From positions 2,356,001-2,420,000 of the forward strand of contig NZ_CP092915.1 in NCBI RefSeq assembly GCF_022557175.1: a stretch of DNA of 64,000 nucleotides, written 5' to 3'. This document shows positions 1 through 64,000 of the stretch, in pieces; the first letter of the stretch is position 1, and the number at the start of each line of letters is the position of its first letter. The notes under the pieces are model-generated. The model saw only the letters and a list, made by a program, of their open reading frames with translations, was not told the origin of the DNA and made no database searches. The translations under genes were made by a program, and so were the position numbers. The DNA is from Mycolicibacterium sp. YH-1. Lineage in GTDB: Bacteria > Actinomycetota > Actinomycetes > Mycobacteriales > Mycobacteriaceae.

Positions 1-507
1 GAGAACGTCAGCACGCACTTCACCATCGGCGACGAGTTGATCGCGACGGCAGACGACAGCACCAAGACGCTGACCATCCGGCGCAACGGTGAGGTGGTCA
101 AGACGATGCCGATCTCGATGGGCAAGAACAGCACGCCCACCGACAACGGCACCTACATCATCGGCGACCGGCTCTCCCACATGGTGATGGACTCCTCGAC
201 GTATGGCGTGCCGACGAACTCGCCCAACGGATATCGCACCGAGGTCGACTGGGCCACCCAGATGTCCTACAGCGGCATCTACGTGCACGGTGCGCCGTGG
301 TCGGTGGGCAGCCAGGGCTATAGCAATGTGAGCCACGGCTGCCTCAACGTCAGCACGAGCAATGCGAAGTGGTTCTACGAGAACACCAAGCGTGGCGACA
401 TCGTCGAGGTGTCCAACACGGTCGGTTCACGGCTGTCGGGAACCGAAGGACTCGGTGACTGGAACATCCCCTGGGCGCAGTGGAAGGCCGGCAACGCCAA
501 CCTCTGA
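1..507 (+). CDS. ldtB: L,D-transpeptidase LdtB (LdtMt2-like), C-terminal part
   Basis: This is the 3' end of an L,D-transpeptidase that makes 3-3 crosslinks in peptidoglycan outside the membrane. The reading frame is open from base 1, so the N-terminus (lipobox and Ig-like domains in the family) lies outside the window and 168 residues are visible. The YkuD catalytic signature is complete: His at visible residue 96 in HGAPWS, then SHGCLN with the catalytic Cys at about 114. The C-terminus GLGDWNIPW...W.AGNA matches what I recall of LdtMt2 (Rv2518c, LppS), which in M. tuberculosis also precedes hisT and orn. Assignment to this paralogue rather than another mycobacterial Ldt rests on that tail and on synteny. 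Confidence 0.9.
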
Positions 508-797
508 CCGTCGAGCGTCGAGCGTCACGACGATCGCACTTCCGCGACATGTCAGTGGCTCGCGGAATCATGTCGAGCATGAGCATCGACAACGAGCTGC
601 TGCGGTCCCTTAGCCGTCACCCTGCGACTGGACCGCGATTGGTTGAGTACGTGGTCACCGGCAAGTGGGCCAAGCCCAAGGCGGGCCTTGCCTTGGCGGA
701 CTCAGACGCACCCGCAAGCTGCGACCGCCCGCCGAAGTCGCTGCTGTGGCGGTAGGTCTCATCAACTCCCAAGGCTGAGTTGATGTTCGGGACATCG
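508..797. other. Intergenic stretch, no supported gene
   Basis: Between ldtB and a convergent small secreted protein I see no convincing gene. A plus-strand frame ending at 755 could encode about 60 residues from ATGs near 570-580, but it has no ribosome binding site, no recognisable motif and poor codon structure. An 8-bp inverted repeat TTCCGCGA / TCGCGGAA (540-547 and 560-567) lies 33 bp after the ldtB stop and could end that transcript, though there is no T-run. Confidence 0.4.
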
Positions 798-1055
798 TCA
801 GTGCCCAGAGACCTGGCCGGGCTCCCAGAGGGTTGAGTTGTGCACCTGATCGGCTTGGATGCCGTCGTCGTCGGCGATGGAGGTCACACCACTTCCTTCG
901 TGAACTTCGACAAGTTCGTCGTAGGTCCCCGTATCGGGCGATGGTGTTGCCACGGCGTGGCCGACACCGCCAAACACGGCGAAACCGGCCAGGCCGATCG
1001 CCAAACTACTTGCGGCAAACAACTTCTTTGTGGTGCTGGAAACCTGCTCGTTCAC
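798..1055 (-). CDS. Small secreted protein with signal peptide, unknown function
   Basis: The frame encodes 85 residues from a GTG at 1055, preceded by a G-rich Shine-Dalgarno (GGGGGG about 9 nt upstream). The N-terminus is a clear Sec signal: a short KK-containing n-region, a hydrophobic stretch of about 20 residues (LFAASSLAIGLAGFAVFGG) and a small-residue cleavage site near AVA at residues 33-35. The mature part is about 50 residues, acidic (SPDTGTYDELVEVHEGSG, IADDDGI), cysteine-free and without a known domain. The open frame continues upstream to 1253, but that part runs through the hairpin at 1227-1254 and is not protein-like. The gene is convergent with ldtB. Function unknown. Confidence 0.6.
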   Translation of the reverse strand: MNEQVSSTTKKLFAASSLAIGLAGFAVFGGVGHAVATPSPDTGTYDELVEVHEGSGVTSIADDDGIQADQVHNSTLWEPGQVSGH

Positions 1056-1226
1056 GGTATTACCCCCCGGTAGGACCCCCGACCAGCCAAGGCGGCAGGT
1101 CGTTCTGTTGACGACCTGTCCATCCCACGCCGATTCCACGCGCGCGTCAATGGTTAGCAAACTATCCGACGCACTGGGGGTCAGGGGTGCCCGGACGCGC
1201 GGCGTTCGGCCCACGGGAATGCAAAA

Positions 1227-1254
1227 GGTGGGAGGGCCAAAAGGCCCTCCCACC
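1227..1254 (-). terminator. Intrinsic terminator of tRNA-His
   Basis: A perfect 12-bp stem (GGTGGGAGGGCC / GGCCCTCCCACC) with an AAAA loop begins 7 bp past the tRNA 3' end. On the minus strand it is followed by TTTTGC, a short U-tract. Position and shape fit a factor-independent terminator for the tRNA-His transcript. Confidence 0.85.
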
Positions 1255-1260
1255 TGCTTG

Positions 1261-1334
1261 GGTGGCTGACGGGACTCGAACCCGCGACAGCCAGGATCAC
1301 AACCTGGTGCTCTACCAACTGAACTACAGCCACC
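1261..1334 (-). tRNA. hisT: tRNA-His (GUG)
   Basis: Read on the minus strand this folds as a canonical tRNA: anticodon stem CCAGG/CCTGG around loop TTGTGAT gives anticodon GUG. The gene starts with the encoded extra G (G-1) that pairs with C73, the identity element of tRNA-His. The T-arm reads GGGTTCGAGTCCC. CCA is not encoded (the next bases are CAA). It is followed by a strong terminator and sits next to orn, as hisT does in M. tuberculosis. Confidence 0.97.
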
Positions 1335-1375
1335 ATTGCTGCTGTGTCGTCTCCGGCACTGCAGCGACGTCGATA

Positions 1376-2023
1376 CTAGCCTCTCGGAGGCTCAGTCGCC
1401 GAATCAGATGTCGCCTGCCCGTTGCCTGGCGGACCCAATTCGGCGGCCACCGCGGCGATGTCGCTGGTGGAGGGGCCTGGCTCGGTGACGAACGCGGTGC
1501 GGCGGTAGTACTTCAGTTCCCGGATCGACTCGTGGATGTCGGCGAGCGCGCGGTGCGACAGGCCCTTCTCGGGCTGACCGAAGTAGATCCTCGGGTACCA
1601 GCGGCGGCACAGCTCCTTGATCGAGCTGACGTCGATCATCCGGTAGTGCAGGAACCCGTCGAGGACGGGCATGTCCCTGGCGATGAATCCGCGGTCGGTG
1701 GAGATCGAATTACCGCACAGCGGTGCCGTGTTCGGCTGTTTGACGTGACTTCGGATGTAGTCCAGGACCATCGCCTCGGCGGTGGCCAGATCCGTTGTGG
1801 ACCTGCGCACCTCCTCGGTGAGGCCGGACTTGCGGTGCATCGTGGCGACCACCTCGACCATGCCGTCCAAGGCGGCATCGTCGGCGTGGATCACCACGTC
1901 CACCCCGTCCCCGAGGACGTTCAACTCGGCATCGGTCACCAACGCCGCGATCTCTATGAGTCGGTCCGACCCCAGATCGAGGCCAGTCATCTCACAGTCG
2001 ATCCAGACCAGTTCGTCACGCAC
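1376..2023 (-). CDS. orn: Oligoribonuclease Orn
   Basis: Orn is a 3'-5' exonuclease that degrades 2-5-nt RNAs and pGpG, finishing RNA turnover in the cytoplasm. The 215-residue product carries all DEDDh residues: D9 and E11 in WIDCEMTG, D110, H157 ([12 protein letters not shown]) and D162. I chose the GTG at 2023 because the family begins with (M/V)[13 protein letters not shown], and because a -10 box TACTGT ends 8 nt upstream, giving a leaderless start. The longer open frame to 2599 runs into the divergent ATPase gene and is not homologous. The C-terminal 30 or so residues are a low-complexity acidic/proline tail as in mycobacterial Orn. Confidence 0.96.
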
Positions 2024-2031
2024 AGCGGTCC

Positions 2032-2037
2032 ACAGTA
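2032..2037 (-). promoter_or_regulatory. -10 box of orn (leaderless)
   Basis: TACTGT on the minus strand fits the mycobacterial TANNNT -10 motif and lies 8 nt before the orn GTG, so transcription would begin at or next to the start codon. Confidence 0.55.
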
Positions 2038-2092
2038 TTCCCACGGCCGACATGCGCCCGACAACACCCACCGAACGCCGGGTCTGACACGT

Positions 2093-2098
2093 TAGGGT
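2093..2098 (+). promoter_or_regulatory. -10 box of the HerA-like ATPase (leaderless)
   Basis: TAGGGT ends 6 nt before the ATG at 2105. No Shine-Dalgarno is present, which fits a leaderless transcript diverging from orn. Confidence 0.6.
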
Positions 2099-2104
2099 CG
2101 GCGC

Positions 2105-3682
2105 ATGACGACGGAATCGACCGCCACCCCCGCGCAGCAGATAGCCGCTGGTTACGTCGGCGAGGGACCCGCTCTGGAACTCGGCACAGTCGTCGTCGAC
2201 GGCGTCGTCGACCCGTCCGCGCAGGTGCGGATTCCGCTCGCGACGGTGAACCGGCACGGCTTGGTGGCCGGTGCGACCGGCACCGGCAAGACCAAGTCGC
2301 TTCAGGTGATCGCCGAGCAGCTGTCGGCGGCGGGTGTGCCGGTCCTCATGGCCGATGTGAAGGGCGACCTGTCCGGGCTGTCCCGCCCGGGCGAGCCAGG
2401 AGAGAAGACCACCCAGCGGGCCACCGACACAGGGGACAGCTGGACGCCGACGGCCTATCCGGTCGAGTTCCTGTCCCTGGGGACTAGCGGTATCGGCGTG
2501 CCGGTGCGCGCCACGATCACCAGCTTCGGCCCGATCCTGCTGTCGAAGGTGTTGGACCTCAACGCCACCCAGGAGTCCACCCTCGGGCTGATCTTTCACT
2601 GGGCCGACCAGAAGGGTCTGTCGCTGCTGGACCTGAAGGATCTGCGCGCGGTGATCCAGTACCTCACCAGTGACGAGGGCAAGCCCGAACTCAAGGCGCT
2701 TGGCGCGGTGTCACCCGCGACCGCCGGGGTCATCCTGCGCGCGCTGGTCAACCTCGAGGCCGAGGGCGCGGACACGTTCTTCGGCGAACCCGAACTCGAA
2801 CCCAAGGACCTGATCCGCTTCGACGCCCAGGGCCGCGGGATCATCACGCTGCTGGAGCTGGGCAACCAGGCGGCGCGGCCGGTGATGTTCTCCACGTTCC
2901 TGATGTGGGTGCTGGCCGACCTGTTCACGACACTGCCCGAGGTCGGCGACGTCGAGAAGCCGAACCTGGTGTTCTTCTTCGACGAGGCCCACCTGCTGTT
3001 CACCGACGCCTCCAAGGCCTTCCTCGAACAGGTCGAGCAGACGGTCAAGCTGATCCGCTCCAAGGGTGTCGGCGTGTTCTTCTGCACCCAGCTGCCGACC
3101 GATATCCCCAACAACGTGCTCAGCCAGCTCGGCGCCCGAGTCCAGCACGCCCTGCGGGCGTTCACCCCGGACGACCAGAAGGCACTCACCAAGACCGTGC
3201 GGACCTACCCGAAGACGTCCGTCTACGACCTGGAGGAGGCGTTGACCTCACTGGGAATCGGCGAGGCGATCGTCACCGTGCTGTCGGAGCGGGGCGCGCC
3301 GACCCCGGTCGCGTGGACCCGGATGCGCGCGCCGCGCTCACTGATGGACACCATCGGCAACGACGCCATCGCCGCGGCTGCCAAGGCGTCCCCGCTGCAG
3401 GCCGAGTACGGCCAGACCATCGACCGCGAGTCCGCCTACGAGCGACTCAACGCGCGCGTCGCCGAACCGGAGACCACCGAGCTGCCGCCGCCCGTGCCGA
3501 CAGCCGCTCCCGGCGGCGCGAGCGTCTCGGGACAGGTCAAGGTCACGCACGTCACCGAGCCCGGAATGCTGGACAAGATGATGAGCAGCCCGGCGTTCAA
3601 GAGCGCGATGCGTTCGGCGGGCACCGTCATCGGCCGCGAGATCACCCGCAGCATCTTCGGCACCGGACGGCGCAAGCGCTGA
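2105..3682 (+). CDS. HerA-like / DUF853 P-loop ATPase (Rv2510c, YjgR type)
   Basis: The 525-residue cytoplasmic protein belongs to the helicase-HerA-like, FtsK/HerA-clade P-loop ATPases (DUF853; E. coli YjgR, Rv2510c). Walker A is GATGTGKT at residues 56-63 and Walker B is [10 protein letters not shown] with D293-E294. The stretch [23 protein letters not shown] is a conserved family segment where an arginine finger would be expected. The C-terminal 70 or so residues are Pro/Ala-rich, then basic (GRRKR end). The biological role is unknown; relatives hint at DNA or protein translocation. It has its own leaderless promoter, diverges from orn, and ends at a bidirectional terminator. Confidence 0.9.
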
Positions 3683-3700
3683 CCGCTAGCTGCGATCCTC

Positions 3701-3754
3701 GAGACTGCTGGGAGATCGCGATATCTCGCAATTCGACGATCTCACAGCAGTCTC
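3701..3754. terminator. Bidirectional hairpin terminator
   Basis: Two 18-nt arms (GAGACTGCTGGGAGATCG at 3701-3718 and its complement at 3737-3754, one mismatch) enclose an 18-nt loop between the convergent ATPase and SDR genes. There is no U-tract on either side, as is common for mycobacterial hairpins. Confidence 0.65.
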
Positions 3755-3786
3755 GGCGACAGGGGCTGACGCGCCGCGCGAAGCCG

Positions 3787-4593
3787 CTAGCCGCCGCCGA
3801 GACGTTTGTAGACCGCGCCGACGATCGGCGTGACGATCGAGCGCGGCGCGTACCCGCTGGCCACCGACATCGCCTTGGACGTCACGCCGGGCACGACGCG
3901 CATCTTGTTGCGCTCCAGGGCATCCAGCGAGATCTTCGCGGTGTACTCGGTCGAGATCCACAGGAAGTCGGGGATCAGCTTCTCGACGAGCGACTGCTCG
4001 GTCTCATCGGGCAGCGTCTCGCGGACCGGGCCGGGCGCCAGCAGCGTGACGTGGATGCCCAGACGCTTGACCTCACCGCGCAGCGACTCGCTGAACGTGT
4101 TCGCGAACGCCTTGGACGCCGCATAGGTGGCGTTGTTGGGGATGGGGGAGTTGCCCGCCGCCGAACCCGAGATCAGGATGCCGCCGGCACGCCGTCGCGC
4201 CATGCCCGGCAGCACCGCCAGGGCGAGGTCGTGCACGCCAAGCACGTTGAGCTGCACTTGCGCCTTCTCCCCGTCGACGTCGAGGTCGGCGACCGGGCCG
4301 AACGTCGCGGTGCCCGCATTCGCGCACAGGATGGAGATATCGCGCTGCGCCAGCTCCTCGCAGAACACGTCACGCGCGGCCGGGTCTGTGAGGTCGACCG
4401 CGCGCACCTCGACCGTCACCCCGTAACGCTCGGTGAGCCGTTCGGCCAGGGCCGTCAGCACCTCCTCGCGGCGCGCCGTGATGATCAGGTGATGCCCGCG
4501 AGCGGCGAGTTCGGTGGCCAGCGCCTCGCCGATGTTCTGCGAAGCGCCGGTGACGACCGCGCGGGCGTCGGGATGGGGAGCGGGTACTGGCAT
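3787..4593 (-). CDS. Short-chain dehydrogenase/reductase (Rv2509-like)
   Basis: The 268-residue classical SDR has the cofactor loop TGASQNIG at 15-22, NAG at 92-94, the catalytic Ser near 144, and Y157-x3-K161 (TYAASKAF). Arg-rich residues after beta-2 (TARREE) suggest NADP(H) preference. The substrate is unknown; Rv2509 orthologues are often discussed with mycolate or lipid reduction, but nothing here proves that. I chose ATG 4593 because it begins just before the Rossmann fold and has a -10 box (TACGAT) exactly 7 nt upstream; the open frame upstream to 4965 overlaps the divergent MFS gene. It diverges from the transporter with a 46-bp gap. Confidence 0.9.
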   Translation of the reverse strand: MPVPAPHPDARAVVTGASQNIGEALATELAARGHHLIITARREEVLTALAERLTERYGVTVEVRAVDLTDPAARDVFCEELAQRDISILCANAGTATFGPVADLDVDGEKAQVQLNVLGVHDLALAVLPGMARRRAGGILISGSAAGNSPIPNNATYAASKAFANTFSESLRGEVKRLGIHVTLLAPGPVRETLPDETEQSLVEKLIPDFLWISTEYTAKISLDALERNKMRVVPGVTSKAMSVASGYAPRSIVTPIVGAVYKRLGGG

Positions 4594-4600
4594 GGCGCCA

Positions 4601-4606
4601 ATCGTA
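4601..4606 (-). promoter_or_regulatory. -10 box of the SDR (leaderless)
   Basis: TACGAT on the minus strand lies 7 nt before the ATG at 4593. It mirrors the -10 of the divergent MFS gene. Confidence 0.6.
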
Positions 4607-4626
4607 GGGACCCGTCGTGCGACCAA

Positions 4627-4632
4627 TAGAGT
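4627..4632 (+). promoter_or_regulatory. -10 box of the MFS gene (leaderless)
   Basis: TAGAGT lies 7 nt before the ATG at 4640, giving a back-to-back leaderless pair with the SDR promoter. Confidence 0.6.
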
Positions 4633-4639
4633 TGAGGCC

Positions 4640-5968
4640 ATGACCAGCCCCGGCACGGTGTCGCTGACCGCCGGGAGGTCGCGAGTCGCGGCGTGGGCGC
4701 TGTGGGACACCGGCGCCACAGGGATGAACGCCATCGTGGTGACGTTCGTCTTCTCGGTGTATCTCACCGGACAGGTGGGCGCGGGTCTGGACGGGCCCGT
4801 CACGCCGGCGGAGTGGCTTGGCCGCGCGCTGACGGCGTCCGGGCTCGTGGTCGCCGTACTGGCCCCCGCGACGGGGATCTGGGTCGACGCCGCGCACCGC
4901 AGACGGACGGTGCTCACGGTGCTGACGGGCGCCGCCGTTCTTCTGACGGCCTCGATGAGCCTCATCCGCGACGATCCCGACTACCTGTGGCCGGGACTGG
5001 CGCTACTGGCGTGTACCGCGGCGTGCAGTGATCTGGCCACGGTGCCCTACAACGCGATGCTCCGCGATCTGTCCACGCCGCAGACATCGGGTCGAATCTC
5101 CGGATTCGGTTCCGCAGCGGGCTATTTCGGCACAGTCCTGCTGTTGTTGGTGGTCTACCTCGGCTTGGTCGCCGGTGGCGGTGACACCCGCGGGCTGCTG
5201 GGAATCCCCGCCGACGACGGCTGGCCGGTGCGGTCGGCGATGCTGCTGACGGCGGCCTGGTTCACGCTGTTCGCGCTGCCGCTGCTGCTGTCCCGTCGTA
5301 CCGAGGCGGTTGTCGACGACACACCTCGCGTGGGCCTGCTCGGCGCGTACCGCAAACTCTGGGCAGAGTTGACCGACCAGTGGAAACGCGATCACAACAT
5401 CGTCTACTACCTGATCGCTAGCGCGATCTTCCGCGACGGGTTGACCGGCGTCTTCACCTTCGGGGCGGTACTCGGCGTCACCGTGTACGGCATATCGCAG
5501 GCCGACGTCCTGCTGTTCGGCATCTGCGCGTGCATCGTCGCCGCCCTGGGGGCGGTACTGGGCGGACTGATCGACGATCGCGTCGGATCCAAACCGGTCA
5601 TCGTCACGTCGCTGTCCGCGATGATCGTGGTGGCATCCACCCTGATAAGCCTCGACGGGCCCATCGCGTTCTGGATCTGCGGGCTGCTCCTGTGTCTGTT
5701 CATCGGGCCCACCCAGTCATCAGCGCGCACGCAGATGCTGCGCCTGACGACCGAGGGCAAGGAGGGCGTGTCGTTCGGCCTCTACACGACGACGGGTCGG
5801 GCGGCATCGCCGTTGGCGCCGTGGTTCTTCGCGATGGCCATCGCGATATTCGGGACGGACCGCGCCGGCATGGGCGGGCTGGTCGCCGTCCTGGCGCTCG
5901 GGTTGTTCGCGATGCTGCTGGTGCGAACGCCCAGATCAGCTGACCGGACTGCAGATAGTCAGGCCTGA
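4640..5968 (+). CDS. MFS transporter (Rv2508c-like integral membrane protein)
   Basis: The 442-residue protein has about 11-12 hydrophobic segments and the layout of the major facilitator superfamily, closest to the Atg22/UMF1-like group. The N-terminus WALWDTGATGMNAIVVTFVFSVY matches the WxxYDxGxxxF start of that group. A loop motif GIWVDAAHRRRTV follows TM2. The substrate is unknown. ATG 4640 is chosen by the leaderless promoter and by the length of Rv2508c (about 445 residues); the longer frame from 4514 would enter the SDR gene. Its last 33 bp overlap the 3' end of the convergent MmpS-like gene. Confidence 0.88.
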   Translation: MTSPGTVSLTAGRSRVAAWALWDTGATGMNAIVVTFVFSVYLTGQVGAGLDGPVTPAEWLGRALTASGLVVAVLAPATGIWVDAAHRRRTVLTVLTGAAVLLTASMSLIRDDPDYLWPGLALLACTAACSDLATVPYNAMLRDLSTPQTSGRISGFGSAAGYFGTVLLLLVVYLGLVAGGGDTRGLLGIPADDGWPVRSAMLLTAAWFTLFALPLLLSRRTEAVVDDTPRVGLLGAYRKLWAELTDQWKRDHNIVYYLIASAIFRDGLTGVFTFGAVLGVTVYGISQADVLLFGICACIVAALGAVLGGLIDDRVGSKPVIVTSLSAMIVVASTLISLDGPIAFWICGLLLCLFIGPTQSSARTQMLRLTTEGKEGVSFGLYTTTGRAASPLAPWFFAMAIAIFGTDRAGMGGLVAVLALGLFAMLLVRTPRSADRTADSQA

Positions 5969-6700
5969 GCCCGACCGCTCCTGAAGCGGCACGCCGTTGA
6001 TCGAGATGGAGCAACCGATCTCGCGACCGACGTTGATGATGCTGACACTCGCCGACTGCTCGGCGGGCGCCGAGAGTTCCACCTGCTTGCTCCAGGGCAG
6101 CATGACGTTGAACTCGGTCTGGAACATGCCGCCGCTGTCGATGTAGGTGATGTTGATGGCGCGGCCGGTGCCGGTGACGTTGTAGACGACGGTCTCGGTC
6201 TCACCCGGTGTGGCGGACCCTCCCGGCGGGGTTGGGCCCGGAATCGGGAACGGCAGTGGCAGCCGGGGTGCGCTCGGTGTGAGCGTGGTCGTCGGGGGAG
6301 CCGTGGTGAAACTCGGCTCGGGAGGCGAGGTGGGGGGTGCGACGACCGTCTCCTGCTGCGATGTGTTGACGACGACCAGCGCGATGACGAGACCGATGAC
6401 TATGACCACCGACAGCGCCGCCAGCGCCCACAACCACAGCCGCGTGGGGGGCCCCTCTGGCTCGGGGGGCTCGGGCGGTTGGCCAGCCGGGGGGTACTGC
6501 GCACCGAACTGCTCGGTCGGCGGCGGCTGATAGGTGTGGGGCGAGTACGGAGGCAGTTGCTGAGTCTGGTCGGGCGTCGGCGGAGCCTGATAGGACGGGC
6601 CGTACGACGCCTGGTTCGCGTAAGCGGGATCGGCGTAGCCCGGGTACTCGTAGGGCAGTTGCTGCGTCGGATCCGACTCGTCGCGTCGTGAATCCGTCAT
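5936..6700 (-). CDS. Proline-rich membrane protein with MmpS-like C-terminal domain (Rv2507-like)
   Basis: The 254-residue protein has a disordered N-terminal half (about 85 residues) rich in Pro, Tyr and Gln with PP-Y/TQQLP repeats. One transmembrane helix follows at about 88-112, then a Pro/Thr-rich linker, then about 85 residues with the MmpS beta fold (TVVYNVTGTGRAINITYIDSG ... GCSISINGVPL). The C-terminal domain should be periplasmic. MmpS proteins usually partner MmpL transporters; none is adjacent, so it may act alone like Rv2507. The start ATG 6700 (MTDSRRDE) is preferred to the 6772 start, which adds 24 residues without family support. Confidence 0.85.
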   Translation of the reverse strand: MTDSRRDESDPTQQLPYEYPGYADPAYANQASYGPSYQAPPTPDQTQQLPPYSPHTYQPPPTEQFGAQYPPAGQPPEPPEPEGPPTRLWLWALAALSVVIVIGLVIALVVVNTSQQETVVAPPTSPPEPSFTTAPPTTTLTPSAPRLPLPFPIPGPTPPGGSATPGETETVVYNVTGTGRAINITYIDSGGMFQTEFNVMLPWSKQVELSAPAEQSASVSIINVGREIGCSISINGVPLQERSGSGLTICSPVS

Positions 6701-6784
6701 GACCACCTCATGGGCGCAAGGGTACCCGCGTGTCGAACGGGCGTGCAGAGACGCCGATCGGGGGTCAACCACCCGTCGGTTTGG

Positions 6785-6810
6785 GTTTAGCCGAATTTTC
6801 GCGTGGGTAA
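6785..6810 (+). promoter_or_regulatory. SigF-type promoter
   Basis: GTTT at 6785-6788, a 16-nt spacer and GGGTAA at 6805-6810 match the mycobacterial SigF (general stress) consensus GTTT-N15-17-GGGTAT. It lies 45 bp before the small membrane protein at 6856 and predicts induction in stationary phase or stress. Confidence 0.7.
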
Positions 6811-6855
6811 AACAAGATCACGCGCCGTTGGGGCGCAGAGAAATGGAGGCCAATC

Positions 6856-7059
6856 ATGCGAGGACTTCTCGGCGTAATTGTGCTCGTCTGGTTGCTGATC
6901 GGTGTGGTCGCCGCCTATCAACGCGACTACTTCAAGACGGCGGAAAACAGTTGCGGCACAGCGGGGACCATCGCGCTCACCGTGGTGGCAGGCCCGCTCA
7001 ATTATGCGGGCGTCAACCCCAAGGTGACGGATTGCAACGTTCCAGAGCCCAGCCAGTGA
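6856..7059 (+). CDS. Small membrane-anchored protein, unknown function
   Basis: The 67-residue product has one N-terminal transmembrane segment (residues 3-20, LLGVIVLVWLLIGVVAAY) and an extracytoplasmic tail with two cysteines (about 33 and 60) that could form a disulfide. GGAGG 6-7 nt before the ATG is a strong ribosome binding site. A SigF-type promoter upstream suggests stress induction. Similar short proteins occur in many mycobacteria, but I know no assigned function. The next small gene follows after 47 bp with its own ribosome binding site, so the two may be co-transcribed. Confidence 0.75.
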   Translation: MRGLLGVIVLVWLLIGVVAAYQRDYFKTAENSCGTAGTIALTVVAGPLNYAGVNPKVTDCNVPEPSQ

Positions 7060-7106
7060 CCGACCGGTCCTGAGCCTTACAGATTGATTACGAAGGGGAT
7101 TTAACC

Positions 7107-7262
7107 ATGATTGCCATTGGCGTGATTCTGCTCATTCTCGGCCTGATCTTCTCGGTGCCGATCCTGACCTACATCGGCGTCGTCGCCCTGGTTATCGGGG
7201 CGGTGTTCTGGATGCTCGGCGCTGCCGGGCACGCGGTGGGTGGCCGCAAGGTCTGGTATTAG
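7107..7262 (+). CDS. 51-residue membrane protein (DUF6131-type)
   Basis: This gene is too short for most ORF callers. It encodes two hydrophobic helices (residues 2-20 and 24-44) ending in AGHAVGGRKVWY, the layout of the small actinobacterial membrane proteins annotated DUF6131 (recalled). An AAGGGGA ribosome binding site lies about 9 nt before the ATG. Its stop codon overlaps the stop of the convergent TetR gene by 4 nt. It is probably in the same SigF-driven transcript as the gene before it. Confidence 0.75.
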   Translation: MIAIGVILLILGLIFSVPILTYIGVVALVIGAVFWMLGAAGHAVGGRKVWY

Positions 7263-7912
7263 CCGCGCGGAGCGGACATCATTGCCGCCACCGTCATTGC
7301 GCGCAGCACTGCGCGGGATGACGGTGGCGGTGTCTGTTTGACGCTGTGCGATACGGAGTTGATCAATCCGAAGCTGGCGTGCGCCATGAGCCGTGCGTCG
7401 TCCTCGCCGAGCGCGTCATCGAATCGGCGCAGGACGTCTACCCAGATCTCCACGTACTGACGCTGTGCGCGGCGAACCTGACGCTCGGCCGGAGCGGGCA
7501 GCTGTCCGAGGTCGCGGTCCTGGATCCTGATCAGATCGGACTCGCCGAGCGCGAAGTCGAGGTGGAAGTCGATGAGGCCGTGCAGCGTGGTCTCCGCGTC
7601 TTCGCCGCGCGCCACAACCTCGGTGGCACCTGCGAGCAGCCGGGTACTGATACCGACCAGGATCTCGACGAGCAGCGCCTCCTTGTTGGGGAAGTGGCGG
7701 TAGATCGCCGGTCCGCTGACACCTGCTGCGGCACCGATGTCCTCGAGCCGCACAGAGGTGAACCCGCGCTCGGCGACGAGGTGTTCGGCGGCCGCGATCA
7801 GCTGGCTGCGACGGTCGGATTTGGCTCTGCTGCGGGGTGTCTCGACCGTGCCGTGGTCGGCTGACCCGCTGGGCGTGTTCGACACGCGAATCTCCTGACC
7901 CGTGGTGGACAT
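7259..7912 (-). CDS. bkaR: TetR-family repressor of leucine catabolism (BkaR / Rv2506-like)
   Basis: The 217-residue TetR regulator has an N-terminal disordered stretch of about 30 residues, a helix-turn-helix at about 54-75 (VRLEDIGAAAGVSGPAIYRHF) and an all-helical ligand domain. It diverges from the acc operon, and the 64-bp gap holds two near-identical 16-bp palindromes. Rv2506 at the same place in M. tuberculosis has been reported as BkaR, a repressor of branched-chain keto-acid genes. The likely inducer is an acyl-CoA of the leucine pathway (inference). Its start codon lies 4 nt from the first operator, so it very likely represses itself too. Confidence 0.9.
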   Translation of the reverse strand: MSTTGQEIRVSNTPSGSADHGTVETPRSRAKSDRRSQLIAAAEHLVAERGFTSVRLEDIGAAAGVSGPAIYRHFPNKEALLVEILVGISTRLLAGATEVVARGEDAETTLHGLIDFHLDFALGESDLIRIQDRDLGQLPAPAERQVRRAQRQYVEIWVDVLRRFDDALGEDDARLMAHASFGLINSVSHSVKQTPPPSSRAVLRAMTVAAMMSAPRG

Positions 7913-7916
7913 TTCA

Positions 7917-7932
7917 GTTAATCGTTACTAAC
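7917..7932. promoter_or_regulatory. TetR operator O1
   Basis: GTTAATCGTTACTAAC is an imperfect palindrome of the form GTTA(A/G)T-N4-A(C/T)TAAC. It lies 4 bp upstream of the TetR start and is the mirror image of O2. Confidence 0.8.
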
Positions 7933-7941
7933 ATCCTACGA

Positions 7942-7957
7942 GTTAGTCTTCATTAAC
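7942..7957. promoter_or_regulatory. TetR operator O2
   Basis: GTTAGTCTTCATTAAC has the same form as O1, in inverted orientation, centred 25 bp away. It lies 19 bp before the accD1 ATG, so a repressor dimer here would block the acc operon promoter. Confidence 0.8.
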
Positions 7958-7976
7958 TCAACTGAATGGGTCCACG

Positions 7977-9523
7977 ATGGCAACGCGGGCATCTCATCGC
8001 GAGCAACACCTGGAGCTGGTGGCGCAGTTGCGCACTAAGCTCTCGGCCGCCGCACTCGGCGGCCCCGAGCGCGCCCGGGAGCGTCACGTCAGCAGGGGCA
8101 AGCTCTTGCCGCGCGACCGCGTCGACGGACTGCTCGACCCCGGCTCGCCATTTCTGGAACTCGCGCCGCTGGCCGCCAACGGCATGTACGACGACGAGTG
8201 CCCGGGGGCGGGAATCATCGCCGGCATCGGCCGGGTGGCCGGGCGCGAGTGCATGGTGGTCGCCAACGATGCGACCGTCAAGGGCGGTACCTATTACCCG
8301 CTGACGGTCAAGAAGCATCTGCGCGCACAGGAGATCGCAGGCCAGAACCGGTTGCCCTGCGTCTACCTCGTTGACTCCGGCGGGGCGTTCCTGCCGCGTC
8401 AGGACGAGGTCTTCCCCGACCGCGACCACTTCGGCCGCATCTTCTTCAACCAGGCCAATCTCAGTGCCCGGGGCATACCGCAGATCGCGGCGGTGCTCGG
8501 ATCCTGCACCGCCGGTGGCGCGTACGTGCCCGCCATGAGCGACGAGGCCGTCATCGTGCGGAACCAGGGCACCATCTTCCTGGGTGGGCCGCCACTGGTG
8601 AAGGCCGCCACCGGCGAGGTGGTGTCGGCCGAGGACCTGGGCGGCGGCGACCTGCACTCCAAGGTCTCGGGTGTCACCGACCATCTGGCGCATGACGATC
8701 GCGACGCGCTGCGGATCGTCCGCCGCATCGTCGGCACACTCGGGCCGCGCACCGCGACACCGTGGGATGTCGCGGAGACGGTGGATCCGATCGCCGATCA
8801 GACCGAGCTCTACGACGTCGTGCCCATCGACTCACGCGTGCCCTACGACGTGCACGAGGTGATCACGCGCATCGTCGATGGCGGCGAGTTCCAGGAGTTC
8901 AAGGCCGAGTACGGCACCACGCTGGTCACCGGATTCGCGCGCATTCACGGCCATCCGGTGGGCATCGTGGCCAACAACGGTGTGCTGTTCGGCGAGTCGG
9001 CGGTCAAGGGCGCGCACTTCATCGAGTTGTGCGACAAGCGCTCTGTGCCACTGCTGTTCCTGCAGAACATCGCCGGCTTCATGGTCGGCCGCGACTACGA
9101 GGCGGGCGGTATCGCCAAGCACGGTGCCAAGATGGTCACCGCCGTCGCCTGTGCCCGGGTGCCGAAGATGACCGTGGTGATCGGCGGCTCGTACGGGGCC
9201 GGCAACTACTCGATGTGTGGGCGCGCCTACTCGCCGCGGTTCCTGTGGATGTGGCCCAACGCGCGCATCTCGGTGATGGGCGGTGAACAGGCCGCGTCAG
9301 TGCTCGCGACGGTGCGCGGTGACATGACGCCCGAGCAGGAAGAGGCGTTCAAGGCGCCGATCCGCGATGAGTACGAGGCGCAGGGAAATCCGTACTACTC
9401 GACGGCCCGGCTGTGGGATGACGGTGTGATCGATCCAGCCGACACGAGAACCGTTGTCGGACTAGCCCTGTCGGTGGTGGCACAGGCTCCCTTGGAGCCG
9501 GTGTCCTACGGCGTGTTCAGGAT

Positions 9524-9527
<4 letters not shown>
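7977..9527 (+). CDS. accD1: Acyl-CoA carboxylase beta subunit AccD1 (3-methylcrotonyl-CoA carboxylase)
   Basis: The 516-residue carboxyltransferase subunit moves the carboxyl group from carboxybiotin to 3-methylcrotonyl-CoA, the ATP-dependent step of leucine breakdown. It has the two crotonase-fold carboxyltransferase halves, with glycine-rich oxyanion segments such as [12 protein letters not shown] and [24 protein letters not shown]. The latter and the [15 protein letters not shown] stretch are typical of methylcrotonyl-type rather than propionyl-type subunits. It is the first gene of a tightly coupled operon controlled by the divergent TetR, and its stop overlaps the accA1 GTG start (GTGA). 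Confidence 0.95.
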
Positions 9528-11526
<1,999 letters not shown>

Positions 11527-11530
<4 letters not shown>

Positions 11531-12687
11531 CCGAATTCCTTTCCACAGGATCGCTGCCCGACCACTACGACCAACTCGCAAAGACCGTCCGCGACTTCGC
11601 CCAGTCGGTCGTCGCGCCGGTGGCCGCCAAGCACGACCGTGAGCACTCGTTCCCGTACGCCGTTGTCGAGGGCATGGCCGACATGGGTCTGTTCGGGTTG
11701 CCGTTCCCCGAGGAGTACGGCGGTATGGGCGGCGACTACTTCGCGCTGTGTCTGGCGTTGGAGGAGCTCGGCAAAGTCGACCAGAGCGTGGCCATCACGC
11801 TGGAGGCCGGTGTGTCACTGGGCGCGATGCCGGTGTACCGCTTCGGAAACGACGAGCAGAAGCAGGAGTGGCTGCCGCTGTTGGCCAGCGGTAAGGCACT
11901 CGGCGCGTTCGGTCTGACGGAGGCGGGCGGCGGCACCGACGCGGGAGCCACGAAGACCACCGCCAAGCTCGACGACGGACACTGGATCATCAACGGCACC
12001 AAGCAGTTCATCACCAACTCCGGCACCGACATCACCAAGCTGGTCACGGTCACCGCCGTCACCGGTGAGTCCGGTGGCAAGAAGGAGATCTCCTCGATTC
12101 TGGTGCCGGTGCCCACCGAGGGTTTCACCGCAGAACCGGCCTACGACAAGGTGGGTTGGAACGCATCGGACACCCACCCGCTGTCCTTCGACGACGTGCG
12201 GGTGCCCCAGGAGAACCTGCTGGGCGAGCGCGGCCGCGGTTACGCCAACTTCCTGCGCATCCTCGACGAGGGGCGCATCGCGATCGCTGCGCTGTCGGTC
12301 GGTGCCGCGCAGGGCTGTGTCGACGAGTGCATCAAGTACGCCAAGGAGCGGCAGGCCTTCGGTGCCGCCATCGGCACCTATCAGGCCATCGCCTTCAAGA
12401 TCGCGCGGATGGAGGCCCGTGCTCACGCCGCACGTGCCGCCTACTACGACGCCGCGGCGCTCATGCTGTCCGGCAAGCCATTCAAGAAGGCGGCCGCAGT
12501 GGCCAAGCTGGTCGCCAGCGAGGCCGCCATGGACAACTCCCGGGACGCCACCCAGGTGTTCGGCGGCTACGGTTTCATGAACGAGTACCCGGTGGCACGC
12601 CACTACCGAGACAGCAAGATCCTCGAAATCGGGGAGGGCACCACGGAGGTCCAGTTAATGCTGATCGCACGCGAGGCCGGCCTGTGA
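11527..12687 (+). CDS. fadE19: Acyl-CoA dehydrogenase FadE19 (isovaleryl-CoA dehydrogenase)
   Basis: The 386-residue FAD-dependent dehydrogenase should oxidise isovaleryl-CoA to 3-methylcrotonyl-CoA, making the substrate for AccA1/AccD1. Family features are all present: the N-terminal helical domain, the [19 protein letters not shown] flavin-binding beta-domain segment, and a C-terminal helical domain with [20 protein letters not shown] and the I.EGT motif. Substrate is inferred from operon context and from orthology to Rv2500c, not from active-site analysis. It is joined to accA1 by ATGA and to the MaoC gene by GTGA. Confidence 0.93.
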
Positions 12688-13196
12688 CCGACGCCGAGGG
12701 GACCGCGAAGAAGGTCATCGTCCAGCGGGGCCTGTGGTTCGAGGAGTTCGAGACCGGGGTGCTGTATCAGCACCGCCCGGGTCGGACCATCACCGAAGCC
12801 GACAACGTGCTGTTCACCACGCTCACCATGAACACTCAGGCGCTGCATCTCGACGCCGCGTTCTCCGATGCGCAGCCGCCGTTCAACCAACGCCTGGTGA
12901 ACTCGATGTTCACGTTGTCCACGCTGGTCGGACTGTCGGTGACGCAGCTGACCCAGGGCACCATCGTCGGCAACCTCGGTTTCAGCGATGTCGCGTTCCC
13001 GAAGCCCCTGTTCCACGGCGACACGATGTACGCCGAGACCGAGGTGACCGACAAGCGCGAGTCGAAGAGCCGGCCGGGGGAGGGCATCGTCACGTTCTCT
13101 CACGTCGCGCGCAACCAGCACGGTGACGTGGTGGCGACCGCATCGCGAAAGACCATGGTGCGCAAGCGCCCCGCCGAGGAAGCCGGAGACGCCTGA
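12684..13196 (+). CDS. MaoC-like (R)-hydratase, probable 3-methylglutaconyl-CoA hydratase (Rv2499c-like)
   Basis: The 170-residue protein has a hot-dog fold of the MaoC dehydratase family (NVLFTTLTMNTQALHLD holds the usual Asn/His/Asp-type hydratase residues; SDVAFPKPLFHGDTMYAETEV follows). In this operon the missing leucine step between the carboxylase and the lyase is hydration of 3-methylglutaconyl-CoA to HMG-CoA, so that is the inferred role. The GTG at 12684 overlaps the fadE19 stop by 4 nt; the longer frame from 12156 is a shadow inside fadE19. Its stop overlaps the citE ATG by one base. Confidence 0.88.
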   Translation: MTDAEGTAKKVIVQRGLWFEEFETGVLYQHRPGRTITEADNVLFTTLTMNTQALHLDAAFSDAQPPFNQRLVNSMFTLSTLVGLSVTQLTQGTIVGNLGFSDVAFPKPLFHGDTMYAETEVTDKRESKSRPGEGIVTFSHVARNQHGDVVATASRKTMVRKRPAEEAGDA

Positions 13197-14008
13197 TGGC
13201 ATTGACGCACACGGGGCCCGGCTGGTTGTTCTGCCCCGCCGACCGGCCGGAACGCTTCGCGAAGGCGGCGGCCGCGGCCGACGTGGTGATCCTCGACCTC
13301 GAAGACGGCGTCGCCGCCAAGGATCGCGAGGCCGCCCGTGCCGCGCTGATCGACACACCGCTCGATCCTGCTCGCACCGTTGTGCGGGTCAACCCGGCGA
13401 CCACGCCCGATCACGCGCTCGACGTCAAGGCGCTGACTCGCACCGACTACACCACGGTGATGTTGGCGAAGACCGAGTCCGCGGACCAGGTGCGCTCGCT
13501 GGCGCCACTGGACGTCGTCGTCCTGGTCGAGACTCCGCTGGGCGCACTGGCCGTCACCGACACCGCGCGTGTCGACAACGCGTACGCGGTGATGTGGGGT
13601 GCCGAGGATCTGTTCGCCTCCACCGGTGGCACGGCCAATCGCTGGCCCGACGGCAGCTACCGCGATGTCGCCAAGCACGTCCGCTCGCAGAGTCTGCTGG
13701 CCGCCAAGGCCTTTGGGAAGATGGCGCTGGACTCGGTGTACGTCAACATCAAGGACCTCGACGGACTGCGCGCCGAGACCGATGACGCGGTGGCGGTCGG
13801 ATTCGACGCCAAGGTGGCCATTCACCCCACCCAGGTCGCCGTGATCAGGGCCGGGTACGCCCCGTCCGATGAGGAGATCGAGTGGGCGCGCGCCGTTCTG
13901 GAGAAGGCGCGCGCCGAGCGTGGCGTGTTCCAGCACGACGGCCAGATGGTCGATATGCCGGTGCTGCGGCGCGCTGAGCGCATCGTCGCGCTCGCGCCGG
14001 CGAACTGA
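13196..14008 (+). CDS. citE: CitE-like beta-hydroxyacyl-CoA lyase (Rv2498c-like; HMG-CoA / citramalyl-CoA lyase)
   Basis: The 270-residue TIM-barrel lyase of the HpcH/HpaI-CitE family keeps the metal and CoA motifs: VVILDLEDGV, the VLVETPLGAL Glu and MWGAEDLFAS. Despite the historical citE name there is no citrate lyase alpha or gamma subunit nearby. Published work on Rv2498c describes a lyase acting on (S)-citramalyl-CoA (itaconate dissimilation) and on HMG-CoA (leucine catabolism). The position as last gene of the leucine operon agrees with HMG-CoA cleavage to acetyl-CoA and acetoacetate. It is convergent with echA14, 9 bp apart. Confidence 0.92.
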   Translation: MALTHTGPGWLFCPADRPERFAKAAAAADVVILDLEDGVAAKDREAARAALIDTPLDPARTVVRVNPATTPDHALDVKALTRTDYTTVMLAKTESADQVRSLAPLDVVVLVETPLGALAVTDTARVDNAYAVMWGAEDLFASTGGTANRWPDGSYRDVAKHVRSQSLLAAKAFGKMALDSVYVNIKDLDGLRAETDDAVAVGFDAKVAIHPTQVAVIRAGYAPSDEEIEWARAVLEKARAERGVFQHDGQMVDMPVLRRAERIVALAPAN

Positions 14009-14017
14009 CCGGCGCCG

Positions 14018-14773
14018 CTACTTGCGCTTCGCCGCCGCCAAACGTGCTGCGAACTCAGGGGATTCGATAGAGATAGCCTGCGGGCCGATCTCGACGTCCA
14101 CGGCGGTGCGGTGCTGATCGACGTCGACCGTGCCCGGATTGGCCGTCGCGCGCATCGATGCCTTGGTGGCCAGGACCACCTCGCGAGGCGCTGAGGCGGG
14201 ACCGGCGGCGAGTTCCTTGGCTGCCGCGACCGGATCGTCGGAAACCTGCAGCGCCAGGCCGTACCGGACCGCCGCGTCGGCGTCGAAACGCATGCCGAAC
14301 AGCAGCGACGCCCGTGCGACCTGCGGGCCGACGGCGCGCTGCAGCATCCACGTCGCGCCACCGCCGGGGTGGATGCCGAGCTTCTGGAACCGCGGGTCGA
14401 ACAGGGCGGCCGGGCCCGCGATGCGGACATCGGCGGCCAGCGCCAGGTTCAGGCCGGCGCCCACGGCGGGGCCGTTCACCGCGGCGATCGTCGGCAGCGA
14501 GCAGTCCGCCAGGGCGAGGAATCCGTCGTAGATGACACGCAGGCCGTCCTCGGTGGCGGAGCCGAGCGCGCTCAGGTCGGCACCCGCGCAGAAGGCCTTA
14601 CCCGCGCCGGTGACGATGAGGGCGTGGACGTCGGGGTCGTCCTCCACGGATTCGACCGCGTTTCGCAGGGCGGCGGAGATCTCCGAAGTGACGGCGTTTC
14701 GGCGGTCGGGATCGTTGATCGTGATGAGGGCGACGCGGTCCTCGACCTGCGTCAATACGAGATCAGACACCAT
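14018..14773 (-). CDS. echA14: Crotonase-family protein EchA14-like
   Basis: The 251-residue protein has the crotonase fold, with the oxyanion-hole segments [15 protein letters not shown] and [22 protein letters not shown]. By eye-alignment to enoyl-CoA hydratase, the two catalytic glutamates (E144 and E164 of rat ECH) are replaced: Phe in DPRFQKLG and Ala in VARASLLFG. It may therefore be a non-hydratase crotonase (isomerase, thioesterase or binding protein). M. tuberculosis echA14 (Rv2486) occupies the comparable syntenic position. The ATG at 14773 has no clear ribosome binding site; a TAGGCT box lies only 3 nt upstream. Confidence 0.85.
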
Positions 14774-14813
14774 CTCAGCCTAGCGGTGCATCACGAGGGA
14801 GCAGTATGGCGGC

Positions 14814-15512
14814 ATGGACATCTCCTCGTGCACAGCTCTTGTCACCGGCGCCAATCGCGGGCTCGGTCGGCACTTCGCGTCTGAACTCCTGCGCCGAGGC
14901 GCTCGGGTGTACGCCGGCGCGCGCGACCCCGCCTCGGTCGACGTGGACGGCGCCATCCCCGTGGCGATCGACCTGGCGGATCCGGCATCGGTGACCGCGG
15001 CGGCCGAGGCCGCCGGGGATGTCACGCTTCTGGTGAACAACGCTGGCATCTCGCTCGGTACCGACTTCCTGACCGCCGATCTCGACGACGTGCGAAAGGA
15101 GATGGACACCAACTACTTCGGCACCCTGTCGGTGGTGCGCGCATTCGTGCCCGTCATCGAGCGCAATGGCGGGGGCGGCATGCTGAACGTGTTGTCGGTG
15201 CTGTCGTGGCTGAGCATTCCCGACAGCGGCGGGTACTGCGCGTCGAAGTCCGCGGCCTGGTCGATGACCAATGCGCTGCGGGTCCAGCTCGCCGGCCGGG
15301 GGATCACGGTGACGGGACTGCACGTCGGCCTGATGGACACCGACATGACCGCCGGCATGGACGGACAGAAGAGCGATCCCGCTGATGTCGCCGCGCTGGG
15401 GATCGACGCCGTCGCGGCCGGCGCCCACGAGGTCCTGGCCGATGACGTGAGTAGGCACGTGCAGGCGGGCCTCGCCGCGGGGGTGCCCGGCGTGTACCCG
15501 CAGTTCGCCTAG
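14814..15512 (+). CDS. Short-chain dehydrogenase/reductase
   Basis: The 232-residue classical SDR has TGANRGLG (residues 11-18), VNNAGIS (about 75-81) and the YCASKSA active-site Tyr/Lys. NADP(H) is suggested by the GAR stretch after beta-2. The substrate cannot be told. It diverges from echA14 with a 40-bp gap and starts the lineage-specific block; 71 bp downstream begins the metal-sensor gene, with an operator between, so it is probably not part of that operon. Confidence 0.85.
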   Translation: MDISSCTALVTGANRGLGRHFASELLRRGARVYAGARDPASVDVDGAIPVAIDLADPASVTAAAEAAGDVTLLVNNAGISLGTDFLTADLDDVRKEMDTNYFGTLSVVRAFVPVIERNGGGGMLNVLSVLSWLSIPDSGGYCASKSAAWSMTNALRVQLAGRGITVTGLHVGLMDTDMTAGMDGQKSDPADVAALGIDAVAAGAHEVLADDVSRHVQAGLAAGVPGVYPQFA

Positions 15513-15538
15513 TGATGGCGGGGTAGCTCGCCGACCAT

Positions 15539-15576
15539 CAGTACATCTATTTCTGAATACAGAAAATGATGTACTG
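15539..15576. promoter_or_regulatory. Operator of the CmtR-like repressor, overlapping the -10 box
   Basis: A 38-bp dyad: outer arms CAGTACATC (15539-15547) and GATGTACTG (15568-15576), inner core TTTCTGAATACAGAAA (15550-15565). It overlaps the -10 hexamer TACTGT (15572-15577), so a bound repressor would block polymerase directly. The first in-frame ATG of the gene (15566) lies inside the operator. Confidence 0.85.
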
Positions 15577-15577
15577 T
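15572..15577 (+). promoter_or_regulatory. -10 box of the metal sensor-exporter operon (leaderless)
   Basis: TACTGT ends 6 nt before the ATG at 15584, which decides that start over ATG 15566. Confidence 0.65.
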
Positions 15578-15583
15578 TGTGCC

Positions 15584-15907
15584 ATGCAGACCCTGCAGCA
15601 CACTGATGCCCTGGCGAGGTTCGGTCACGCGCTGTCCGATTCGACGCGCACGCAGATCTTGTTGAACCTGCGAAAGGGCGGGCGGTACCCCTCGGAACTG
15701 GCCGACGACATCGGCGTCTCGCGCCAGATCCTGTCCAACCACCTCGCCTGCCTGCGGGGGTGCGGTCTCGTCGTCGCGGTGCCCGAGGGTCGTCGCGCGC
15801 GGTATGAGCTCGCCGATCCGCGCATCGGGCACGCACTCGATGACCTGCTCGGCCTGGTGCTCGCCGTCGATCCGAGCTGCTGCGCCGAGAGCGGCTGCAC
15901 CTGCTGA
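15584..15907 (+). CDS. ArsR/SmtB metal sensor of the CmtR type (Cd/Pb-sensing)
   Basis: The 107-residue winged-helix repressor carries the CmtR signature SNHLACLRGCGLVVA. C56 and C60 lie in the recognition helix, and a C-terminal cysteine cluster (C99, C100, C105, C107) can supply the third ligand that Cys102 supplies in M. tuberculosis CmtR. That predicts sensing of soft divalent metals (Cd, Pb) at the DNA-binding helix. A large palindrome overlaps its promoter, so it should autoregulate. Its stop codon overlaps the start of the CDF exporter by one base (TGATG). It is coupled to a CDF protein here, unlike M. tuberculosis CmtR, which sits beside a P-type ATPase. Confidence 0.9.
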   Translation: MQTLQHTDALARFGHALSDSTRTQILLNLRKGGRYPSELADDIGVSRQILSNHLACLRGCGLVVAVPEGRRARYELADPRIGHALDDLLGLVLAVDPSCCAESGCTC

Positions 15908-16560
15908 TGGCCGCGGAACTCGGAATGCCCGGCCTGAGTTCGGGGCCGACCGCGGAACGTCGGCGGCTGCTGTCCCGCCGGATTCGGCTCTTCGTGGCGG
16001 CGACCATCACGTACAACGTCATTGAGGCCGTCATCGCACTGACCGAGGGTGCGCGGGTGTCCTCGACCGCGCTGATCGGTTTCGGTCTGGACTCCGTCAT
16101 CGAGGTGTCGTCCGCGGCCGCGGTGGCGTGGCAGTTCGCCGGCAAGGACCCCGAGTCTCGCGAGAGGGTCGCGCTGCGAATCATTGCGTTCTCGTTCTTC
16201 GGGCTCGCCGCCTATGTCACCGTCGACGCCATCAGATCCCTGCTGGGCGTGGGCGAAGCTCGGCACTCGGCGGTCGGGATCGCCTTGGCCGCAGTGAGTT
16301 TGGCGATCATGCCCGTTCTGTCGTGGGCGCAGCGACGCGCCGGGCGCGAACTCGGGTCGCTGTCCGCCGTCGCCGACTCCAAGCAGACCCTGCTGTGCAC
16401 CTATCTGTCGGCGGTCCTGCTGGCCGGGCTGCTGCTCAACAGTCTGTTCGGCTGGTCCTGGGCCGATCCGATCGCCGCGCTGGTCATCGCCGTCATCGCG
16501 GTGAAGGAGGGCATCAACGCCTGGCGGGGCGAGACCTGCTGTGCGACAACCTGTGAGTGA
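15907..16560 (+). CDS. Cation diffusion facilitator-like metal exporter
   Basis: The 217-residue membrane protein has about six hydrophobic segments and a CDF-like core: TM2 carries FGLDSVIEVSSAA, a variant of the (H/D)xxx(D/E) metal site, and TM5 carries VADSKQT. It is shorter than most CDFs (about 300 residues) because it lacks the C-terminal cytoplasmic metal-sensing domain. Instead it ends with a cysteine cluster CCATTC at 211-216, suited to soft metals. It is translationally coupled to the CmtR-like sensor and should export the metal the sensor detects (inference). Confidence 0.85.
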   Translation: MAAELGMPGLSSGPTAERRRLLSRRIRLFVAATITYNVIEAVIALTEGARVSSTALIGFGLDSVIEVSSAAAVAWQFAGKDPESRERVALRIIAFSFFGLAAYVTVDAIRSLLGVGEARHSAVGIALAAVSLAIMPVLSWAQRRAGRELGSLSAVADSKQTLLCTYLSAVLLAGLLLNSLFGWSWADPIAALVIAVIAVKEGINAWRGETCCATTCE

Positions 16561-16565
16561 TTGAC

Positions 16566-17486
16566 CTACGGCACCTGGGGTTTGATCTCCTCGATGATCC
16601 ACTGCGCGTAGTCCAGGTATTCGTCGACGGTCCGGACTGGCGGCAGGGGGACAGCGCTCACGGTGACTCCCTGCTCGGCCAGCCAGCCGAGGCGGTGCAC
16701 GATCTCCTGTTCCGACATCCCCGGGCGAACGTCAGGATGGTCGACGACCTCATGCCCCTCGCCGACCATGGGTGTCGAGATACCGTGCATCACGTCGAAC
16801 GGTCGGCCGTCGTAGGTGGGCTGGGACTTGATGAAATCGATGCGGTCGGCGATCTTCTCCGGCGGAGTCAGGAATGCCCACCAGCCGGAGGCGAATCGCG
16901 CAGCGCGTTTGAGCACGACGTCGGCGTCGCCACCGACCCAGATCGGGACGTGCGGTTTCTGAGCGGGTTTGGGGGCGAAGGCGACGTCGTCGAACGACAC
17001 GTACTTGCCTTGGAACGACGGTGAGTCGCTGACCCACAGTTCGATCATCGCGGCCAGGTACTCGTCGGCCATCTTGCCCCGCTCCCGGAACGGCACGCCG
17101 AGCAGTTCGAACTCGCGCTCGAGCCAGCCGACGCCGACGGTCACTATCATCCGTCCGCTGCTCATCCAGTCCGCGGTGGCCAGTGCCTTGGCGAGCATGA
17201 TCGGATTATGCAGGGGCAGAACGGTGACGCAGGAGTTGACGCGGATCCGTGACGTCGCGCCCGCGATGTAGGCCTGGGCGGCTGTGGAGTGCATGTAGTG
17301 CGCACCGGACAGCTCGACATGCGAGTTCGGTATCAGGAAGTGCTCGGGGACCGCGATCATGTCGTAGCCCCACTCGTCGGCGCACTTGATCATCCGCGTC
17401 TGATCGGCGCCTGTGACGGCCAGTTCCCACGGCTGCATCATCGCCTTGAGTTCCAGCATGTGGGGGAGGTTGAACGTCAGTTGCAC
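16566..17486 (-). CDS. LLM-class F420-dependent oxidoreductase
   Basis: The 306-residue luciferase-like TIM-barrel oxidoreductase is of the mycobacterial F420 type (GYDMIAVPEHFLIPNSHVELSG, RIRVNSCVTVLPLHNPIMLAKALATADWMSSGRMIVTVGVGWLEREFE). It carries the typical PVPIWVGG-like segment HVPIWVGGDADVVLKRAARF. The substrate is unknown. It lies 37 bp downstream of an aldehyde dehydrogenase gene on the same strand and is probably in its operon, under the TetR regulator at 19122. Confidence 0.87.
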   Translation of the reverse strand: MQLTFNLPHMLELKAMMQPWELAVTGADQTRMIKCADEWGYDMIAVPEHFLIPNSHVELSGAHYMHSTAAQAYIAGATSRIRVNSCVTVLPLHNPIMLAKALATADWMSSGRMIVTVGVGWLEREFELLGVPFRERGKMADEYLAAMIELWVSDSPSFQGKYVSFDDVAFAPKPAQKPHVPIWVGGDADVVLKRAARFASGWWAFLTPPEKIADRIDFIKSQPTYDGRPFDVMHGISTPMVGEGHEVVDHPDVRPGMSEQEIVHRLGWLAEQGVTVSAVPLPPVRTVDEYLDYAQWIIEEIKPQVP

Positions 17487-17523
17487 TGTGTATCGCGCCT
17501 CTGAATATCGTAGTCAGTCAGTC

Positions 17524-19008
17524 TCATTCGGGCAGTCCGATGGTCTTGATGGCGAGGTACTCCGTGTAGCCGAGGTCGCCGTTGCGATAGCCGAGACCAC
17601 TCTGCTTGGTGCCGCCGAACGGGCTGCCGATGCCGAAGTGGGACTTTCCGTTGATGGTGACGTTGCCGGTGCGCATCCGCGACGCGACCGCCAGCGCCCG
17701 ATCCACGTCGGTGCTGGAGACCTCACCGGACAGACCGTAGATGGTGTTGTTGGCGATCGCGATCGCCTCGTCGTCGGTGTCATACGGCGTGACGGTCAGC
17801 ACCGGCCCGAAGATCTCCTCCTGGGCGACCTGGCTGTCGGGGTCGACGTCGGCGAGCAGCGTGGGCTGGGTGTAGTAGCCGACGGGAAGGTTCTCCGGAA
17901 TGCCGCCACCGGTGATGAGGCGCGCGCCAGAGTCGATGCCACTCTTGATCAGGCCGAGCACCTTCTGGCGTTGGGCGTCGCTGATCTGTGGCCCCTGCAT
18001 GATGCCGGGCGTCCACGGATCGCCGACGGGGAAGTTCTCCATCGACGCCTTCAGGATCGCCAGACCCTCGGCATAGCGGCTGCGCGGCAGCAGAATACGG
18101 CTGGGCAGGATGCAGCTCTGGCCGGACATGACGCACGCCATCATCGCGGCGAGCGGCAGCGCGGAGTTGAAGTCGGCGTCGTCGAGCACGATGTGTGCGG
18201 ACTTCCCGCCGAGTTCCAGCAGCGTCTTCTTCACGGTCGGGGCGCCGGCGGCCAGGATGGCGCGCCCGGTCGCGGTGGAGCCGGTGAAGGTGATCATGTC
18301 CACCCGCGGGTCCGCCGAGAGGGCGGCGCCGACCTCGTTGGCGTTGGACACCACGACGTTGAACACGCCGGCCGGGATGTCGGTCTCCTCGGCCACGATT
18401 CGGCCGTACTCGCTTCCGGACCACGGGGTGAGCTGGGCGGGCTTGAGTACCACGGTGTTTCCGGCCATCAGGGCGGGGATGGTCTCGGCGATGTTCAGGT
18501 AGAACGGCACGTTCCACGGGGTGATGGCGCCGACGACGCCGACCGGTTCGTAGTGCAGCCTGCGACGGGCCGGGCCCATCTGAGTGGGGTGAACTCCGGT
18601 GTCGACCACATAGTCGAACTTCCTGCCGTGCTCGGCCCAGTGCGTGACCTCCTCGATGGGGCTCTCGATCTGGGAACCCGACACCGTGAGCGGACAGCCG
18701 ACCTCGGTGACCAGGACGCGGCGCAGCCGCTCCTTGTTACGGTCCAGGGCGTCGTGCAACTGCGTCAGGCAGTGATGGCGGAACTCGACGTCGCGGGCCC
18801 AGTCGGTGGTGTCGAATGCTCGCCGCGCTGCGCCGACCGCGCGTTCCATGTCGGCGACGGTGCCGTCGGTCGCCTGACCGGCGATCTGCTCGGTGGCGGG
18901 GTGGATGACGTCGAACGTCGCGCCGCCGGCGGTGGTGACCAGGTCACCGTCGATGAGCATGCGCGGCTCGCCGGCCAATACGCCGGTGTCACTGTCTACA
19001 ACAGTCAT
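17524..19008 (-). CDS. NAD(P)-dependent aldehyde dehydrogenase
   Basis: The 494-residue ALDH-superfamily enzyme has the catalytic Cys at 299 (SGQSC), the general base Glu at 265 (LELGGKS), GSTATG at 243-248 in the cofactor fold, and the ITPWNVPFYLN signature. It oxidises an aldehyde to the acid in the cytoplasm; the substrate is not predictable from sequence. A palindrome at 19048-19067 lies 40 bp before its ATG. It probably forms an operon with the downstream LLM oxidoreductase. Confidence 0.93.
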   Translation of the reverse strand: MTVVDSDTGVLAGEPRMLIDGDLVTTAGGATFDVIHPATEQIAGQATDGTVADMERAVGAARRAFDTTDWARDVEFRHHCLTQLHDALDRNKERLRRVLVTEVGCPLTVSGSQIESPIEEVTHWAEHGRKFDYVVDTGVHPTQMGPARRRLHYEPVGVVGAITPWNVPFYLNIAETIPALMAGNTVVLKPAQLTPWSGSEYGRIVAEETDIPAGVFNVVVSNANEVGAALSADPRVDMITFTGSTATGRAILAAGAPTVKKTLLELGGKSAHIVLDDADFNSALPLAAMMACVMSGQSCILPSRILLPRSRYAEGLAILKASMENFPVGDPWTPGIMQGPQISDAQRQKVLGLIKSGIDSGARLITGGGIPENLPVGYYTQPTLLADVDPDSQVAQEEIFGPVLTVTPYDTDDEAIAIANNTIYGLSGEVSSTDVDRALAVASRMRTGNVTINGKSHFGIGSPFGGTKQSGLGYRNGDLGYTEYLAIKTIGLPE

Positions 19009-19047
19009 CCCAGTTGCTCCCGTTCGATTCGATCATCGTGTGGTCGA

Positions 19048-19067
19048 GACTCTACATATATAGAGAG
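19048..19067. promoter_or_regulatory. Operator of the 19122 TetR regulator, site 1
   Basis: GACTCTAC-N4-ATAGAGAG upstream of the ALDH gene is a 3-mismatch version of the perfect palindrome at 19885-19904. The shared GACTCTAC half and equal spacing point to one regulator. Confidence 0.75.
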
Positions 19068-19121
19068 AATGAGTGGAGCGTTTTCGGAGAATCGGATTTA
19101 CGTTGGGTGCGAGTCTCGGGA

Positions 19122-19766
19122 CTAGCGAGGCGCCGGGTGGTACTCGGAGGCGACGATGCCCGAGACGACGCCGGACATGATGTCGTCGAGGTGCTCTGCG
19201 GATGTGATCGTGCGGCTGCCGGTGGTGAACGAGAGCATGACGCCGCTGATGAACGTCATGAGGACGTAGGCCTGTTCGTCGGTGACGGTGGCGTCCGGGT
19301 CGGAACCCGCCGGGCGGTGCAGGCGTACCGCGTCGCGAATCAGGTCGAGGTAGCGGTCGCTGTAGCGCGAAAGGATCGTGGCGAGTGCCGGGTCGCGGTT
19401 GGCCTGCAGGACCAACTCGAACCGCACCTTGGTCCTGTGTAGGGATGCGCCGGTTCGTGAGCGCATCACCAACTTCGCCAAGCCGGAGGGCTGCGCGTTG
19501 ACGGCACCCGCTGTCGTTCGGGTGCGGCCCGGATCGGATGTGGCGGCGCTCAGATCGGCGAGATCGAGTTCGGTGACCCGCTCGGCGACCGCGTGGACCA
19601 GTGCCGTTCGCGTCCGAAAGTAGAAGGATGCCGTGCCGTCGGGAACGCCGAGTTTGCGGTCAAGCTTCAGGTGGCTCAAGCCCTTGGACCCGTCCTCGGC
19701 CAACAGGTCGATGGCCGCGTCGCAGAGTTCGCGGCGGCGTGCGTCGGGGTCGGGTTTTCTACGCAT
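19122..19766 (-). CDS. TetR-family transcriptional regulator
   Basis: The 214-residue TetR protein has its helix-turn-helix at about 30-52 (LSHLKLDRKLGVPDGTASFYF) and a variable helical ligand domain. It lies between two copies of the palindrome GACTCTAC-N4-GTAGAGTC, one before the ALDH gene and one before the SDR, and is the obvious candidate to bind both. Its own promoter faces the second site, so autoregulation is likely. The ligand is unknown; an aldehyde, acid or acyl-CoA of the pathway is plausible. Confidence 0.87.
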   Translation of the reverse strand: MRRKPDPDARRRELCDAAIDLLAEDGSKGLSHLKLDRKLGVPDGTASFYFRTRTALVHAVAERVTELDLADLSAATSDPGRTRTTAGAVNAQPSGLAKLVMRSRTGASLHRTKVRFELVLQANRDPALATILSRYSDRYLDLIRDAVRLHRPAGSDPDATVTDEQAYVLMTFISGVMLSFTTGSRTITSAEHLDDIMSGVVSGIVASEYHPAPR

Positions 19767-19884
19767 CTTGTGCGGGCAGTGTAGTCAGCGGGCCTGGGCT
19801 CACGCGTTCTCCTCATGCATTTGGGAGGAATTCTCGGGCCCATTTCGGTGTGGGCTCGCTGCGGCGTCTGTTATCGTCACGCCA

Positions 19885-19904
19885 GACTCTACTTTAGTAG
19901 AGTC
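19885..19904. promoter_or_regulatory. Operator of the 19122 TetR regulator, site 2 (perfect palindrome)
   Basis: GACTCTAC TTTA GTAGAGTC is an uninterrupted 8+8 palindrome in the gap between the TetR gene and the divergent SDR, 40 bp before the SDR start, the same distance as site 1 from the ALDH start. Confidence 0.85.
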
Positions 19905-19944
19905 AGGATTTCCCTGAAATCCCTTGCGCCACAGTCGGAGGTAG

Positions 19945-20727
19945 ATGTTGAGCGCCGAGATCGATCTCAGTGGACGGCGGGTTGTCATCACAGGCGGTGG
20001 CCAGGGTGTCGGGCGAGGTCTGGCGCTCGCCTTTGGCGCGGCGGGGGCCGAGGTACTCGTCAACGACCTTCGCGCCGAGCGCTCGCGGGCGGTGGTCGAC
20101 GAGATCAGTGCTCGTGGCGGCGCGGCGGTGTCGGTGCCGTTCGACGTCACCGACTACGGCAGCGTCACGGAGGCGCTGACCGCATCGGAGCCGGTCGACA
20201 TCCTGATCAACAACGCGGGAAACGCCGGTGCCGAGGGATTCGCCGGTCGGGGCCGATTCGCCGAAACCGAACCCGCGGACTGGGAGTCGTTCCTGCGGGT
20301 GAATCTCTACGGTGTTCTGCACTGCACGCGCGCCGTGCTGCCGGGGATGGTCTTCAATGAGTGGGGTCGGATTCTCACGATCGTCTCCGATGCCGGACGC
20401 ACCGGGGATCCCGGGGGCGCCGTCTACGGGGCGTCGAAGGCGGGGGCTGCCGGGCTGACGCGCTCGGTGGCCCTGGAGAACGGGCGCTTCGGCATCACGG
20501 CCAACAACATCTCGCTGGGTACCATGCGCACACCGCTGACCGAGCCGCTGTGGGCCGAGCAGGCGGATTCGCCTCAGGCCAAGGCGATCCTGGCGAACTA
20601 CGCAATCCGTCGCCCGGGTGTGCCCGATGACCTCACTTACCTCGCCGTGATGCTCGCGAGCGATCACGGCTCATGGATCACGGGTCAGACGATCTGCGTC
20701 AACGGCGGGTACTCGCTGACGCTCTAG
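19945..20727 (+). CDS. Short-chain dehydrogenase/reductase of the TetR regulon
   Basis: The 260-residue classical SDR has TGGGQGVG at 16-23, NNAG at 89-92, Ser148 and Y161-x3-K165. Acidic DLRAE after beta-2 (residue 41) suggests NAD(H). The ATG has GGAGG four bases upstream. The palindrome at 19885 places it under the same regulator as the ALDH and LLM genes, so an alcohol-to-aldehyde-to-acid route (SDR then ALDH) is a reasonable guess. The substrate is unknown. Confidence 0.88.
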   Translation: MLSAEIDLSGRRVVITGGGQGVGRGLALAFGAAGAEVLVNDLRAERSRAVVDEISARGGAAVSVPFDVTDYGSVTEALTASEPVDILINNAGNAGAEGFAGRGRFAETEPADWESFLRVNLYGVLHCTRAVLPGMVFNEWGRILTIVSDAGRTGDPGGAVYGASKAGAAGLTRSVALENGRFGITANNISLGTMRTPLTEPLWAEQADSPQAKAILANYAIRRPGVPDDLTYLAVMLASDHGSWITGQTICVNGGYSLTL

Positions 20728-20747
20728 CTCGCGCACCCGCGCTGCGG

Positions 20748-21578
20748 TCAGGTCAGGTGATCGAATTCACCACTCACCCAACGGATATGTCGCCGCGCCG
20801 CGTTTCGCACAACGTCGTGGGCATCGCGCTCGATGGCGTCGCCGCCGAGCGTGTATAGGCGGTCGAAGTCAACGGCCTCCAAGTCATCGACCAACCGCTG
20901 CACGGTGCCCGCGGACATCGGCACGTGCCGCGGGTAGTTGCGCTGGAACGACAACCAGCCGGGATCGAGGCTGCCGCTGACGGTGTCCCCGGCGAGCAGG
21001 CTCCCGTCGGGTGTGAGCGCGACGGCGCTCGACGGCATGTGACCGCCCAGCCGGATGACCCGGAGGCCGGGCAGCGGCTGGACCTCCCCGTCCCAGAACG
21101 CGACGACGGCATCGGGACGCGGAAGCCATTGTCTGGCAGCTGTGTTGACCAATACCGGCACCTGCCCGAACGCGTGGCTCCAGCTGACCTGGGCGGCGAA
21201 CATGTGCGGGTGACTTGTGGCGATGACGCTCACCCCGCCGAGGCCGCGCACCAGGCTCTCGACCTCATCGTCGAGGTAGGCGGGCGGATCCCACAACAGA
21301 TTGCCGTCCGCGGTGCACACCAGAAACGACCACTGGCCGATACCCAGACGCGGCAGCCGCCGAAAACTGTGCACACCCCGGCCGTGGTCGCGGTGCTCGG
21401 TGCTGTGTGGCTGCGCCGCCAACTCATCGAGGGTCAGCCATTGGCGGGTGTGTGGGCCGAGGTCGCCGAGTTCTTCATCGGACACCGGCCCCACATCGAA
21501 AACGCAGCCGTCCAGGGGCGGCGCTTCGGCCGAATCAGGGTGTTCCAACCCGCAGCCGTCGCATATCCATGTCGTCAT
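20748..21578 (-). CDS. Metallo-beta-lactamase-fold protein with atypical metal site
   Basis: The 276-residue protein has the MBL layout but not the usual HxHxDH: the site reads SHPHMFAA (H123, H125) with no following DH. H180 (LGGHMPSS) and D198 (LLAGDTV) keep the later ligands. An N-terminal C6-x2-C9 (ICDGCGLEHP) resembles a rubredoxin or zinc knuckle half. It probably binds at most one metal, or acts on a small substrate. Function unknown; it lies 20 bp from the convergent SDR. Confidence 0.72.
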   Translation of the reverse strand: MTTWICDGCGLEHPDSAEAPPLDGCVFDVGPVSDEELGDLGPHTRQWLTLDELAAQPHSTEHRDHGRGVHSFRRLPRLGIGQWSFLVCTADGNLLWDPPAYLDDEVESLVRGLGGVSVIATSHPHMFAAQVSWSHAFGQVPVLVNTAARQWLPRPDAVVAFWDGEVQPLPGLRVIRLGGHMPSSAVALTPDGSLLAGDTVSGSLDPGWLSFQRNYPRHVPMSAGTVQRLVDDLEAVDFDRLYTLGGDAIERDAHDVVRNAARRHIRWVSGEFDHLT

Positions 21579-21635
21579 GCCGCCGAGGCTATGACCTGAA
21601 TCTAGGTTGAGGTCAAGCGCTCCGGCCGGAACCGA

Positions 21636-23060
21636 CTACCAATTGCTTGGCGCGTAGTCCTTCAGGAAGCAGCCGTGCAGATCCTCGCCCTGCTCACCGC
21701 GCACGATCGGGTCGTACACGCGGGCGGCGCCGTCGACGAGGTCGAGTGGGGCGTGGAAGCCCTCCTCGGCCAGCCGCAGCTTGGTCGGGTGTGGACGCTC
21801 GTCGGTGATCCAGCCGGTGTCGACGGCGGTCATCAGGATGGCGTCGCGCTCGAGCATCTCCGCTGAGCTGGTGCGCGTGAGCATGTTCAGCGCGGCCTTG
21901 GCCATGTTGGTGTGCGGATGTCCCGGCCCCTTGTAACCCCGGCTGAACTGGCCCTCCATCGCCGACACGTTCACCACGTACTTGCGTCGCGCCGACGCCG
22001 CGGCCATCGCCGGGCGAAGGCGGCTCACCAGGATGAAGGGCGCGGTCTGGTTGCAGAGCTGCACCTCGAGCAGCTCCATCGCGTCGACCTCGTGCACCCG
22101 CTGTGTCCAACTGTTGACCGAGGCGGTGTCGGGCAGCAGGCCACCCGCGTCGATGGCCGTGCCGGCGGCGATGCGCTCCGGCGAGGCGCTGCGGGCGGTG
22201 AGGGCGAGCTCCATGATGGCGTGTGGTGTCTGATGCTCCGCGAGACTTCCCGCGAGCGCCGCCGGGTGTGCGTCGCTGACCCGGTCGAAGGTGACCACAT
22301 CGACCTGTGCCAGTTCGGGCGGCGGGGTGCGCTCGGCCTCGATCAGTGCGGCGTAGGAGCCCGGGGCACGCCGCACCGTCTGGGCCGCGTTGTTGATCAG
22401 GATGTCCAGGGGGCCCTGTGCGGCCACCGTGTCAGCGAGCGCGACGACCTGAGCCGGATCGCGCAGATCGATGCCCACGACGCGCAGCCGGTGCAGCCAG
22501 TCGGCGCTGTCTTCCATGGCGGCGAAGCGACGCACGGCGTCGTTGGGAAAGCGCGTGGTGATCGTGGTGTGGGCACCGTCGCGGAGCAGCCGCAGCGCGA
22601 TGTACATGCCGATCTTGGCGCGCCCGCCGGTGAGCAGCGCCGTGCGGCCGGTGAGGTCGGTGCGGGCGTCGCGCTTGGCTCGGTTGAACGCGGCGCACGG
22701 CGGGCAGAGCTGGTGATAGAACGCGTCGACCACGGTGTAGCGGTTCTTGCACGTGTAGCAGGCCCGCGAGCGCTGCAGCGTGCCCGCGCTGGCCCCGACC
22801 GCGGTGGACACCAACGGCAGGCCCTGGGTCTCGTCGTCGATGCGCCCGGGTGCCCCGGTGGCCGTGGCCGCGGTGACGGCGTCATCGGCGGCGGTCACCG
22901 CATCCCGCTTGGCGTGGCGTCGGGCCAGCTTGACCGACTTCCACAGCGATGCGGTGGCCCGGCGCACCGCCACCGCATCAGGGTGCTCGGGGGGTAGTGC
23001 CTCGATCTCGGACAGCACTTTCAGACAGGTGCTGAGCTGCTGCGGATCGATCTCGGTCAC
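21636..23060 (-). CDS. Zinc-ribbon SDR-family fusion protein
   Basis: The 474-residue protein has a helical N-terminal region of about 95 residues, then a four-cysteine ribbon C101-x2-C104 ... C119-x2-C122 (CYTCKNRYTVVDAFYHQLCPPC), then an SDR domain. The Rossmann loop is TGGRAKIG at 144-151 and NNAAQTVRR follows; a large insert of about 70 residues separates it from the active-site half (YKGPGHPHTNMAKAALNM). The Tyr-x3-Lys motif is not canonical. Similar fusions exist in Actinobacteria and are annotated only as SDR. Function unknown; the ribbon suggests a protein or nucleic-acid contact. Confidence 0.75.
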   Translation of the reverse strand: MTEIDPQQLSTCLKVLSEIEALPPEHPDAVAVRRATASLWKSVKLARRHAKRDAVTAADDAVTAATATGAPGRIDDETQGLPLVSTAVGASAGTLQRSRACYTCKNRYTVVDAFYHQLCPPCAAFNRAKRDARTDLTGRTALLTGGRAKIGMYIALRLLRDGAHTTITTRFPNDAVRRFAAMEDSADWLHRLRVVGIDLRDPAQVVALADTVAAQGPLDILINNAAQTVRRAPGSYAALIEAERTPPPELAQVDVVTFDRVSDAHPAALAGSLAEHQTPHAIMELALTARSASPERIAAGTAIDAGGLLPDTASVNSWTQRVHEVDAMELLEVQLCNQTAPFILVSRLRPAMAAASARRKYVVNVSAMEGQFSRGYKGPGHPHTNMAKAALNMLTRTSSAEMLERDAILMTAVDTGWITDERPHPTKLRLAEEGFHAPLDLVDGAARVYDPIVRGEQGEDLHGCFLKDYAPSNW

Positions 23061-23144
23061 CGCTAAAGGGTACGGGGAGACCCGGCAGTGAATCGAATCT
23101 GCGACCTTCGGCGGCCACCGGATTGCCCTCCAGCCGGCTCCACA

Positions 23145-23855
23145 TCAGGCAGCGTCGTGGAAGACCAAGCCCAGGGCGAATCGGGTACCGGATCGGATCA
23201 CGGAGACGCCGTGCCGCATCGGAGCCGCCGACCACCCGCGGCGGGAGGGGACGGGACGATCACGGGTGGTGAACACCAGACCGTGCCCGTGCGGGATGAG
23301 GGTGGCGGTGCCGCGGGACTGCGCGCGGGGGCGTTGTTCGTAGAGCAGGAACTCTCCGCCGGTGTGGTCGATACCCGGCTGGTTCAGGTTGATCACCACC
23401 TGTAGCGGAAACACCAACTCGCCGTACAGATCCCGGTGCAGAGCGTTCCAGTCGCCCGCTCGGTACTTGAGCAGGATCGGGGTGGGTTTGGTCTGCCCTG
23501 CCGCATGACACTGCTGCAGCCACTCCTCGAGGCTGTCGGGCCAGGGCACGTCACGGCCGAGTTTGGTCCACCAGTCGCGCGCGATCGGCAGCAGCTTGGG
23601 GTAGAGCGCCGCCTTGAGTTCGGCGATGGCGTCGGGGAACGGCTCGGTGAAGTAGCGGTACTCGCCCTCACCGAAGCGATACCGACCCATGTGCACCGTT
23701 GAGCGGAACCGGTCGTCGTCGGGGTAGAGCGACGCGATCTCGGCGGCCTCGTCGGCCGAGAGCAGCGGCCCGGTCAACGCGCAGCCGATGGCGTCGAGAT
23801 CGGCGTGAACGCCGGTCCAGTCGACGGCCTCGACGCGGTCCCGCCACGGGCTCAT
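23145..23855 (-). CDS. 2-oxoglutarate/Fe(II) oxygenase
   Basis: The 236-residue protein has a complete facial triad: H140-R-D142 (NALHRDLYG) and H215 (MRHGVSVI), with R225 (SGTRFALGLVFH) as 2-oxoglutarate anchor. It resembles the family annotated 2OG-Fe(II) oxygenase PF09859 in bacteria, whose substrates are unknown. It follows ogt with an ATGA overlap and is the last gene of a sigma factor - ogt - oxygenase operon. AlkB proteins repair alkylated bases by the same chemistry, but the spacing and flanks here are not AlkB-like. Confidence 0.82.
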   Translation of the reverse strand: MSPWRDRVEAVDWTGVHADLDAIGCALTGPLLSADEAAEIASLYPDDDRFRSTVHMGRYRFGEGEYRYFTEPFPDAIAELKAALYPKLLPIARDWWTKLGRDVPWPDSLEEWLQQCHAAGQTKPTPILLKYRAGDWNALHRDLYGELVFPLQVVINLNQPGIDHTGGEFLLYEQRPRAQSRGTATLIPHGHGLVFTTRDRPVPSRRGWSAAPMRHGVSVIRSGTRFALGLVFHDAA

Positions 23856-24466
23856 GCCGCGGCCTCCAGGGTGAGCAGCGTGCGTTTGGCCTCCACACCG
23901 CCGAGGTAGCCGCCCATCGTGCCGTCACTGCGCACCACCCGATGGCACGGCACCACGACGGGTAGCGGGTTGGTGGCACACGCGGTGCCGACGGCGCGCA
24001 CGGCCTTCGGGTTACCGGCCAGTGCGGCCACGGTCGCATAGCTGGCGGTCAGGCCGTAGCCGATGTCGGGCAGGTGGTGCAGCACGGTGGCGCGGAACCC
24101 GGCCGACAGCCGCCAGTCCAGGGGCACGTCGAAAGCCCTGCGATGTCCGGCGAAGTACTCGTCGAGTTGACGGGCGACGGCGTCGAGGCGGGCCGGGACG
24201 AGCAGGATCCGGTGGCTGACCTTGTCGGCCAGTGTCTGCAGGACTCGGTCGTGGTCCTCGCTGGCGTATGCGACGCGGACAAGTCCGCGCTCGGTCGCGG
24301 CGAGCAGCAGTCCTCCGACGGGGGTGTCGACGAGTCGGTAGGCGACGTCCAGGATGCCGTCGCGCTGCGCGGCGGCGGCGAGGCGGGCATGCAGCTCGCT
24401 GAGTTTGTCGGGGGTGGGGTTGGTGCTCCGCGCCATGTCACGGATGAGGTCGTCGTTGTCGGTCAT
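23852..24466 (-). CDS. ogt: Methylated-DNA--protein-cysteine methyltransferase (Ogt type)
   Basis: The 204-residue suicide DNA-repair protein removes O6-alkyl groups from guanine onto Cys174 in the motif PCHRVV (173-178). The preceding AVGTACATNPLPVVV segment and downstream GGYLGGVEAKRTLL are canonical. The DNA-recognition helix is the SYATVAALAG stretch at about 142-151. ATG 24466 overlaps the sigma-factor stop (ATGA) and its own stop overlaps the oxygenase start (ATGA), so the three genes are translationally coupled. The longer frame to 24883 is a shadow of the sigma gene. There is about a 30-residue N-terminal extension beyond typical Ogt. Confidence 0.93.
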   Translation of the reverse strand: MTDNDDLIRDMARSTNPTPDKLSELHARLAAAAQRDGILDVAYRLVDTPVGGLLLAATERGLVRVAYASEDHDRVLQTLADKVSHRILLVPARLDAVARQLDEYFAGHRRAFDVPLDWRLSAGFRATVLHHLPDIGYGLTASYATVAALAGNPKAVRAVGTACATNPLPVVVPCHRVVRSDGTMGGYLGGVEAKRTLLTLEAAA

Positions 24467-24945
24467 GGGGTCACTCCTTCCCTGGAGTAGGTGCGTCGAA
24501 GTGCGGCGATGCCGTCGGCGGCGGCGCGTCTGGCGGCGGTGGCGGTGCCGCCGAGGATCGCGGCGACCTCGGTGTAAGGCAGGCCGGCCAGGTAGTGGTA
24601 GGCCACGGCGTGCCGCTGCTTGTTGGGCAGAGCGGCGAGGGCGTCGGCGAGGTCGTCGTCGCGTTCGGGGCGCTGGGTGCCGGGTGTCTCGGGCAGGGTG
24701 TCGGTCGGGATTGCGGCGCGGGTTCGGGTGCGGGTGACGTCGATGGCCTTGCGGTGCGCGATGGTGACCAGCCAGGCCTCGACGTTGGCGTCGGCGGGAA
24801 GCTGCGGGTACGCCCTCATCGCGGACAGGAAGGTCTCCGACCACGCATCGTCGGCATCGACCGGCCCGAGGACGGCACGGCACACCCGCAGCACTGTCGG
24901 TCCGTGATCGGAGACCACCTTCTCGAAGGGCTGTTGGACTGTCAC
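24463..24945 (-). CDS. ECF-type RNA polymerase sigma factor
   Basis: The 160-residue product has only regions sigma2 (about 8-75: VLRVCRAVLGPVDADDAWSETFLSAMRAYPQ then WLVTIAHRKAIDVTR) and sigma4 (about 100-155: ALAALPNKQRHAVAYHYLAGLPYTEVAAILGGTATAARRAAADGIAALR). That is the layout of extracytoplasmic-function sigma factors. No anti-sigma gene is next to it. I use GTG 24945, which begins right before the sigma2 helix; ATG 25005 would add 20 residues and overlap the upstream exporter by 17 bp. It is first in an operon with ogt and an oxygenase, so it may direct an alkylation or stress response (inference). Confidence 0.85.
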   Translation of the reverse strand: MTVQQPFEKVVSDHGPTVLRVCRAVLGPVDADDAWSETFLSAMRAYPQLPADANVEAWLVTIAHRKAIDVTRTRTRAAIPTDTLPETPGTQRPERDDDLADALAALPNKQRHAVAYHYLAGLPYTEVAAILGGTATAARRAAADGIAALRRTYSREGVTP

Positions 24946-24988
24946 ACGCTGTAGACGCTCCGAGGCCGGATTGTGTGAGGTCCGCTCG

Positions 24989-26596
24989 TCACCCGGCGTT
25001 GCCATCCTGGTCGCCCGGGGTGTCGGCGGGGCCGGGCGCGGCGCGGCTCTCCGAGGTGTCGGCGTCTCCGCCAGACGCCACCTCGAGTGCCATGCTTCGG
25101 GACCGCAACCGGCCCGTACCCGTGGGCGGCTGCTCGGTTGCCGGCCGCAATTTCGTGACGCGGCCGACAGCGCGCCGGAGCCCGGGTGGACCCTCGATCC
25201 GGAAGAACGTGCCCACCCGTCCCGAGCCATATCGCAGAGGTGAGCCGAGGAGTTCGCCCATCACCACCCCGGCGCCGATGGCGAGCGCTATTGCGGCCGC
25301 TGACAACATCTGAGCGAGACCACGGTCGAAGTCCTCGTCGACAGCGAACGCGAACACCCCCCGGAAGACCGCAAGCCCCGGCAGCAACGGTGTGATCCCG
25401 GCCGTCACGATGACAAGGGCCGGTGCCTGCCTGCGGATCGAGATCATGGTGGCGAAGAGGCCGACGGCGATGGCCGCGACCCCGGTGGCGATGACCGGGC
25501 TGAATCCGGCTGCGCCGAGGCCGATGAACACCAGTGCGGCGATCGCGGCCGCGAGTCCTGCGGAGGCCATCGAGCGCAACGGGGCGTAGCTGGCGAGGGT
25601 CAGGCACACACCGGCCAGCGCAGCGCCCAGTGTGGCGACGATGATCGGCAGCGGCATGTGGGGCGTGATGTAGGTCTGGCTCACGTCGACGTGCAGTTCG
25701 ATCTCGATACCCGCCACGGTCACGATCTGGAGGGTGGCGAGGATGCCGACGACGATCCCCGCGGTCAGAAACACCGCGTCGCCCAGCCGGGCAAGAGCGG
25801 TGATCATGTACCCGGTCAGCGCATCCTGCATCGAACCGACCAGCGTCAACCCCGCCAGCAGCACCACGATTCCGGTGGCCACGAGGGTGGTCAGGCCCTG
25901 CCCGGCGAAGCGGTACATCGCCACAGCGACGAGGGTCGCGATACCGGCACCGACAGCCTGCTGGAAGAAGAACGGGGTGCCGATCCGGTTCAGAAGTCGG
26001 CCCAGACGGTCGATGACCGCGGAGGTCACCGCGGCCACGATGCAGGTGAGCCATGTGCCGCCGATCAGCATGGCGATACCCAGGGCGAAGCCCGCCCAGG
26101 CCGCGGTCGCCAGCCAGCGAGGGTAGGGGTGCGGCCGTTCCGTGAGCACGTCCATCGCCTCGTGCGCCTGGTTCACCGACACACCGCCCGAGGTGATTCG
26201 TTGGATCAAGCGGTCGAGTTCGGCCAGTCGGGTGTAGTCGGTGGACCGGGTGCGCACGGATTGCATGATGGTGACGGGCGGTCGGTCTGCGGTCGGCGGT
26301 GCGGACACGATGATGGTGGTGAACGTGATGTCGACGACGCAGTCGATGAGTTCGTACGCCTGAGCGACGTCGTGCGCGGTTGCGACGACATCTGCGGTAC
26401 CCGAACCGGATGACAGCATCACCTCGGCGAGACGGATGGTGAGGTCGAGCACCTTGCGGGCGTGCAGGTCGCTGACGCCGGCCGACGTGCGGCGCCGTTG
26501 ACCGGCACCGGTGGCCGGATCCCGGCGACCGCCGCTGAGCGCCATCCGCAGCCCCCGGCGCAGCCGATCGGTGCCGCCTGATCCATCGTGGTCCAT
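24989..26596 (-). CDS. ThrE-type threonine/serine exporter family protein
   Basis: The 535-residue integral membrane protein has the two ThrE modules: an N-terminal cytoplasmic part with the conserved helix DLTIRLAEVMLSSGSGTADV, a first membrane block of about five helices, and a second ThrE_2 block of about five helices. A Pro/Ser/Asp-rich cytoplasmic tail of about 80 residues follows. Corynebacterium ThrE and Rv3737 are the nearest named relatives. It probably exports small polar amino acids. ATG 26596 is preferred; upstream codons to 26668 are Pro/Gly-rich and unsupported. The sigma gene begins 44 bp downstream. Confidence 0.87.
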   Translation of the reverse strand: MDHDGSGGTDRLRRGLRMALSGGRRDPATGAGQRRRTSAGVSDLHARKVLDLTIRLAEVMLSSGSGTADVVATAHDVAQAYELIDCVVDITFTTIIVSAPPTADRPPVTIMQSVRTRSTDYTRLAELDRLIQRITSGGVSVNQAHEAMDVLTERPHPYPRWLATAAWAGFALGIAMLIGGTWLTCIVAAVTSAVIDRLGRLLNRIGTPFFFQQAVGAGIATLVAVAMYRFAGQGLTTLVATGIVVLLAGLTLVGSMQDALTGYMITALARLGDAVFLTAGIVVGILATLQIVTVAGIEIELHVDVSQTYITPHMPLPIIVATLGAALAGVCLTLASYAPLRSMASAGLAAAIAALVFIGLGAAGFSPVIATGVAAIAVGLFATMISIRRQAPALVIVTAGITPLLPGLAVFRGVFAFAVDEDFDRGLAQMLSAAAIALAIGAGVVMGELLGSPLRYGSGRVGTFFRIEGPPGLRRAVGRVTKLRPATEQPPTGTGRLRSRSMALEVASGGDADTSESRAAPGPADTPGDQDGNAG

Positions 26597-26780
26597 CGCT
26601 GCAAACGATACTGATCCGGCGCTGCAATCTGGCCGCGCCCCGCCTGACGTCGACGTGGGTCGCGTCACCCGGCTTCGTCGGCGCGCCCGGGTGATCGGGG
26701 TGGTTCACATTTGTGACGGTGCACGTCGAGTGTGGCTTCGCGTCGAACCCGTTGAGCCAGTTGATCTGGACGCTGTACCA

Positions 26781-26822
26781 CCGGAATTGGCATGCCCAGC
26801 GGTGGGGGCATGCCAATTCCGG
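26781..26822. repeat. Perfect 17-bp inverted repeat (hairpin)
   Basis: CCGGAATTGGCATGCCC and its exact complement enclose an 8-nt loop. It lies downstream of the SnoaL-like gene (minus strand) and abuts the 20-bp repeat copy. There is no U-tract on either strand, so it may be a repeat element rather than a terminator. Confidence 0.8.
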
Positions 26823-26823
26823 C

Positions 26824-26843
26824 CGTCATCACATGTTGACGCG
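26824..26843 (+). repeat. 20-bp direct repeat, copy A
   Basis: CGTCATCACATGTTGACGCG differs at one base from copy B at 30799-30818. Both copies are preceded by GGGG(C/T)ATGCC, 9 and 8 nt upstream. The pair brackets a 4-kb accessory segment. Confidence 0.75.
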
Positions 26844-26948
26844 TTCGCTCGCGCGGGCAGGGATCGAATCCTCCGACTCAGGAATCCCGGGTGCCCAGCG
26901 GTCCGCGCGCGTTAGTGCGGCGGAGCCCCTGGACTGGCGGGTTACCGG

Positions 26949-27395
26949 TTAGGCGGGCTTGATCAGACCCAGCTGCTGCAGCACGGTGACACCATCGTCG
27001 AGGCCGACCTCCTCAACGATGAGGCCGTCAACGACCTTGAGCACCGACGTGCCGGTGAAGCGCATCGTCTTGCCGGTGCCGGCCGGCAGCGCGCCGATCG
27101 GCATGTCGTCGAAGGCCTCGCCAGTCTGGGTTCCGCCGCCGATCCACTGCCCGACGACATAGTCGCCCTCGGCGATCAGGTCGGCGGTAGCACCGAACGC
27201 CAAGTCCGGGAACGCGGCCCGGAACTTGGTGGCGAACGCGCGGACCTCGTTGCGACCCTTGCACGGAGCGTGCAGCGAGTACTCGAACCGGATGTCCGGC
27301 GCGGCCAGGGCGTCGATGACATCGGGATTGAAGTCGGCGCCCCAGAACTCGTTGAACCAGCGCCCGACGACGGCCTTGTTCTCTTCGATCGACAT
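26949..27395 (-). CDS. SnoaL-like / NTF2-fold ester cyclase-type protein
   Basis: The 148-residue protein has an NTF2-like fold: MSIEENKAVVGRWFNEFW start, HAPCKGRNEVRAFATKFRAAFPDLAF and DYVVGQWIGGGTQTGEA segments are typical of the SnoaL-like polyketide cyclase and ester cyclase families. GGAAGGA lies about 7 nt before the ATG. These small proteins bind or isomerise hydrophobic substrates, but many have no known function. It is the last gene of the minus-strand set in the repeat-bracketed segment. Confidence 0.8.
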   Translation of the reverse strand: MSIEENKAVVGRWFNEFWGADFNPDVIDALAAPDIRFEYSLHAPCKGRNEVRAFATKFRAAFPDLAFGATADLIAEGDYVVGQWIGGGTQTGEAFDDMPIGALPAGTGKTMRFTGTSVLKVVDGLIVEEVGLDDGVTVLQQLGLIKPA

Positions 27396-27629
27396 GAAAG
27401 TCCTTCCCTACGTGTGAATGTGCGGTGCCTCGGGTGGAGGCACTCAGTGGGAAGACGTCCGCGCCGGGCCCAATGTGAGGTCGACGGTGCAGGACGACTT
27501 GTGTCGGTCCAAGCCTGGTCTGCTCAGCCGGCGAAGACGTGAACGCAGGCGTGACCGCCCCGAGTGTGCTCAGCTGAACATCGCGCTGGCGCAACGTCCC
27601 GTAGGGGATCGATCACTCGCTCATGCTCG

Positions 27630-28283
27630 TCAGCCGACCTTGCGTTCACTGAGGCGCAGCTGCACGGTCGCAGAGTCTGTCACCGTGATGCCGATGAGTG
27701 CCAGGTCCTGCAACCGCTCGTCGGTCACCTGCGACGTCGCATCGTGCACCAGGACGGCGCGATAGTCGCGCTCTGAGGCGTCGAACAGTGTCGCGCGCGG
27801 GCAGTTGGGCAGGTTACAACCGGCTACGACAAGCGTGGTGACGCCCCGGTCACGTAAATGCTGATCGAGCCCGGTGCGGTAGAACGCGCTCCACCGAGGC
27901 TTGAACACTATGTGCTCGTTCGCGCCGACCTGCTGAAAATGAGACTGCCGCAACAATTCTGGCTCCAGCAGTACAGGACGAGGAAGAAGCTCAGCCGGAA
28001 TCTGCGAACCGTCCGTGCCGGGTGCGGCGATGTGTTGTCCGGCGAGGACCTGCGCGCGACGAGGAAGGTCGACGTCGTCATCCCCGGGCTCATACAAACG
28101 GACGACGTGCACGACCGGTCGACCCGCGGACCGGAATCCCGCCGCCAACTGCGCCATCACCGTCAGCTTCTCGGCCGTTCCAGCGATAGCGGTAGGACCA
28201 TAGACGAAGTCCGACTGAACGTCGATCAGAACCAGCGCTGAATGCTCCCACTCGGGGGTAACGAAGTCTTCGGAACTCACCAA
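27630..28283 (-). CDS. Isochorismatase-like cysteine hydrolase
   Basis: The 217-residue hydrolase carries the triad of the cysteine-hydrolase/isochorismatase family: D21 (ALVLIDVQSDF), K128 (FKPRWSAF) and C161 in the GCNLPNC nucleophile loop. Relatives cleave amides such as N-carbamoyl compounds, nicotinamide or biuret. Given the cyanase gene next to it, a C-N hydrolase feeding nitrogen release is tempting but not shown. The gap to the SnoaL-like gene is 234 bp with no gene in it. Confidence 0.85.
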   Translation of the reverse strand: MVSSEDFVTPEWEHSALVLIDVQSDFVYGPTAIAGTAEKLTVMAQLAAGFRSAGRPVVHVVRLYEPGDDDVDLPRRAQVLAGQHIAAPGTDGSQIPAELLPRPVLLEPELLRQSHFQQVGANEHIVFKPRWSAFYRTGLDQHLRDRGVTTLVVAGCNLPNCPRATLFDASERDYRAVLVHDATSQVTDERLQDLALIGITVTDSATVQLRLSERKVG

Positions 28284-28364
28284 TCGATGATCGCAGAGAC
28301 CGCCGCGGCGTGATCACGGGATCCGACGCCGGGCGGCCTCCGCTGTGACTGCTTCAGGCCAGCC

Positions 28365-28817
28365 CTACCACTGGTAGGGGAGAAACTTTCCGTTGAAGGT
28401 GACGACGACTCGATCGCCTTGTGGATCCTCGTGTTTCGCGAAGTCCACAGAGAAGTTGATCGCGCTCATGATTCCGTCCCCGAATTCCTCGTGGATCAGT
28501 TCCTTCAGGGCTTGGCCGTACACGTCGATGGCCTCGTGGAAGCGATAGACGGTTGGGTCCGTGGCCAGGCCGTCATCGGCGATTCGGTAGGGCTGGCGCT
28601 GAAGCGCAGCGATGACCTCAGCGTCGAGGTTGAGCTTCTTGCCGACAGCTTCGGCGCACTCTTTCGGCACCGGGTGCTTGCCGAGCAGGGCCGCGACCGT
28701 CCACACGAGCGGTTTGTCGATGTGGTCGGCGAGTTCCCGCCAGGTCAGGCCCTCCGCCAAACGTGTCTCGTTGAGGATTTGACCGGCTTCTTCTTTGTCG
28801 ATCGCTGTGCGGGACAT
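28365..28817 (-). CDS. cynS: Cyanate hydratase (cyanase)
   Basis: Cyanase converts cyanate plus bicarbonate to ammonia and CO2. The 150-residue protein has the helical N-terminal DNA-binding-like domain and the family's C-terminal active-site domain (VYRFHEAIDVYGQALKELIHEEFGDGIMSAINF...). The catalytic triad aligns with the E. coli enzyme: R92, E95, S118. AGGAG five bases before ATG 28817 fixes the start; ATG 28835 lies upstream of that ribosome binding site. Directly upstream (45 bp) is the 3' stub of a formate dehydrogenase gene on the same strand, so the cyn operon has lost its first gene and probably its original promoter. Confidence 0.96.
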   Translation of the reverse strand: MSRTAIDKEEAGQILNETRLAEGLTWRELADHIDKPLVWTVAALLGKHPVPKECAEAVGKKLNLDAEVIAALQRQPYRIADDGLATDPTVYRFHEAIDVYGQALKELIHEEFGDGIMSAINFSVDFAKHEDPQGDRVVVTFNGKFLPYQW

Positions 28818-28862
28818 AAGTACTCCTGGAGTCATAGGTGGAATGCCGCCGACATCGTGGCG

Positions 28863-29036
28863 CTATGCCTTGGCAGTGTAGGAACGTGCCCCGGAGCCGG
28901 CCAGTCCACCGCCGTCGACGATCAGGTACTCGTCGCGGATCGCGGTTCCGCCGAAATAGCTCTCCAGAATCTCGCGGGTGCCGGCGGCGTATCGGGTTTG
29001 CGCCGATAGTGACGAACCCGAGATGTGAGGAGTCAT
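28863..29036 (-). pseudogene. Formate dehydrogenase (NAD-dependent), C-terminal fragment
   Basis: Fifty-seven codons to the stop match the very end of NAD-formate dehydrogenases: MTPHISGSSLSAQ, RYAAGTREILE, IRDEYLIVDGG and GAHSY-like GARSYTAKA. The complete enzyme has about 400 residues, so about 85 percent of the gene is missing. The match ends near 29036-29048, where sequence becomes unrelated. The active-site His-Gln segment is lost, except for the HISG loop. It precedes cynS on the same strand. Confidence 0.87.
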
Positions 29037-29087
29037 GCACGCCCGCCCACAGCGAACAGCCCGAAGTTCGGAACTAGCATCGAACCC

Positions 29088-29551
29088 GTGGAAAAGGCCG
29101 GTGTGGACGAGAACATTCGAGTCAGCAGACTGCTCAACGCCCAGGTGAAGGCCGCGCAACTCTTCGACGAGGTCGAGAGCCGGGAGTTGGTGCGCGCCGG
29201 CGCGAACACCCTCGACACCGCTCGGGACAACCCGCCCGACCGTGTCATCGCAGACGACGCCTCCAGCATCCGGACGTCACGGGCGAGAATTTGTTCGACC
29301 ACATCGTCTCCCTGAGCGAGGGGCACGGCTGGGAGTTCGGCGGCGTGATCGCCGGGCACCTCGTTGGCGAGTTTCCGCATGAGAAGATCGCCGGCGACGA
29401 GATCGATTCCTACATCGCGCCGGGGTCGAACCGTCCAATGCGACGAAAAGATCGCTCTGGCAGAGAGTGTCACTGGATCCTGGAGGTCCACCTCGTCGAC
29501 CGGGACCGCCGATACGGCGGCTTCCATGAGGAACTGCTCGATATTGTCTGA
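29088..29551 (+). pseudogene. M24 metallopeptidase-like gene, internally deleted and frameshifted
   Basis: The plus-strand frame from GTG 29088 (VEKAGVDENIRVSRLLNAQVKAAQLFDEVESRELV) and a second frame from about 29277 to 29551 (GENLFDHIVSLSEGHGWEFGG, HLVGEFPHEKIAGDEIDSY, RSGRECHWILEVHLVD) read as the two ends of one Xaa-Pro-peptidase-like protein. The centre is too short to hold the metal-ligand Asp residues, and the frame shifts at about 29265-29285. It faces the formate dehydrogenase stub back to back. Confidence 0.7.
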
Positions 29552-29564
29552 GCGGCCAGCTGGC

Positions 29565-29969
29565 TCAGCGCCGCAAGAGATCGCGAACGTTGACGCGCGT
29601 CAGCGGCGCGAGTTCGATGTCACCCGGCGCCGCCAGGTCGACCCAGGCGATCTCGTCGATTTCTGCCGCTGCGTATGGCTGCCCCTCGACGCTGACCAAG
29701 AACAGCTCGGCGTCGACAAGGTGCCCAGGCTCGTTCGCCGCCTCAGCGATGTGCCGGCCGAGTTGCTGGGTCTCCGACGCCGCCACACCGAGTTCTTCGG
29801 TGACCTCACGCCGTACGGCTTCGGTGGCGGTCTCACCAGACATGATCTTGCCGCCCGGCTGCATGAATGTCGTCGTTCCGCGCTTGCGGACCAGGAGGAC
29901 GCGATCATCGGCGTCGACGATAACCGCTGCCGCGACGCGGATGACCGGGCCTGGGTTCGTGTCCGCCAC
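29565..29969 (-). CDS. Nudix hydrolase
   Basis: The 134-residue protein has a textbook Nudix box G40-x5-E46-x7-REVTEELG (54-61) preceded by VLLVRKRGTTTFMQPGGKI. That predicts Mg-dependent hydrolysis of a nucleoside diphosphate-linked substrate. GTG 29969 (VADTNPGP) is used, because the upstream frame to 30038 overlaps the O-methyltransferase gene. The two genes are close and on the same strand (43-bp gap). Confidence 0.88.
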   Translation of the reverse strand: MADTNPGPVIRVAAAVIVDADDRVLLVRKRGTTTFMQPGGKIMSGETATEAVRREVTEELGVAASETQQLGRHIAEAANEPGHLVDAELFLVSVEGQPYAAAEIDEIAWVDLAAPGDIELAPLTRVNVRDLLRR

Positions 29970-30012
29970 GCGGCGGAGTCTAGCTGGTGTTGGTCGTGGA
30001 GGCGGGTCCGAG

Positions 30013-30696
30013 CTAACGTGTGAACAGCGATAACTCATTGCCGCGCACCGGATCGAACGGCAGGGTCAGCGAGACGTATCCGTTGCCGGGGTCGCGGACG
30101 TAGTCGAGATAGTCGGGTGTGCCGTTCTCGGCGAGGACGAGCGCGTTGGGTTGTAGGTGCGGTTCCAACAGCTGCAGTACAGGGCGATAGAGGCTGAACG
30201 CACCGTCGAGGTGGACCAGGTCTATCAAGCCGCCCGCCCCGTCGCGCAGTGTGTCGAGGGCGTCGCCGACCCGGATGTCGACGAAATCGGCCAACCCGGC
30301 GGCATTCAGATGCTCTTGTGCCCGAGCGGCCTTGGTGGGCTCGAGTTCCGTGCCGATGACTGTGCCACCGCCGTTGTCGCGGAGGGCACAGGCGAGATGG
30401 ATCGTCGAGATGCCGAAAGACGTGCCGAACTCTACGACGCGGGTTGCGGTGCGGGTGCGCGCGCAGATGTAGAGCAAGCGCCCGAATTCCGGTGTCACGC
30501 TGAGGAAGTTGTCCACCGCTTGGTGATAGAGCCCCTTGTAGTCCTCGGCCTCGGCTTCCAGCACGCCGGTCAACGGGTCGATTCCCGGTTCGGTGTTCTC
30601 GAGTAACTCGGCGATGAACGGTTGGTCGGCGATCTCCGCCTCACGGAACAGGCGCTCGAGGACGCCTGCGACGGGTGGGGTGGTGAGTGAGTCCAT
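30013..30696 (-). CDS. SAM-dependent O-methyltransferase (CCoAOMT/COMT-like)
   Basis: The 227-residue class I methyltransferase has motif I VVEFGTSFGISTIHLA and the acidic VIGTELEPTKAARAQEHL, then DIRVGDALDTL and LVHLDGAF, the layout of methyltransferase_24 and caffeoyl-CoA-like O-methyltransferases. The substrate is unknown. ATG 30696 is preferred over the TTG at 30699. A palindrome TTAGGTTACCCTAA sits 6 nt upstream and contains the -10 (TAACCT, minus strand), so the gene is probably leaderless and repressed by whatever binds the dyad. Confidence 0.87.
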   Translation of the reverse strand: MDSLTTPPVAGVLERLFREAEIADQPFIAELLENTEPGIDPLTGVLEAEAEDYKGLYHQAVDNFLSVTPEFGRLLYICARTRTATRVVEFGTSFGISTIHLACALRDNGGGTVIGTELEPTKAARAQEHLNAAGLADFVDIRVGDALDTLRDGAGGLIDLVHLDGAFSLYRPVLQLLEPHLQPNALVLAENGTPDYLDYVRDPGNGYVSLTLPFDPVRGNELSLFTR

Positions 30697-30701
30697 CAAA
30701 G

Positions 30702-30715
30702 TTAGGTTACCCTAA
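30702..30715. promoter_or_regulatory. Operator-like dyad overlapping the -10 box; weak IdeR-box resemblance
   Basis: TTAGGTTACCCTAA is a 12/14 palindrome placed on the minus-strand -10 (TAACCT). It matches about 14 of 19 positions of the IdeR/DtxR consensus when extended to the right, so iron control is possible but weakly supported. Confidence 0.45.
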
Positions 30716-31086
30716 TTTCGGTGGCAGGTGGGCTTCACCCAGAAGCTTTGACCGTGAGCCGGCGCGCGGCTCGCCCCCAAGGGGTATGCCTTTTTGGTCG
30801 TCACCACATGTTGACGCGCGAGGAAAAGGAGTGTCAACCACCCGCAGGGCACATGGGCACCCCTGTCGAACGGGCCGCAAAGTGGGCGCTCATGCTCGGG
30901 TGTGGGTCCTGCTAGCCATGCCCCCGGATTCGTGTCTCCGGTGCGTTGTGCTGCGTTGGAGGAGGGGCTGGATTCTGAGTCGTTGTGGTGAGCGGCCTCA
31001 GCTAACGGAACTGTCGCCAGAAACGCATCGCCATCGAGGGCGTGCCAGGCTGCTGAAACCTTCAAGTGCTTGGCTGCGCACTAGTG
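30716..31086. other. Intergenic region with repeat copy B, no supported gene
   Basis: The stretch holds GGGGTATGCC and the 20-bp repeat copy B, a small hairpin CCCC-CAA-GGGG, and no gene I can support. A 64-residue plus-strand frame (30721-30915) has no ribosome binding site and no family features. Coding-like composition near 30930-31000 is not open over a useful length. Confidence 0.5.
30799..30818 (+). repeat. 20-bp direct repeat, copy B
   Basis: CGTCACCACATGTTGACGCG, 19 of 20 identical to copy A in the same orientation, 3,975 bp away. Confidence 0.75.
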
Positions 31087-31162
31087 TGGCGCCCCCGGCA
31101 GGGATCGAACCTGCGACCAGCCGCTTAGAAGGCGGCTGCTCTATCCACTGAGCTACGAGGGC
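31087..31162 (-). tRNA. tRNA-Arg (UCU)
   Basis: The minus strand folds as a canonical tRNA (GCCCTCG acceptor, loop CTTCTAA gives anticodon UCU, T-arm GCAGGTTCGATCCCTGC). CCA is encoded at 31087-31089, unlike tRNA-His in this window. It reads AGA codons, rare in this GC-rich genome. Its 3' end faces the repeat-bracketed accessory segment, a usual place for integration. Confidence 0.96.
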
Positions 31163-31224
31163 AGCGGCACTCACCTTAGCCGAGATCGTGCAACCGATGG
31201 ATGGGGTGTCTCTTACTCTGGGGC

Positions 31225-31230
31225 TACTCT
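31225..31230 (+). promoter_or_regulatory. -10 box of the PD-(D/E)XK-like gene (leaderless)
   Basis: TACTCT lies 7 nt before ATG 31238; a second TTACTCT copy occurs 13 bp upstream. Confidence 0.55.
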
Positions 31231-31237
31231 GGAGCCG

Positions 31238-31666
31238 ATGGCCGCACACCACACGAAGGACAAGGGCGATCTAGGTGTTGCCAAGGCTCACGCCGACTTG
31301 GCAAGCCAAGGTTTCACCGTCCTGTTTCCGGCGACGGAGCATGCGCCGTTTGATCTCGTCGCCTATGCGGCTGGAGAGTTTCACCGCCTTCAGGTGAAGT
31401 ACCGTTCCGCACGCGCGGGCGCCGTCAAGGTGCAGTTCCGGTCAATGTGGGCAGACCGCGACGGTACGCACACGACACCGATGGATAAAGGTGCAATCGA
31501 CTGGGTCTGCATCTACTGTCCGGAGACCGATGAGTGTTACTACGTCCGGCCCGACGCGCATTGCTCGTCCGTCACCCTTCGTGTTGTGGCCAGCAGGAAT
31601 GGCCAGCACGTAGGCGTGTTGGAGGCTGCCGCATTTCGCGAGCTTCCACGCCCGATTCCCCGCTGA
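31238..31666 (+). CDS. PD-(D/E)XK nuclease-like protein
   Basis: The 142-residue protein resembles the small PD-(D/E)XK endonuclease family PF11645: KDKGDLGVAKAHADLASQGFTVLFP, then D39 (APFDLVAY), then the Q52-V-K54 core (HRLQVKYRSA), with a beta-rich second half (WVCIYCPETDECYYVRP). The third catalytic position is Gln rather than Asp/Glu, a known variant. It lies 76 bp from tRNA-Arg, transcribed away from it, with its own leaderless promoter. No methyltransferase partner is present, so a restriction system is not supported. Function unknown. Confidence 0.75.
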   Translation: MAAHHTKDKGDLGVAKAHADLASQGFTVLFPATEHAPFDLVAYAAGEFHRLQVKYRSARAGAVKVQFRSMWADRDGTHTTPMDKGAIDWVCIYCPETDECYYVRPDAHCSSVTLRVVASRNGQHVGVLEAAAFRELPRPIPR

Positions 31667-31833
31667 CCTCGATGGGTGTGCACTACTCAATCACGCGCCG
31701 AGGTCGTCGGGCGGAGTGGAGGAGTGCTGCTCTGCCCGACGTCGACGTGACAACCCCTGAAGGTGCTTCGCGCCGACACGCTGCGGACTAGCGTGGTCAC
31801 CGCACGGGCAACCAGGGGAGGGAGCGATACGCC

Positions 31834-33315
31834 ATGAGCGACCTGCCGGAGTTGGATGCGGCCGGACTTCCCGAGGAACTGAGCGCAGTCGACCAGTTAC
31901 TCCATCGTGGCGAGGCCAACCCCCGCACCCGCTCGGGGATCATGGGTGTCGAGCTGCTCGATTCCACGCCGGACTGGGCGCGCTTCCGCGCACGGTTCGA
32001 GTACGCCTCGCGGAAGGTGCTGCGGCTGCGGCAGAAGGTCGTGATGCCGACGCTGCCCACGGCCGCGCCGCGGTGGGTCGTCGACCCCGACTTCAACCTC
32101 GACTTCCACGTCCGCCGGGTCCGGGTGCCCGAACCGGGGACACTGCGTGAGGTGTTGGACTTGGCCGAGGTCGCGCTGCAGTCGCCGATGGACATCACCC
32201 GACCGCTCTGGTCGGCGACCCTCGTCGACGGTCTCGCCGACGGTCGCGCGGCGACCATCCTGCATCTGAGCCACGCGGTCACCGACGGGGTGGGCGGGGT
32301 GGAGATGTTCGCCAACATCTACGACCTCGAGCGCGATGCCGTGCCGCAGGGTGACGCGCCGCTGCCGATCCCGCAGGACCTGACGCCCAACGAGCTGATG
32401 CGCGAGGGAATCAACAAGCTGCCCGGCTCGCTCATCGGCAGCCTGCTCGGTGCCGCCGGGGGAGCGGCCTCCGCGCTGGGCCGGATCGTGCGGGACCCGG
32501 TCTCCGCGGTCGGCGGCGTGGTCAACTACGCCCGCTCGGGGGCGCGGGTCATGGGTCCGGTGTCGGACCACTCGCCGCTGCTGCGGCGACGCAGCCTGAC
32601 GACGCGCACCGAGGCCATCGATATCGACTTCCGCGATCTGCACAAGGCGTCCAAGGCGGCGGGTGGCTCCATCAACGACGCCTACCTGGCTGGGCTGTGC
32701 GGCGCACTACGGCTCTACCACGAACGCAAGGGCATCCCGGTTGAGACGATCCCGATGGCGGTTCCGGTGAATCTGCGGTCAGCCGATGACCCCTCGGGCG
32801 GCAACCGCTTCGCCGGGGTGAACCTGGCGGCGCCCGTCGGTGTCGTAGACCCGGCCGAACGCATCCTGATGGTGCGCGAGCAGATGACGCGCAAGCGCGA
32901 GGAACGCGCCATCGACATGGTGGGGTCCATCGCACCGGTGCTGAGCCTGCTGCCGGACGCCATCCTCGAGTCGGTGGCCGGATCGGTCGTCAGCTCGGAC
33001 GTGCAGGCGAGCAACGTGCCGGTGTACCCGGGGGACACCTTCATCGCTGGCGCGAAGATCCTGCGACACTATGGAATTGGGCCGCTGCCGGGTGTCGCGA
33101 TGATGGTGGTCCTCGTGTCGCGCGCCGGCTACTGCACGATCACCACCCGCTATGACCGGGCCTCCATCACCGACCCCGCACTGTGGGCGCGCTGCCTGCT
33201 CCGCGGTTTCGACGAGGTCCTCGCACTCGGCGGTGACGGCCGAGCCGCCCCGGCATCATTCACACCCGACGCACCCGATTCCGTTCCATCGTCCAATGGG
33301 AGTTCTGCGCAATGA
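31834..33315 (+). CDS. Wax ester synthase / diacylglycerol acyltransferase family protein (Rv2484c-like)
   Basis: The 493-residue WS/DGAT-type acyltransferase would transfer acyl-CoA to a diacylglycerol or alcohol. The catalytic motif HHxxxDG reads SHAVTDG (S146-H147...D151-G152): the first His is Ser, the second, catalytic, His is kept. Other family marks: PRWVVDPDFNLDFHVRR, PLWSATLVDGL, and a C-terminal PGVAMMVVLVSRAGYCTITTRYD. Its ATGA overlap with plsC and the plsC-plsB2 overlap form a three-gene lipid operon, as in Rv2484c-Rv2482c. The start is 18 nt past a GGGAGGGAG run. Confidence 0.9.
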   Translation: MSDLPELDAAGLPEELSAVDQLLHRGEANPRTRSGIMGVELLDSTPDWARFRARFEYASRKVLRLRQKVVMPTLPTAAPRWVVDPDFNLDFHVRRVRVPEPGTLREVLDLAEVALQSPMDITRPLWSATLVDGLADGRAATILHLSHAVTDGVGGVEMFANIYDLERDAVPQGDAPLPIPQDLTPNELMREGINKLPGSLIGSLLGAAGGAASALGRIVRDPVSAVGGVVNYARSGARVMGPVSDHSPLLRRRSLTTRTEAIDIDFRDLHKASKAAGGSINDAYLAGLCGALRLYHERKGIPVETIPMAVPVNLRSADDPSGGNRFAGVNLAAPVGVVDPAERILMVREQMTRKREERAIDMVGSIAPVLSLLPDAILESVAGSVVSSDVQASNVPVYPGDTFIAGAKILRHYGIGPLPGVAMMVVLVSRAGYCTITTRYDRASITDPALWARCLLRGFDEVLALGGDGRAAPASFTPDAPDSVPSSNGSSAQ

Positions 33316-35000
33316 GTTCGAGTAACGGCAAGTCCGCGCGTCGAGGCGGGCAGGGCGCCGTCCGGTTGCCGGGCTCGGTCGCCGAAATCCAGGCCAGCCC
33401 CGAGGGGCCGGAGATCGGTGCGTTCTTCGACCTCGACGGCACCCTGGTGGCCGGCTTCACCGGCGTCCTGATGACGCAGGACAGGCTGCGTCGCGGTCAG
33501 ATGAGTGTCGGTGAGTTCATCGGCATGGTGCAGGCCGGGCTCAATCACCAGCTGGGGCGCTCGGAGTTCGAGGACCTGATCGGCAAGGGTGCCCGGATGC
33601 TGCACGGGAACTCGCTCAGTGACCTCGACGAACTCGGCGAGCGCCTGTTCGTGCAGTCGGTGCAGAAGCGCATCTATCCCGAGATGCGCGAGATGGTGCG
33701 TGCGCACATGGCCCGCGGCCACACCGTCGTGCTCAGCTCGTCGGCGCTGACCGTCCAGGTCGAGCCGGTGGCCCGGTTCCTCGGCATCTCCAACGTCTTG
33801 AGCAACAAGTTCGAGACCGATGACGATGGCCTGATCACAGGCGAGGTGCAGCGGCCCATCATCTGGGGTCCCGGAAAGGCCAGGGCGGTACAGAAGTTCT
33901 CGGCGGAGAACGGCGTCGATCTCGCCAAGAGCTACTTCTACGCCGACGGCGACGAGGACGTGGCGCTGATGTACCTGGTGGGCAACCCGCGCCCCACCAA
34001 TCCCGCCGGCAAGCTCGAAGCCGTTGCCATCAAACGCGGTTGGCCGGTGCTGCGCTTCTCCAGCCGCAGCGGAACCAGCGTCGTGTCACAGATCAGAACC
34101 GCGGCGGCCATCGGGTCGCTGGTACCCGCAGCCGCCGGTGGCATCGGCCTCGGTCTGCTCACGCGCAACCGCAGGCTTGGGGTGAACTTCTTCACCTCGA
34201 CGTGGAGTCGGTTGCTGATGGCAGCCATCGGTATCGACCTCAACGTGCTCGGCGAGGAGAACCTCAAGGCCAAACGCCCTGCGGTCTTCATCTTCAATCA
34301 CCGCAATCAGGCCGACCCGCTCATCGCGGGCAGGCTCGTCAGCGACAACTTCACCTCGGTCGGCAAGAAGGAACTCGAGAAGGACCCACTGATGGGCACT
34401 CTCGGCAAGGTGATGGACGCGGCGTTCATCGATCGCGATGACCCCAAGGCCGCCGTCGAGAGTTTGCACAAGATGGAAGATCTTGCGCGCAAGGGTCTTT
34501 CCATCCTCATCGCGCCCGAGGGAACCCGCCTGGACACCACCGAGGTGGGCGAGTTCAAGAAGGGCCCGTTCCGTATCGCCATGGCCACCGGGATCCCGAT
34601 CGTGCCGATCGTGATTCGCAACGCCGAGGCCATCGCCGAGCGCAATTCGAGCACCTTCAACGCGGGTTCGGTTGACGTGGCGGTGTTCCCGCCCATCGAC
34701 GTCGGCGACTGGACCAATGAGAACCTGTCCGAGCGCATCGCCGAGGTGCGACAGCTCTACCTCGACACGCTCAAGGACTGGCCCCGCGACACGCTGCCCG
34801 ACGCGCCGCCGTATGCGCGGTCGAGGACGGCGCACAAGGCCCCCGCCCAGAAAGCAGCAGCCAAGAAGGCGCCCGTGAAGAAGGCGGCGGCGACGAAGAC
34901 CCCGGCCAAGGCCGTTGCCAAGAAAGCCGCGACCAAGAAGACAACAGCCAAGAAGGCGGAGACCAAGAAGACGCCCCCCACCGCAAAGGGGCGGCCGTGA
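33312..35000 (+). CDS. plsC: PlsC: HAD phosphatase / 1-acylglycerol-3-phosphate acyltransferase fusion
   Basis: The 562-residue fusion has an N-terminal HAD domain (D40-L-D42-G-T, with [11 protein letters not shown] and [13 protein letters not shown]) like SerB phosphatases, a linker of hydrophobic residues, and a PlsC acyltransferase domain with NHRNQAD (N329-D335) and EGTRLD (E403-R406). It makes phosphatidate from lysophosphatidate; the HAD part may dephosphorylate a lipid. The C-terminal 55 residues are [13 protein letters not shown] Lys/Ala repeats like those of mycobacterial HupB and histone H1 tails, an odd ending for a lipid enzyme that could bind DNA or anionic membrane. It overlaps both neighbours. 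Confidence 0.93.
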
Positions 35001-37360
35001 AGGCGACCGCAGACGAGATCGCCAGCTTCACGCCCACCGGAGACGCCCTGGTACTGGCATCGGTCTCATCACCGGCGGAACGTGATCTGCTCAACGACTG
35101 GCTTGGCGCTCAACGGCGCCAACACCCCGACGCGCGCATCGAGGTGCTCGAGCTTCCCGGCGACGACGACCCGCCACCCGCGGTGCTCGCGCGCCTCGTC
35201 GGCCTTCTGGACAGTGACGAGGACCGCTCCGTCGTGCCCGTGCGGGTGTTCTGGATTCCCGGCGGGCTGCCGACGCGATTCAAGGTGGCCGCCCTGCTGT
35301 CGGGCCGGGAAACCTACCGGCCGCCGCAAATGCTGCAGCATCGGATCCTGAGGAAGGACGCGTCGCGGGCCAGGGTCGTCGCCGGTGAACCCGCGACGGT
35401 ATTCGCACTCCGCAAGAACTGGAGCGACACCACCGTCGCCGAGAACCCCAGGGAATTCGCGCATTTCGTGATCCGCCGAGCCATCCTCGCGATCGAACGC
35501 GTCGAGCTTCGGCTGCTGGGCCCCGAGTACAAGTCGCCGCGCCTGATCAAACCCGAGATGCTTGCGTCGACGCGGTTCCGAGAGGGGCTCGAGCAGATCC
35601 CCGGCGCCACCGTCGAGACTGCCGGCGTCATGCTCGACGAACTCTCGACAGGCTGGAGTCGATTCTCGGTCGACCTGATCCCGTCGCTGGGCCGGGCGAT
35701 CTTCAGCCGCGGATTCGACCCGAACATCGACTACGACCGCGGCGAGGTCGAGGCGATGCGTGGGGCGCTGGAGAACCACCCCGCAGTGCTGCTGTTCTCG
35801 CACCGCTCGTATCTCGACGGCGTGATCGTTCCCGTTGCGATGCAGGAGAATCGCCTGCCCCCGGTGCACACCTTCGCAGGCATCAATCTCTCCTTCGGCG
35901 CCATGGGGCCGCTGCTGCGCCACTCCGGCGTCATCTTCATCCGCCGCAAACTCGACGATCCGCTCTACAAGTACGTGCTGCGCCAGTTCGTCGGCTACAT
36001 CGTGGAGAAGCGGTTCAACCTCAGCTGGTCTATCGAGGGCACCCGCTCGCGCACCGGGAAGATGTTGCCGCCCAAGCTCGGACTGCTCGCCTATGTCGCC
36101 GACGCCTACCTCGACGGGCGAAGCGACGACATTCTGCTGCAACCAGTGTCCATCAGCTTCGACCAGCTACACGAGACCGCGGAGTACGCGGCGTATGCCC
36201 GCGGCGGCGAGAAGACGCCCGAGGGCCTGTCCTGGATGTACAACTTCATCAAGGCCCAGGGTGACAGGAACTACGGCAAGATCTACGTCCGCTTTCCGGA
36301 GGCGGTGTCGATGCGCGAGTACCTGGGCGAACCGCACGGCCAGATGGCCACCGACGAGGCCGCCAAACGACTTGCGCTGCAGAAGATGGCGTTCGAGGTG
36401 GCCTGGCGCATTCTGCGGGTCACACCGATCAACGCCAGTGCTCTGGTCTCGGCGTTGCTGCTGACCACCCACGGGGTCGCGCTCACCCTCGACCAACTGC
36501 ACCACAGCCTGCAGGACTCCCTGGACTACTTGGAGCGCAAGCAGATTCCGATGACCAACAGTGCGCTGAGGCTGCGCACGTCCGAGGGCGTCCTCGCCGC
36601 GGTCGACGCGATGTCCAATGGACACCCCATCACCCGGGTGGACGGCGGGCGGGAGCCGGTGTGGCTGATCGCTCCTGAGGACGAGCACGAGGGGGCGTTC
36701 TACCGCAACACACTCGTCGACGCCTTCCTGGAGACCTCGCTTGTCGACCTCGCTCTCGCACATGCCGCGCGCGCTGAGCGTGACCACCTCGAGGTGTTCT
36801 GGACGCAGGTGATGCGGCTGCGCGACCTGTTGAAGTTCGATTTCTACTTCGCCGATTCGGCGGCCTTCCGCGAGCACGTCGCCGAGGAGATGTCGTGGTT
36901 CGGCAAGGACGCGGCAGAGGGCGCCTCGGACTGGGAGCGCGATATCGCCGCCGGCCGCGAGCGGATCAACGAGATACTGCGATCCCGGCGGCCACAGGTT
37001 GCCGGCGCGATGCTTCGCCCCTTCATCGAGGCCTACGAGATCGTCGCCGACGTGCTACGCGATGCACCCGTCGACATCGACGAGAAGGACCTGACCGAAC
37101 GCGCCCTCGGTGTCGGCCGCCAGTACGTCGCGCAAACTCGGGTCAGCAATGAGGCGGTGTCGGCCCTGCTGTTCGCCACGGCGCGCCAGGTGACCGTCGA
37201 CCAGCACCTCATGGAACCGGCCGCCGACCTCGCCGAACGTCGGGGGGCCTTCGTGCGTGAGCTTCGGGGCATCCTGAGCGACATGGACACGGTGCACCAG
37301 CTCTCGCGCGATCAGTTCATCGCGCGGGAGCAGTTGCGGAGGGCGTCAGCCGCCACCTGA
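34997..37360 (+). CDS. plsB: Glycerol-3-phosphate acyltransferase PlsB2
   Basis: The 787-residue membrane-associated acyltransferase adds the first acyl chain to glycerol-3-phosphate. Acyltransferase motif I is HRSYLD (H269-D274), motif II-III contains IFIRRKL and [10 protein letters not shown] (E347). The N-terminal 240 residues and long helical C-terminus are typical of PlsB. GTG 34997 overlaps the plsC stop. Co-transcription with PlsC lets both acylation steps be made together. Confidence 0.94.
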
Positions 37361-37382
37361 TCGTCGCGTTGTCGCCGAGCCA

Positions 37383-37388
37383 TACCCT
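37383..37388 (+). promoter_or_regulatory. -10 box of the CopD/CtaG gene (leaderless)
   Basis: TACCCT ends 6 nt before ATG 37395. Confidence 0.55.
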
Positions 37389-37394
37389 GGTGGC

Positions 37395-39404
37395 ATGACC
37401 ACAGTCGCGCCGCGCAGCGTCCGCCACGGCACCGTATGGCCGATTCTGGTCGGCGTCGGCCTGCTCGCGGGTGTCACCGCGGCCGCGATCGCCGGTCTGG
37501 CCCTGGCCGATGCGCTGACCGCGACGGGTCTGCCCAACCCTGGACCGGTCACCAACTACGGTCTGCCGTTCGTGCGTGCCGCCGGAGAGATCGCCGCCGT
37601 CGTCGCGGTCGGATCGTTCCTGATGGCCGCGTTCCTGGTGCCACCGCAGACCTCGGGGGTGCTCGACGCGTCGGGCTACCGGGCATTGCGACTGGGCACC
37701 GTGGCGTCCGGGGTGTGGACGGTGTGCGCCGTCATGCTGATCCCGCTCACCGTCTCCGACATCACGGGACAACCCCTGTCGTCGCGCCTCAGCCCGGCCG
37801 ACATCTGGTCGGTCGCCGATCTGGTCGAGGTGGCCGGTCTGTGGCGGTGGACCGCGGCGCTGGCGGCGATCGTCACGATTGCCGCCATCCCCGTGCTGCG
37901 CTGGTCGTGGACACCGGTGTTGTTCGCGGGCTCCCTGCTCACATTGATGCCGCTCGCTCTCGCGGGGCACTCGTCATCGGGCGGCTCACACGACCTGGCG
38001 ACCAACAGCCTGATCATCCATCTGGTGGCGGGTGCGCTGTGGGCGGGCGGGCTGCTGGCGCTGCTCGCGCACGCCCTCCGCGGCGGTGAGCACGCCCACC
38101 TGGCGGCGCGGCGTTTCTCGTTGATCGCGCTGTGGTGCTTCGGCGCGATGGCGCTGTCGGGAGTCATCAACGCCCTGGTCCGCATCCGCCCGGCTGACCT
38201 GCTCAACAGTGGTTATGGCTGGCTCATCGTCGGCAAGACCCTTGCGCTGTGCGTGCTCGGTGTCATCGGGTGGCAGCACCGTCGGCGCGGGGTGGCCGCC
38301 CTGGCCGCCGACGCCGACGACCGTCGGCCGCTGATCCGGCTGGCGCTGGTGGAGGCACTGGTGTTCGGGCTGACCTTCGGCATCGCCGTCGCGCTCGGCC
38401 GCACACCGCCACCGCCGCCACCCGTGCTCAACCCCTCGATACCGGTCGTCGAGATCGGCTACGACCTGGCCGGCCCGCCGACGGTGGCGCGGCTCCTGTT
38501 CGACTGGCGTTTCGACCTGATCCTGGGGACCGCCGCGATCATCTTCGCCGCGGTGTACCTGGCCGGGGTGGTGCGTCTGCGGCGGCGCGGTGACGCGTGG
38601 CCGACGGGCCGCATCGTCGCCTGGCTGTGCGGCTGCGCCATCCTGTTGTTCACGACGTCGTCCGGTGTGGGGCGCTACATGCCCGCCGTGTTCAGCGTGC
38701 ACATGTCGGCGCACATGCTGTTGTCGATGTTGGTGCCGGTGCTGCTGGTGCTGGGCGCTCCCGTGACGCTGGCGCTGCGGGCGCTTCCCGCTGCCGGCCG
38801 TGGCGACCCGCCGGGGCCTCGGGAGTGGCTGCTCGCCGCGTTGCACAGCAGGGTGTCGCAGTTCTTGACGCATCCCATCGTCGCCCTGGTGATCTTCGTT
38901 GCCGGCTTCTACGGCCTCTACTTCGGTGGCATCTTCGACGCCGTGGCGGGCAGCCACGCCGCACACGTCGCGATGAACGTGCACTTCCTGCTCAGCGGCT
39001 ATCTGTTCTATTGGGTGGTGATCGGAATCGACCCCACGCCTCGCCGGATCCCGCCGCTGGCCAAGCTCGGGATGGTCTTTGCGTCCCTGCCGCTGCACGC
39101 GTTCTTCGGCGTGGTGTTGATGGGCACCCAGGAAGTGCTGGCCGGGAGCTTCTACCAATCGCTCAAGCTGAGCTGGCACACCGATCTTCTCGGCGATCAG
39201 AAGCTGGGCGGCGGAATCGCCTGGTCGGCGGGCGAGGTCCCGCTGATGCTGGTGCTGATCGCGCTCCTGGTGCAGTGGCGGCGCAGTGATCAGCGCACCG
39301 CCAAGCGCCTCGATCGCGCCGCGGACCGCGACGACGACGCCGACCTCGCCGCGTACAACGCGATGCTGGCCGAGATGGCGCGCCGCGAGTCGGGTTCCCG
39401 CTAG
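37395..39404 (+). CDS. CopD/CtaG-type bifunctional copper membrane protein (Rv0102-like)
   Basis: The 669-residue membrane protein has about 14-16 hydrophobic segments in two blocks. The N-terminal half is CopD-like (LLALLAHALRGGEHAHLAARRFS); the C-terminal half is a Caa3_CtaG domain, with His-rich MPAVFSVHMSAHMLLSMLVPVLLVLGAPVTLALR and HAAHVAMNVHFLLSGYLFYWVVIGIDP. It should deliver copper to cytochrome c oxidase or move copper across the membrane. A variable acidic C-terminus ends the protein. Its leaderless promoter separates it from plsB2 by 34 bp. Confidence 0.88.
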   Translation: MTTVAPRSVRHGTVWPILVGVGLLAGVTAAAIAGLALADALTATGLPNPGPVTNYGLPFVRAAGEIAAVVAVGSFLMAAFLVPPQTSGVLDASGYRALRLGTVASGVWTVCAVMLIPLTVSDITGQPLSSRLSPADIWSVADLVEVAGLWRWTAALAAIVTIAAIPVLRWSWTPVLFAGSLLTLMPLALAGHSSSGGSHDLATNSLIIHLVAGALWAGGLLALLAHALRGGEHAHLAARRFSLIALWCFGAMALSGVINALVRIRPADLLNSGYGWLIVGKTLALCVLGVIGWQHRRRGVAALAADADDRRPLIRLALVEALVFGLTFGIAVALGRTPPPPPPVLNPSIPVVEIGYDLAGPPTVARLLFDWRFDLILGTAAIIFAAVYLAGVVRLRRRGDAWPTGRIVAWLCGCAILLFTTSSGVGRYMPAVFSVHMSAHMLLSMLVPVLLVLGAPVTLALRALPAAGRGDPPGPREWLLAALHSRVSQFLTHPIVALVIFVAGFYGLYFGGIFDAVAGSHAAHVAMNVHFLLSGYLFYWVVIGIDPTPRRIPPLAKLGMVFASLPLHAFFGVVLMGTQEVLAGSFYQSLKLSWHTDLLGDQKLGGGIAWSAGEVPLMLVLIALLVQWRRSDQRTAKRLDRAADRDDDADLAAYNAMLAEMARRESGSR

Positions 39405-39544
39405 CCGACGGTCCATCCCCAGTCCGGCATTCATCCCCAGTGCCCGGCCTGTGGGACCCCGGAGCGTGGGCACCGTCGGCGGCCCGATGGTGAATGGGTG
39501 TCGACGGGACACCAGGTCCCGCCACGCTCAGGAGGGATTCAGTC

Positions 39545-39985
39545 ATGTTCGAGACACCCATCACCATCGTCGGCAACGTCGTCACCGATCCGGTGCACCG
39601 CCAGGTGGGGGAGCACGAGGTGTTCAAGTTCCGCATGGCGAGCAACTCGCGCCGCAAGACGGGGGAGGGAACGTGGGAGACCGCCGACAGCCTGTTCGTC
39701 TCGGTCACCTGCTGGGGCCGGCTGGTCTCGGGGGCGGCTGCAGCCCTGGTCAAGGGCGATCCCGTGATCGTCGTCGGCAACATCTGCACGAGCGAGTACG
39801 AGAAGGACGGTGTCCCGCGGACGTCGGTCGACCTGCGGGCCACGGCCATCGGGCCCGATCTCACCCGGTGCAACGTGCGCATCGACCGGACGAAGCGGCA
39901 GATCGAGGCGCCCAGGTCGGAACCGACCGACGAGAATTCCGACGACGTGGAGGACTCAGCGGAGGAGCTGTCGCTGACGGCCTGA
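39545..39985 (+). CDS. ssb: Single-stranded DNA-binding protein (SsbB-like, Rv2478c)
   Basis: The 146-residue protein has one OB fold: MFETPITIVGNVVTDP start, FKFRMASNSRRKT, FVSVTCWGRLVSGAAAALVKGDPVIVVGNI. The short acidic C-terminus (DDVEDSAEELSLTA) lacks the DDDIPF-type tip of the housekeeping SSB, so it is the paralogue (SsbB) rather than the essential SSB. ATG 39545 follows an AGGAGGGATTC ribosome binding site; the longer frame to 39494 is not needed. Confidence 0.93.
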   Translation: MFETPITIVGNVVTDPVHRQVGEHEVFKFRMASNSRRKTGEGTWETADSLFVSVTCWGRLVSGAAAALVKGDPVIVVGNICTSEYEKDGVPRTSVDLRATAIGPDLTRCNVRIDRTKRQIEAPRSEPTDENSDDVEDSAEELSLTA

Positions 39986-40065
39986 CGCCGCTGCGGCGGC
40001 CAACCTGAGCACGCCTAGGATGGTTCGCGGGTAATCACCCGAGAACGAAAGGCAACGGCAACGGC

Positions 40066-41739
<1,674 letters not shown>

Positions 41740-41796
41740 CGCCGACGGCACAAGAGCGCACCGTGGTTTGGGGGGCACTAGTGTTGCACCTGCGTG

Positions 41797-41819
41797 CCAT
41801 GGAGCCGCTCGCTCCATGG
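41797..41819 (+). promoter_or_regulatory. Hairpin in the gdh leader / ettA downstream region
   Basis: A perfect 9-bp stem CCATGGAGC / GCTCCATGG with a 5-nt loop lies 55 bp before the gdh ATG. It may end the ettA transcript or form part of the gdh leader; a TAGTGT -10-like box lies just upstream (41779-41784). Confidence 0.5.
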
Positions 41820-41874
41820 GGCTTGCGGCGCCACTCAATGACGTCGGTACGCAGGCGAGAACGGGAGCGATCGG

Positions 41875-44800
41875 ATGACGGTGAATCCTGGAAGCGGCGG
41901 AGACTTCGGCGGATCGGCTGAGGCGACGACGGTTCTTCACCACGATCCCAATGCCAAGGGGCCCAACGCCAAACTCGCCAGGGCGTATCTGCAGACCCAG
42001 CAGGGTCCGCACGGAGACGCCCCTGCCGCAGACGCGACGGTCACCGCCCCCATCGGGCAGTCGGTCGAGGGACGACTCGTCACCTCCGCACTGCTGGAGG
42101 CCCACAACAAACTGGGCCGTCAGCGGACGCTCGGGGAGACCAAGGTCGCCGTCTACGGCGACGAGGCGGGTGTCGGTCCCGCGCTTCAGGTCGTCACCGA
42201 TCAGAGCGACATGCTCATGGATTCGGTGACGGTGCTTCTGCACCGAATCGGCGTCGCCTACGTCACGATCATGAACCCGGTCTTCCGGGTGCGACGCAGT
42301 CCCGCTGGTGAGCTGTTGGAGATGCATCCGGCCGCCGATCCCGACGCGCCCCGGGACGGTGTCGAGGAAACCTGGATCCACGTTCAGTTGGCCCCCTCGG
42401 CCGACCCGAAGGCCGTTGCCGAGGTGGCGGCGCTGCTGCCCAGCGTGCTCGCCGACGCGCGCCAGGTGGCACTGGACTCCGGCGCACTGAACGCCACCCT
42501 GGTCGGGCTGGCCAACGCCCTGGACTCGGATGTCGCTGGGCATTTTTCGGGCTACGACCGCCGTGACGTCGCCGCGCTGCTGCGGTGGTTGGCCGCGGGC
42601 CACTTCGTGCTGCTCGGCTACCAGCGATGCGCCGTGCGCAATGGTGAGGCCTCGGTGGATCCGGCGAGCCGCCTCGGCATGTTGCGTATGCGGACCGACG
42701 TGCTTCCGCAGCTGACCGAGGCCGAGGACCTGCTGGTGCTGGCGCAGGCCACCCTGCCCAGTTTCCTGCGCTATGGCGCCTACCCCTACATCGTGGTCGT
42801 CCGGGAGAACGCATCCGGGCAGACCATCGAGCACCGGTTCGTCGGCCTGTTCACGGTGGCGGCGATGAATGCCAACGTCCTCGAGATCCCGCTGATCGCG
42901 CGGCGAGTCAACGAGGCGATGGCGATGTCACACGGCGATCCGAGCCATCCCGGGCAGCTGATGCTCGACATCTTCCAGACCATTCCGCGTTCGGAGCTGT
43001 TTGCACTCAGTGCCAGTGAACTGCTCGAGATGGGCAAGGCGGTGGTGGATCTGGGATCGCGCCGCCGAGCCCTGCTGTTCCTGCGAGCCGACAAGCTCGC
43101 GTACTTCGTGTCCTGCCTGGTGTACCTGCCGCGGGATCGCTACACGACAGCCGTGCGACTTGAGATGCAGGACATCCTGGTTCGCGAGCTCGGCGGCGAG
43201 TCCATCCAGTACACCGCGCGCGTCAGCGAATCACCCTGGGCAGTGGTGCACTTCACCGTCCGGCTGCCGGACAGCCCGTCACCGTCGCGGATCGACACGT
43301 CGATGGATAACGAGACCCGGATCCAGAGCCTGCTCACCGAGGCGGCCCGCACCTGGGGGGACCGGCTCATCGGCTCGGTGAAGTCCGAGGCGATCAGCAG
43401 GGCGGATGCGCAGCACTACGCCACCGCGTTCCCCGAGGTCTACAAGCAGGCGTTCTCGCCGGACGACGCGATCGGCGACATCGCGATCATCGAGGACCTT
43501 CAGAAGGATTCGGTCAAACTCGTCTTCTCCGACGACGAGGCACACGGTACGCAGCTCACCTGGTATCTCGGCGGCCGGTCTGCGTCGCTGAGCGAGTTGT
43601 TGCCGATGCTGCAGTCGATGGGTGTGGTGGTGCTCGAGGAGCGCCCGTTCACGGTCACCCGCGCCGACGGCATGCCGGTGTGGATCTACCAGTTCAAGAT
43701 CGCGGTGCACCCGTCGATTCCCGATGCGGAGAACACCGCCGAACGGGAGGCGACGGCGCAGCGCTTCGCCGAGGCCGTCACCGCGATCTGGCAGGGACGC
43801 GTCGAGATCGACCGATTCAATGAACTGGTGCTGCGGGCGGGCCTGACGTGGCAACAGGTGACTGTGCTGCGCAGCTATGCGAAGTACCTGCGGCAGGCCG
43901 GTTTTCCGTACAGCCAGTCGCACATCGAGACCGTCGTCAACGGCAATGCGGGCACCGCGGCCGCCCTGGTCCACCTCTTCGAGGCGCTGTTCGACCCGTC
44001 CGAGTCCGACACCCGACCCGACGCACAGGCCGCCGCCGCAGCGGTCGCCGCCGATATCGAGGCACTGGTCAGCCTCGACACCGATCGTGTGCTGCGGGCC
44101 TTCGCCACGATGATCCAGGCCACCCTGCGGACCAACTACTTCGTCACGCGAGAGGGTTCTGCACGCGAGCAGAATGTGCTGTCCATCAAGCTCAATCCGG
44201 GCCTGATCGACGAATTGCCGTTGCCTCGACCGCGTTACGAGATCTTCGTCTACTCGCCTCGGGTCGAGGGCGTGCACCTGAGGTTCGGCCCGGTGGCGCG
44301 CGGCGGCCTGCGGTGGTCGGACCGCCGCGAGGACTTCCGCACCGAGATCCTGGGCCTGGTCAAGGCGCAGGCGGTCAAGAATGCGGTCATCGTGCCCGTC
44401 GGCGCCAAGGGCGGCTTCGTGCTGAAGAACCCGCCCGCTCAGACCGGAGACGCCACCACCGACCGCGAGGCCCTTCGCGACGAGGGCGTGGCCTGCTACC
44501 GGCTCTTCATCTCCGGCCTTCTCGACCTGACCGACAACGTCGACACCGTGACCGGCGCCGTCGTCGCACCGCTGGGAGTGGTGCGACGCGACGGTGATGA
44601 CGCGTACCTGGTCGTCGCCGCGGACAAGGGCACGGCGACATTCTCCGACATCGCCAACGACGTCGCGAAGTCCTACGGCTTCTGGCTCGGCGACGCATTC
44701 GCCTCGGGCGGTTCGGTGGGCTACGACCACAAGGCCATGGGCATAACCGCTCGGGGCGCGTGGGAGTCGGTGAAGCGCCACTTCCGAGAGATGGGCGTCG

Positions 44801-46746
44801 ACACCCAGGCCGAGGACTTCACCGTCGTCGGCGTCGGGGATATGAGCGGCGACGTGTTCGGCAACGGCATGTTGCTGTCCAAGCACATTCGGCTCGTCGC
44901 GGCGTTCGACCATCGCCACGTCTTCCTCGACCCAACTCCCGACGCGGCGAGTTCATGGGTGGAGCGCAAGCGCATGTTTGAGCTGCCGCGGTCCAGCTGG
45001 GATGACTACGACCGCTCGCTGATCAGCGAGGGCGGCGGGGTGTACAGCCGCGAGCAGAAGTCGATCCCGATCAGCCGCGAGGTGAGCACCGCGTTGGGGC
45101 TGCCCGCCGACGTCGAGGAGATGACGCCGCCCGCTCTGATGAAGGCGATCCTGCAGGCCCCCGTCGACCTGTTCTGGAACGGCGGCATCGGAACCTACAT
45201 CAAGGCCGAGACGGAGTCGGACGCCGAGGTCGGCGACCGTGCCAACGACGCGGTGCGGGTGAACGGTAATCAGGTGCGCGCCAAGGTGATCGGTGAGGGT
45301 GGCAACCTCGGCGTCACCCAGCGCGGACGCATCGAGTTCGACCTGGCCGGTGGCAGGGTCAACACCGACGCGATGGACAACTCGGCAGGTGTGGACTGCT
45401 CCGACCACGAGGTCAACATCAAGATCCTGGTCGACGCGCTGGTCACCGCGGGGAAGGTGAGCGCCGACGAGCGCACCGAGCTGCTGATGTCGATGACCGA
45501 CGAGGTCGGCGATTTGGTGCTGCTCGACAACAGCGATCAGAACGATCTCATGGGTACCAGCCGGGCCAACGCGGCGAGTCTGCTCACGGTGCATGCCCGC
45601 CAGATCAAGGACCTGATCGCCAAGCGCGACCTCAACCGCGAACTCGAGGCGCTGCCGTCGGAGAAGGAGATCCTGCGGCGCACCGAGGTCGGGCTGGGGC
45701 TCACGTCACCGGAGCTGGCGACGCTGATGGCACACGTGAAGCTGGCCCTCAAGGACGAACTGCTGGCCACCGACCTGCCCGATCAGGAGGTGTTCGCCGT
45801 CCGGCTGCCCGACTACTTCCCGGCGCTGCTGCGTGAACGGTTCGGCCCCGACATTCGCAACCATCAGCTGCGGCGCGAGATCGTCACCACGATGCTGGTC
45901 AATGACCTTGTCGACTCCAGCGGAATCACCTACGCCTACCGGATCACCGAGGACGCGGGTGTGGGCCCCGTCGACGCGGTGCGCAGCTTCGTCGCCGTAG
46001 ACGAGATCTTCCGTGTCGGCGAGGTGTGGCGCCGGATCAGGGCGGCCGGGGCGGACGGTGTTGCCGTCTCGGTGACAGACCGGATGACGCTGGACCTGCG
46101 CCGGCTCATCGACCGCGCCGGGCGCTGGCTGCTGAACTACCGGCCACAGCCGTTGGCTGTCGGCGCCGAGGTGAACCGGTTCGCCGCGAAGGTCGCGGCG
46201 CTGACCCCGCGGATGTCGGAGTGGTTGCGCGGCGCGGACCGCGACATCGTGGCCAAGCAGACGGCGGAAATGGTCGACAGGGGTGTTCCCGAGGATCTCG
46301 CCTACATGGTGGCCACGGGGCTCTATCAGTTCAGCCTGCTCGACGTCATCGACATCGCCGACATCCTCGAGCGCGAACCCGACGAGGTGGCAGACACCTA
46401 CTTCGCGCTGATGGACCATCTCGGCACCGATGGACTGCTCACCGCGGTATCGGGCCTGGCTCGCGACGATCGGTGGCACTCGTTGGCGCGGTTGGCGATT
46501 CGCGATGACATCTACGGCTCGCTGCGATCGCTGTGCATCGACGTGCTGGCCGTGGGAGAGCCCGACGAGACCGGTGAGCAGAAGATCGAGGAGTGGGAGA
46601 TGACCAACAGCTCTCGCGTGGACCGTGCCCGTCGGACCCTCACCGAGATCTACGAGGACGGTGAGACCGATCTCGCCACGCTGTCGGTGGCGGCACGGCA
46701 GATTCGAAGCATGACCAGAACGAGTGGGACGGGGAACACTGCGTGA
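41875..46746 (+). CDS. gdh: NAD-specific glutamate dehydrogenase, 180-kDa class
   Basis: The 1,623-residue enzyme oxidatively deaminates glutamate to 2-oxoglutarate and ammonia. It belongs to the large GDH180 class (Rv2476c; known to be activated or inhibited through GarA in mycobacteria). N-terminal half: ACT-like and regulatory segments; catalytic half begins near [46 protein letters not shown], with the Lys of KGGF and the following Rossmann part ([42 protein letters not shown]). It is by far the longest gene here. Its stop overlaps the next start (GTGA). Confidence 0.96.
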
Positions 46747-47165
46747 CCGACGCGCAAGATCGCTTCATCACACCGGTGCCGGTGCGATGGTCCGATATCG
46801 ACATGTACCAGCATGTCAATCACGCGACGATGGTGACGATCCTCGAGGAAGCCCGCGTACCCTTCCTGTCGAAGCCGTTCGCTGACGACTTCGTCACCAC
46901 CGGACTGCTCATCGCCGAGGTGCGCGTCGCCTACAAGGGTCAACTCCGGCTGGCGGATTCGCCTCTGCAGGTGACGATCTGGGTGAACCGGCTGCGAGCC
47001 GTCGACTTCACGCTCGGCTATGAGGTGCGCTCGGTGCTGGCCGACCCCGACTCGAAGCCCGCCGTCATCGCCGAGACACAGCTGGCTGCGTTCGACATCG
47101 AGGAGCAGAAGCTGGTGCGCCTGGCGCCGCACCATCGCGAGTACCTCCAGCGGTACCAGCGATGA
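46743..47165 (+). CDS. Hot-dog acyl-CoA thioesterase (Rv2475c-like)
   Basis: The 140-residue 4HBT-type protein has the [23 protein letters not shown] signature, with the Asp and His-Asn positions of acyl-CoA thioesterases of the YbgC/FcoT layout. Substrate unknown. GTG 46743 overlaps the gdh stop and its own stop overlaps the next start (ATGA), so it is co-translated with both. Confidence 0.88.
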
Positions 47166-47839
47166 GCACTGGCGAGCGGGGCCTGTGGCTAGACCCCGGC
47201 CACCGCGACGATCTGAGTACGTTCGTCGACCACGTGTTGCGCCTCGACGAATCGGCGGTCATTCGGCTCCGCGAGCGCTCTGACGGCCAGGTGGTCGCTT
47301 GGGTGGCAACGGGTTTCGATGTACTCGCCAGCCGGGTGTTCAAGGCCACGGTGCGACCTGCCGACCTATCCGTCGGAGCCGACGCGTTGGCCCGCGCCCT
47401 GCCGCTGATGGATGACTCGGGCTACGTGGACACCGGGTTCGCGATGGACTCGGCCTGGCGCGGAGTGCTGCCGCCCGAGGTCGGCTTCGCCCACCTCGAT
47501 GACGTGCCGGCCCGTGAGGTGCTCGACCTGGCCCAACGCGGTGTCGCGCTGGCCAAGGAGCACGGCGTCCACGGCCCACCCGCGTCACTGCTCGATCAGG
47601 AGGTCGTCGCGGTCAGTTCGGGTGACGATCTCGTCGGCGTGCCGATGCGCTGCGTGTTCGCCTTGACTGCAATGGGTTTCCTTCCGCAGGCGCCATCATC
47701 GGGGGAGGGTTTCTCGCCCGAGTCGGTGGCCGCCGATGAGGTCGTCCGGGTGCGCGTGCTGCCTGCGTGGCTGCGCATCGACGCCCGCTTCGGCAGTGTG
47801 TACCGCCGCCGCGGCGATCCGGCCGTGGTCCTCCGCTAG
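47162..47839 (+). CDS. Conserved mycobacterial protein (Rv2474c-like)
   Basis: The 225-residue protein has no domain I recognise. It is acidic, free of membrane segments and has a regular alternation of beta- and helix-like stretches. It is translationally coupled to the thioesterase (ATGA) and conserved in that position in mycobacteria (recalled). Function unknown. Confidence 0.82.
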   Translation: MSTGERGLWLDPGHRDDLSTFVDHVLRLDESAVIRLRERSDGQVVAWVATGFDVLASRVFKATVRPADLSVGADALARALPLMDDSGYVDTGFAMDSAWRGVLPPEVGFAHLDDVPAREVLDLAQRGVALAKEHGVHGPPASLLDQEVVAVSSGDDLVGVPMRCVFALTAMGFLPQAPSSGEGFSPESVAADEVVRVRVLPAWLRIDARFGSVYRRRGDPAVVLR

Positions 47840-47865
47840 GTTAGCGGACCCAGGCCCGACCTAGC

Positions 47866-47914
47866 GATTTCGGCGCGTTTCGGAGCGCTGACCGCTCCAA
47901 AGCGCGCCGAAATC
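47866..47914. terminator. Bidirectional terminator hairpin
   Basis: Two 22-nt arms (starting GATTTCGGCGCG, two mismatches) around a 5-nt loop lie between the convergent Rv2474c-like and aglA genes, 27 bp past the first stop and 6 bp past the second. The stem is G+C rich without U-tracts. Confidence 0.85.
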
Positions 47915-47919
47915 ACGAA

Positions 47920-49494
47920 CTAGCGGAACCACGCGGCGGCGGCGGGTGCCAGTGCGCCGTCGACAAGCGGCGCACTCGCGATGAGTAACTCACCGGCTGG
48001 CACAGCCACCGGGTCGCTGCGGGTGTTCAGCACGCATGTCAGGCCGTCGGTGCCGCGGAAGGCCAGCACGCCGTGTGGCATGTCGAGCCATTCGACGTTC
48101 GAGCCGAGTTCCCCACGCCCGTGGCGCAGTTCGATGGCATTGCGGAACAACGTCAGCGTCGAGTCGGGGTCACCGTCCTGCGCCTCGACGGTCAGCGTCG
48201 ACCAGTCGGCGGGCATCGGCAGCCAGGTGTCGGCGGTGCTGGAGAAGCCGAACGGCGGAGTGTCGCCCGACCACGGCATCGGCACGCGGCAACCGTCGCG
48301 GCCGCGCTCCTCGTGACCCGAGCGCTCCCACACCGGGTCCTGCAGCACGTCGTCGGGCAGGTCGACGTTGGGCAAGCCGAGTTCCTCGCCGTTGTAGACG
48401 AACACCGCTCCGGGCAGCGCCAGCATCACCAACGCCATCGCCCGCGCCCGAGCCAGGCCCGTCGGTCCGCCGCCGTAACGGCTGACCTCTCGCTCGACAT
48501 CGTGGTTGGACAACGTCCAGGTGGGCGGTGAGCCCGCGAGATCAGCTGCAGCCAAGGAGTTCTCGATGGCTTCGCGCACCTCGTCGGCATCGAACTCGGC
48601 GCGCACCAGGCGGAAGTTGAACCCCAGGTGCAATTCGTCGGGCCGCAGGTACTTGGCGAAGTCCTCGTTCTTGAACACCCAGATCTCACCGATCGTCACG
48701 GCGTCGGGATGGTCGTTGAGCACCGTTCGGATGCTGCGGTGGATGTCGTGCACGCCGTCATGGTTGAAGCGCGGATCGTCCTCGTCGTGGCTGAGCATCG
48801 TCAGATCCGGGACGCGCATGTCGGGCAGGCCGGGCGGTTTGGACATGCCATGCGCGACGTCGATGCGGAAGCCGTCGACACCGCGTTCCAGCCAGAACCG
48901 CAGCGTCTTCTCGAGGTCGTCGAACACCTCGGGGTTGTCCCAGTTCAGGTCGGGCTGCTCGGCGTCGAACAGGTGCAGGTACCACTGGCCCGGGTTGCCA
49001 TCGGACTCTGTGACCCGGGTCCAGGCGGGCCCGCCGAACACCGACACCCAGTTGTTGGGCGGGTGAAGCCCACCGTCGCCCCGACCGTCGCGGAACACGT
49101 ACCGGTTGCGCTGCGTGCTGCCCGGACCGGCCGCCAGCGCGGCCTGGAACCACGGGTGCTGGGAACTGGTGTGGTTGGGCACCAGGTCCATCGTCACCTT
49201 GATGCCGCGTGCGTGCGCGGCCTCGACGAGCCGGTCGAGTGCGTCAAGGCTGCCGAACAGCGGGTCGACGTCACGGGGGTCGGCGACGTCGTAACCGTGG
49301 TCGGCCATGGGGGAGACCATCACGGGGTTGAGCCACAGCGCGTCGACGCCGAGGCCCGCCAGGTAGTCGAGTTCGCCGGTGATCCCGTCGAGGTCGCCTA
49401 CGCCGTCACCATTGCTGTCCCGGAACGAGCGGGGATACGCCTGGTAGAAGACGGCGCGGGACCACCAGGTCTGGTGGGAGTCGGTCACGCCCAC
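47920..49494 (-). CDS. aglA: Alpha-glucosidase AglA (GH13)
   Basis: The 524-residue GH13 enzyme hydrolyses alpha-glucosidic bonds of maltose- or isomaltose-type oligosaccharides. Region I: DLVPNHTS; nucleophile D212 in GFRIDVAHG; acid E270 (GEIWVF); transition-state D332 (SNHDVER). The N-terminus WWSRAVFYQAYPRSFRDSNGDGVGDL and C-terminal beta domain are standard. Rv2471 is the M. tuberculosis counterpart. The stop is 6 bp from a strong terminator, and glbO follows upstream on the same strand 15 bp away. Confidence 0.95.
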   Translation of the reverse strand: MGVTDSHQTWWSRAVFYQAYPRSFRDSNGDGVGDLDGITGELDYLAGLGVDALWLNPVMVSPMADHGYDVADPRDVDPLFGSLDALDRLVEAAHARGIKVTMDLVPNHTSSQHPWFQAALAAGPGSTQRNRYVFRDGRGDGGLHPPNNWVSVFGGPAWTRVTESDGNPGQWYLHLFDAEQPDLNWDNPEVFDDLEKTLRFWLERGVDGFRIDVAHGMSKPPGLPDMRVPDLTMLSHDEDDPRFNHDGVHDIHRSIRTVLNDHPDAVTIGEIWVFKNEDFAKYLRPDELHLGFNFRLVRAEFDADEVREAIENSLAAADLAGSPPTWTLSNHDVEREVSRYGGGPTGLARARAMALVMLALPGAVFVYNGEELGLPNVDLPDDVLQDPVWERSGHEERGRDGCRVPMPWSGDTPPFGFSSTADTWLPMPADWSTLTVEAQDGDPDSTLTLFRNAIELRHGRGELGSNVEWLDMPHGVLAFRGTDGLTCVLNTRSDPVAVPAGELLIASAPLVDGALAPAAAAWFR

Positions 49495-49509
49495 CCATCC
49501 TGCCCGAAG

Positions 49510-49908
49510 TCAGAACGACGAGTTGACCATCGAATCCGCGGCCATCACGAGGTAGTTCACGAGGGCGCGGCGATGGTCGTCGTCCAGGGTCTGTGCGTCG
49601 ATCTCAGCGACGGCGGTGTGCATGCAGCGCAGCCACGCGTCACGTTCGAGGAAGCCGATCCGAAACGGCGCGTGCCGCATCCGCAGACGCGGATGGCCCC
49701 GCTGCTCGGAGTACGTGCGTGGGCCGCCCCAGTACTGCTCGAGGAACATCCGCAGACGCTCCTCGGCGCCGTCCAGATCATCCTCGGGGTAGAGCGGACG
49801 CAGGATCTCGTCCTCGCGCACCAGCGCATAGAACCGCGACACCAGGGTGCGGAACGTATCGGCGCCACCGACCTCGTCATAGAACGAGCGGGGATCGTCA
49901 GTCACCAC
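49510..49908 (-). CDS. glbO: Truncated haemoglobin GlbO (trHbO)
   Basis: The 132-residue group II 2/2 globin has [34 protein letters not shown], the YWGG motif, the proximal-His segment [10 protein letters not shown], and a Trp at the G8 position (ERDAWLRCM) as in mycobacterial trHbO. It binds O2 tightly and has been linked with terminal oxidases and NO or peroxide chemistry. It shares the strand with aglA, 15 bp apart, so the two may be one operon. Confidence 0.95.
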
Positions 49909-50019
49909 TCCATTGTCTCCCGAGCCGCGGCGGCGCTCGCAGACCCGTCGGTGTCACCGGCTGTTCATCGGACTGACCTGCGAACACGACGAGAATTGTC
50001 GTGCGGATAGCTCGGATCC

Positions 50020-50688
50020 ATGGTGGACTGTTTCCTCGGAGGGCGTATGTCGCAGCGAACCAAGAGCCGCGGCCACCGGCATCACGGGACCGCGGGGGTA
50101 ACGGGCGGGCTGTCGGCTGCTCCAGTCCTGCATGGTGTGGAGACCTGCGGAGCCGGCAACTCGACGTCGATCTGGGGGCGCCGACGCGTCCTCCTGCTGA
50201 ACTCCACCTACGAACCGTTGACGGCACTGTCGATGCGGCGTGCGGTCATCATGCTGATGTGCGGCAAGGCCGACGTCGTGCACGATGACCCCAACGGACC
50301 GGTCATCCACTCCGCCACTCGCACCATCGTGGTGCCCTCGGTGATCAGGCTGCGGACCTTCGTGCGGGTGCCCTACCGGGCCAGGGTTCCGATGACACGT
50401 GCAGCCCTGATGCATCGCGACCGGTTCCGGTGCGCCTACTGCGGGCTCAAGGCCGACACCGTGGACCACGTCGTACCCCGCAGCCGCGGCGGAGAACACT
50501 CTTGGGAGAACTGCGTCGCCGCATGCGCGACGTGCAACCACCGCAAGGCCGACCACCTGCTCACCGAGCTCGGCTGGACGCTTCGCTCGGCGCCGCTGCC
50601 CCCCAAAGGCCAGCACTGGCGGCTGCTGTCCTCGGTCAAGGAACTCGACCCGGCCTGGATGCGGTACTTGGGAGAGGGCGCGGCATGA
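50020..50688 (+). CDS. HNH endonuclease family protein (Rv2469c-like)
   Basis: The 222-residue protein has a C-terminal HNH zinc-finger domain: CAYCGLKADTVDHVVPRSRGGEHSWENCVAACATCNHRKADHLL, with two CxxC pairs, DHVVP, and the N/H positions. The N-terminal half contains the LLNSTYEPL start of the conserved bacterial group. ATG 50020 gives the length I recall for Rv2469c; ATG 50047 has a better ribosome binding site (GGAGGG) and is an alternative. No partner toxin or repeat is nearby. Function unknown, probably DNA processing. Confidence 0.87.
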   Translation: MVDCFLGGRMSQRTKSRGHRHHGTAGVTGGLSAAPVLHGVETCGAGNSTSIWGRRRVLLLNSTYEPLTALSMRRAVIMLMCGKADVVHDDPNGPVIHSATRTIVVPSVIRLRTFVRVPYRARVPMTRAALMHRDRFRCAYCGLKADTVDHVVPRSRGGEHSWENCVAACATCNHRKADHLLTELGWTLRSAPLPPKGQHWRLLSSVKELDPAWMRYLGEGAA

Positions 50689-50729
50689 CGGGCAGCCCGC
50701 TCTTCGTGCAAGCGCTCGAGCTCTGCTGA

Positions 50730-50735
50730 TACGGT
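50730..50735 (+). promoter_or_regulatory. -10 box of the small membrane gene (leaderless)
   Basis: TACGGT ends 7 nt before GTG 50743. Confidence 0.55.
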
Positions 50736-50742
50736 TTGCGTC

Positions 50743-50973
50743 GTGAGCACAGCCTTGGCCCATTCCCTGATGGGCGGCATCCCGCTGGTGATTCTGCTGG
50801 TCTTGGTGGCCATAATCTATCGCCGCAAGGGGCCCCATCCAGCGACGTACAAGTTGTCCGAGGAGTGGACGCACGAGCCAATCCTCTGGGCGGCCGACGA
50901 ACCCGCGGATCACGGCCATGGCGGCCACGGTTCGCACCTGACTGTGGGAGGTGGCGCAAGTGGTAAGTGGTGA
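50743..50973 (+). CDS. Small single-pass membrane protein with His-rich segment
   Basis: The 76-residue protein has a transmembrane helix at about 9-26 ([18 protein letters not shown]), then a soluble tail with [10 protein letters not shown], a possible metal-binding cluster. GTG start by the leaderless promoter. It overlaps the start of the next gene by 23 bp and is probably co-translated with it. Mycobacterial orthologues exist between Rv2469c and Rv2468c; function unknown. Confidence 0.78.
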
Positions 50974-51430
50974 AATCGTCAAGACCGTCGACTCCGCCGT
51001 TCTGCCGTACGGATTCGCGCACACGTCGAGCGGGCGGATCTCCGGCGTCACCGAGCCCGGTGAGCTGTCGGTGCACTACCCGTTCCCGACAAAGGACCTG
51101 GTTGTCCTCGACGATGCGTTGAAGTACGGCTCACGCGCGGCCAAGGCCCGCTTCGCGGTGTACCTCGGCGATCTCGGCGCCGACCCGGCGGCCACGGCGC
51201 GTGACATCCTGGCCACGGTGCCGACGCCCGACAATGCCGTGCTGCTCGCCGTGTCGCCGAATCAGAGGGCCATCGAGGTCGTCTACGGCTCCGAGGTGAA
51301 GGGCCGCGGTATCGAGGAGGCTGCACCGCTGGGCGTCTCCGCGGCAGCCGCGTCCTTCAAGGAAGGCAACCTGATGGACGGCCTGATCAGCGCCGTCCGC
51401 GTGTTGTCGGCCGCCGTCTCGCCTGTCTGA
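50951..51430 (+). CDS. DUF5130 protein (Rv2468c-like)
   Basis: The 159-residue protein (GTG start, [10 protein letters not shown]) has no catalytic motif I can see. A pattern of mixed alpha/beta segments and the [23 protein letters not shown] stretch match the DUF5130 family as recalled. It has no signal or membrane segment. GTG 50951 overlaps the upstream small membrane gene by 23 bp; no separate ribosome binding site is obvious except GGGAGG 3-9 nt upstream. Function unknown. Confidence 0.82.
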
Positions 51431-51617
51431 CCTGTCCTCGGGCGCTACACCCTCGAAGACTTCGCCCGTCACCGTCCCCGCTCTGGGGTGTGGACGCTGT
51501 CCTGCGCATATCGCACGTCGGTGGCGCTCGATCGCCGCAGCGCGGAAATTTGCGCCGGGTTGGCCCGCCACTGGGCAATAGACTTAGGGCGTTCGCTGCG
51601 GCGGCGAGGACGTTCTG

Positions 51618-52061
51618 GTGGGTGTGCTCGACGGGTTCTACAGGACATGGTCGAACGCGCGGTCCACTTTCGGAGAGGGAACGCCATGGGGCGGGGAGTC
51701 CTTCGACGCGAGTCCGATGTTGCGGCAGCTGCAGTCGAACCTGGTAGGAGCCAAGCCGAGCTCTCAATGGTCGGGTTCGGCAGCGGATTCCTATTCGACC
51801 GCCAATGACAAGCAGGCTCACGTACTCGGCGAGATGGCGAACCTCGACCAACGGCTGCGCGCCGAGGTGGACAGATCCGCCAGCGTGGTCTCCGCAGGTC
51901 GCAGAGACCTCGAAACGGGACTCGACCGTTGGCAACCGATCGACATCAAGGACATCTACGCGATTCAGGTGGACAACCCGCGGTTACCTCTTTACGTGCC
52001 AAACCCGTTCGGCGGGCAAGTCATGCTTGATCCGAAGCGGCCGGCGGTGTCGGCGGGATGA
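51618..52061 (+). CDS. EspA/EspE-family type VII secretion substrate-like protein
   Basis: The 147-residue protein matches the N-terminal helical hairpin of the EspA/EspE family: MGVLDGFYRTW, FGEGTPWGG, then QWSGSAADSYSTANDKQA with the WxG-type turn, and LGEMANLDQRLRAEVDRSASVVSAGRRDL. These proteins are exported through ESX systems. It is shorter than EspA (about 390), with only a 30-residue Pro-rich end after the hairpin. No ESX machinery gene lies in the window. GTG start (GTG GGT GTG CTC GAC). It overlaps the next gene by 4 nt (ATGA), so they form a pair. The gene interrupts the otherwise conserved Rv2468c-pepN order. Confidence 0.72.
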   Translation: MGVLDGFYRTWSNARSTFGEGTPWGGESFDASPMLRQLQSNLVGAKPSSQWSGSAADSYSTANDKQAHVLGEMANLDQRLRAEVDRSASVVSAGRRDLETGLDRWQPIDIKDIYAIQVDNPRLPLYVPNPFGGQVMLDPKRPAVSAG

Positions 52062-52561
52062 CGATTGACGTGTCACGGCGCGTGCGTTGGATCGTGCTGG
52101 TGTCTGTCGTCGCGGTGCTCATCGGTGGTGGCGTGGCCGTTGCCATATGGGCGACCCGGGACGACTCGTCGTCATCGGTATCACAAGCGGATTGTGCTTT
52201 GGTCGAAGACGTCGGTCACCAGTGGTACGCGATGGAGGCGGCGGTTCGCCAAGTGCTGGAACAAGGTGCCGGTGAGTCTAGTGACTATCTGGCCGCTGCT
52301 GAGCATGAAGCGACAATGGCTGAGACACTGCGCAAAGCGTCGGGTTCGGCTTCTTCGCAAGAGATCAAGAATCAACTCCAGACGTGGGCAGACGGGACGG
52401 CATTGTTCGCGCAGACACAGCGAGACGTCGCCGAGCGAGAGCCCGGGACGCCTCCCGCGCCGAACGTCGAGTCAGATTTCATCCGCGCGGCGACGAAGGC
52501 CAACGACGCTTCAATCGTCCTCGTCGAGCTATGCCCGAATATGCCATCTGAAAAGTCCTGA
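52058..52561 (+). CDS. Single-pass membrane protein coupled to the EspE-like gene
   Basis: The 167-residue protein has a transmembrane helix at about 12-31 (VLVSVVAVLIGGGVAVAIWA) with a short cytoplasmic start containing RR. An extracytoplasmic helical domain of about 130 residues follows, with two cysteines (about 46 and 159) that could be bridged. There is no lipobox. It is translationally coupled to the EspE-like gene and may be its chaperone, partner or anchor (inference). It ends 74 bp before a strong terminator. Confidence 0.75.
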   Translation: MTIDVSRRVRWIVLVSVVAVLIGGGVAVAIWATRDDSSSSVSQADCALVEDVGHQWYAMEAAVRQVLEQGAGESSDYLAAAEHEATMAETLRKASGSASSQEIKNQLQTWADGTALFAQTQRDVAEREPGTPPAPNVESDFIRAATKANDASIVLVELCPNMPSEKS

Positions 52562-52634
52562 CGGGACGTCCGCTCGGAAGCTTGAGCTCGCTCCGTTCGT
52601 CGAGGCGTTTGCCGCGCCGTCCCTAAACGACGAA

Positions 52635-52662
52635 AGCCGGTGATCCCCGCGGATCACCGGCT
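52635..52662. terminator. Bidirectional rho-independent terminator
   Basis: A perfect 12-bp stem AGCCGGTGATCC / GGATCACCGGCT with a CCGC loop. Plus strand: followed by CTTTGTTGT; minus strand: followed by TTCGTCGTTT. It separates the EspE-like pair from the convergent 46-residue gene. Confidence 0.88.
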
Positions 52663-52678
52663 CTTTGTTGTCGCTGTG

Positions 52679-52819
52679 CTACTGCGCCGCGTCTTGCCTC
52701 TGGGCGATCGCCAGCAGCTCTTCGCGAACCGTCGACTGGGGCAGGGCGTTGATGCGCGCGTACAACCGGCGACGACTCATCGTGCGCTTCAGGTCTGAGC
52801 GAAACTTCGCAATGGACAT
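52679..52819 (-). CDS. 46-residue basic protein, unknown function
   Basis: This reading frame is too short for usual gene callers. It encodes 46 residues (MSIAKFRSDLKRTMSRRRLY, then ARINALPQSTVREELLAIAQ, then RQDAAQ), very basic in its first half and helix-forming throughout, with no membrane segment. A GTAGGAGTGGTAC ribosome binding site lies just upstream (GGAG 8 nt before ATG), and a strong terminator lies 17 bp past the stop. Both signals make it a credible gene. I recall similar short mycobacterial proteins but no function. Confidence 0.75.
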   Translation of the reverse strand: MSIAKFRSDLKRTMSRRRLYARINALPQSTVREELLAIAQRQDAAQ

Positions 52820-53047
52820 GTACCACTCCTACGTTGTGCTCTGGGTCACAGAGACTTGGTTGCTGTGTGCCCGCCGACATGAGGATCGCTCGGTCGGCGG
52901 ACTACTCCATGGTCCGTGTTAACGCTGTGTAAATCAAGCTCTGACGTGTGATCTTGGGCTCACCGGCGGTTGGTCACCGTGATACGACGGAGTCGTCAGT
53001 CGCCTCGGGCGATGACCAAATGGGTGTCGGAATTGTTTGCTAGCGGG

Positions 53048-53470
53048 TCAGCCCGTTGAGGACTGCGCCGAGAGGTCCGCGCGGATCCGCACGTAGCGCT
53101 CAAGGAAGGTGCGCTCATCGAGCCGCTTGCGGCGCAGCCATCCCGTCACCTCGTCATTGCACTTGCTGGCATTGCACGCGGCACAGGCCGGCACCACATT
53201 GTCGATGGTGTAGCGCCCGCCACGGGAGATCGCCATGACGCAGTCCCGCTGCAGGGGCTTGTCGGCCGCGCCGCAGTAGGCGCACCCGTTCCAGGCGGCT
53301 TTGATCGCCGCCCATTCGGCGGGGGTGAGGTCGTTGACGACGGCGGCGACGCGTCGCTTGCGTCTTTTGGCAGCGCGTGCCCTGCGACTGTTGGGTGCGG
53401 CCACGGGTAGATCATCCGGCGCGAGCGTGCGTGAACTCGGATAGGACACCGGCGTGTCGGCCTCAGACAC
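53048..53470 (-). CDS. HNH endonuclease domain protein
   Basis: The 140-residue protein has an HNH domain: CAYCGAADKPLQRDCVMAISRGGRYTIDNVVPACAACNASK with two CxxC pairs; the usual DH of the HNH centre is RD here. The N-terminal 50 residues are basic (RRARAAKRRKRR) and probably bind DNA. GTG 53470 overlaps a long inverted repeat (53421-53480), which makes the start uncertain. It lies 26 bp downstream of pepN and is absent from the M. tuberculosis order as I recall it, so it is a likely insertion. Confidence 0.75.
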   Translation of the reverse strand: MSEADTPVSYPSSRTLAPDDLPVAAPNSRRARAAKRRKRRVAAVVNDLTPAEWAAIKAAWNGCAYCGAADKPLQRDCVMAISRGGRYTIDNVVPACAACNASKCNDEVTGWLRRKRLDERTFLERYVRIRADLSAQSSTG

Positions 53471-53480
53471 GCACGCTCGC
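53421..53480. repeat. 13-bp inverted repeat spanning the HNH gene start
   Basis: GCGAGCGTGCGTG at 53421-53433 and its perfect complement at 53468-53480 enclose 34 bp, inside which GACAC-x3-GGTGTC forms a smaller stem on the minus strand. It may be a terminator after pepN or a small palindromic element. Confidence 0.7.
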
Positions 53481-53496
53481 GGGAAGAGGGGGAGGG

Positions 53497-56100
53497 TTAC
53501 GAGGCGTCGAACCGTCGCGCCCGCAGTGCCCGCTCGACTCCTGCGCGACCCTCGACCACGAGCCGCCGCAGCGCGGGTGGCACGTCGTCGTCGGCCAGGA
53601 ACGCGTCGGCCGCATCCAGCCCCGCCTGGCTGATGTCGGAGGACGGGTACAGCCCGATCACCACGGTCTGGGCGACCTCGCTGGACCGCCGTTCCCACAC
53701 CCCCGAGATCGCGGCGAAGTACTTGGCCGAGAACGGTGCCAGCAGTTCGGCCTGCCCGGGCTGGACGAAGCCGGTGACGATCGACCGGGTGGTGATGTTG
53801 GCGATCGTGTCGTCCTCGATCACCTCCTGCCAGGCGGCCTCCTTGACCGCGGCCTGCGGACGGGCCGCCGACGCCGCGGCGGCGTTGCGCTTGCCCGCCG
53901 CCGTCGGATCACGCTGGGCCTCGGCGTCGATGAACGGCGTCTCGGGACCGTCTGCGTCGATATCGCCGCTGGCCGCCAATGCGGTGACGATCCGCCACCG
54001 CAGGTCGGTGTCGAGCACCAGGCCCGGCAGGTTGACCGCGGCCGGCTCGTTGTCCAACAGCGTCGCCAGGACGGCGACATGATTGCGCGACAGCACTGAC
54101 GTGCACAGCGCATTCACGAACGCCAGCTGGTGATCGGAACCGGGTGCCGACTCGCGCGCCAGATCCAACAGTCGATCGCCGAACGCGGGCCAGCCGTTGG
54201 AGCGTGCCCACTGCGGGTCGGCGTACGCGCTGAGCGCGGTCTGCGCCTGCAGCAGCAGCCGTTGGGCGACCCCGACTTCGGTCTCGGCGTGCACGCCGCC
54301 CATCACGAGTACCACGAAATCGCGGGCCTTCATCTCGGCCTCGCGTGTCATCTCCCATGCCGCGGACCACGCCAACGTGCGGGGCAGTGAGTCGGCGATG
54401 TCGGCGACCCGGTTGAGCACCGTGTCGAGCGACTTGGGGTCAAGACGCAACGAGCAGTAGGTCAGGTCGTCGTCATTGACAAGGATCAGCTTGCCGCGAG
54501 AAACGCCGTGCAGCGCAGGGACCTCGGTGGTGTCGCCCTCAACGTCGAGTTCCTCGCGGTGGGTGCGCACCAGCTGGCCCGAACCGTCATCGTCGTAGAT
54601 TCCGACGGCCAGCCGGTGTACGCGGGTCTCGCCCGCGCCTGGTGCTGCACCGCTCTGGTCGATCGCAAACCGGGTGAACTTCCCCGCCTCGTCGACGTCG
54701 AAGTCGGCGCGCAGCGTGTTCAGTCCGGTGGTCTTGAGCCACTGCTGGCCCCAGTCGCTGAGGTCGCGTCCGGACGACTTCTCCAGTGCGCCAAGCAGAT
54801 CGGCGAATGTGGCGTTGGCGAATGCGTGGTCGCGGAAGTAGTCGCGCAGACCAGCTAGGAACGCCTCGAGCCCGACATAGGCCACCAGTTGCTTGAGCAC
54901 GCTTGCGCCCTTGGCGTAGGTGATGCCGTCGAAGTTCACCTCGACCGCGGCCAGGTCGGGGATGTCGGCGGCGACGGGGTGGGTCGACGGCAACTGGTCC
55001 TGCCGGTAGGCCCACGACTTCTCCACGTTGGCGAACGTGGTCCACGCCTGCTTGTACTCGGTGGCCTCGGCCTGGCACAGCACGGATGCGAACGTCGCGA
55101 AGGACTCATTGAGCCACAGGTCATCCCACCAGGTCATCGTGACCAGGTCGCCGAACCACATGTGCGCCATCTCGTGCAGCACCGTCTCGGAGCGGCGTTC
55201 GTAGCTGTAGCGGGTCACCTTGCTCCGGAAGACGTAGTCCTCCAGGAATGTCACGGCCCCGGCGTTCTCCATGGCGCCCGCGTTGAACTCGGGCACGAAG
55301 AGCTGGTCGTACTTGCCGAATGCATAAGGGACGCCGAAGTTCTCATGATAGAAGCCGAACCCCTGCTTGGTCTCGGTGAACAGCCGCTCGGCGTCCATGA
55401 ACTCCGAGAGCGAGGCGCGGCAGTAGATGCCCAGCGGAATATCGCCGTGCGCATCGGAGTAGACGTCGTCCCACCGCGCGTAGGGACCGGCGATGAGCGC
55501 CACCAGGTAGGTGCTCATCCGCGGCGTGGTGACGAAGGTGTGCGAACCGCCGTCGGAGCCTGATGTCGCCGCCGGAGCGGCTCCGGCAGAGACCGTCGCG
55601 CCGTTGGAGATCACCTGCCAGTGCGCCGGGGCCGTCACGCTGACGTCGAAGGTCGCCTTGAGGTCGGGCTGGTCGAAGCAGGCGAACATGCGCTTGGCGT
55701 CCGCGGTCTCGAACTGCGAGTACAGGTACACCTCGTCGTCGACGGGGTCGACGAAGCGGTGCAGTCCCTCGCCGGTGTTGGAGTACAGGCAGTCGGCGTC
55801 AACCACAACGACGTTGTGCTCGGCAAGACCGACCAGCGGGATGCCGGTGGACTCGTCGTAGCCGGAGACGTCGATGTCCACACCGTTGAGCGTCGCGCCG
55901 TGCACGGCTGCGGCGGCGATGTCGATGACGGTGTCCGCCCCGGCGAGCGCACTGAACTCGACGGTGGTGGTCGAGCGGAAGGTGCGGTCGCTGGGCCCTC
56001 CGGAGCCGTCCGTGAGATCCAGGACGATGCGGTAGGCATCGACGGTGATGAGGGCGGCGCGCTCGGCGGCCTGGTCGCGGGTCAGATTGGGAAGTGCCAC
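53497..56100 (-). CDS. pepN: Aminopeptidase N
   Basis: The 867-residue M1 metallopeptidase removes N-terminal residues from peptides in the cytoplasm. The exopeptidase motif GAMENAGA and the zinc site H309-E310-x2-H313 ... E332 ([24 protein letters not shown]) are intact, as is the catalytic-Tyr segment. GTG 56100 ([10 protein letters not shown]) is used, since Rv2467 begins there and a TAGTGT -10 box ends 8 nt upstream; ATG 56112 is the alternative. It faces the Rv2466c-like gene divergently. Confidence 0.95.
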
Positions 56101-56108
56101 GTCGAACA

Positions 56109-56114
56109 ACACTA
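56109..56114 (-). promoter_or_regulatory. -10 box of pepN (leaderless)
   Basis: TAGTGT on the minus strand, 8 nt before GTG 56100. Confidence 0.55.
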
Positions 56115-56125
56115 GACGGAGGTCG

Positions 56126-56152
56126 GGAACACGGCGTGGACACGCACGGTTG
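56126..56152 (+). promoter_or_regulatory. SigH/SigE-type promoter of the Rv2466c-like gene
   Basis: GGAAC at 56126-56130, a 17-nt spacer and GGTTG at 56148-56152 match the ECF consensus (s)GGAAC-N17-18-sGTT(g) of SigH. M. tuberculosis Rv2466c is a well-known SigH target induced by thiol oxidation. Confidence 0.75.
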
Positions 56153-56195
56153 TGCTGAACTGAGTTCTGTCCACGTCTCGAGAGGATTGCGTCTG

Positions 56196-56804
56196 ATGGC
56201 CAAGAAGGATGTCGCCGGTTTCTGGTTCGACCCGCTGTGCCCGTGGTGCTGGATCACCTCCCGCTGGATTCTGGAGGTGGAGAAGGTCCGGGACATCGAC
56301 GTGGAGTTCCACGTTATGAGCTTGGCCGTGCTGAACGAGGGACGCGATCTGCCCGAGGAGTACCAGGAGGCGATGAAGACGGCGTGGGGTCCGGTGCGCG
56401 TGGCGATCGCCGCCGAGCAGGCCAAGGGCAACGAGATCCTGCGTCCGCTGTACACCGCGATGGGCACCAGAATTCACAACGAGGGCAACAAGGACTTCGA
56501 CGACGTGATCAGTGGCTCGCTCGAAGAGGTGGGCCTGCCGGCCGAGCTGGCCGAGGCGGCGACGTCGGACAAGTTCGACGAGGCACTGCGCAAGAGCCAC
56601 CACGCGGGTATGGACGCCGTCGGCGACGACGTCGGCACGCCGACCATCCACGTCAACGGTGTCGCGTTCTTCGGGCCGGTGCTGTCGCGGATACCTCGCG
56701 GCGAGGAGGCAGGCAAGCTGTGGGACGCGTCGGTGATCTTCGCGGCCTACCCGCATTTCTGGGAGCTCAAGCGCTCGCGCACCGAGGCACCTGAGTTCGA
56801 CTGA
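56196..56804 (+). CDS. DsbA-like mycothiol-dependent oxidoreductase (Rv2466c-like)
   Basis: The 202-residue thioredoxin-fold protein has the CPWC active site at C15-C18 (FDPLCPWCW) and the 2-hydroxychromene isomerase/DsbA-like helical insert. [10 protein letters not shown] is the cis-Pro loop. Rv2466c is a mycothiol-dependent reductase that also activates nitro prodrugs. ATG 56196 follows AGAGGA; an upstream frame to 56094 has no support. The SigH-type promoter fits a role under thiol oxidative stress. Confidence 0.94.
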
Positions 56805-56816
56805 CCTGGGTGATTC

Positions 56817-58382
56817 TCACTCGACGGTGAAGATCATCGAGTGCCAGCCCGTTGAGCCGTCGGGGACCGGGCCCGGATTAATCAGCCGCAGCCTCTCCTC
56901 GGCCTGCAGCCGACCGGTGCCGTCGGTGGCGCGGCAGGTCACGGTGTGCTGACCGGGCGGCAGCGCCGTCGTGAGCCGGAACATGCGCCACGTGAACGGG
57001 TTCACCTCGGGTGCCAGATCGGCGGGCTGCCAGTCGCCGGTGTCGAAGCGCAGTTCGACACCACTGATGCCGCGGCCCTGCGCCCAGGCGGTGCCCGCGA
57101 CCGTCACGTCCCCGCCCTGCACGCGTTGGAACGATGTCGGCGCGTCGATCCGCGACGAGATCTTGATGGGGGCGACGCCCGGCGGCTCGCCGTCCCACCC
57201 GCGTCTGACCCAATACGGTTTGACGTCGAAGGTGGCGAGTTCGAGTTCGGTGAGCCACTTGGTGGCTGAGACGTACCCGTAGAGGCCGGGCACCACGGTG
57301 CGCATCGGGAAGCCGTGCTCGGGCAGCAATGCCTCGCGATTCATCCCAATCGCCACCATCGCCTCCCTGCCGGCGTTGCGCAGCAGCTCCAACGGTGTGC
57401 CGAGGGTGAATCCGTCCACGGAGTGTCCGACGACCTGCTGGGCGTCGTCGCGAACACCGGCCCGTGCGAGTAGGTCCAGCAACGGCACGCCGATGAAGTT
57501 CGCGGTCGAGACATACGGCCCACCAACCTCATTCGACACACAGGTCATGGTGATGGTCCGCTCCACCAGCGGCATGGACCGGATGTCGTTGAAGCTGAAC
57601 TCGAGCGGCCGCTCGACCATGCCGGTGATGCGCAGCGCGGCATCCTCGGCGCGCAGCTGCGGCACGGCGAGGTTGATGTCGATCCGGTAGAAGTCGGCGA
57701 TCGGGGTGATGAAGCTCGGCGTCCCGAGTTCGGGGAACGCCGCCCCCGCCGGAATCGGCGGCGCAGGGATCGTGGGGACAAGCGCACCGACCGCGCGTCG
57801 CGACGCGGCCACATCGATCCGTCGAGCCAGCCCGAACCCGCCCGCGCCGGCCAGCACCGCGCCCGCCGAGGCAGTAACCGCGCCCACCACGAAGCGTCGC
57901 CGTCCCAGACCCGCGCCGGGTGTCGGCGCCGGTACGGGATCCCGCGGCAGCGCACGTCCGCGCAACCACCACAGCACCGCCACCCCCGCGATGGCGGCGG
58001 CCAGCGGAGCGAGCAGGCCCGGACCGCCCCCGGACTGCTCGCGCACGGCCAGCGTCCCGAGCACCCCGAGGACGACGATCGCCACCACACCGGGCACCAC
58101 ACTGCGCCGCGAGATCAGCCCGATCACCACGCCGATGACGGCGAGGGCGATGGCCATACCGACCAGGAGGGCGGGTTTGTCGTTGGTGCCGAAGGACCTG
58201 ATGGCGAAGTCCTTGACCGGGGCGGGTGTGCGGTCGATGACCGCGTCGCCCACGGCCAGAAACGGCGACGCGGTGGGCAGCAGCAGGAGACCGGCGACCA
58301 GATGCCCGACGCCCAGCGCGGCGAGCACCGCGATGAGCCCGGTGGGGGCGGCCCGGACGATGGGGACGCGGGTCTTCGTCAT
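56817..58382 (-). CDS. Membrane-anchored molybdopterin oxidoreductase (sulfite-oxidase fold)
   Basis: The 521-residue protein has four N-terminal transmembrane segments (about 14-36, 71-90, 94-112, 122-141) and a Tat-like RRRFVVGAVTASAGAVLAGAG at 161-181. A molybdopterin domain of the SUOX/YedY class follows, with the metal-ligand Cys at 281 (TMTCVSNEVGG), then an Ig-like dimer domain. Substrate unknown; the catalytic part should be outside the membrane. Rv0218-like proteins have this layout. It diverges from the NCS1 permease. Confidence 0.87.
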   Translation of the reverse strand: MTKTRVPIVRAAPTGLIAVLAALGVGHLVAGLLLLPTASPFLAVGDAVIDRTPAPVKDFAIRSFGTNDKPALLVGMAIALAVIGVVIGLISRRSVVPGVVAIVVLGVLGTLAVREQSGGGPGLLAPLAAAIAGVAVLWWLRGRALPRDPVPAPTPGAGLGRRRFVVGAVTASAGAVLAGAGGFGLARRIDVAASRRAVGALVPTIPAPPIPAGAAFPELGTPSFITPIADFYRIDINLAVPQLRAEDAALRITGMVERPLEFSFNDIRSMPLVERTITMTCVSNEVGGPYVSTANFIGVPLLDLLARAGVRDDAQQVVGHSVDGFTLGTPLELLRNAGREAMVAIGMNREALLPEHGFPMRTVVPGLYGYVSATKWLTELELATFDVKPYWVRRGWDGEPPGVAPIKISSRIDAPTSFQRVQGGDVTVAGTAWAQGRGISGVELRFDTGDWQPADLAPEVNPFTWRMFRLTTALPPGQHTVTCRATDGTGRLQAEERLRLINPGPVPDGSTGWHSMIFTVE

Positions 58383-58512
58383 GACGGTGATTCGGCGCCA
58401 CGGCGGCGCGGGATGGATCGGTGTCGTGACGCAACGCTGACGTCGCCCGGCGCGTGAACGTGAGGATAAGTCGTCTGATCCGAACTTGGTCGTTCCGGTT
58501 GCAAGTATCTGT

Positions 58513-58532
58513 CGAGCACGTCAAAGTGCTCG
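58513..58532. promoter_or_regulatory. Dyad immediately before the permease ATG
   Basis: CGAGCAC-GTCAAA-GTGCTCG is a perfect 7+7 palindrome ending one base before ATG 58534. It can be a repressor site over a leaderless start or an RNA hairpin that hides the start codon. Confidence 0.6.
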
Positions 58533-58533
58533 C

Positions 58534-59928
58534 ATGACAGCGGCTGAACCCACTACCGACGGCACCTACGGGGACCGCATCGTCGCGGTCGAACCCGGCG
58601 GCAACGAATTCATTGCCGATGCCGACCGGCACGGGCGCCCCAGCCAGCTGCTGTGGACGTGGGCGTCACCCAACCTTGAGTTCGCCACGATCTTCCTGGG
58701 CGTGCTCGCGGTGGCCTACTACGGCATGACGTTCTGGCAGGCTGTCGCCGGCATCGTGGTGGGCGCAGGCCTGGGCACCCTGGCGCACTCTGTCCTGTCC
58801 GCCCGCGGTCCGGTGCACGGCGTGCCCCAGATGGTGCTCGGACGTCTGGCGTTCGGTTTCAAGGGCAACGCCGTGCCGTCCACGCTGATGTCGATCACCG
58901 CCGGAGTGGGCTGGTTCGCGACCAATAGCGTCAGCGGTGCGTTCGCGCTCTCGACGCTGTTCGGCGTCGGCCCGCTGCTGGCGCTGGTGGTGGTGGTTGT
59001 CGTCCAGACCGCGCTGGCCTTCTTCGGACACAACCTGGTGCAGGCGTTCGAGCGCCTGGCCTTCCCTGTGCTCGCGGTGATCTTCGCAATCGCCTCGGTG
59101 GTGATCCTGACCAAGGCCGACCTCGGTGCGCCTGCCGTCGACGGCGGCGTCGGCGGGATGGGTGGTTTTCTGCTGACCGTGGGAACGACCTTCGGCTATG
59201 TTGCCGGGTGGGCGCCCTACGCGGCCGACTTCAGCCGCTATCTGCCGCGCACCGTATCGCCGGTCCGCACCGGCGTTTTCGGATCCGCCGGCCTGTTCCT
59301 GGCGTGCACCGTCCTCGCGATCGTCGGTGCGGCCTCGGTGACCATCGCGACGGCCGGATCCGACAACCCGACCGACGCGTTCACCGGTTCGCTGCCCGGC
59401 TGGCTGGCCAGCGCCACGCTGTTGGCCATCGCGATCGGAGCCATCGCGGCCAACGCCATCAACGTCTACTCGGGTGCGATGGCGTTCGTCACCACCGGTG
59501 TCAAGCTGCCCGCGCATATCGCCCGCGCGCTGGCCACGGTGTTCTTCGGGGTCGCCGGCTTCCTGATCGCCTGGTGGGCGCTGGCCGACGCCGCTGCCAG
59601 CTACGAGGCGTTCCTGCTGCTCATCGCGTACTGGATCGGGCCATGGCTTGGTGTGGTTTTCGCCGACCAGTATCTGCGCCGCGGCCACCGGATCGACGGC
59701 TTCCTGTATGACCGCAGCTACACCAACTGGCCGGGCCTGGCGTCGTTCCTGATCGGCCTGATGGTCTCGGTGCTGCTGTTCTGCAATCAGGAGAGGTTCG
59801 TCGGCTACATCGTGCGAGCCGTACCGGAACTGGGGGACATCACCTTCTTCGTCGGTTTCGTGCTTGCCGCCGGCTGCTACCTTGTGTTCTGCCGAGCCAA
59901 GATCGAAGCGGAACGAGTTGCCTTGTGA
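58534..59928 (+). CDS. NCS1-type purine-cytosine permease
   Basis: The 464-residue transporter has about 12 transmembrane helices of the nucleobase:cation symporter-1 family: the start of the membrane domain WTWASPNLEFATIFLGVLAV, GYVAGWAPYAADFSRYLP and AINVYSGAMAFVTTGVKLP are family marks. It likely imports cytosine or another oxopurine/pyrimidine. Its stop overlaps the start of the deaminase (GTGA), which strongly suggests cytosine. The dyad before its ATG is the only candidate control site of the operon. Confidence 0.9.
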   Translation: MTAAEPTTDGTYGDRIVAVEPGGNEFIADADRHGRPSQLLWTWASPNLEFATIFLGVLAVAYYGMTFWQAVAGIVVGAGLGTLAHSVLSARGPVHGVPQMVLGRLAFGFKGNAVPSTLMSITAGVGWFATNSVSGAFALSTLFGVGPLLALVVVVVVQTALAFFGHNLVQAFERLAFPVLAVIFAIASVVILTKADLGAPAVDGGVGGMGGFLLTVGTTFGYVAGWAPYAADFSRYLPRTVSPVRTGVFGSAGLFLACTVLAIVGAASVTIATAGSDNPTDAFTGSLPGWLASATLLAIAIGAIAANAINVYSGAMAFVTTGVKLPAHIARALATVFFGVAGFLIAWWALADAAASYEAFLLLIAYWIGPWLGVVFADQYLRRGHRIDGFLYDRSYTNWPGLASFLIGLMVSVLLFCNQERFVGYIVRAVPELGDITFFVGFVLAAGCYLVFCRAKIEAERVAL

Positions 59929-60371
59929 CACCGGAGGAAATGCTTGAGGTTGCCGTGGCCGAAGCCCGAAAGGGGCTTGCGGAGGGCGGGATTCCGATCG
60001 GCGCTGCCTTGTTCCGCGCCGACGGCGTGCTGCTGGGCAGCGGCCACAACCGGCGGGTCCAGAACGACGACCCCTCCGTGCACGGTGAGACCGATGCGTT
60101 TCGCAACGCGGGCCGCCAGCGCGACTACCGCTCGACGGTGATGGTGACGACGCTCTCGCCGTGTTGGTACTGCAGCGGGCTGGTGCGGCAGTTCAACATC
60201 GGGGCCGTGGTGATCGGGGAGTCCAAGACGTTCACCGGTGGACATGACTGGCTGGCCGAGAACGGGGTCAGCATCACGGTGCTCGACGACCAGCGCTGCG
60301 TGAACATGATGGAGGAGTTCATCGCGGACCGGCCGGAACTGTGGAACGAGGACATAGGGGTAGCAGAGTGA
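59925..60371 (+). CDS. Fungal-type cytosine deaminase (CDA superfamily)
   Basis: The 148-residue zinc deaminase has HGETDA (H53, E55) and SPCWYC (C80, C83), the zinc site of the cytidine-deaminase fold. It reads like yeast Fcy1: GLAEGGIPIGAAL near the start, TTLSPC, and a C-terminal lid FIADRPELWNEDIG almost identical in pattern to Fcy1. It should convert cytosine to uracil. E. coli CodA is an unrelated fold, so this is a different solution for cytosine use. GTG overlaps the permease stop, and the stop overlaps the oxygenase start (GTGA). Confidence 0.9.
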   Translation: MTPEEMLEVAVAEARKGLAEGGIPIGAALFRADGVLLGSGHNRRVQNDDPSVHGETDAFRNAGRQRDYRSTVMVTTLSPCWYCSGLVRQFNIGAVVIGESKTFTGGHDWLAENGVSITVLDDQRCVNMMEEFIADRPELWNEDIGVAE

Positions 60372-61327
60372 GTGCGATTGCGACAGTGGACATGTCGCGT
60401 TGGTACGCCGGCGGTGCCGAGGCTGACGCACTGGCCGCCGAGGTGGACGAGGGGCTGCAGCGGGCGGGTTTCATCGTGGTCACCGGGCACGGTGTGGACG
60501 CGGACCTGGCGGCGCGCGTGCGAGCGGCGAGCCGGGAGTTCTTCGCGCGGCCCGATGAGGTCAAACAGCGCTACTCGGTGCCCGTCGGCGGGCACGGCTG
60601 GATCGGCCCGGGTGCCGAGGCGAACGCCTACGCCGAGGGAACCGAGACCCCGCCGGACCTCAAGGAGAGCTTCAGCCTGGGTGCCGAAACGGCCACCGGC
60701 GATCCGGAGGTGGACCGAATCTGGTTCGCGCCCAACGTCTGGCCGGCCGAGGTGCCGCAGCTGCGGCACCTCGTCGAGGAGTACACCGCGGCGATGCGCA
60801 CGATGTCCGATGATCTGCTGGCCCTGTTCGCGCGGGCACTGGGACTGTCCGAGAACCCCTTCACCGCACTGGCGAGCCGCCCCACCTGGACGATGAACAT
60901 CAACCACTACCCGCCGGTGAGTGTGGTCGGCGAACCCGAGCCGGGGCAGTTCCGGATCGGCCCGCACACCGATTTCGGCACGGTGACGGTGCTCGACCGT
61001 GAGCCGGGAGCAGGCGGTCTTCAGGTCTACTCCGAGGAGGCGGGCTGGGAGGACGCCCCGTGGCAGCCGGGCGCGCTGACGGTCAACATCGGCGACCTGC
61101 TGGAGCACTGGAGCGGGCGGCGCTGGCCGTCGGGCCGACATCGGGTGCTGCCACCGCAACCGCATGCCCCGGAGGAGGACCTGGTGTCGCTCGTCTACTT
61201 CTACGAGGCCAACCACGACGCGCTCGTGACCCCGCTGGAGCCGCCGGTCGGGCGGGTCTCGGGGCTGTCGCCGGTGACGACGGCCGACTTCATCAAGGAG
61301 CGGCTCGACGCCATCACCGTGGCCTGA
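60368..61327 (+). CDS. IPNS-like non-haem iron oxygenase in the cytosine operon
   Basis: The 319-residue double-stranded beta-helix oxygenase has the iron triad H200-x-D202 ... H258 (IGPHTDFGTVTVL, SGRHRVL). The RxS motif that usually binds 2-oxoglutarate reads LVS (DLVSLVYFYE), so the Arg anchor seems to be missing. The cofactor may bind differently or not be 2-oxoglutarate. DIOX_N-like N-terminus: AGFIVVTGHGVD. GTG 60368 overlaps the deaminase stop. In this operon the substrate is probably a pyrimidine or its degradation product; thymine 7-hydroxylase is the same superfamily. Substrate unproven. Confidence 0.8.
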   Translation: MSAIATVDMSRWYAGGAEADALAAEVDEGLQRAGFIVVTGHGVDADLAARVRAASREFFARPDEVKQRYSVPVGGHGWIGPGAEANAYAEGTETPPDLKESFSLGAETATGDPEVDRIWFAPNVWPAEVPQLRHLVEEYTAAMRTMSDDLLALFARALGLSENPFTALASRPTWTMNINHYPPVSVVGEPEPGQFRIGPHTDFGTVTVLDREPGAGGLQVYSEEAGWEDAPWQPGALTVNIGDLLEHWSGRRWPSGRHRVLPPQPHAPEEDLVSLVYFYEANHDALVTPLEPPVGRVSGLSPVTTADFIKERLDAITVA

Positions 61328-61355
61328 GCATTGCGAGCGACCCGGCGGCAAGAAG

Positions 61356-61361
61356 TAGGGT
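61356..61361 (+). promoter_or_regulatory. -10 box of rpiB (leaderless)
   Basis: TAGGGT lies 7 nt before ATG 61369, so rpiB has its own promoter and does not depend on the cytosine operon. Confidence 0.6.
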
Positions 61362-61368
61362 ATCGACC

Positions 61369-61848
61369 ATGCGCGTCTACCTCGGTGCTGACCACGCCGG
61401 ATACGAACTCAAGCAGGCGATCATCGAGCATCTCAAGGCCGGTGGTCACGAGCCCGTCGACTGCGGCGCCCACACCTATGACGCGCAGGACGACTACCCG
61501 GCGTTCTGCATCGCCACGGCGGTCCGGACCGTCGCCGACCCCGGCAGCCTGGGGATCGTGCTCGGTGGGTCGGGCAACGGCGAGCAGATCGCGGCCAACA
61601 AGGTGCCCGGCGCCCGCTGTGCGCTGGCCTGGAGTACCGAGACGGCATCGCTTGCGCGCCAGCACAACAAGGCGCAGCTGATCGGCATCGGTGGCCGCAT
61701 GCACACCGAGGCCGAGGCGCTTGAGATCGTCGACGCGTTCCTGTCGACGCCGTGGTCGGAGGAACCGCGCCACCAGCGTCGGGTCGACATCATCGAGGCC
61801 TACGAGTTGACGCACGACGCGCCTCCCGTGCCCGACGCCTCGGCGTAA
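61369..61848 (+). CDS. rpiB: Ribose-5-phosphate isomerase B
   Basis: The 159-residue RpiB/LacAB isomerase interconverts ribose 5-phosphate and ribulose 5-phosphate. Family marks: YLGADHAGYELK (D9-H10), GIVLGGSGNGEQIAANK with the Glu base used by the mycobacterial enzyme, RCALAW, ARQHNKAQLIGIGGRM. It is followed 3 bp later by the Nei-type gene. Confidence 0.96.
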   Translation: MRVYLGADHAGYELKQAIIEHLKAGGHEPVDCGAHTYDAQDDYPAFCIATAVRTVADPGSLGIVLGGSGNGEQIAANKVPGARCALAWSTETASLARQHNKAQLIGIGGRMHTEAEALEIVDAFLSTPWSEEPRHQRRVDIIEAYELTHDAPPVPDASA

Positions 61849-61851
61849 CCC

Positions 61852-62646
61852 GTGCCCGAAGGGCACACCCTGCACCGCCTGGCACGGCTGCACCAGAAGC
61901 GGTTCGGTCGCGCTCCTGTCGTCGTGACCAGCCCGCAGGGGCGCTTCACCGAATCCGCGGCGGCGATCAGCGGCAAGGTGCTGCGGAGGTCCGCCGCCCA
62001 CGGCAAGCACCTCTTCCACCACTACGACGGCGGTGCGGTGGTGCACGTGCATCTCGGGCTGTACGGGACGTTCACCGAGCACCCCGTTCCCATGCCCGCA
62101 CCCGTCGGCCAGGTCCGGATGCGGATGCTTGGCGCGGAGTACGGCACCGACCTGCGTGGGCCGACCGCGTGTGAGGTCATCAGCCGTACCGAGGTCGACG
62201 ACATCATCGCGAGGCTGGGGCCCGACCCGCTGGGGCGCAACCCCGACCCGGGACCGGCCTGGGCGCGAATCAGCAAGTCGCGCAGACCGATCGGTGCGCT
62301 GTTGATGGATCAGGCGGTGATCGCAGGCGTGGGCAACGTGTATCGCTGCGAGTTGTTGTATCGCCACCTCATCGATCCGCATCGGCCGGGCACGAACATC
62401 GGCCTCGAGGAGTTCGACGCCGCCTGGACCGACCTCGTCGCGTTGATGAAGGTCGGCGTGAGCGGCGGCAAGATCGTCACGATCCGACGCCCCGACGACA
62501 AGGGCGCGCCGTCGTATCGGGAGGGCCGTCCACGCACGTATGTGTACCGACGGGCAGGCGAGGCATGCCGGGTGTGCGGTGACACGATTCGCACCGAGGT
62601 CATGGACGGCCGCAACCTCTTCTGGTGTCCGACCTGCCAGATCTGA
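61852..62646 (+). CDS. Fpg/Nei-family DNA glycosylase (Rv2464c-like endonuclease VIII)
   Basis: The 264-residue glycosylase/AP lyase has the catalytic start PEG (Pro2, Glu3 in MPEGHTLHRLA), the helix-2-turn-helix GVGNVYRCELLY and a C-terminal zinc finger CRVCGDTI ... WCPTC. HGKHLFHHYDGG fits Nei rather than Fpg. It removes oxidised pyrimidines. GTG start, 3 bp from rpiB. Confidence 0.93.
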   Translation: MPEGHTLHRLARLHQKRFGRAPVVVTSPQGRFTESAAAISGKVLRRSAAHGKHLFHHYDGGAVVHVHLGLYGTFTEHPVPMPAPVGQVRMRMLGAEYGTDLRGPTACEVISRTEVDDIIARLGPDPLGRNPDPGPAWARISKSRRPIGALLMDQAVIAGVGNVYRCELLYRHLIDPHRPGTNIGLEEFDAAWTDLVALMKVGVSGGKIVTIRRPDDKGAPSYREGRPRTYVYRRAGEACRVCGDTIRTEVMDGRNLFWCPTCQI

Positions 62647-62685
62647 CGCCGCGCGCCGCCTGCTGATTGACGGGAGAATCAACGC

Positions 62686-64000
62686 GTGGAACTCATCCTC
62701 GTCGTCGTAGGCGCCATCGCGGTCACCGCTGTCGCACACCGGCGGGGGCTGGAACCCGCGTTGATCATCGTCATGATCGGCGGCGCGGTGTCGTTCCTGC
62801 CGGACTTCGAGGCACCCGAGCTGGACTCGCACATCCTGCTGACGGTCGTGTTGCCCCCGCTGCTCTACTCGGCGGCGCTGAACTTCTCGTTCCCGACCTT
62901 CCTGCGCAACATCAGGCCCATCCTCGGGCTGGGTGTGGGTCTGGTCGTGGTCACCGCGTTCACCGTCGCGGCGGTGGCCTCGTGGCTGGTCGTCGTGCCG
63001 TTGACGTTCGGGACGGCACTGGTCCTCGGCGCGATCGTGGCCCCGCCCGATGCCGTCACGGCGGTCGCCGTTGGCCGCAAGCTCGGGCTGCCCAAGAAGG
63101 TGATGGCGATCCTCACCGGCGAGAGCCTCATCAACGACGCCGCCGCCCTTACGCTGTTCTCGATAGCCGTCGCGCAGGTCGCGGGAACCCACACGTTCAT
63201 CGAGAATCCGTTCCTGCTGTTCACCTACAGTGCCGTGCTGGGGCCGGTCGTGGGTGCGGTGCTCGGTCTCGTCACGCTGTGGATCCGCAAGCGGCTGGCC
63301 AATCCGGGGTTGGAGACGGTGCAGGGTCTGGTGGTGCCGTTCGCGGCGTTCATCACCGCCGAGGAACTGCACGCATCCGGCGTGCTGGCAGTCGTGGTCG
63401 CGGGTTTCGTGGTCGGCAACGGCACGCTGTCAGCGGGGTATCAGACCCGGCTGCAGGAGCGCTACGTGTGGAACTCGGTCGATGTGCTGCTCGAGGCCTT
63501 CGTGTTCGCCTACATCGGGCTGCATCTGCGGTTCGTTCTCGAGGATCTGCGCGACGCCCACGAATCGCTGACGGAAGTGGCGATCGCCGCGCTGATCGTG
63601 CTGGTGCTGGTAATGCTGATCCGGCCGCTGTCGGTGCTTCTCATGTTCGGTCGCAACAAGCTCTCCAGTCACGTCGAACGCAAGCTCAGCGTGCCTGCGC
63701 CCGCGGTCGGACGCGGCGCGCGGGGAATGCGACGCGCGGACAAACCGCCGGGCAAGTGGCGGTCCCGGATCGACCGGCGGTCACTGTCGTGGCAGGAGAA
63801 CGTCGTCGTGTCGTGGACGGGCATGCGCGGGGTGGTCACCCTGGCCGCGGCTGCCGCCATCCCGGTGACCACCGCGAGCGGTGAACCCTTCCCCGAGCGG
63901 GCCACCATCCAGGCCATCGCGTTCGTCGTCAGCGTCGGCACGCTCCTGATTCAGGGGTGGACCCTGCCGCCGCTGATCAGCCGGCTCCGCCTGTCGCGCT
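62686..64000 (+). CDS. Na+/H+ antiporter (CPA1/NhaP type), truncated by the window end
   Basis: The first 438 codons of a CPA1 antiporter run to the window edge. Core motifs: GAIVAPPDAVTAVAVGRKLGLP, LTGESLINDAAALTLFSIAV with the double Asp helix, and the later SWTGMRGVVTLAAAAAIP. GTG 62686 begins the first transmembrane helix (ELILVVVGAIAVTAVAH). It exports Na+ or K+ in exchange for protons. An open frame in +1 of this gene is a shadow. Confidence 0.93.
   Translation, partial: MELILVVVGAIAVTAVAHRRGLEPALIIVMIGGAVSFLPDFEAPELDSHILLTVVLPPLLYSAALNFSFPTFLRNIRPILGLGVGLVVVTAFTVAAVASWLVVVPLTFGTALVLGAIVAPPDAVTAVAVGRKLGLPKKVMAILTGESLINDAAALTLFSIAVAQVAGTHTFIENPFLLFTYSAVLGPVVGAVLGLVTLWIRKRLANPGLETVQGLVVPFAAFITAEELHASGVLAVVVAGFVVGNGTLSAGYQTRLQERYVWNSVDVLLEAFVFAYIGLHLRFVLEDLRDAHESLTEVAIAALIVLVLVMLIRPLSVLLMFGRNKLSSHVERKLSVPAPAVGRGARGMRRADKPPGKWRSRIDRRSLSWQENVVVSWTGMRGVVTLAAAAAIPVTTASGEPFPERATIQAIAFVVSVGTLLIQGWTLPPLISRLRLSR

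Follow-up and report, generated by a model that had tools for sequence, protein, structure and literature searches.

A permease, deaminase and oxygenase gene trio

Three consecutive genes were identified near the 3' end of the window, by which we mean the whole 64,000-nucleotide stretch of Mycolicibacterium sp. YH-1 DNA that was analysed:

58534..59928, + strand: NCS1-type nucleobase permease, 464 aa (PF02133, 121.4 bits, cut-off 23.5)
59925..60371, + strand: Fcy1-type cytosine deaminase, 148 aa (yeast cytosine deaminase structures at E 3e-32; zinc and lid residues)
60368..61327, + strand: Fe(II) oxygenase of the IPNS/T7H fold, 319 aa, of the R211/L272 clade

The permease begins with ATG (58534), and the deaminase and oxygenase begin with GTG (59925 and 60368). 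All frames are open, and neighbouring genes overlap by 4 nt each, as GTGA. The three-gene permease, deaminase and oxygenase operon with 4-nt overlaps (58534-61327) put forward in the preliminary description is therefore borne out by frames and coordinates. A molybdopterin sulfite-dehydrogenase-like gene lies 5' of the trio on the opposite strand, and rpiB and an Fpg/Nei-type glycosylase gene lie 3' of it.

Pfam places the permease in PF02133, the deaminase in PF00383 and the oxygenase in PF14226 and PF03171 (79.1 and 59.4 bits, both over the cut-off). A search of NCBIfam gave no member of the trio a name: the oxygenase matched none of its models, the deaminase scored under the TadA cut-off, and the permease fell below the cut-off of all five models that it matched. 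With the CodB model NF008241 it reached 42.3 bits (cut-off 326), and it is classed here as an NCS1 permease by PF02133 and not as CodB. Its substrate would be cytosine or a close analogue.

Two further features precede the permease gene:

58493..58502, + strand: TTCCGGTTGC box, its GGTTGC core beginning at -37 from the permease ATG, recognised by the recurrence of GGTTGC upstream
58513..58532, no strand: perfect inverted repeat CGAGCAC-gtcaaa-GTGCTCG, seen in the sequence and probably incidental

The palindrome described earlier before the first ATG is present, but its role as a control element is not upheld. The close relatives L001-L004 do not conserve the repeat, having lost its left arm, and repeats with perfect arms of at least 7 nt and gaps of 3-9 nt number 57 in the 64-kb window (0.13 per 150 nt). 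Not conserved and occurring at background frequency, it was rejected as an operator. A recurring dyad was seen in the palindrome region of one subgroup.

An exact GGTTGC occurs between -55 and -20 in 54 of the 78 distinct upstream regions. Extending the count to the full 70 nt upstream brings the exact matches to 59, of which 52 fall at -37 or -38; by comparison, the hexamer is contained in 1.9% of random 70-mers. This fixed spacing suggests that the box is likely a promoter or operator element near the start of a possibly leaderless transcript.

Conservation of the trio and two types of cytosine deaminase

The deaminase carries a zinc site of HGE and SPCWYC (HxE/PCxxC) and a C-terminal WNEDIG lid (W-x-E-D-I-G) with an upstream Phe in KTF, which are the yeast Fcy1-like motifs that had been read from it, and yeast cytosine deaminase provides its best solved structures. 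It is present in 36 of 396 genomes in a phylum-wide draw. Neighbourhoods were fetched for 31 of these, the remaining five being already known as oxygenase-linked. Eight of the 31 loci, all of family f53, adjoin upp and also have an NCS1 permease nearby; a further eight, spread over four families, adjoin a CodB-like permease, one adjoins the oxygenase, and 14 have none of the three alongside. One representative neighbour each passed the NCBIfam cut-offs for upp and CodB. The HxE, PCxxC and W-x-E-D-I-G motifs are common to the aligned 26 oxygenase-linked, 8 upp-linked and 8 CodB-linked rows, of which L165 and L167 (CodB-linked, 49-51% identical) read CDMC as in yeast and the others CWYC. Separately, M24 creatinase/prolidase-type genes were seen in the neighbourhood of at least two of the 31 loci (L157, L159), joined at L157 by a gene that passes the creatininase cut-off; given such neighbours, a second substrate is possible for some deaminase relatives.

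Linkage to the oxygenase was followed in a scan of genome contigs, which confirmed 107 oxygenase relatives. In all of the best 80 of these 107, the deaminase lies within 22 nt upstream of the oxygenase, and in 75 a permease match precedes the deaminase (presence here means a tblastn match, and gap sizes are extrapolated from tblastn ends). No permease match was obtained by tblastn at L050, L051, L052, L054 and L071, and the match was not full length in one frame at L056 (without the first 114 residues) and L059 (two frames). Two of the 80 loci belong to Kribbella. There the oxygenase branches among those of Mycolicibacterium in the tree and the gene order is identical, which suggests that the trio probably moved as one unit. 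A hydantoin racemase-type gene was noted near the Kribbella trio L059.

A class-wide draw contained the oxygenase (E ≤ 1e-60) in 43 of 394 genomes. Surroundings were read for 42 of the 43, with 1.5 kb each side for G038 and coordinates only for G678, and gene calls came from a simple reading-frame picker that relies on GC3. The Fcy1-type deaminase lies directly upstream in 22 of the 43 (genera g1, g2, g7, g255 and g283) and does not adjoin the oxygenase in the other 21; a window-type permease is found no more than 6 kb away in 14 of the 42 genomes examined. The deaminase-oxygenase pair occurs in Mycolicibacterium, Kribbella, Streptomyces (a genus name taken for f4/g7 from the near-identity of L231 to L105) and three further genera. 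In the neighbourhood search proposed earlier, the linkage thus extends beyond close relatives, to Kribbella, genomes of families f94 and f91, and Streptomyces, so the refuting case of a trio linked only in close relatives does not apply. The original reading of the trio as a nucleobase operon is supported. A divergent PucR-type gene precedes the deaminase in L202, L203, L210 and L211 (assigned by Pfam in the first two). None of these partners accompanies the oxygenases of L218-L231 and L097 (46-51% identity) or of L201, L204 and L205 (58-62% identity); that of L217 (50.7% identity) has the permease. The plasmid relative L106 (43%) has as neighbours another oxygenase and an NCS2 carrier of the xanthine-permease type, and on that account distant members may work on purines.

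Two genomes, G622 (L207) and G630 (L213), have an oxygenase-permease pair with no Fcy1-type deaminase and a convergent amidohydrolase gene beyond the permease. NCBIfam identifies the L213 amidohydrolase as a CodA-type cytosine deaminase by one subfamily model (454 bits, cut-off 438), the other CodA subfamily model giving 479 bits (cut-off 483), and the L207 amidohydrolase shares 74% identity with that of L213. With G678, whose CodA-type neighbour was judged by coordinates, the CodA type stands in near the oxygenase in three genomes (genera g337 and g310). The Fcy1 type is found anywhere in the genome in 27 of the 43 oxygenase genomes, five of which carry it elsewhere, and is missing from 16. 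At a threshold of at least 50% identity, the CodA type occurs in 0 of the 27 genomes with the Fcy1 type and in 5 of the 16 without it (p 0.0045, kinship ignored). A 36% CodA-like hit in G719 was left out of this count; re-adding it as a check gives 1 of 27 (p 0.021, kinship ignored). From these counts, two unrelated cytosine-deaminating enzymes tend to replace one another in genomes that carry this oxygenase. Neither type was found at the threshold used in 11 of the 43 genomes, eight of them from genus g295, where the oxygenases are unlinked and 49-50% identical. The genomic context of upp, CodB-like permease and CodA-type deaminase makes cytosine to uracil a well-supported prediction for the deaminase, in agreement with the substrate named in the preliminary description.

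The oxygenase active site and the R211/L272 signature

The closest solved structure to the oxygenase is fungal thymine-7-hydroxylase (T7H), tied with TraH, and T7H ranks second in the profile search; the earlier choice of T7H as nearest structural precedent is supported, though TraH shares that place. Residues were mapped from T7H by alignment, with chain numbering 2 higher than that of the paper. The oxygenase has the T7H fold and an HxD...H iron triad (H200-x-D202 and H258), and the stacking pair Phe292/Tyr217 corresponds to F278/F203, Phe or Trp being allowed at these positions. In T7H (PMC4787775), Arg286 holds the 2-oxoglutarate C5, and Arg190 contacts the C1 carboxylate and the base, touching the substrate C5 group, with a drastic loss of activity on mutation. 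Here Asn177 replaces Arg190 and Leu272 replaces Arg286, and since both arginines are exchanged the oxygenase was not filed as a T7H. T7H Asn87, Glu122 and Asn294 are not kept either; combined with Asn177, these losses suggest that base recognition differs from that in T7H. Both base-stacking aromatics are retained. The substrate would most likely be uracil or a 5-substituted uracil.

The other T7H contacts to 2-oxoglutarate are kept (Tyr181, Ser274, Leu209 and Val260), while the RxS motif reads LVS; the lack of the usual RxS arginine, pointed out in the preliminary description, is real and its column holds Leu272. According to PMC4787775, T7H R286A turns over thymine with a kcat of 24.3 vs 25.0 per min and a Km of 649 vs 141 μM, whereas with 5hmU its kcat is 8.46 instead of 19.5, the 5fU value being not determined. 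Because this mutant keeps its thymine kcat, and because Arg211 is invariant in the clade, the lost RxS arginine alone is no argument against 2-oxoglutarate. The two positions are encoded as follows:

60998..61000, + strand: Arg211 codon, invariant in the clade; most canonical relatives have Gln or Ala
61181..61183, + strand: Leu272 codon, replacing the RxS arginine (T7H Arg286)

An alignment of 136 proteins (chosen and near relatives, drawn from the best 120 of 3003 and the best 120 of 1764) contains 134 with Arg211 and Leu272, one with Arg211 and Met272, and one canonical row with Gln211 and Arg272. The R211/L272 pair also occurs in 161 of 176 aligned loci, equal to 121 distinct sequences, some loci overlapping or sharing one genome. 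Canonical rows keep the RxS arginine and have Gln, Ala, Val or a gap at position 211; three Q/L rows (one G000 gene, three loci) and one Q/F row are gap shifts whose sequences read R-x-S. Support for the clade against the canonical relatives used in the tree is 100/99, and the signature offers a way to single out a large and otherwise anonymous group of oxygenases labelled 'isopenicillin N synthase family' by their sources. Arg257, before the distal His, was considered as a replacement for the RxS arginine and rejected, as it is not invariant, unlike Arg211: the 134 L272 rows have Glu (56), Arg (53), Gln (17) or another residue (8) there, and Arg is found in those clade loci of the 176-locus alignment that were listed.

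Residue 272 opens strand 272-279, which in a double-stranded beta-helix would neighbour strand 206-210. Residue 211 lies at the end of the latter strand, two positions past L209, which corresponds to the 2-oxoglutarate contact Leu223 of T7H (PMC4787775). From the invariance of Arg211 with Leu272, its position beside L209 and the neighbouring strands, we infer that Arg211 may have taken over the 2-oxoglutarate anchor from the RxS arginine. As the main alternative, Arg211 could do no more than form a structural salt bridge, to a partner such as the invariant Glu270. Should the takeover hold, the R211/L272 exchange would be a clear example of a 2-oxoglutarate anchor that has changed its place.

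A proposed pathway, its rivals and known counterparts

We propose, with about even confidence, that the trio is a codBA-like operon for the use of pyrimidine bases, to which a T7H-like oxygenase adds an oxidation. The NCS1-type permease would import cytosine or a close analogue, from which the Fcy1-type zinc deaminase would release ammonia, leaving uracil or a 5-substituted uracil. The oxygenase, a T7H-like enzyme with non-haem iron, would then oxidise a uracil-type base sandwiched by Phe203 and Phe278. Its most likely cosubstrate would be 2-oxoglutarate, whose C5 carboxylate would be bound not by an RxS arginine but by Arg211, located on the strand that neighbours Leu272. Import and deamination draw on homology and context; oxidation, the most likely role of the third protein, draws on structure and linkage only, and its cosubstrate, substrate and product are all putative. 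The fuller reading is an undescribed oxidative branch of pyrimidine-base metabolism in actinobacteria, its oxygenase having shifted the carboxylate anchor from the RxS of strand VIII to Arg211 on the adjoining strand III; it is offered tentatively, at somewhat under an even chance.

Several observations weigh against the proposal. Most residues with which T7H reads its base are not kept, the permease passes no specific NCBIfam model, and none of the annotated genes flanking the trio in the window opens a pyrimidine ring. The 21 oxygenase genomes without an adjoining Fcy1-type deaminase, the 11 with neither deaminase type, the 14 deaminase loci with none of the three partners and the neighbours of L106 count against it as well. 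A barbiturase route, with oxidation of uracil to barbiturate, was considered: PF09663 has no matches in this genome, but the control also gave none anywhere, so the lack of matches says nothing about absence. All RutA relatives scored under the cut-off, the best with 136 of 498 bits. A hydantoinase that does pass its cut-off lies elsewhere in the genome, at 6.38 Mb, adjoining a hydantoinase/carbamoylase-type amidase, with no link to the trio seen.

Other readings differ in cosubstrate or substrate. Isopenicillin N synthase needs no 2-oxoglutarate to act on ACV, and the oxygenase might likewise be IPNS- or ACC oxidase-like, oxidising its own substrate at the iron and hence having lost both arginines. 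We regard this as unlikely, given that Tyr181, Ser274, Leu209 and Val260 are kept, that Arg211 is newly invariant, and that T7H R286A still turns over thymine (PMC4787775). Far less probable is a substrate that is another cyclic amidine, such as creatinine or hydantoin, and not a pyrimidine: the creatinase/prolidase-type genes near the L157 and L159 deaminases and the hydantoin racemase-type gene near L059 point that way, but the eight upp loci and eight CodB-like loci have zinc ligands and lid residues identical to those of the aligned oxygenase-linked deaminases.

A pyrimidine route closer to that of T7H is also conceivable, in which the deaminase would make thymine from 5-methylcytosine and the oxygenase would oxidise the 5-methyl group stepwise towards 5-carboxyuracil. 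Yeast cytosine deaminase accepts 5-methylcytosine, and the structural and profile ranking of T7H and its conserved stacking pair are consistent with such a route. It is nonetheless doubtful, since Arg190, the C5-group contact needed for T7H activity according to PMC4787775, is Asn177 here. A conserved base-oxygenase module in lineages carrying either of two unrelated cytosine deaminases would point to a missing pyrimidine reaction in soil actinobacteria; to our knowledge, cytosine salvage operons as generally described end at uracil. Sensitivity to 5-fluorocytosine is predicted wherever the deaminase and upp co-occur, and upp is present in the window's genome.

In E. coli codBA, an NCS1-family permease and a cytosine deaminase share one transcript. 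The window operon likewise brings these two together, but its permease is no CodB by NCBIfam, its deaminase has the Fcy1 and not the CodA fold, and an oxygenase is its third gene. No description of the trio or its pathway was found among the open-access papers listed, nor in passages of PMC4787775 and PMC13328217. Like yeast Fcy1 (PDB 2o3k, 1ox7 and others), the deaminase has HxE/PCxxC, the Asn of GHN, the Phe before the lid and a W-x-E-D-I-G end; unlike it, it has CWYC for CEMC or CDMC and WNED for WFED, and is encoded in a bacterial operon. Compared with Neurospora crassa T7H (PDB 5c3p-5c3s; PMC4787775), the oxygenase is bacterial, shares an operon with a cytosine deaminase, has Leu272 and Asn177 for Arg286 and Arg190, and belongs to a clade with invariant Arg211 where T7H has Gln. 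Gln at column 211 and Arg at the RxS column are also found in the ancestral ethylene-forming enzyme (9ovh) and TropC (6xjj), which have other substrates, as do the related solved structures TraH (9ig5) and SpoC (9l50). The parts are of known kinds; what appears new, against the open-access papers searched, is the combination of a codBA-like operon with a T7H-like oxygenase.

A dyad and a regulator gene near the permease

An imperfect dyad like ACACCGCGGTTCACGCCACGGTGT, unlike the palindrome of the window, was repeatedly found immediately 5' of the permease start in one subgroup of the related loci (L015, L018-L022, L025, L026, L028, L030, L034, L035, L037 and L040). Upstream of the permease in L021 and L030, the arms of this dyad are perfect over 10 nt. 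Genes that group into one sequence cluster are present upstream in seven loci (L020, L022, L025, L026, L028, L035 and L037), and the L020 member is a GntR/FCD regulator, a candidate local repressor.

Other gene neighbors of the oxygenase

In three Streptomyces-type loci (L094, L205 and L208), the oxygenase is adjoined by a stand-alone condensation-domain protein. Such a protein also lies beside the oxygenase of the Kribbella locus L059, but on the opposite strand; a PF00668 match was obtained for the L094 and L059 proteins. Streptomyces-type loci such as L094-L096 carry, near the deaminase-oxygenase pair, a gene group that is UbiD/UbiA-like as judged by sequence; in L094-L096, genes that likewise look cytochrome c biogenesis-like are also nearby. 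Such a UbiD/UbiA-like group also lies near the L205 oxygenase, which stands alone, without a deaminase. Divergent from the oxygenase in both g310 genomes (L213 and L217) is a gene encoding a fusion of an FAD oxidoreductase and GcvT, which resembles sarcosine/dimethylglycine-dehydrogenase.

Relatives on plasmids

Plasmid pADP-1 of Pseudomonas sp. ADP (L103, 4974-6092) encodes a distant Fcy1-like deaminase (39%), whose neighbor is a short gene annotated as a ring-opening amidohydrolase. On a Rhodococcus qingshengii plasmid (L106, 5332-8873), an NCS2 carrier of the xanthine-permease type is followed by two oxygenases, one with the canonical RxS motif and one with the R211/L272 signature. This gene group is possibly a purine counterpart of the permease-deaminase-oxygenase module.
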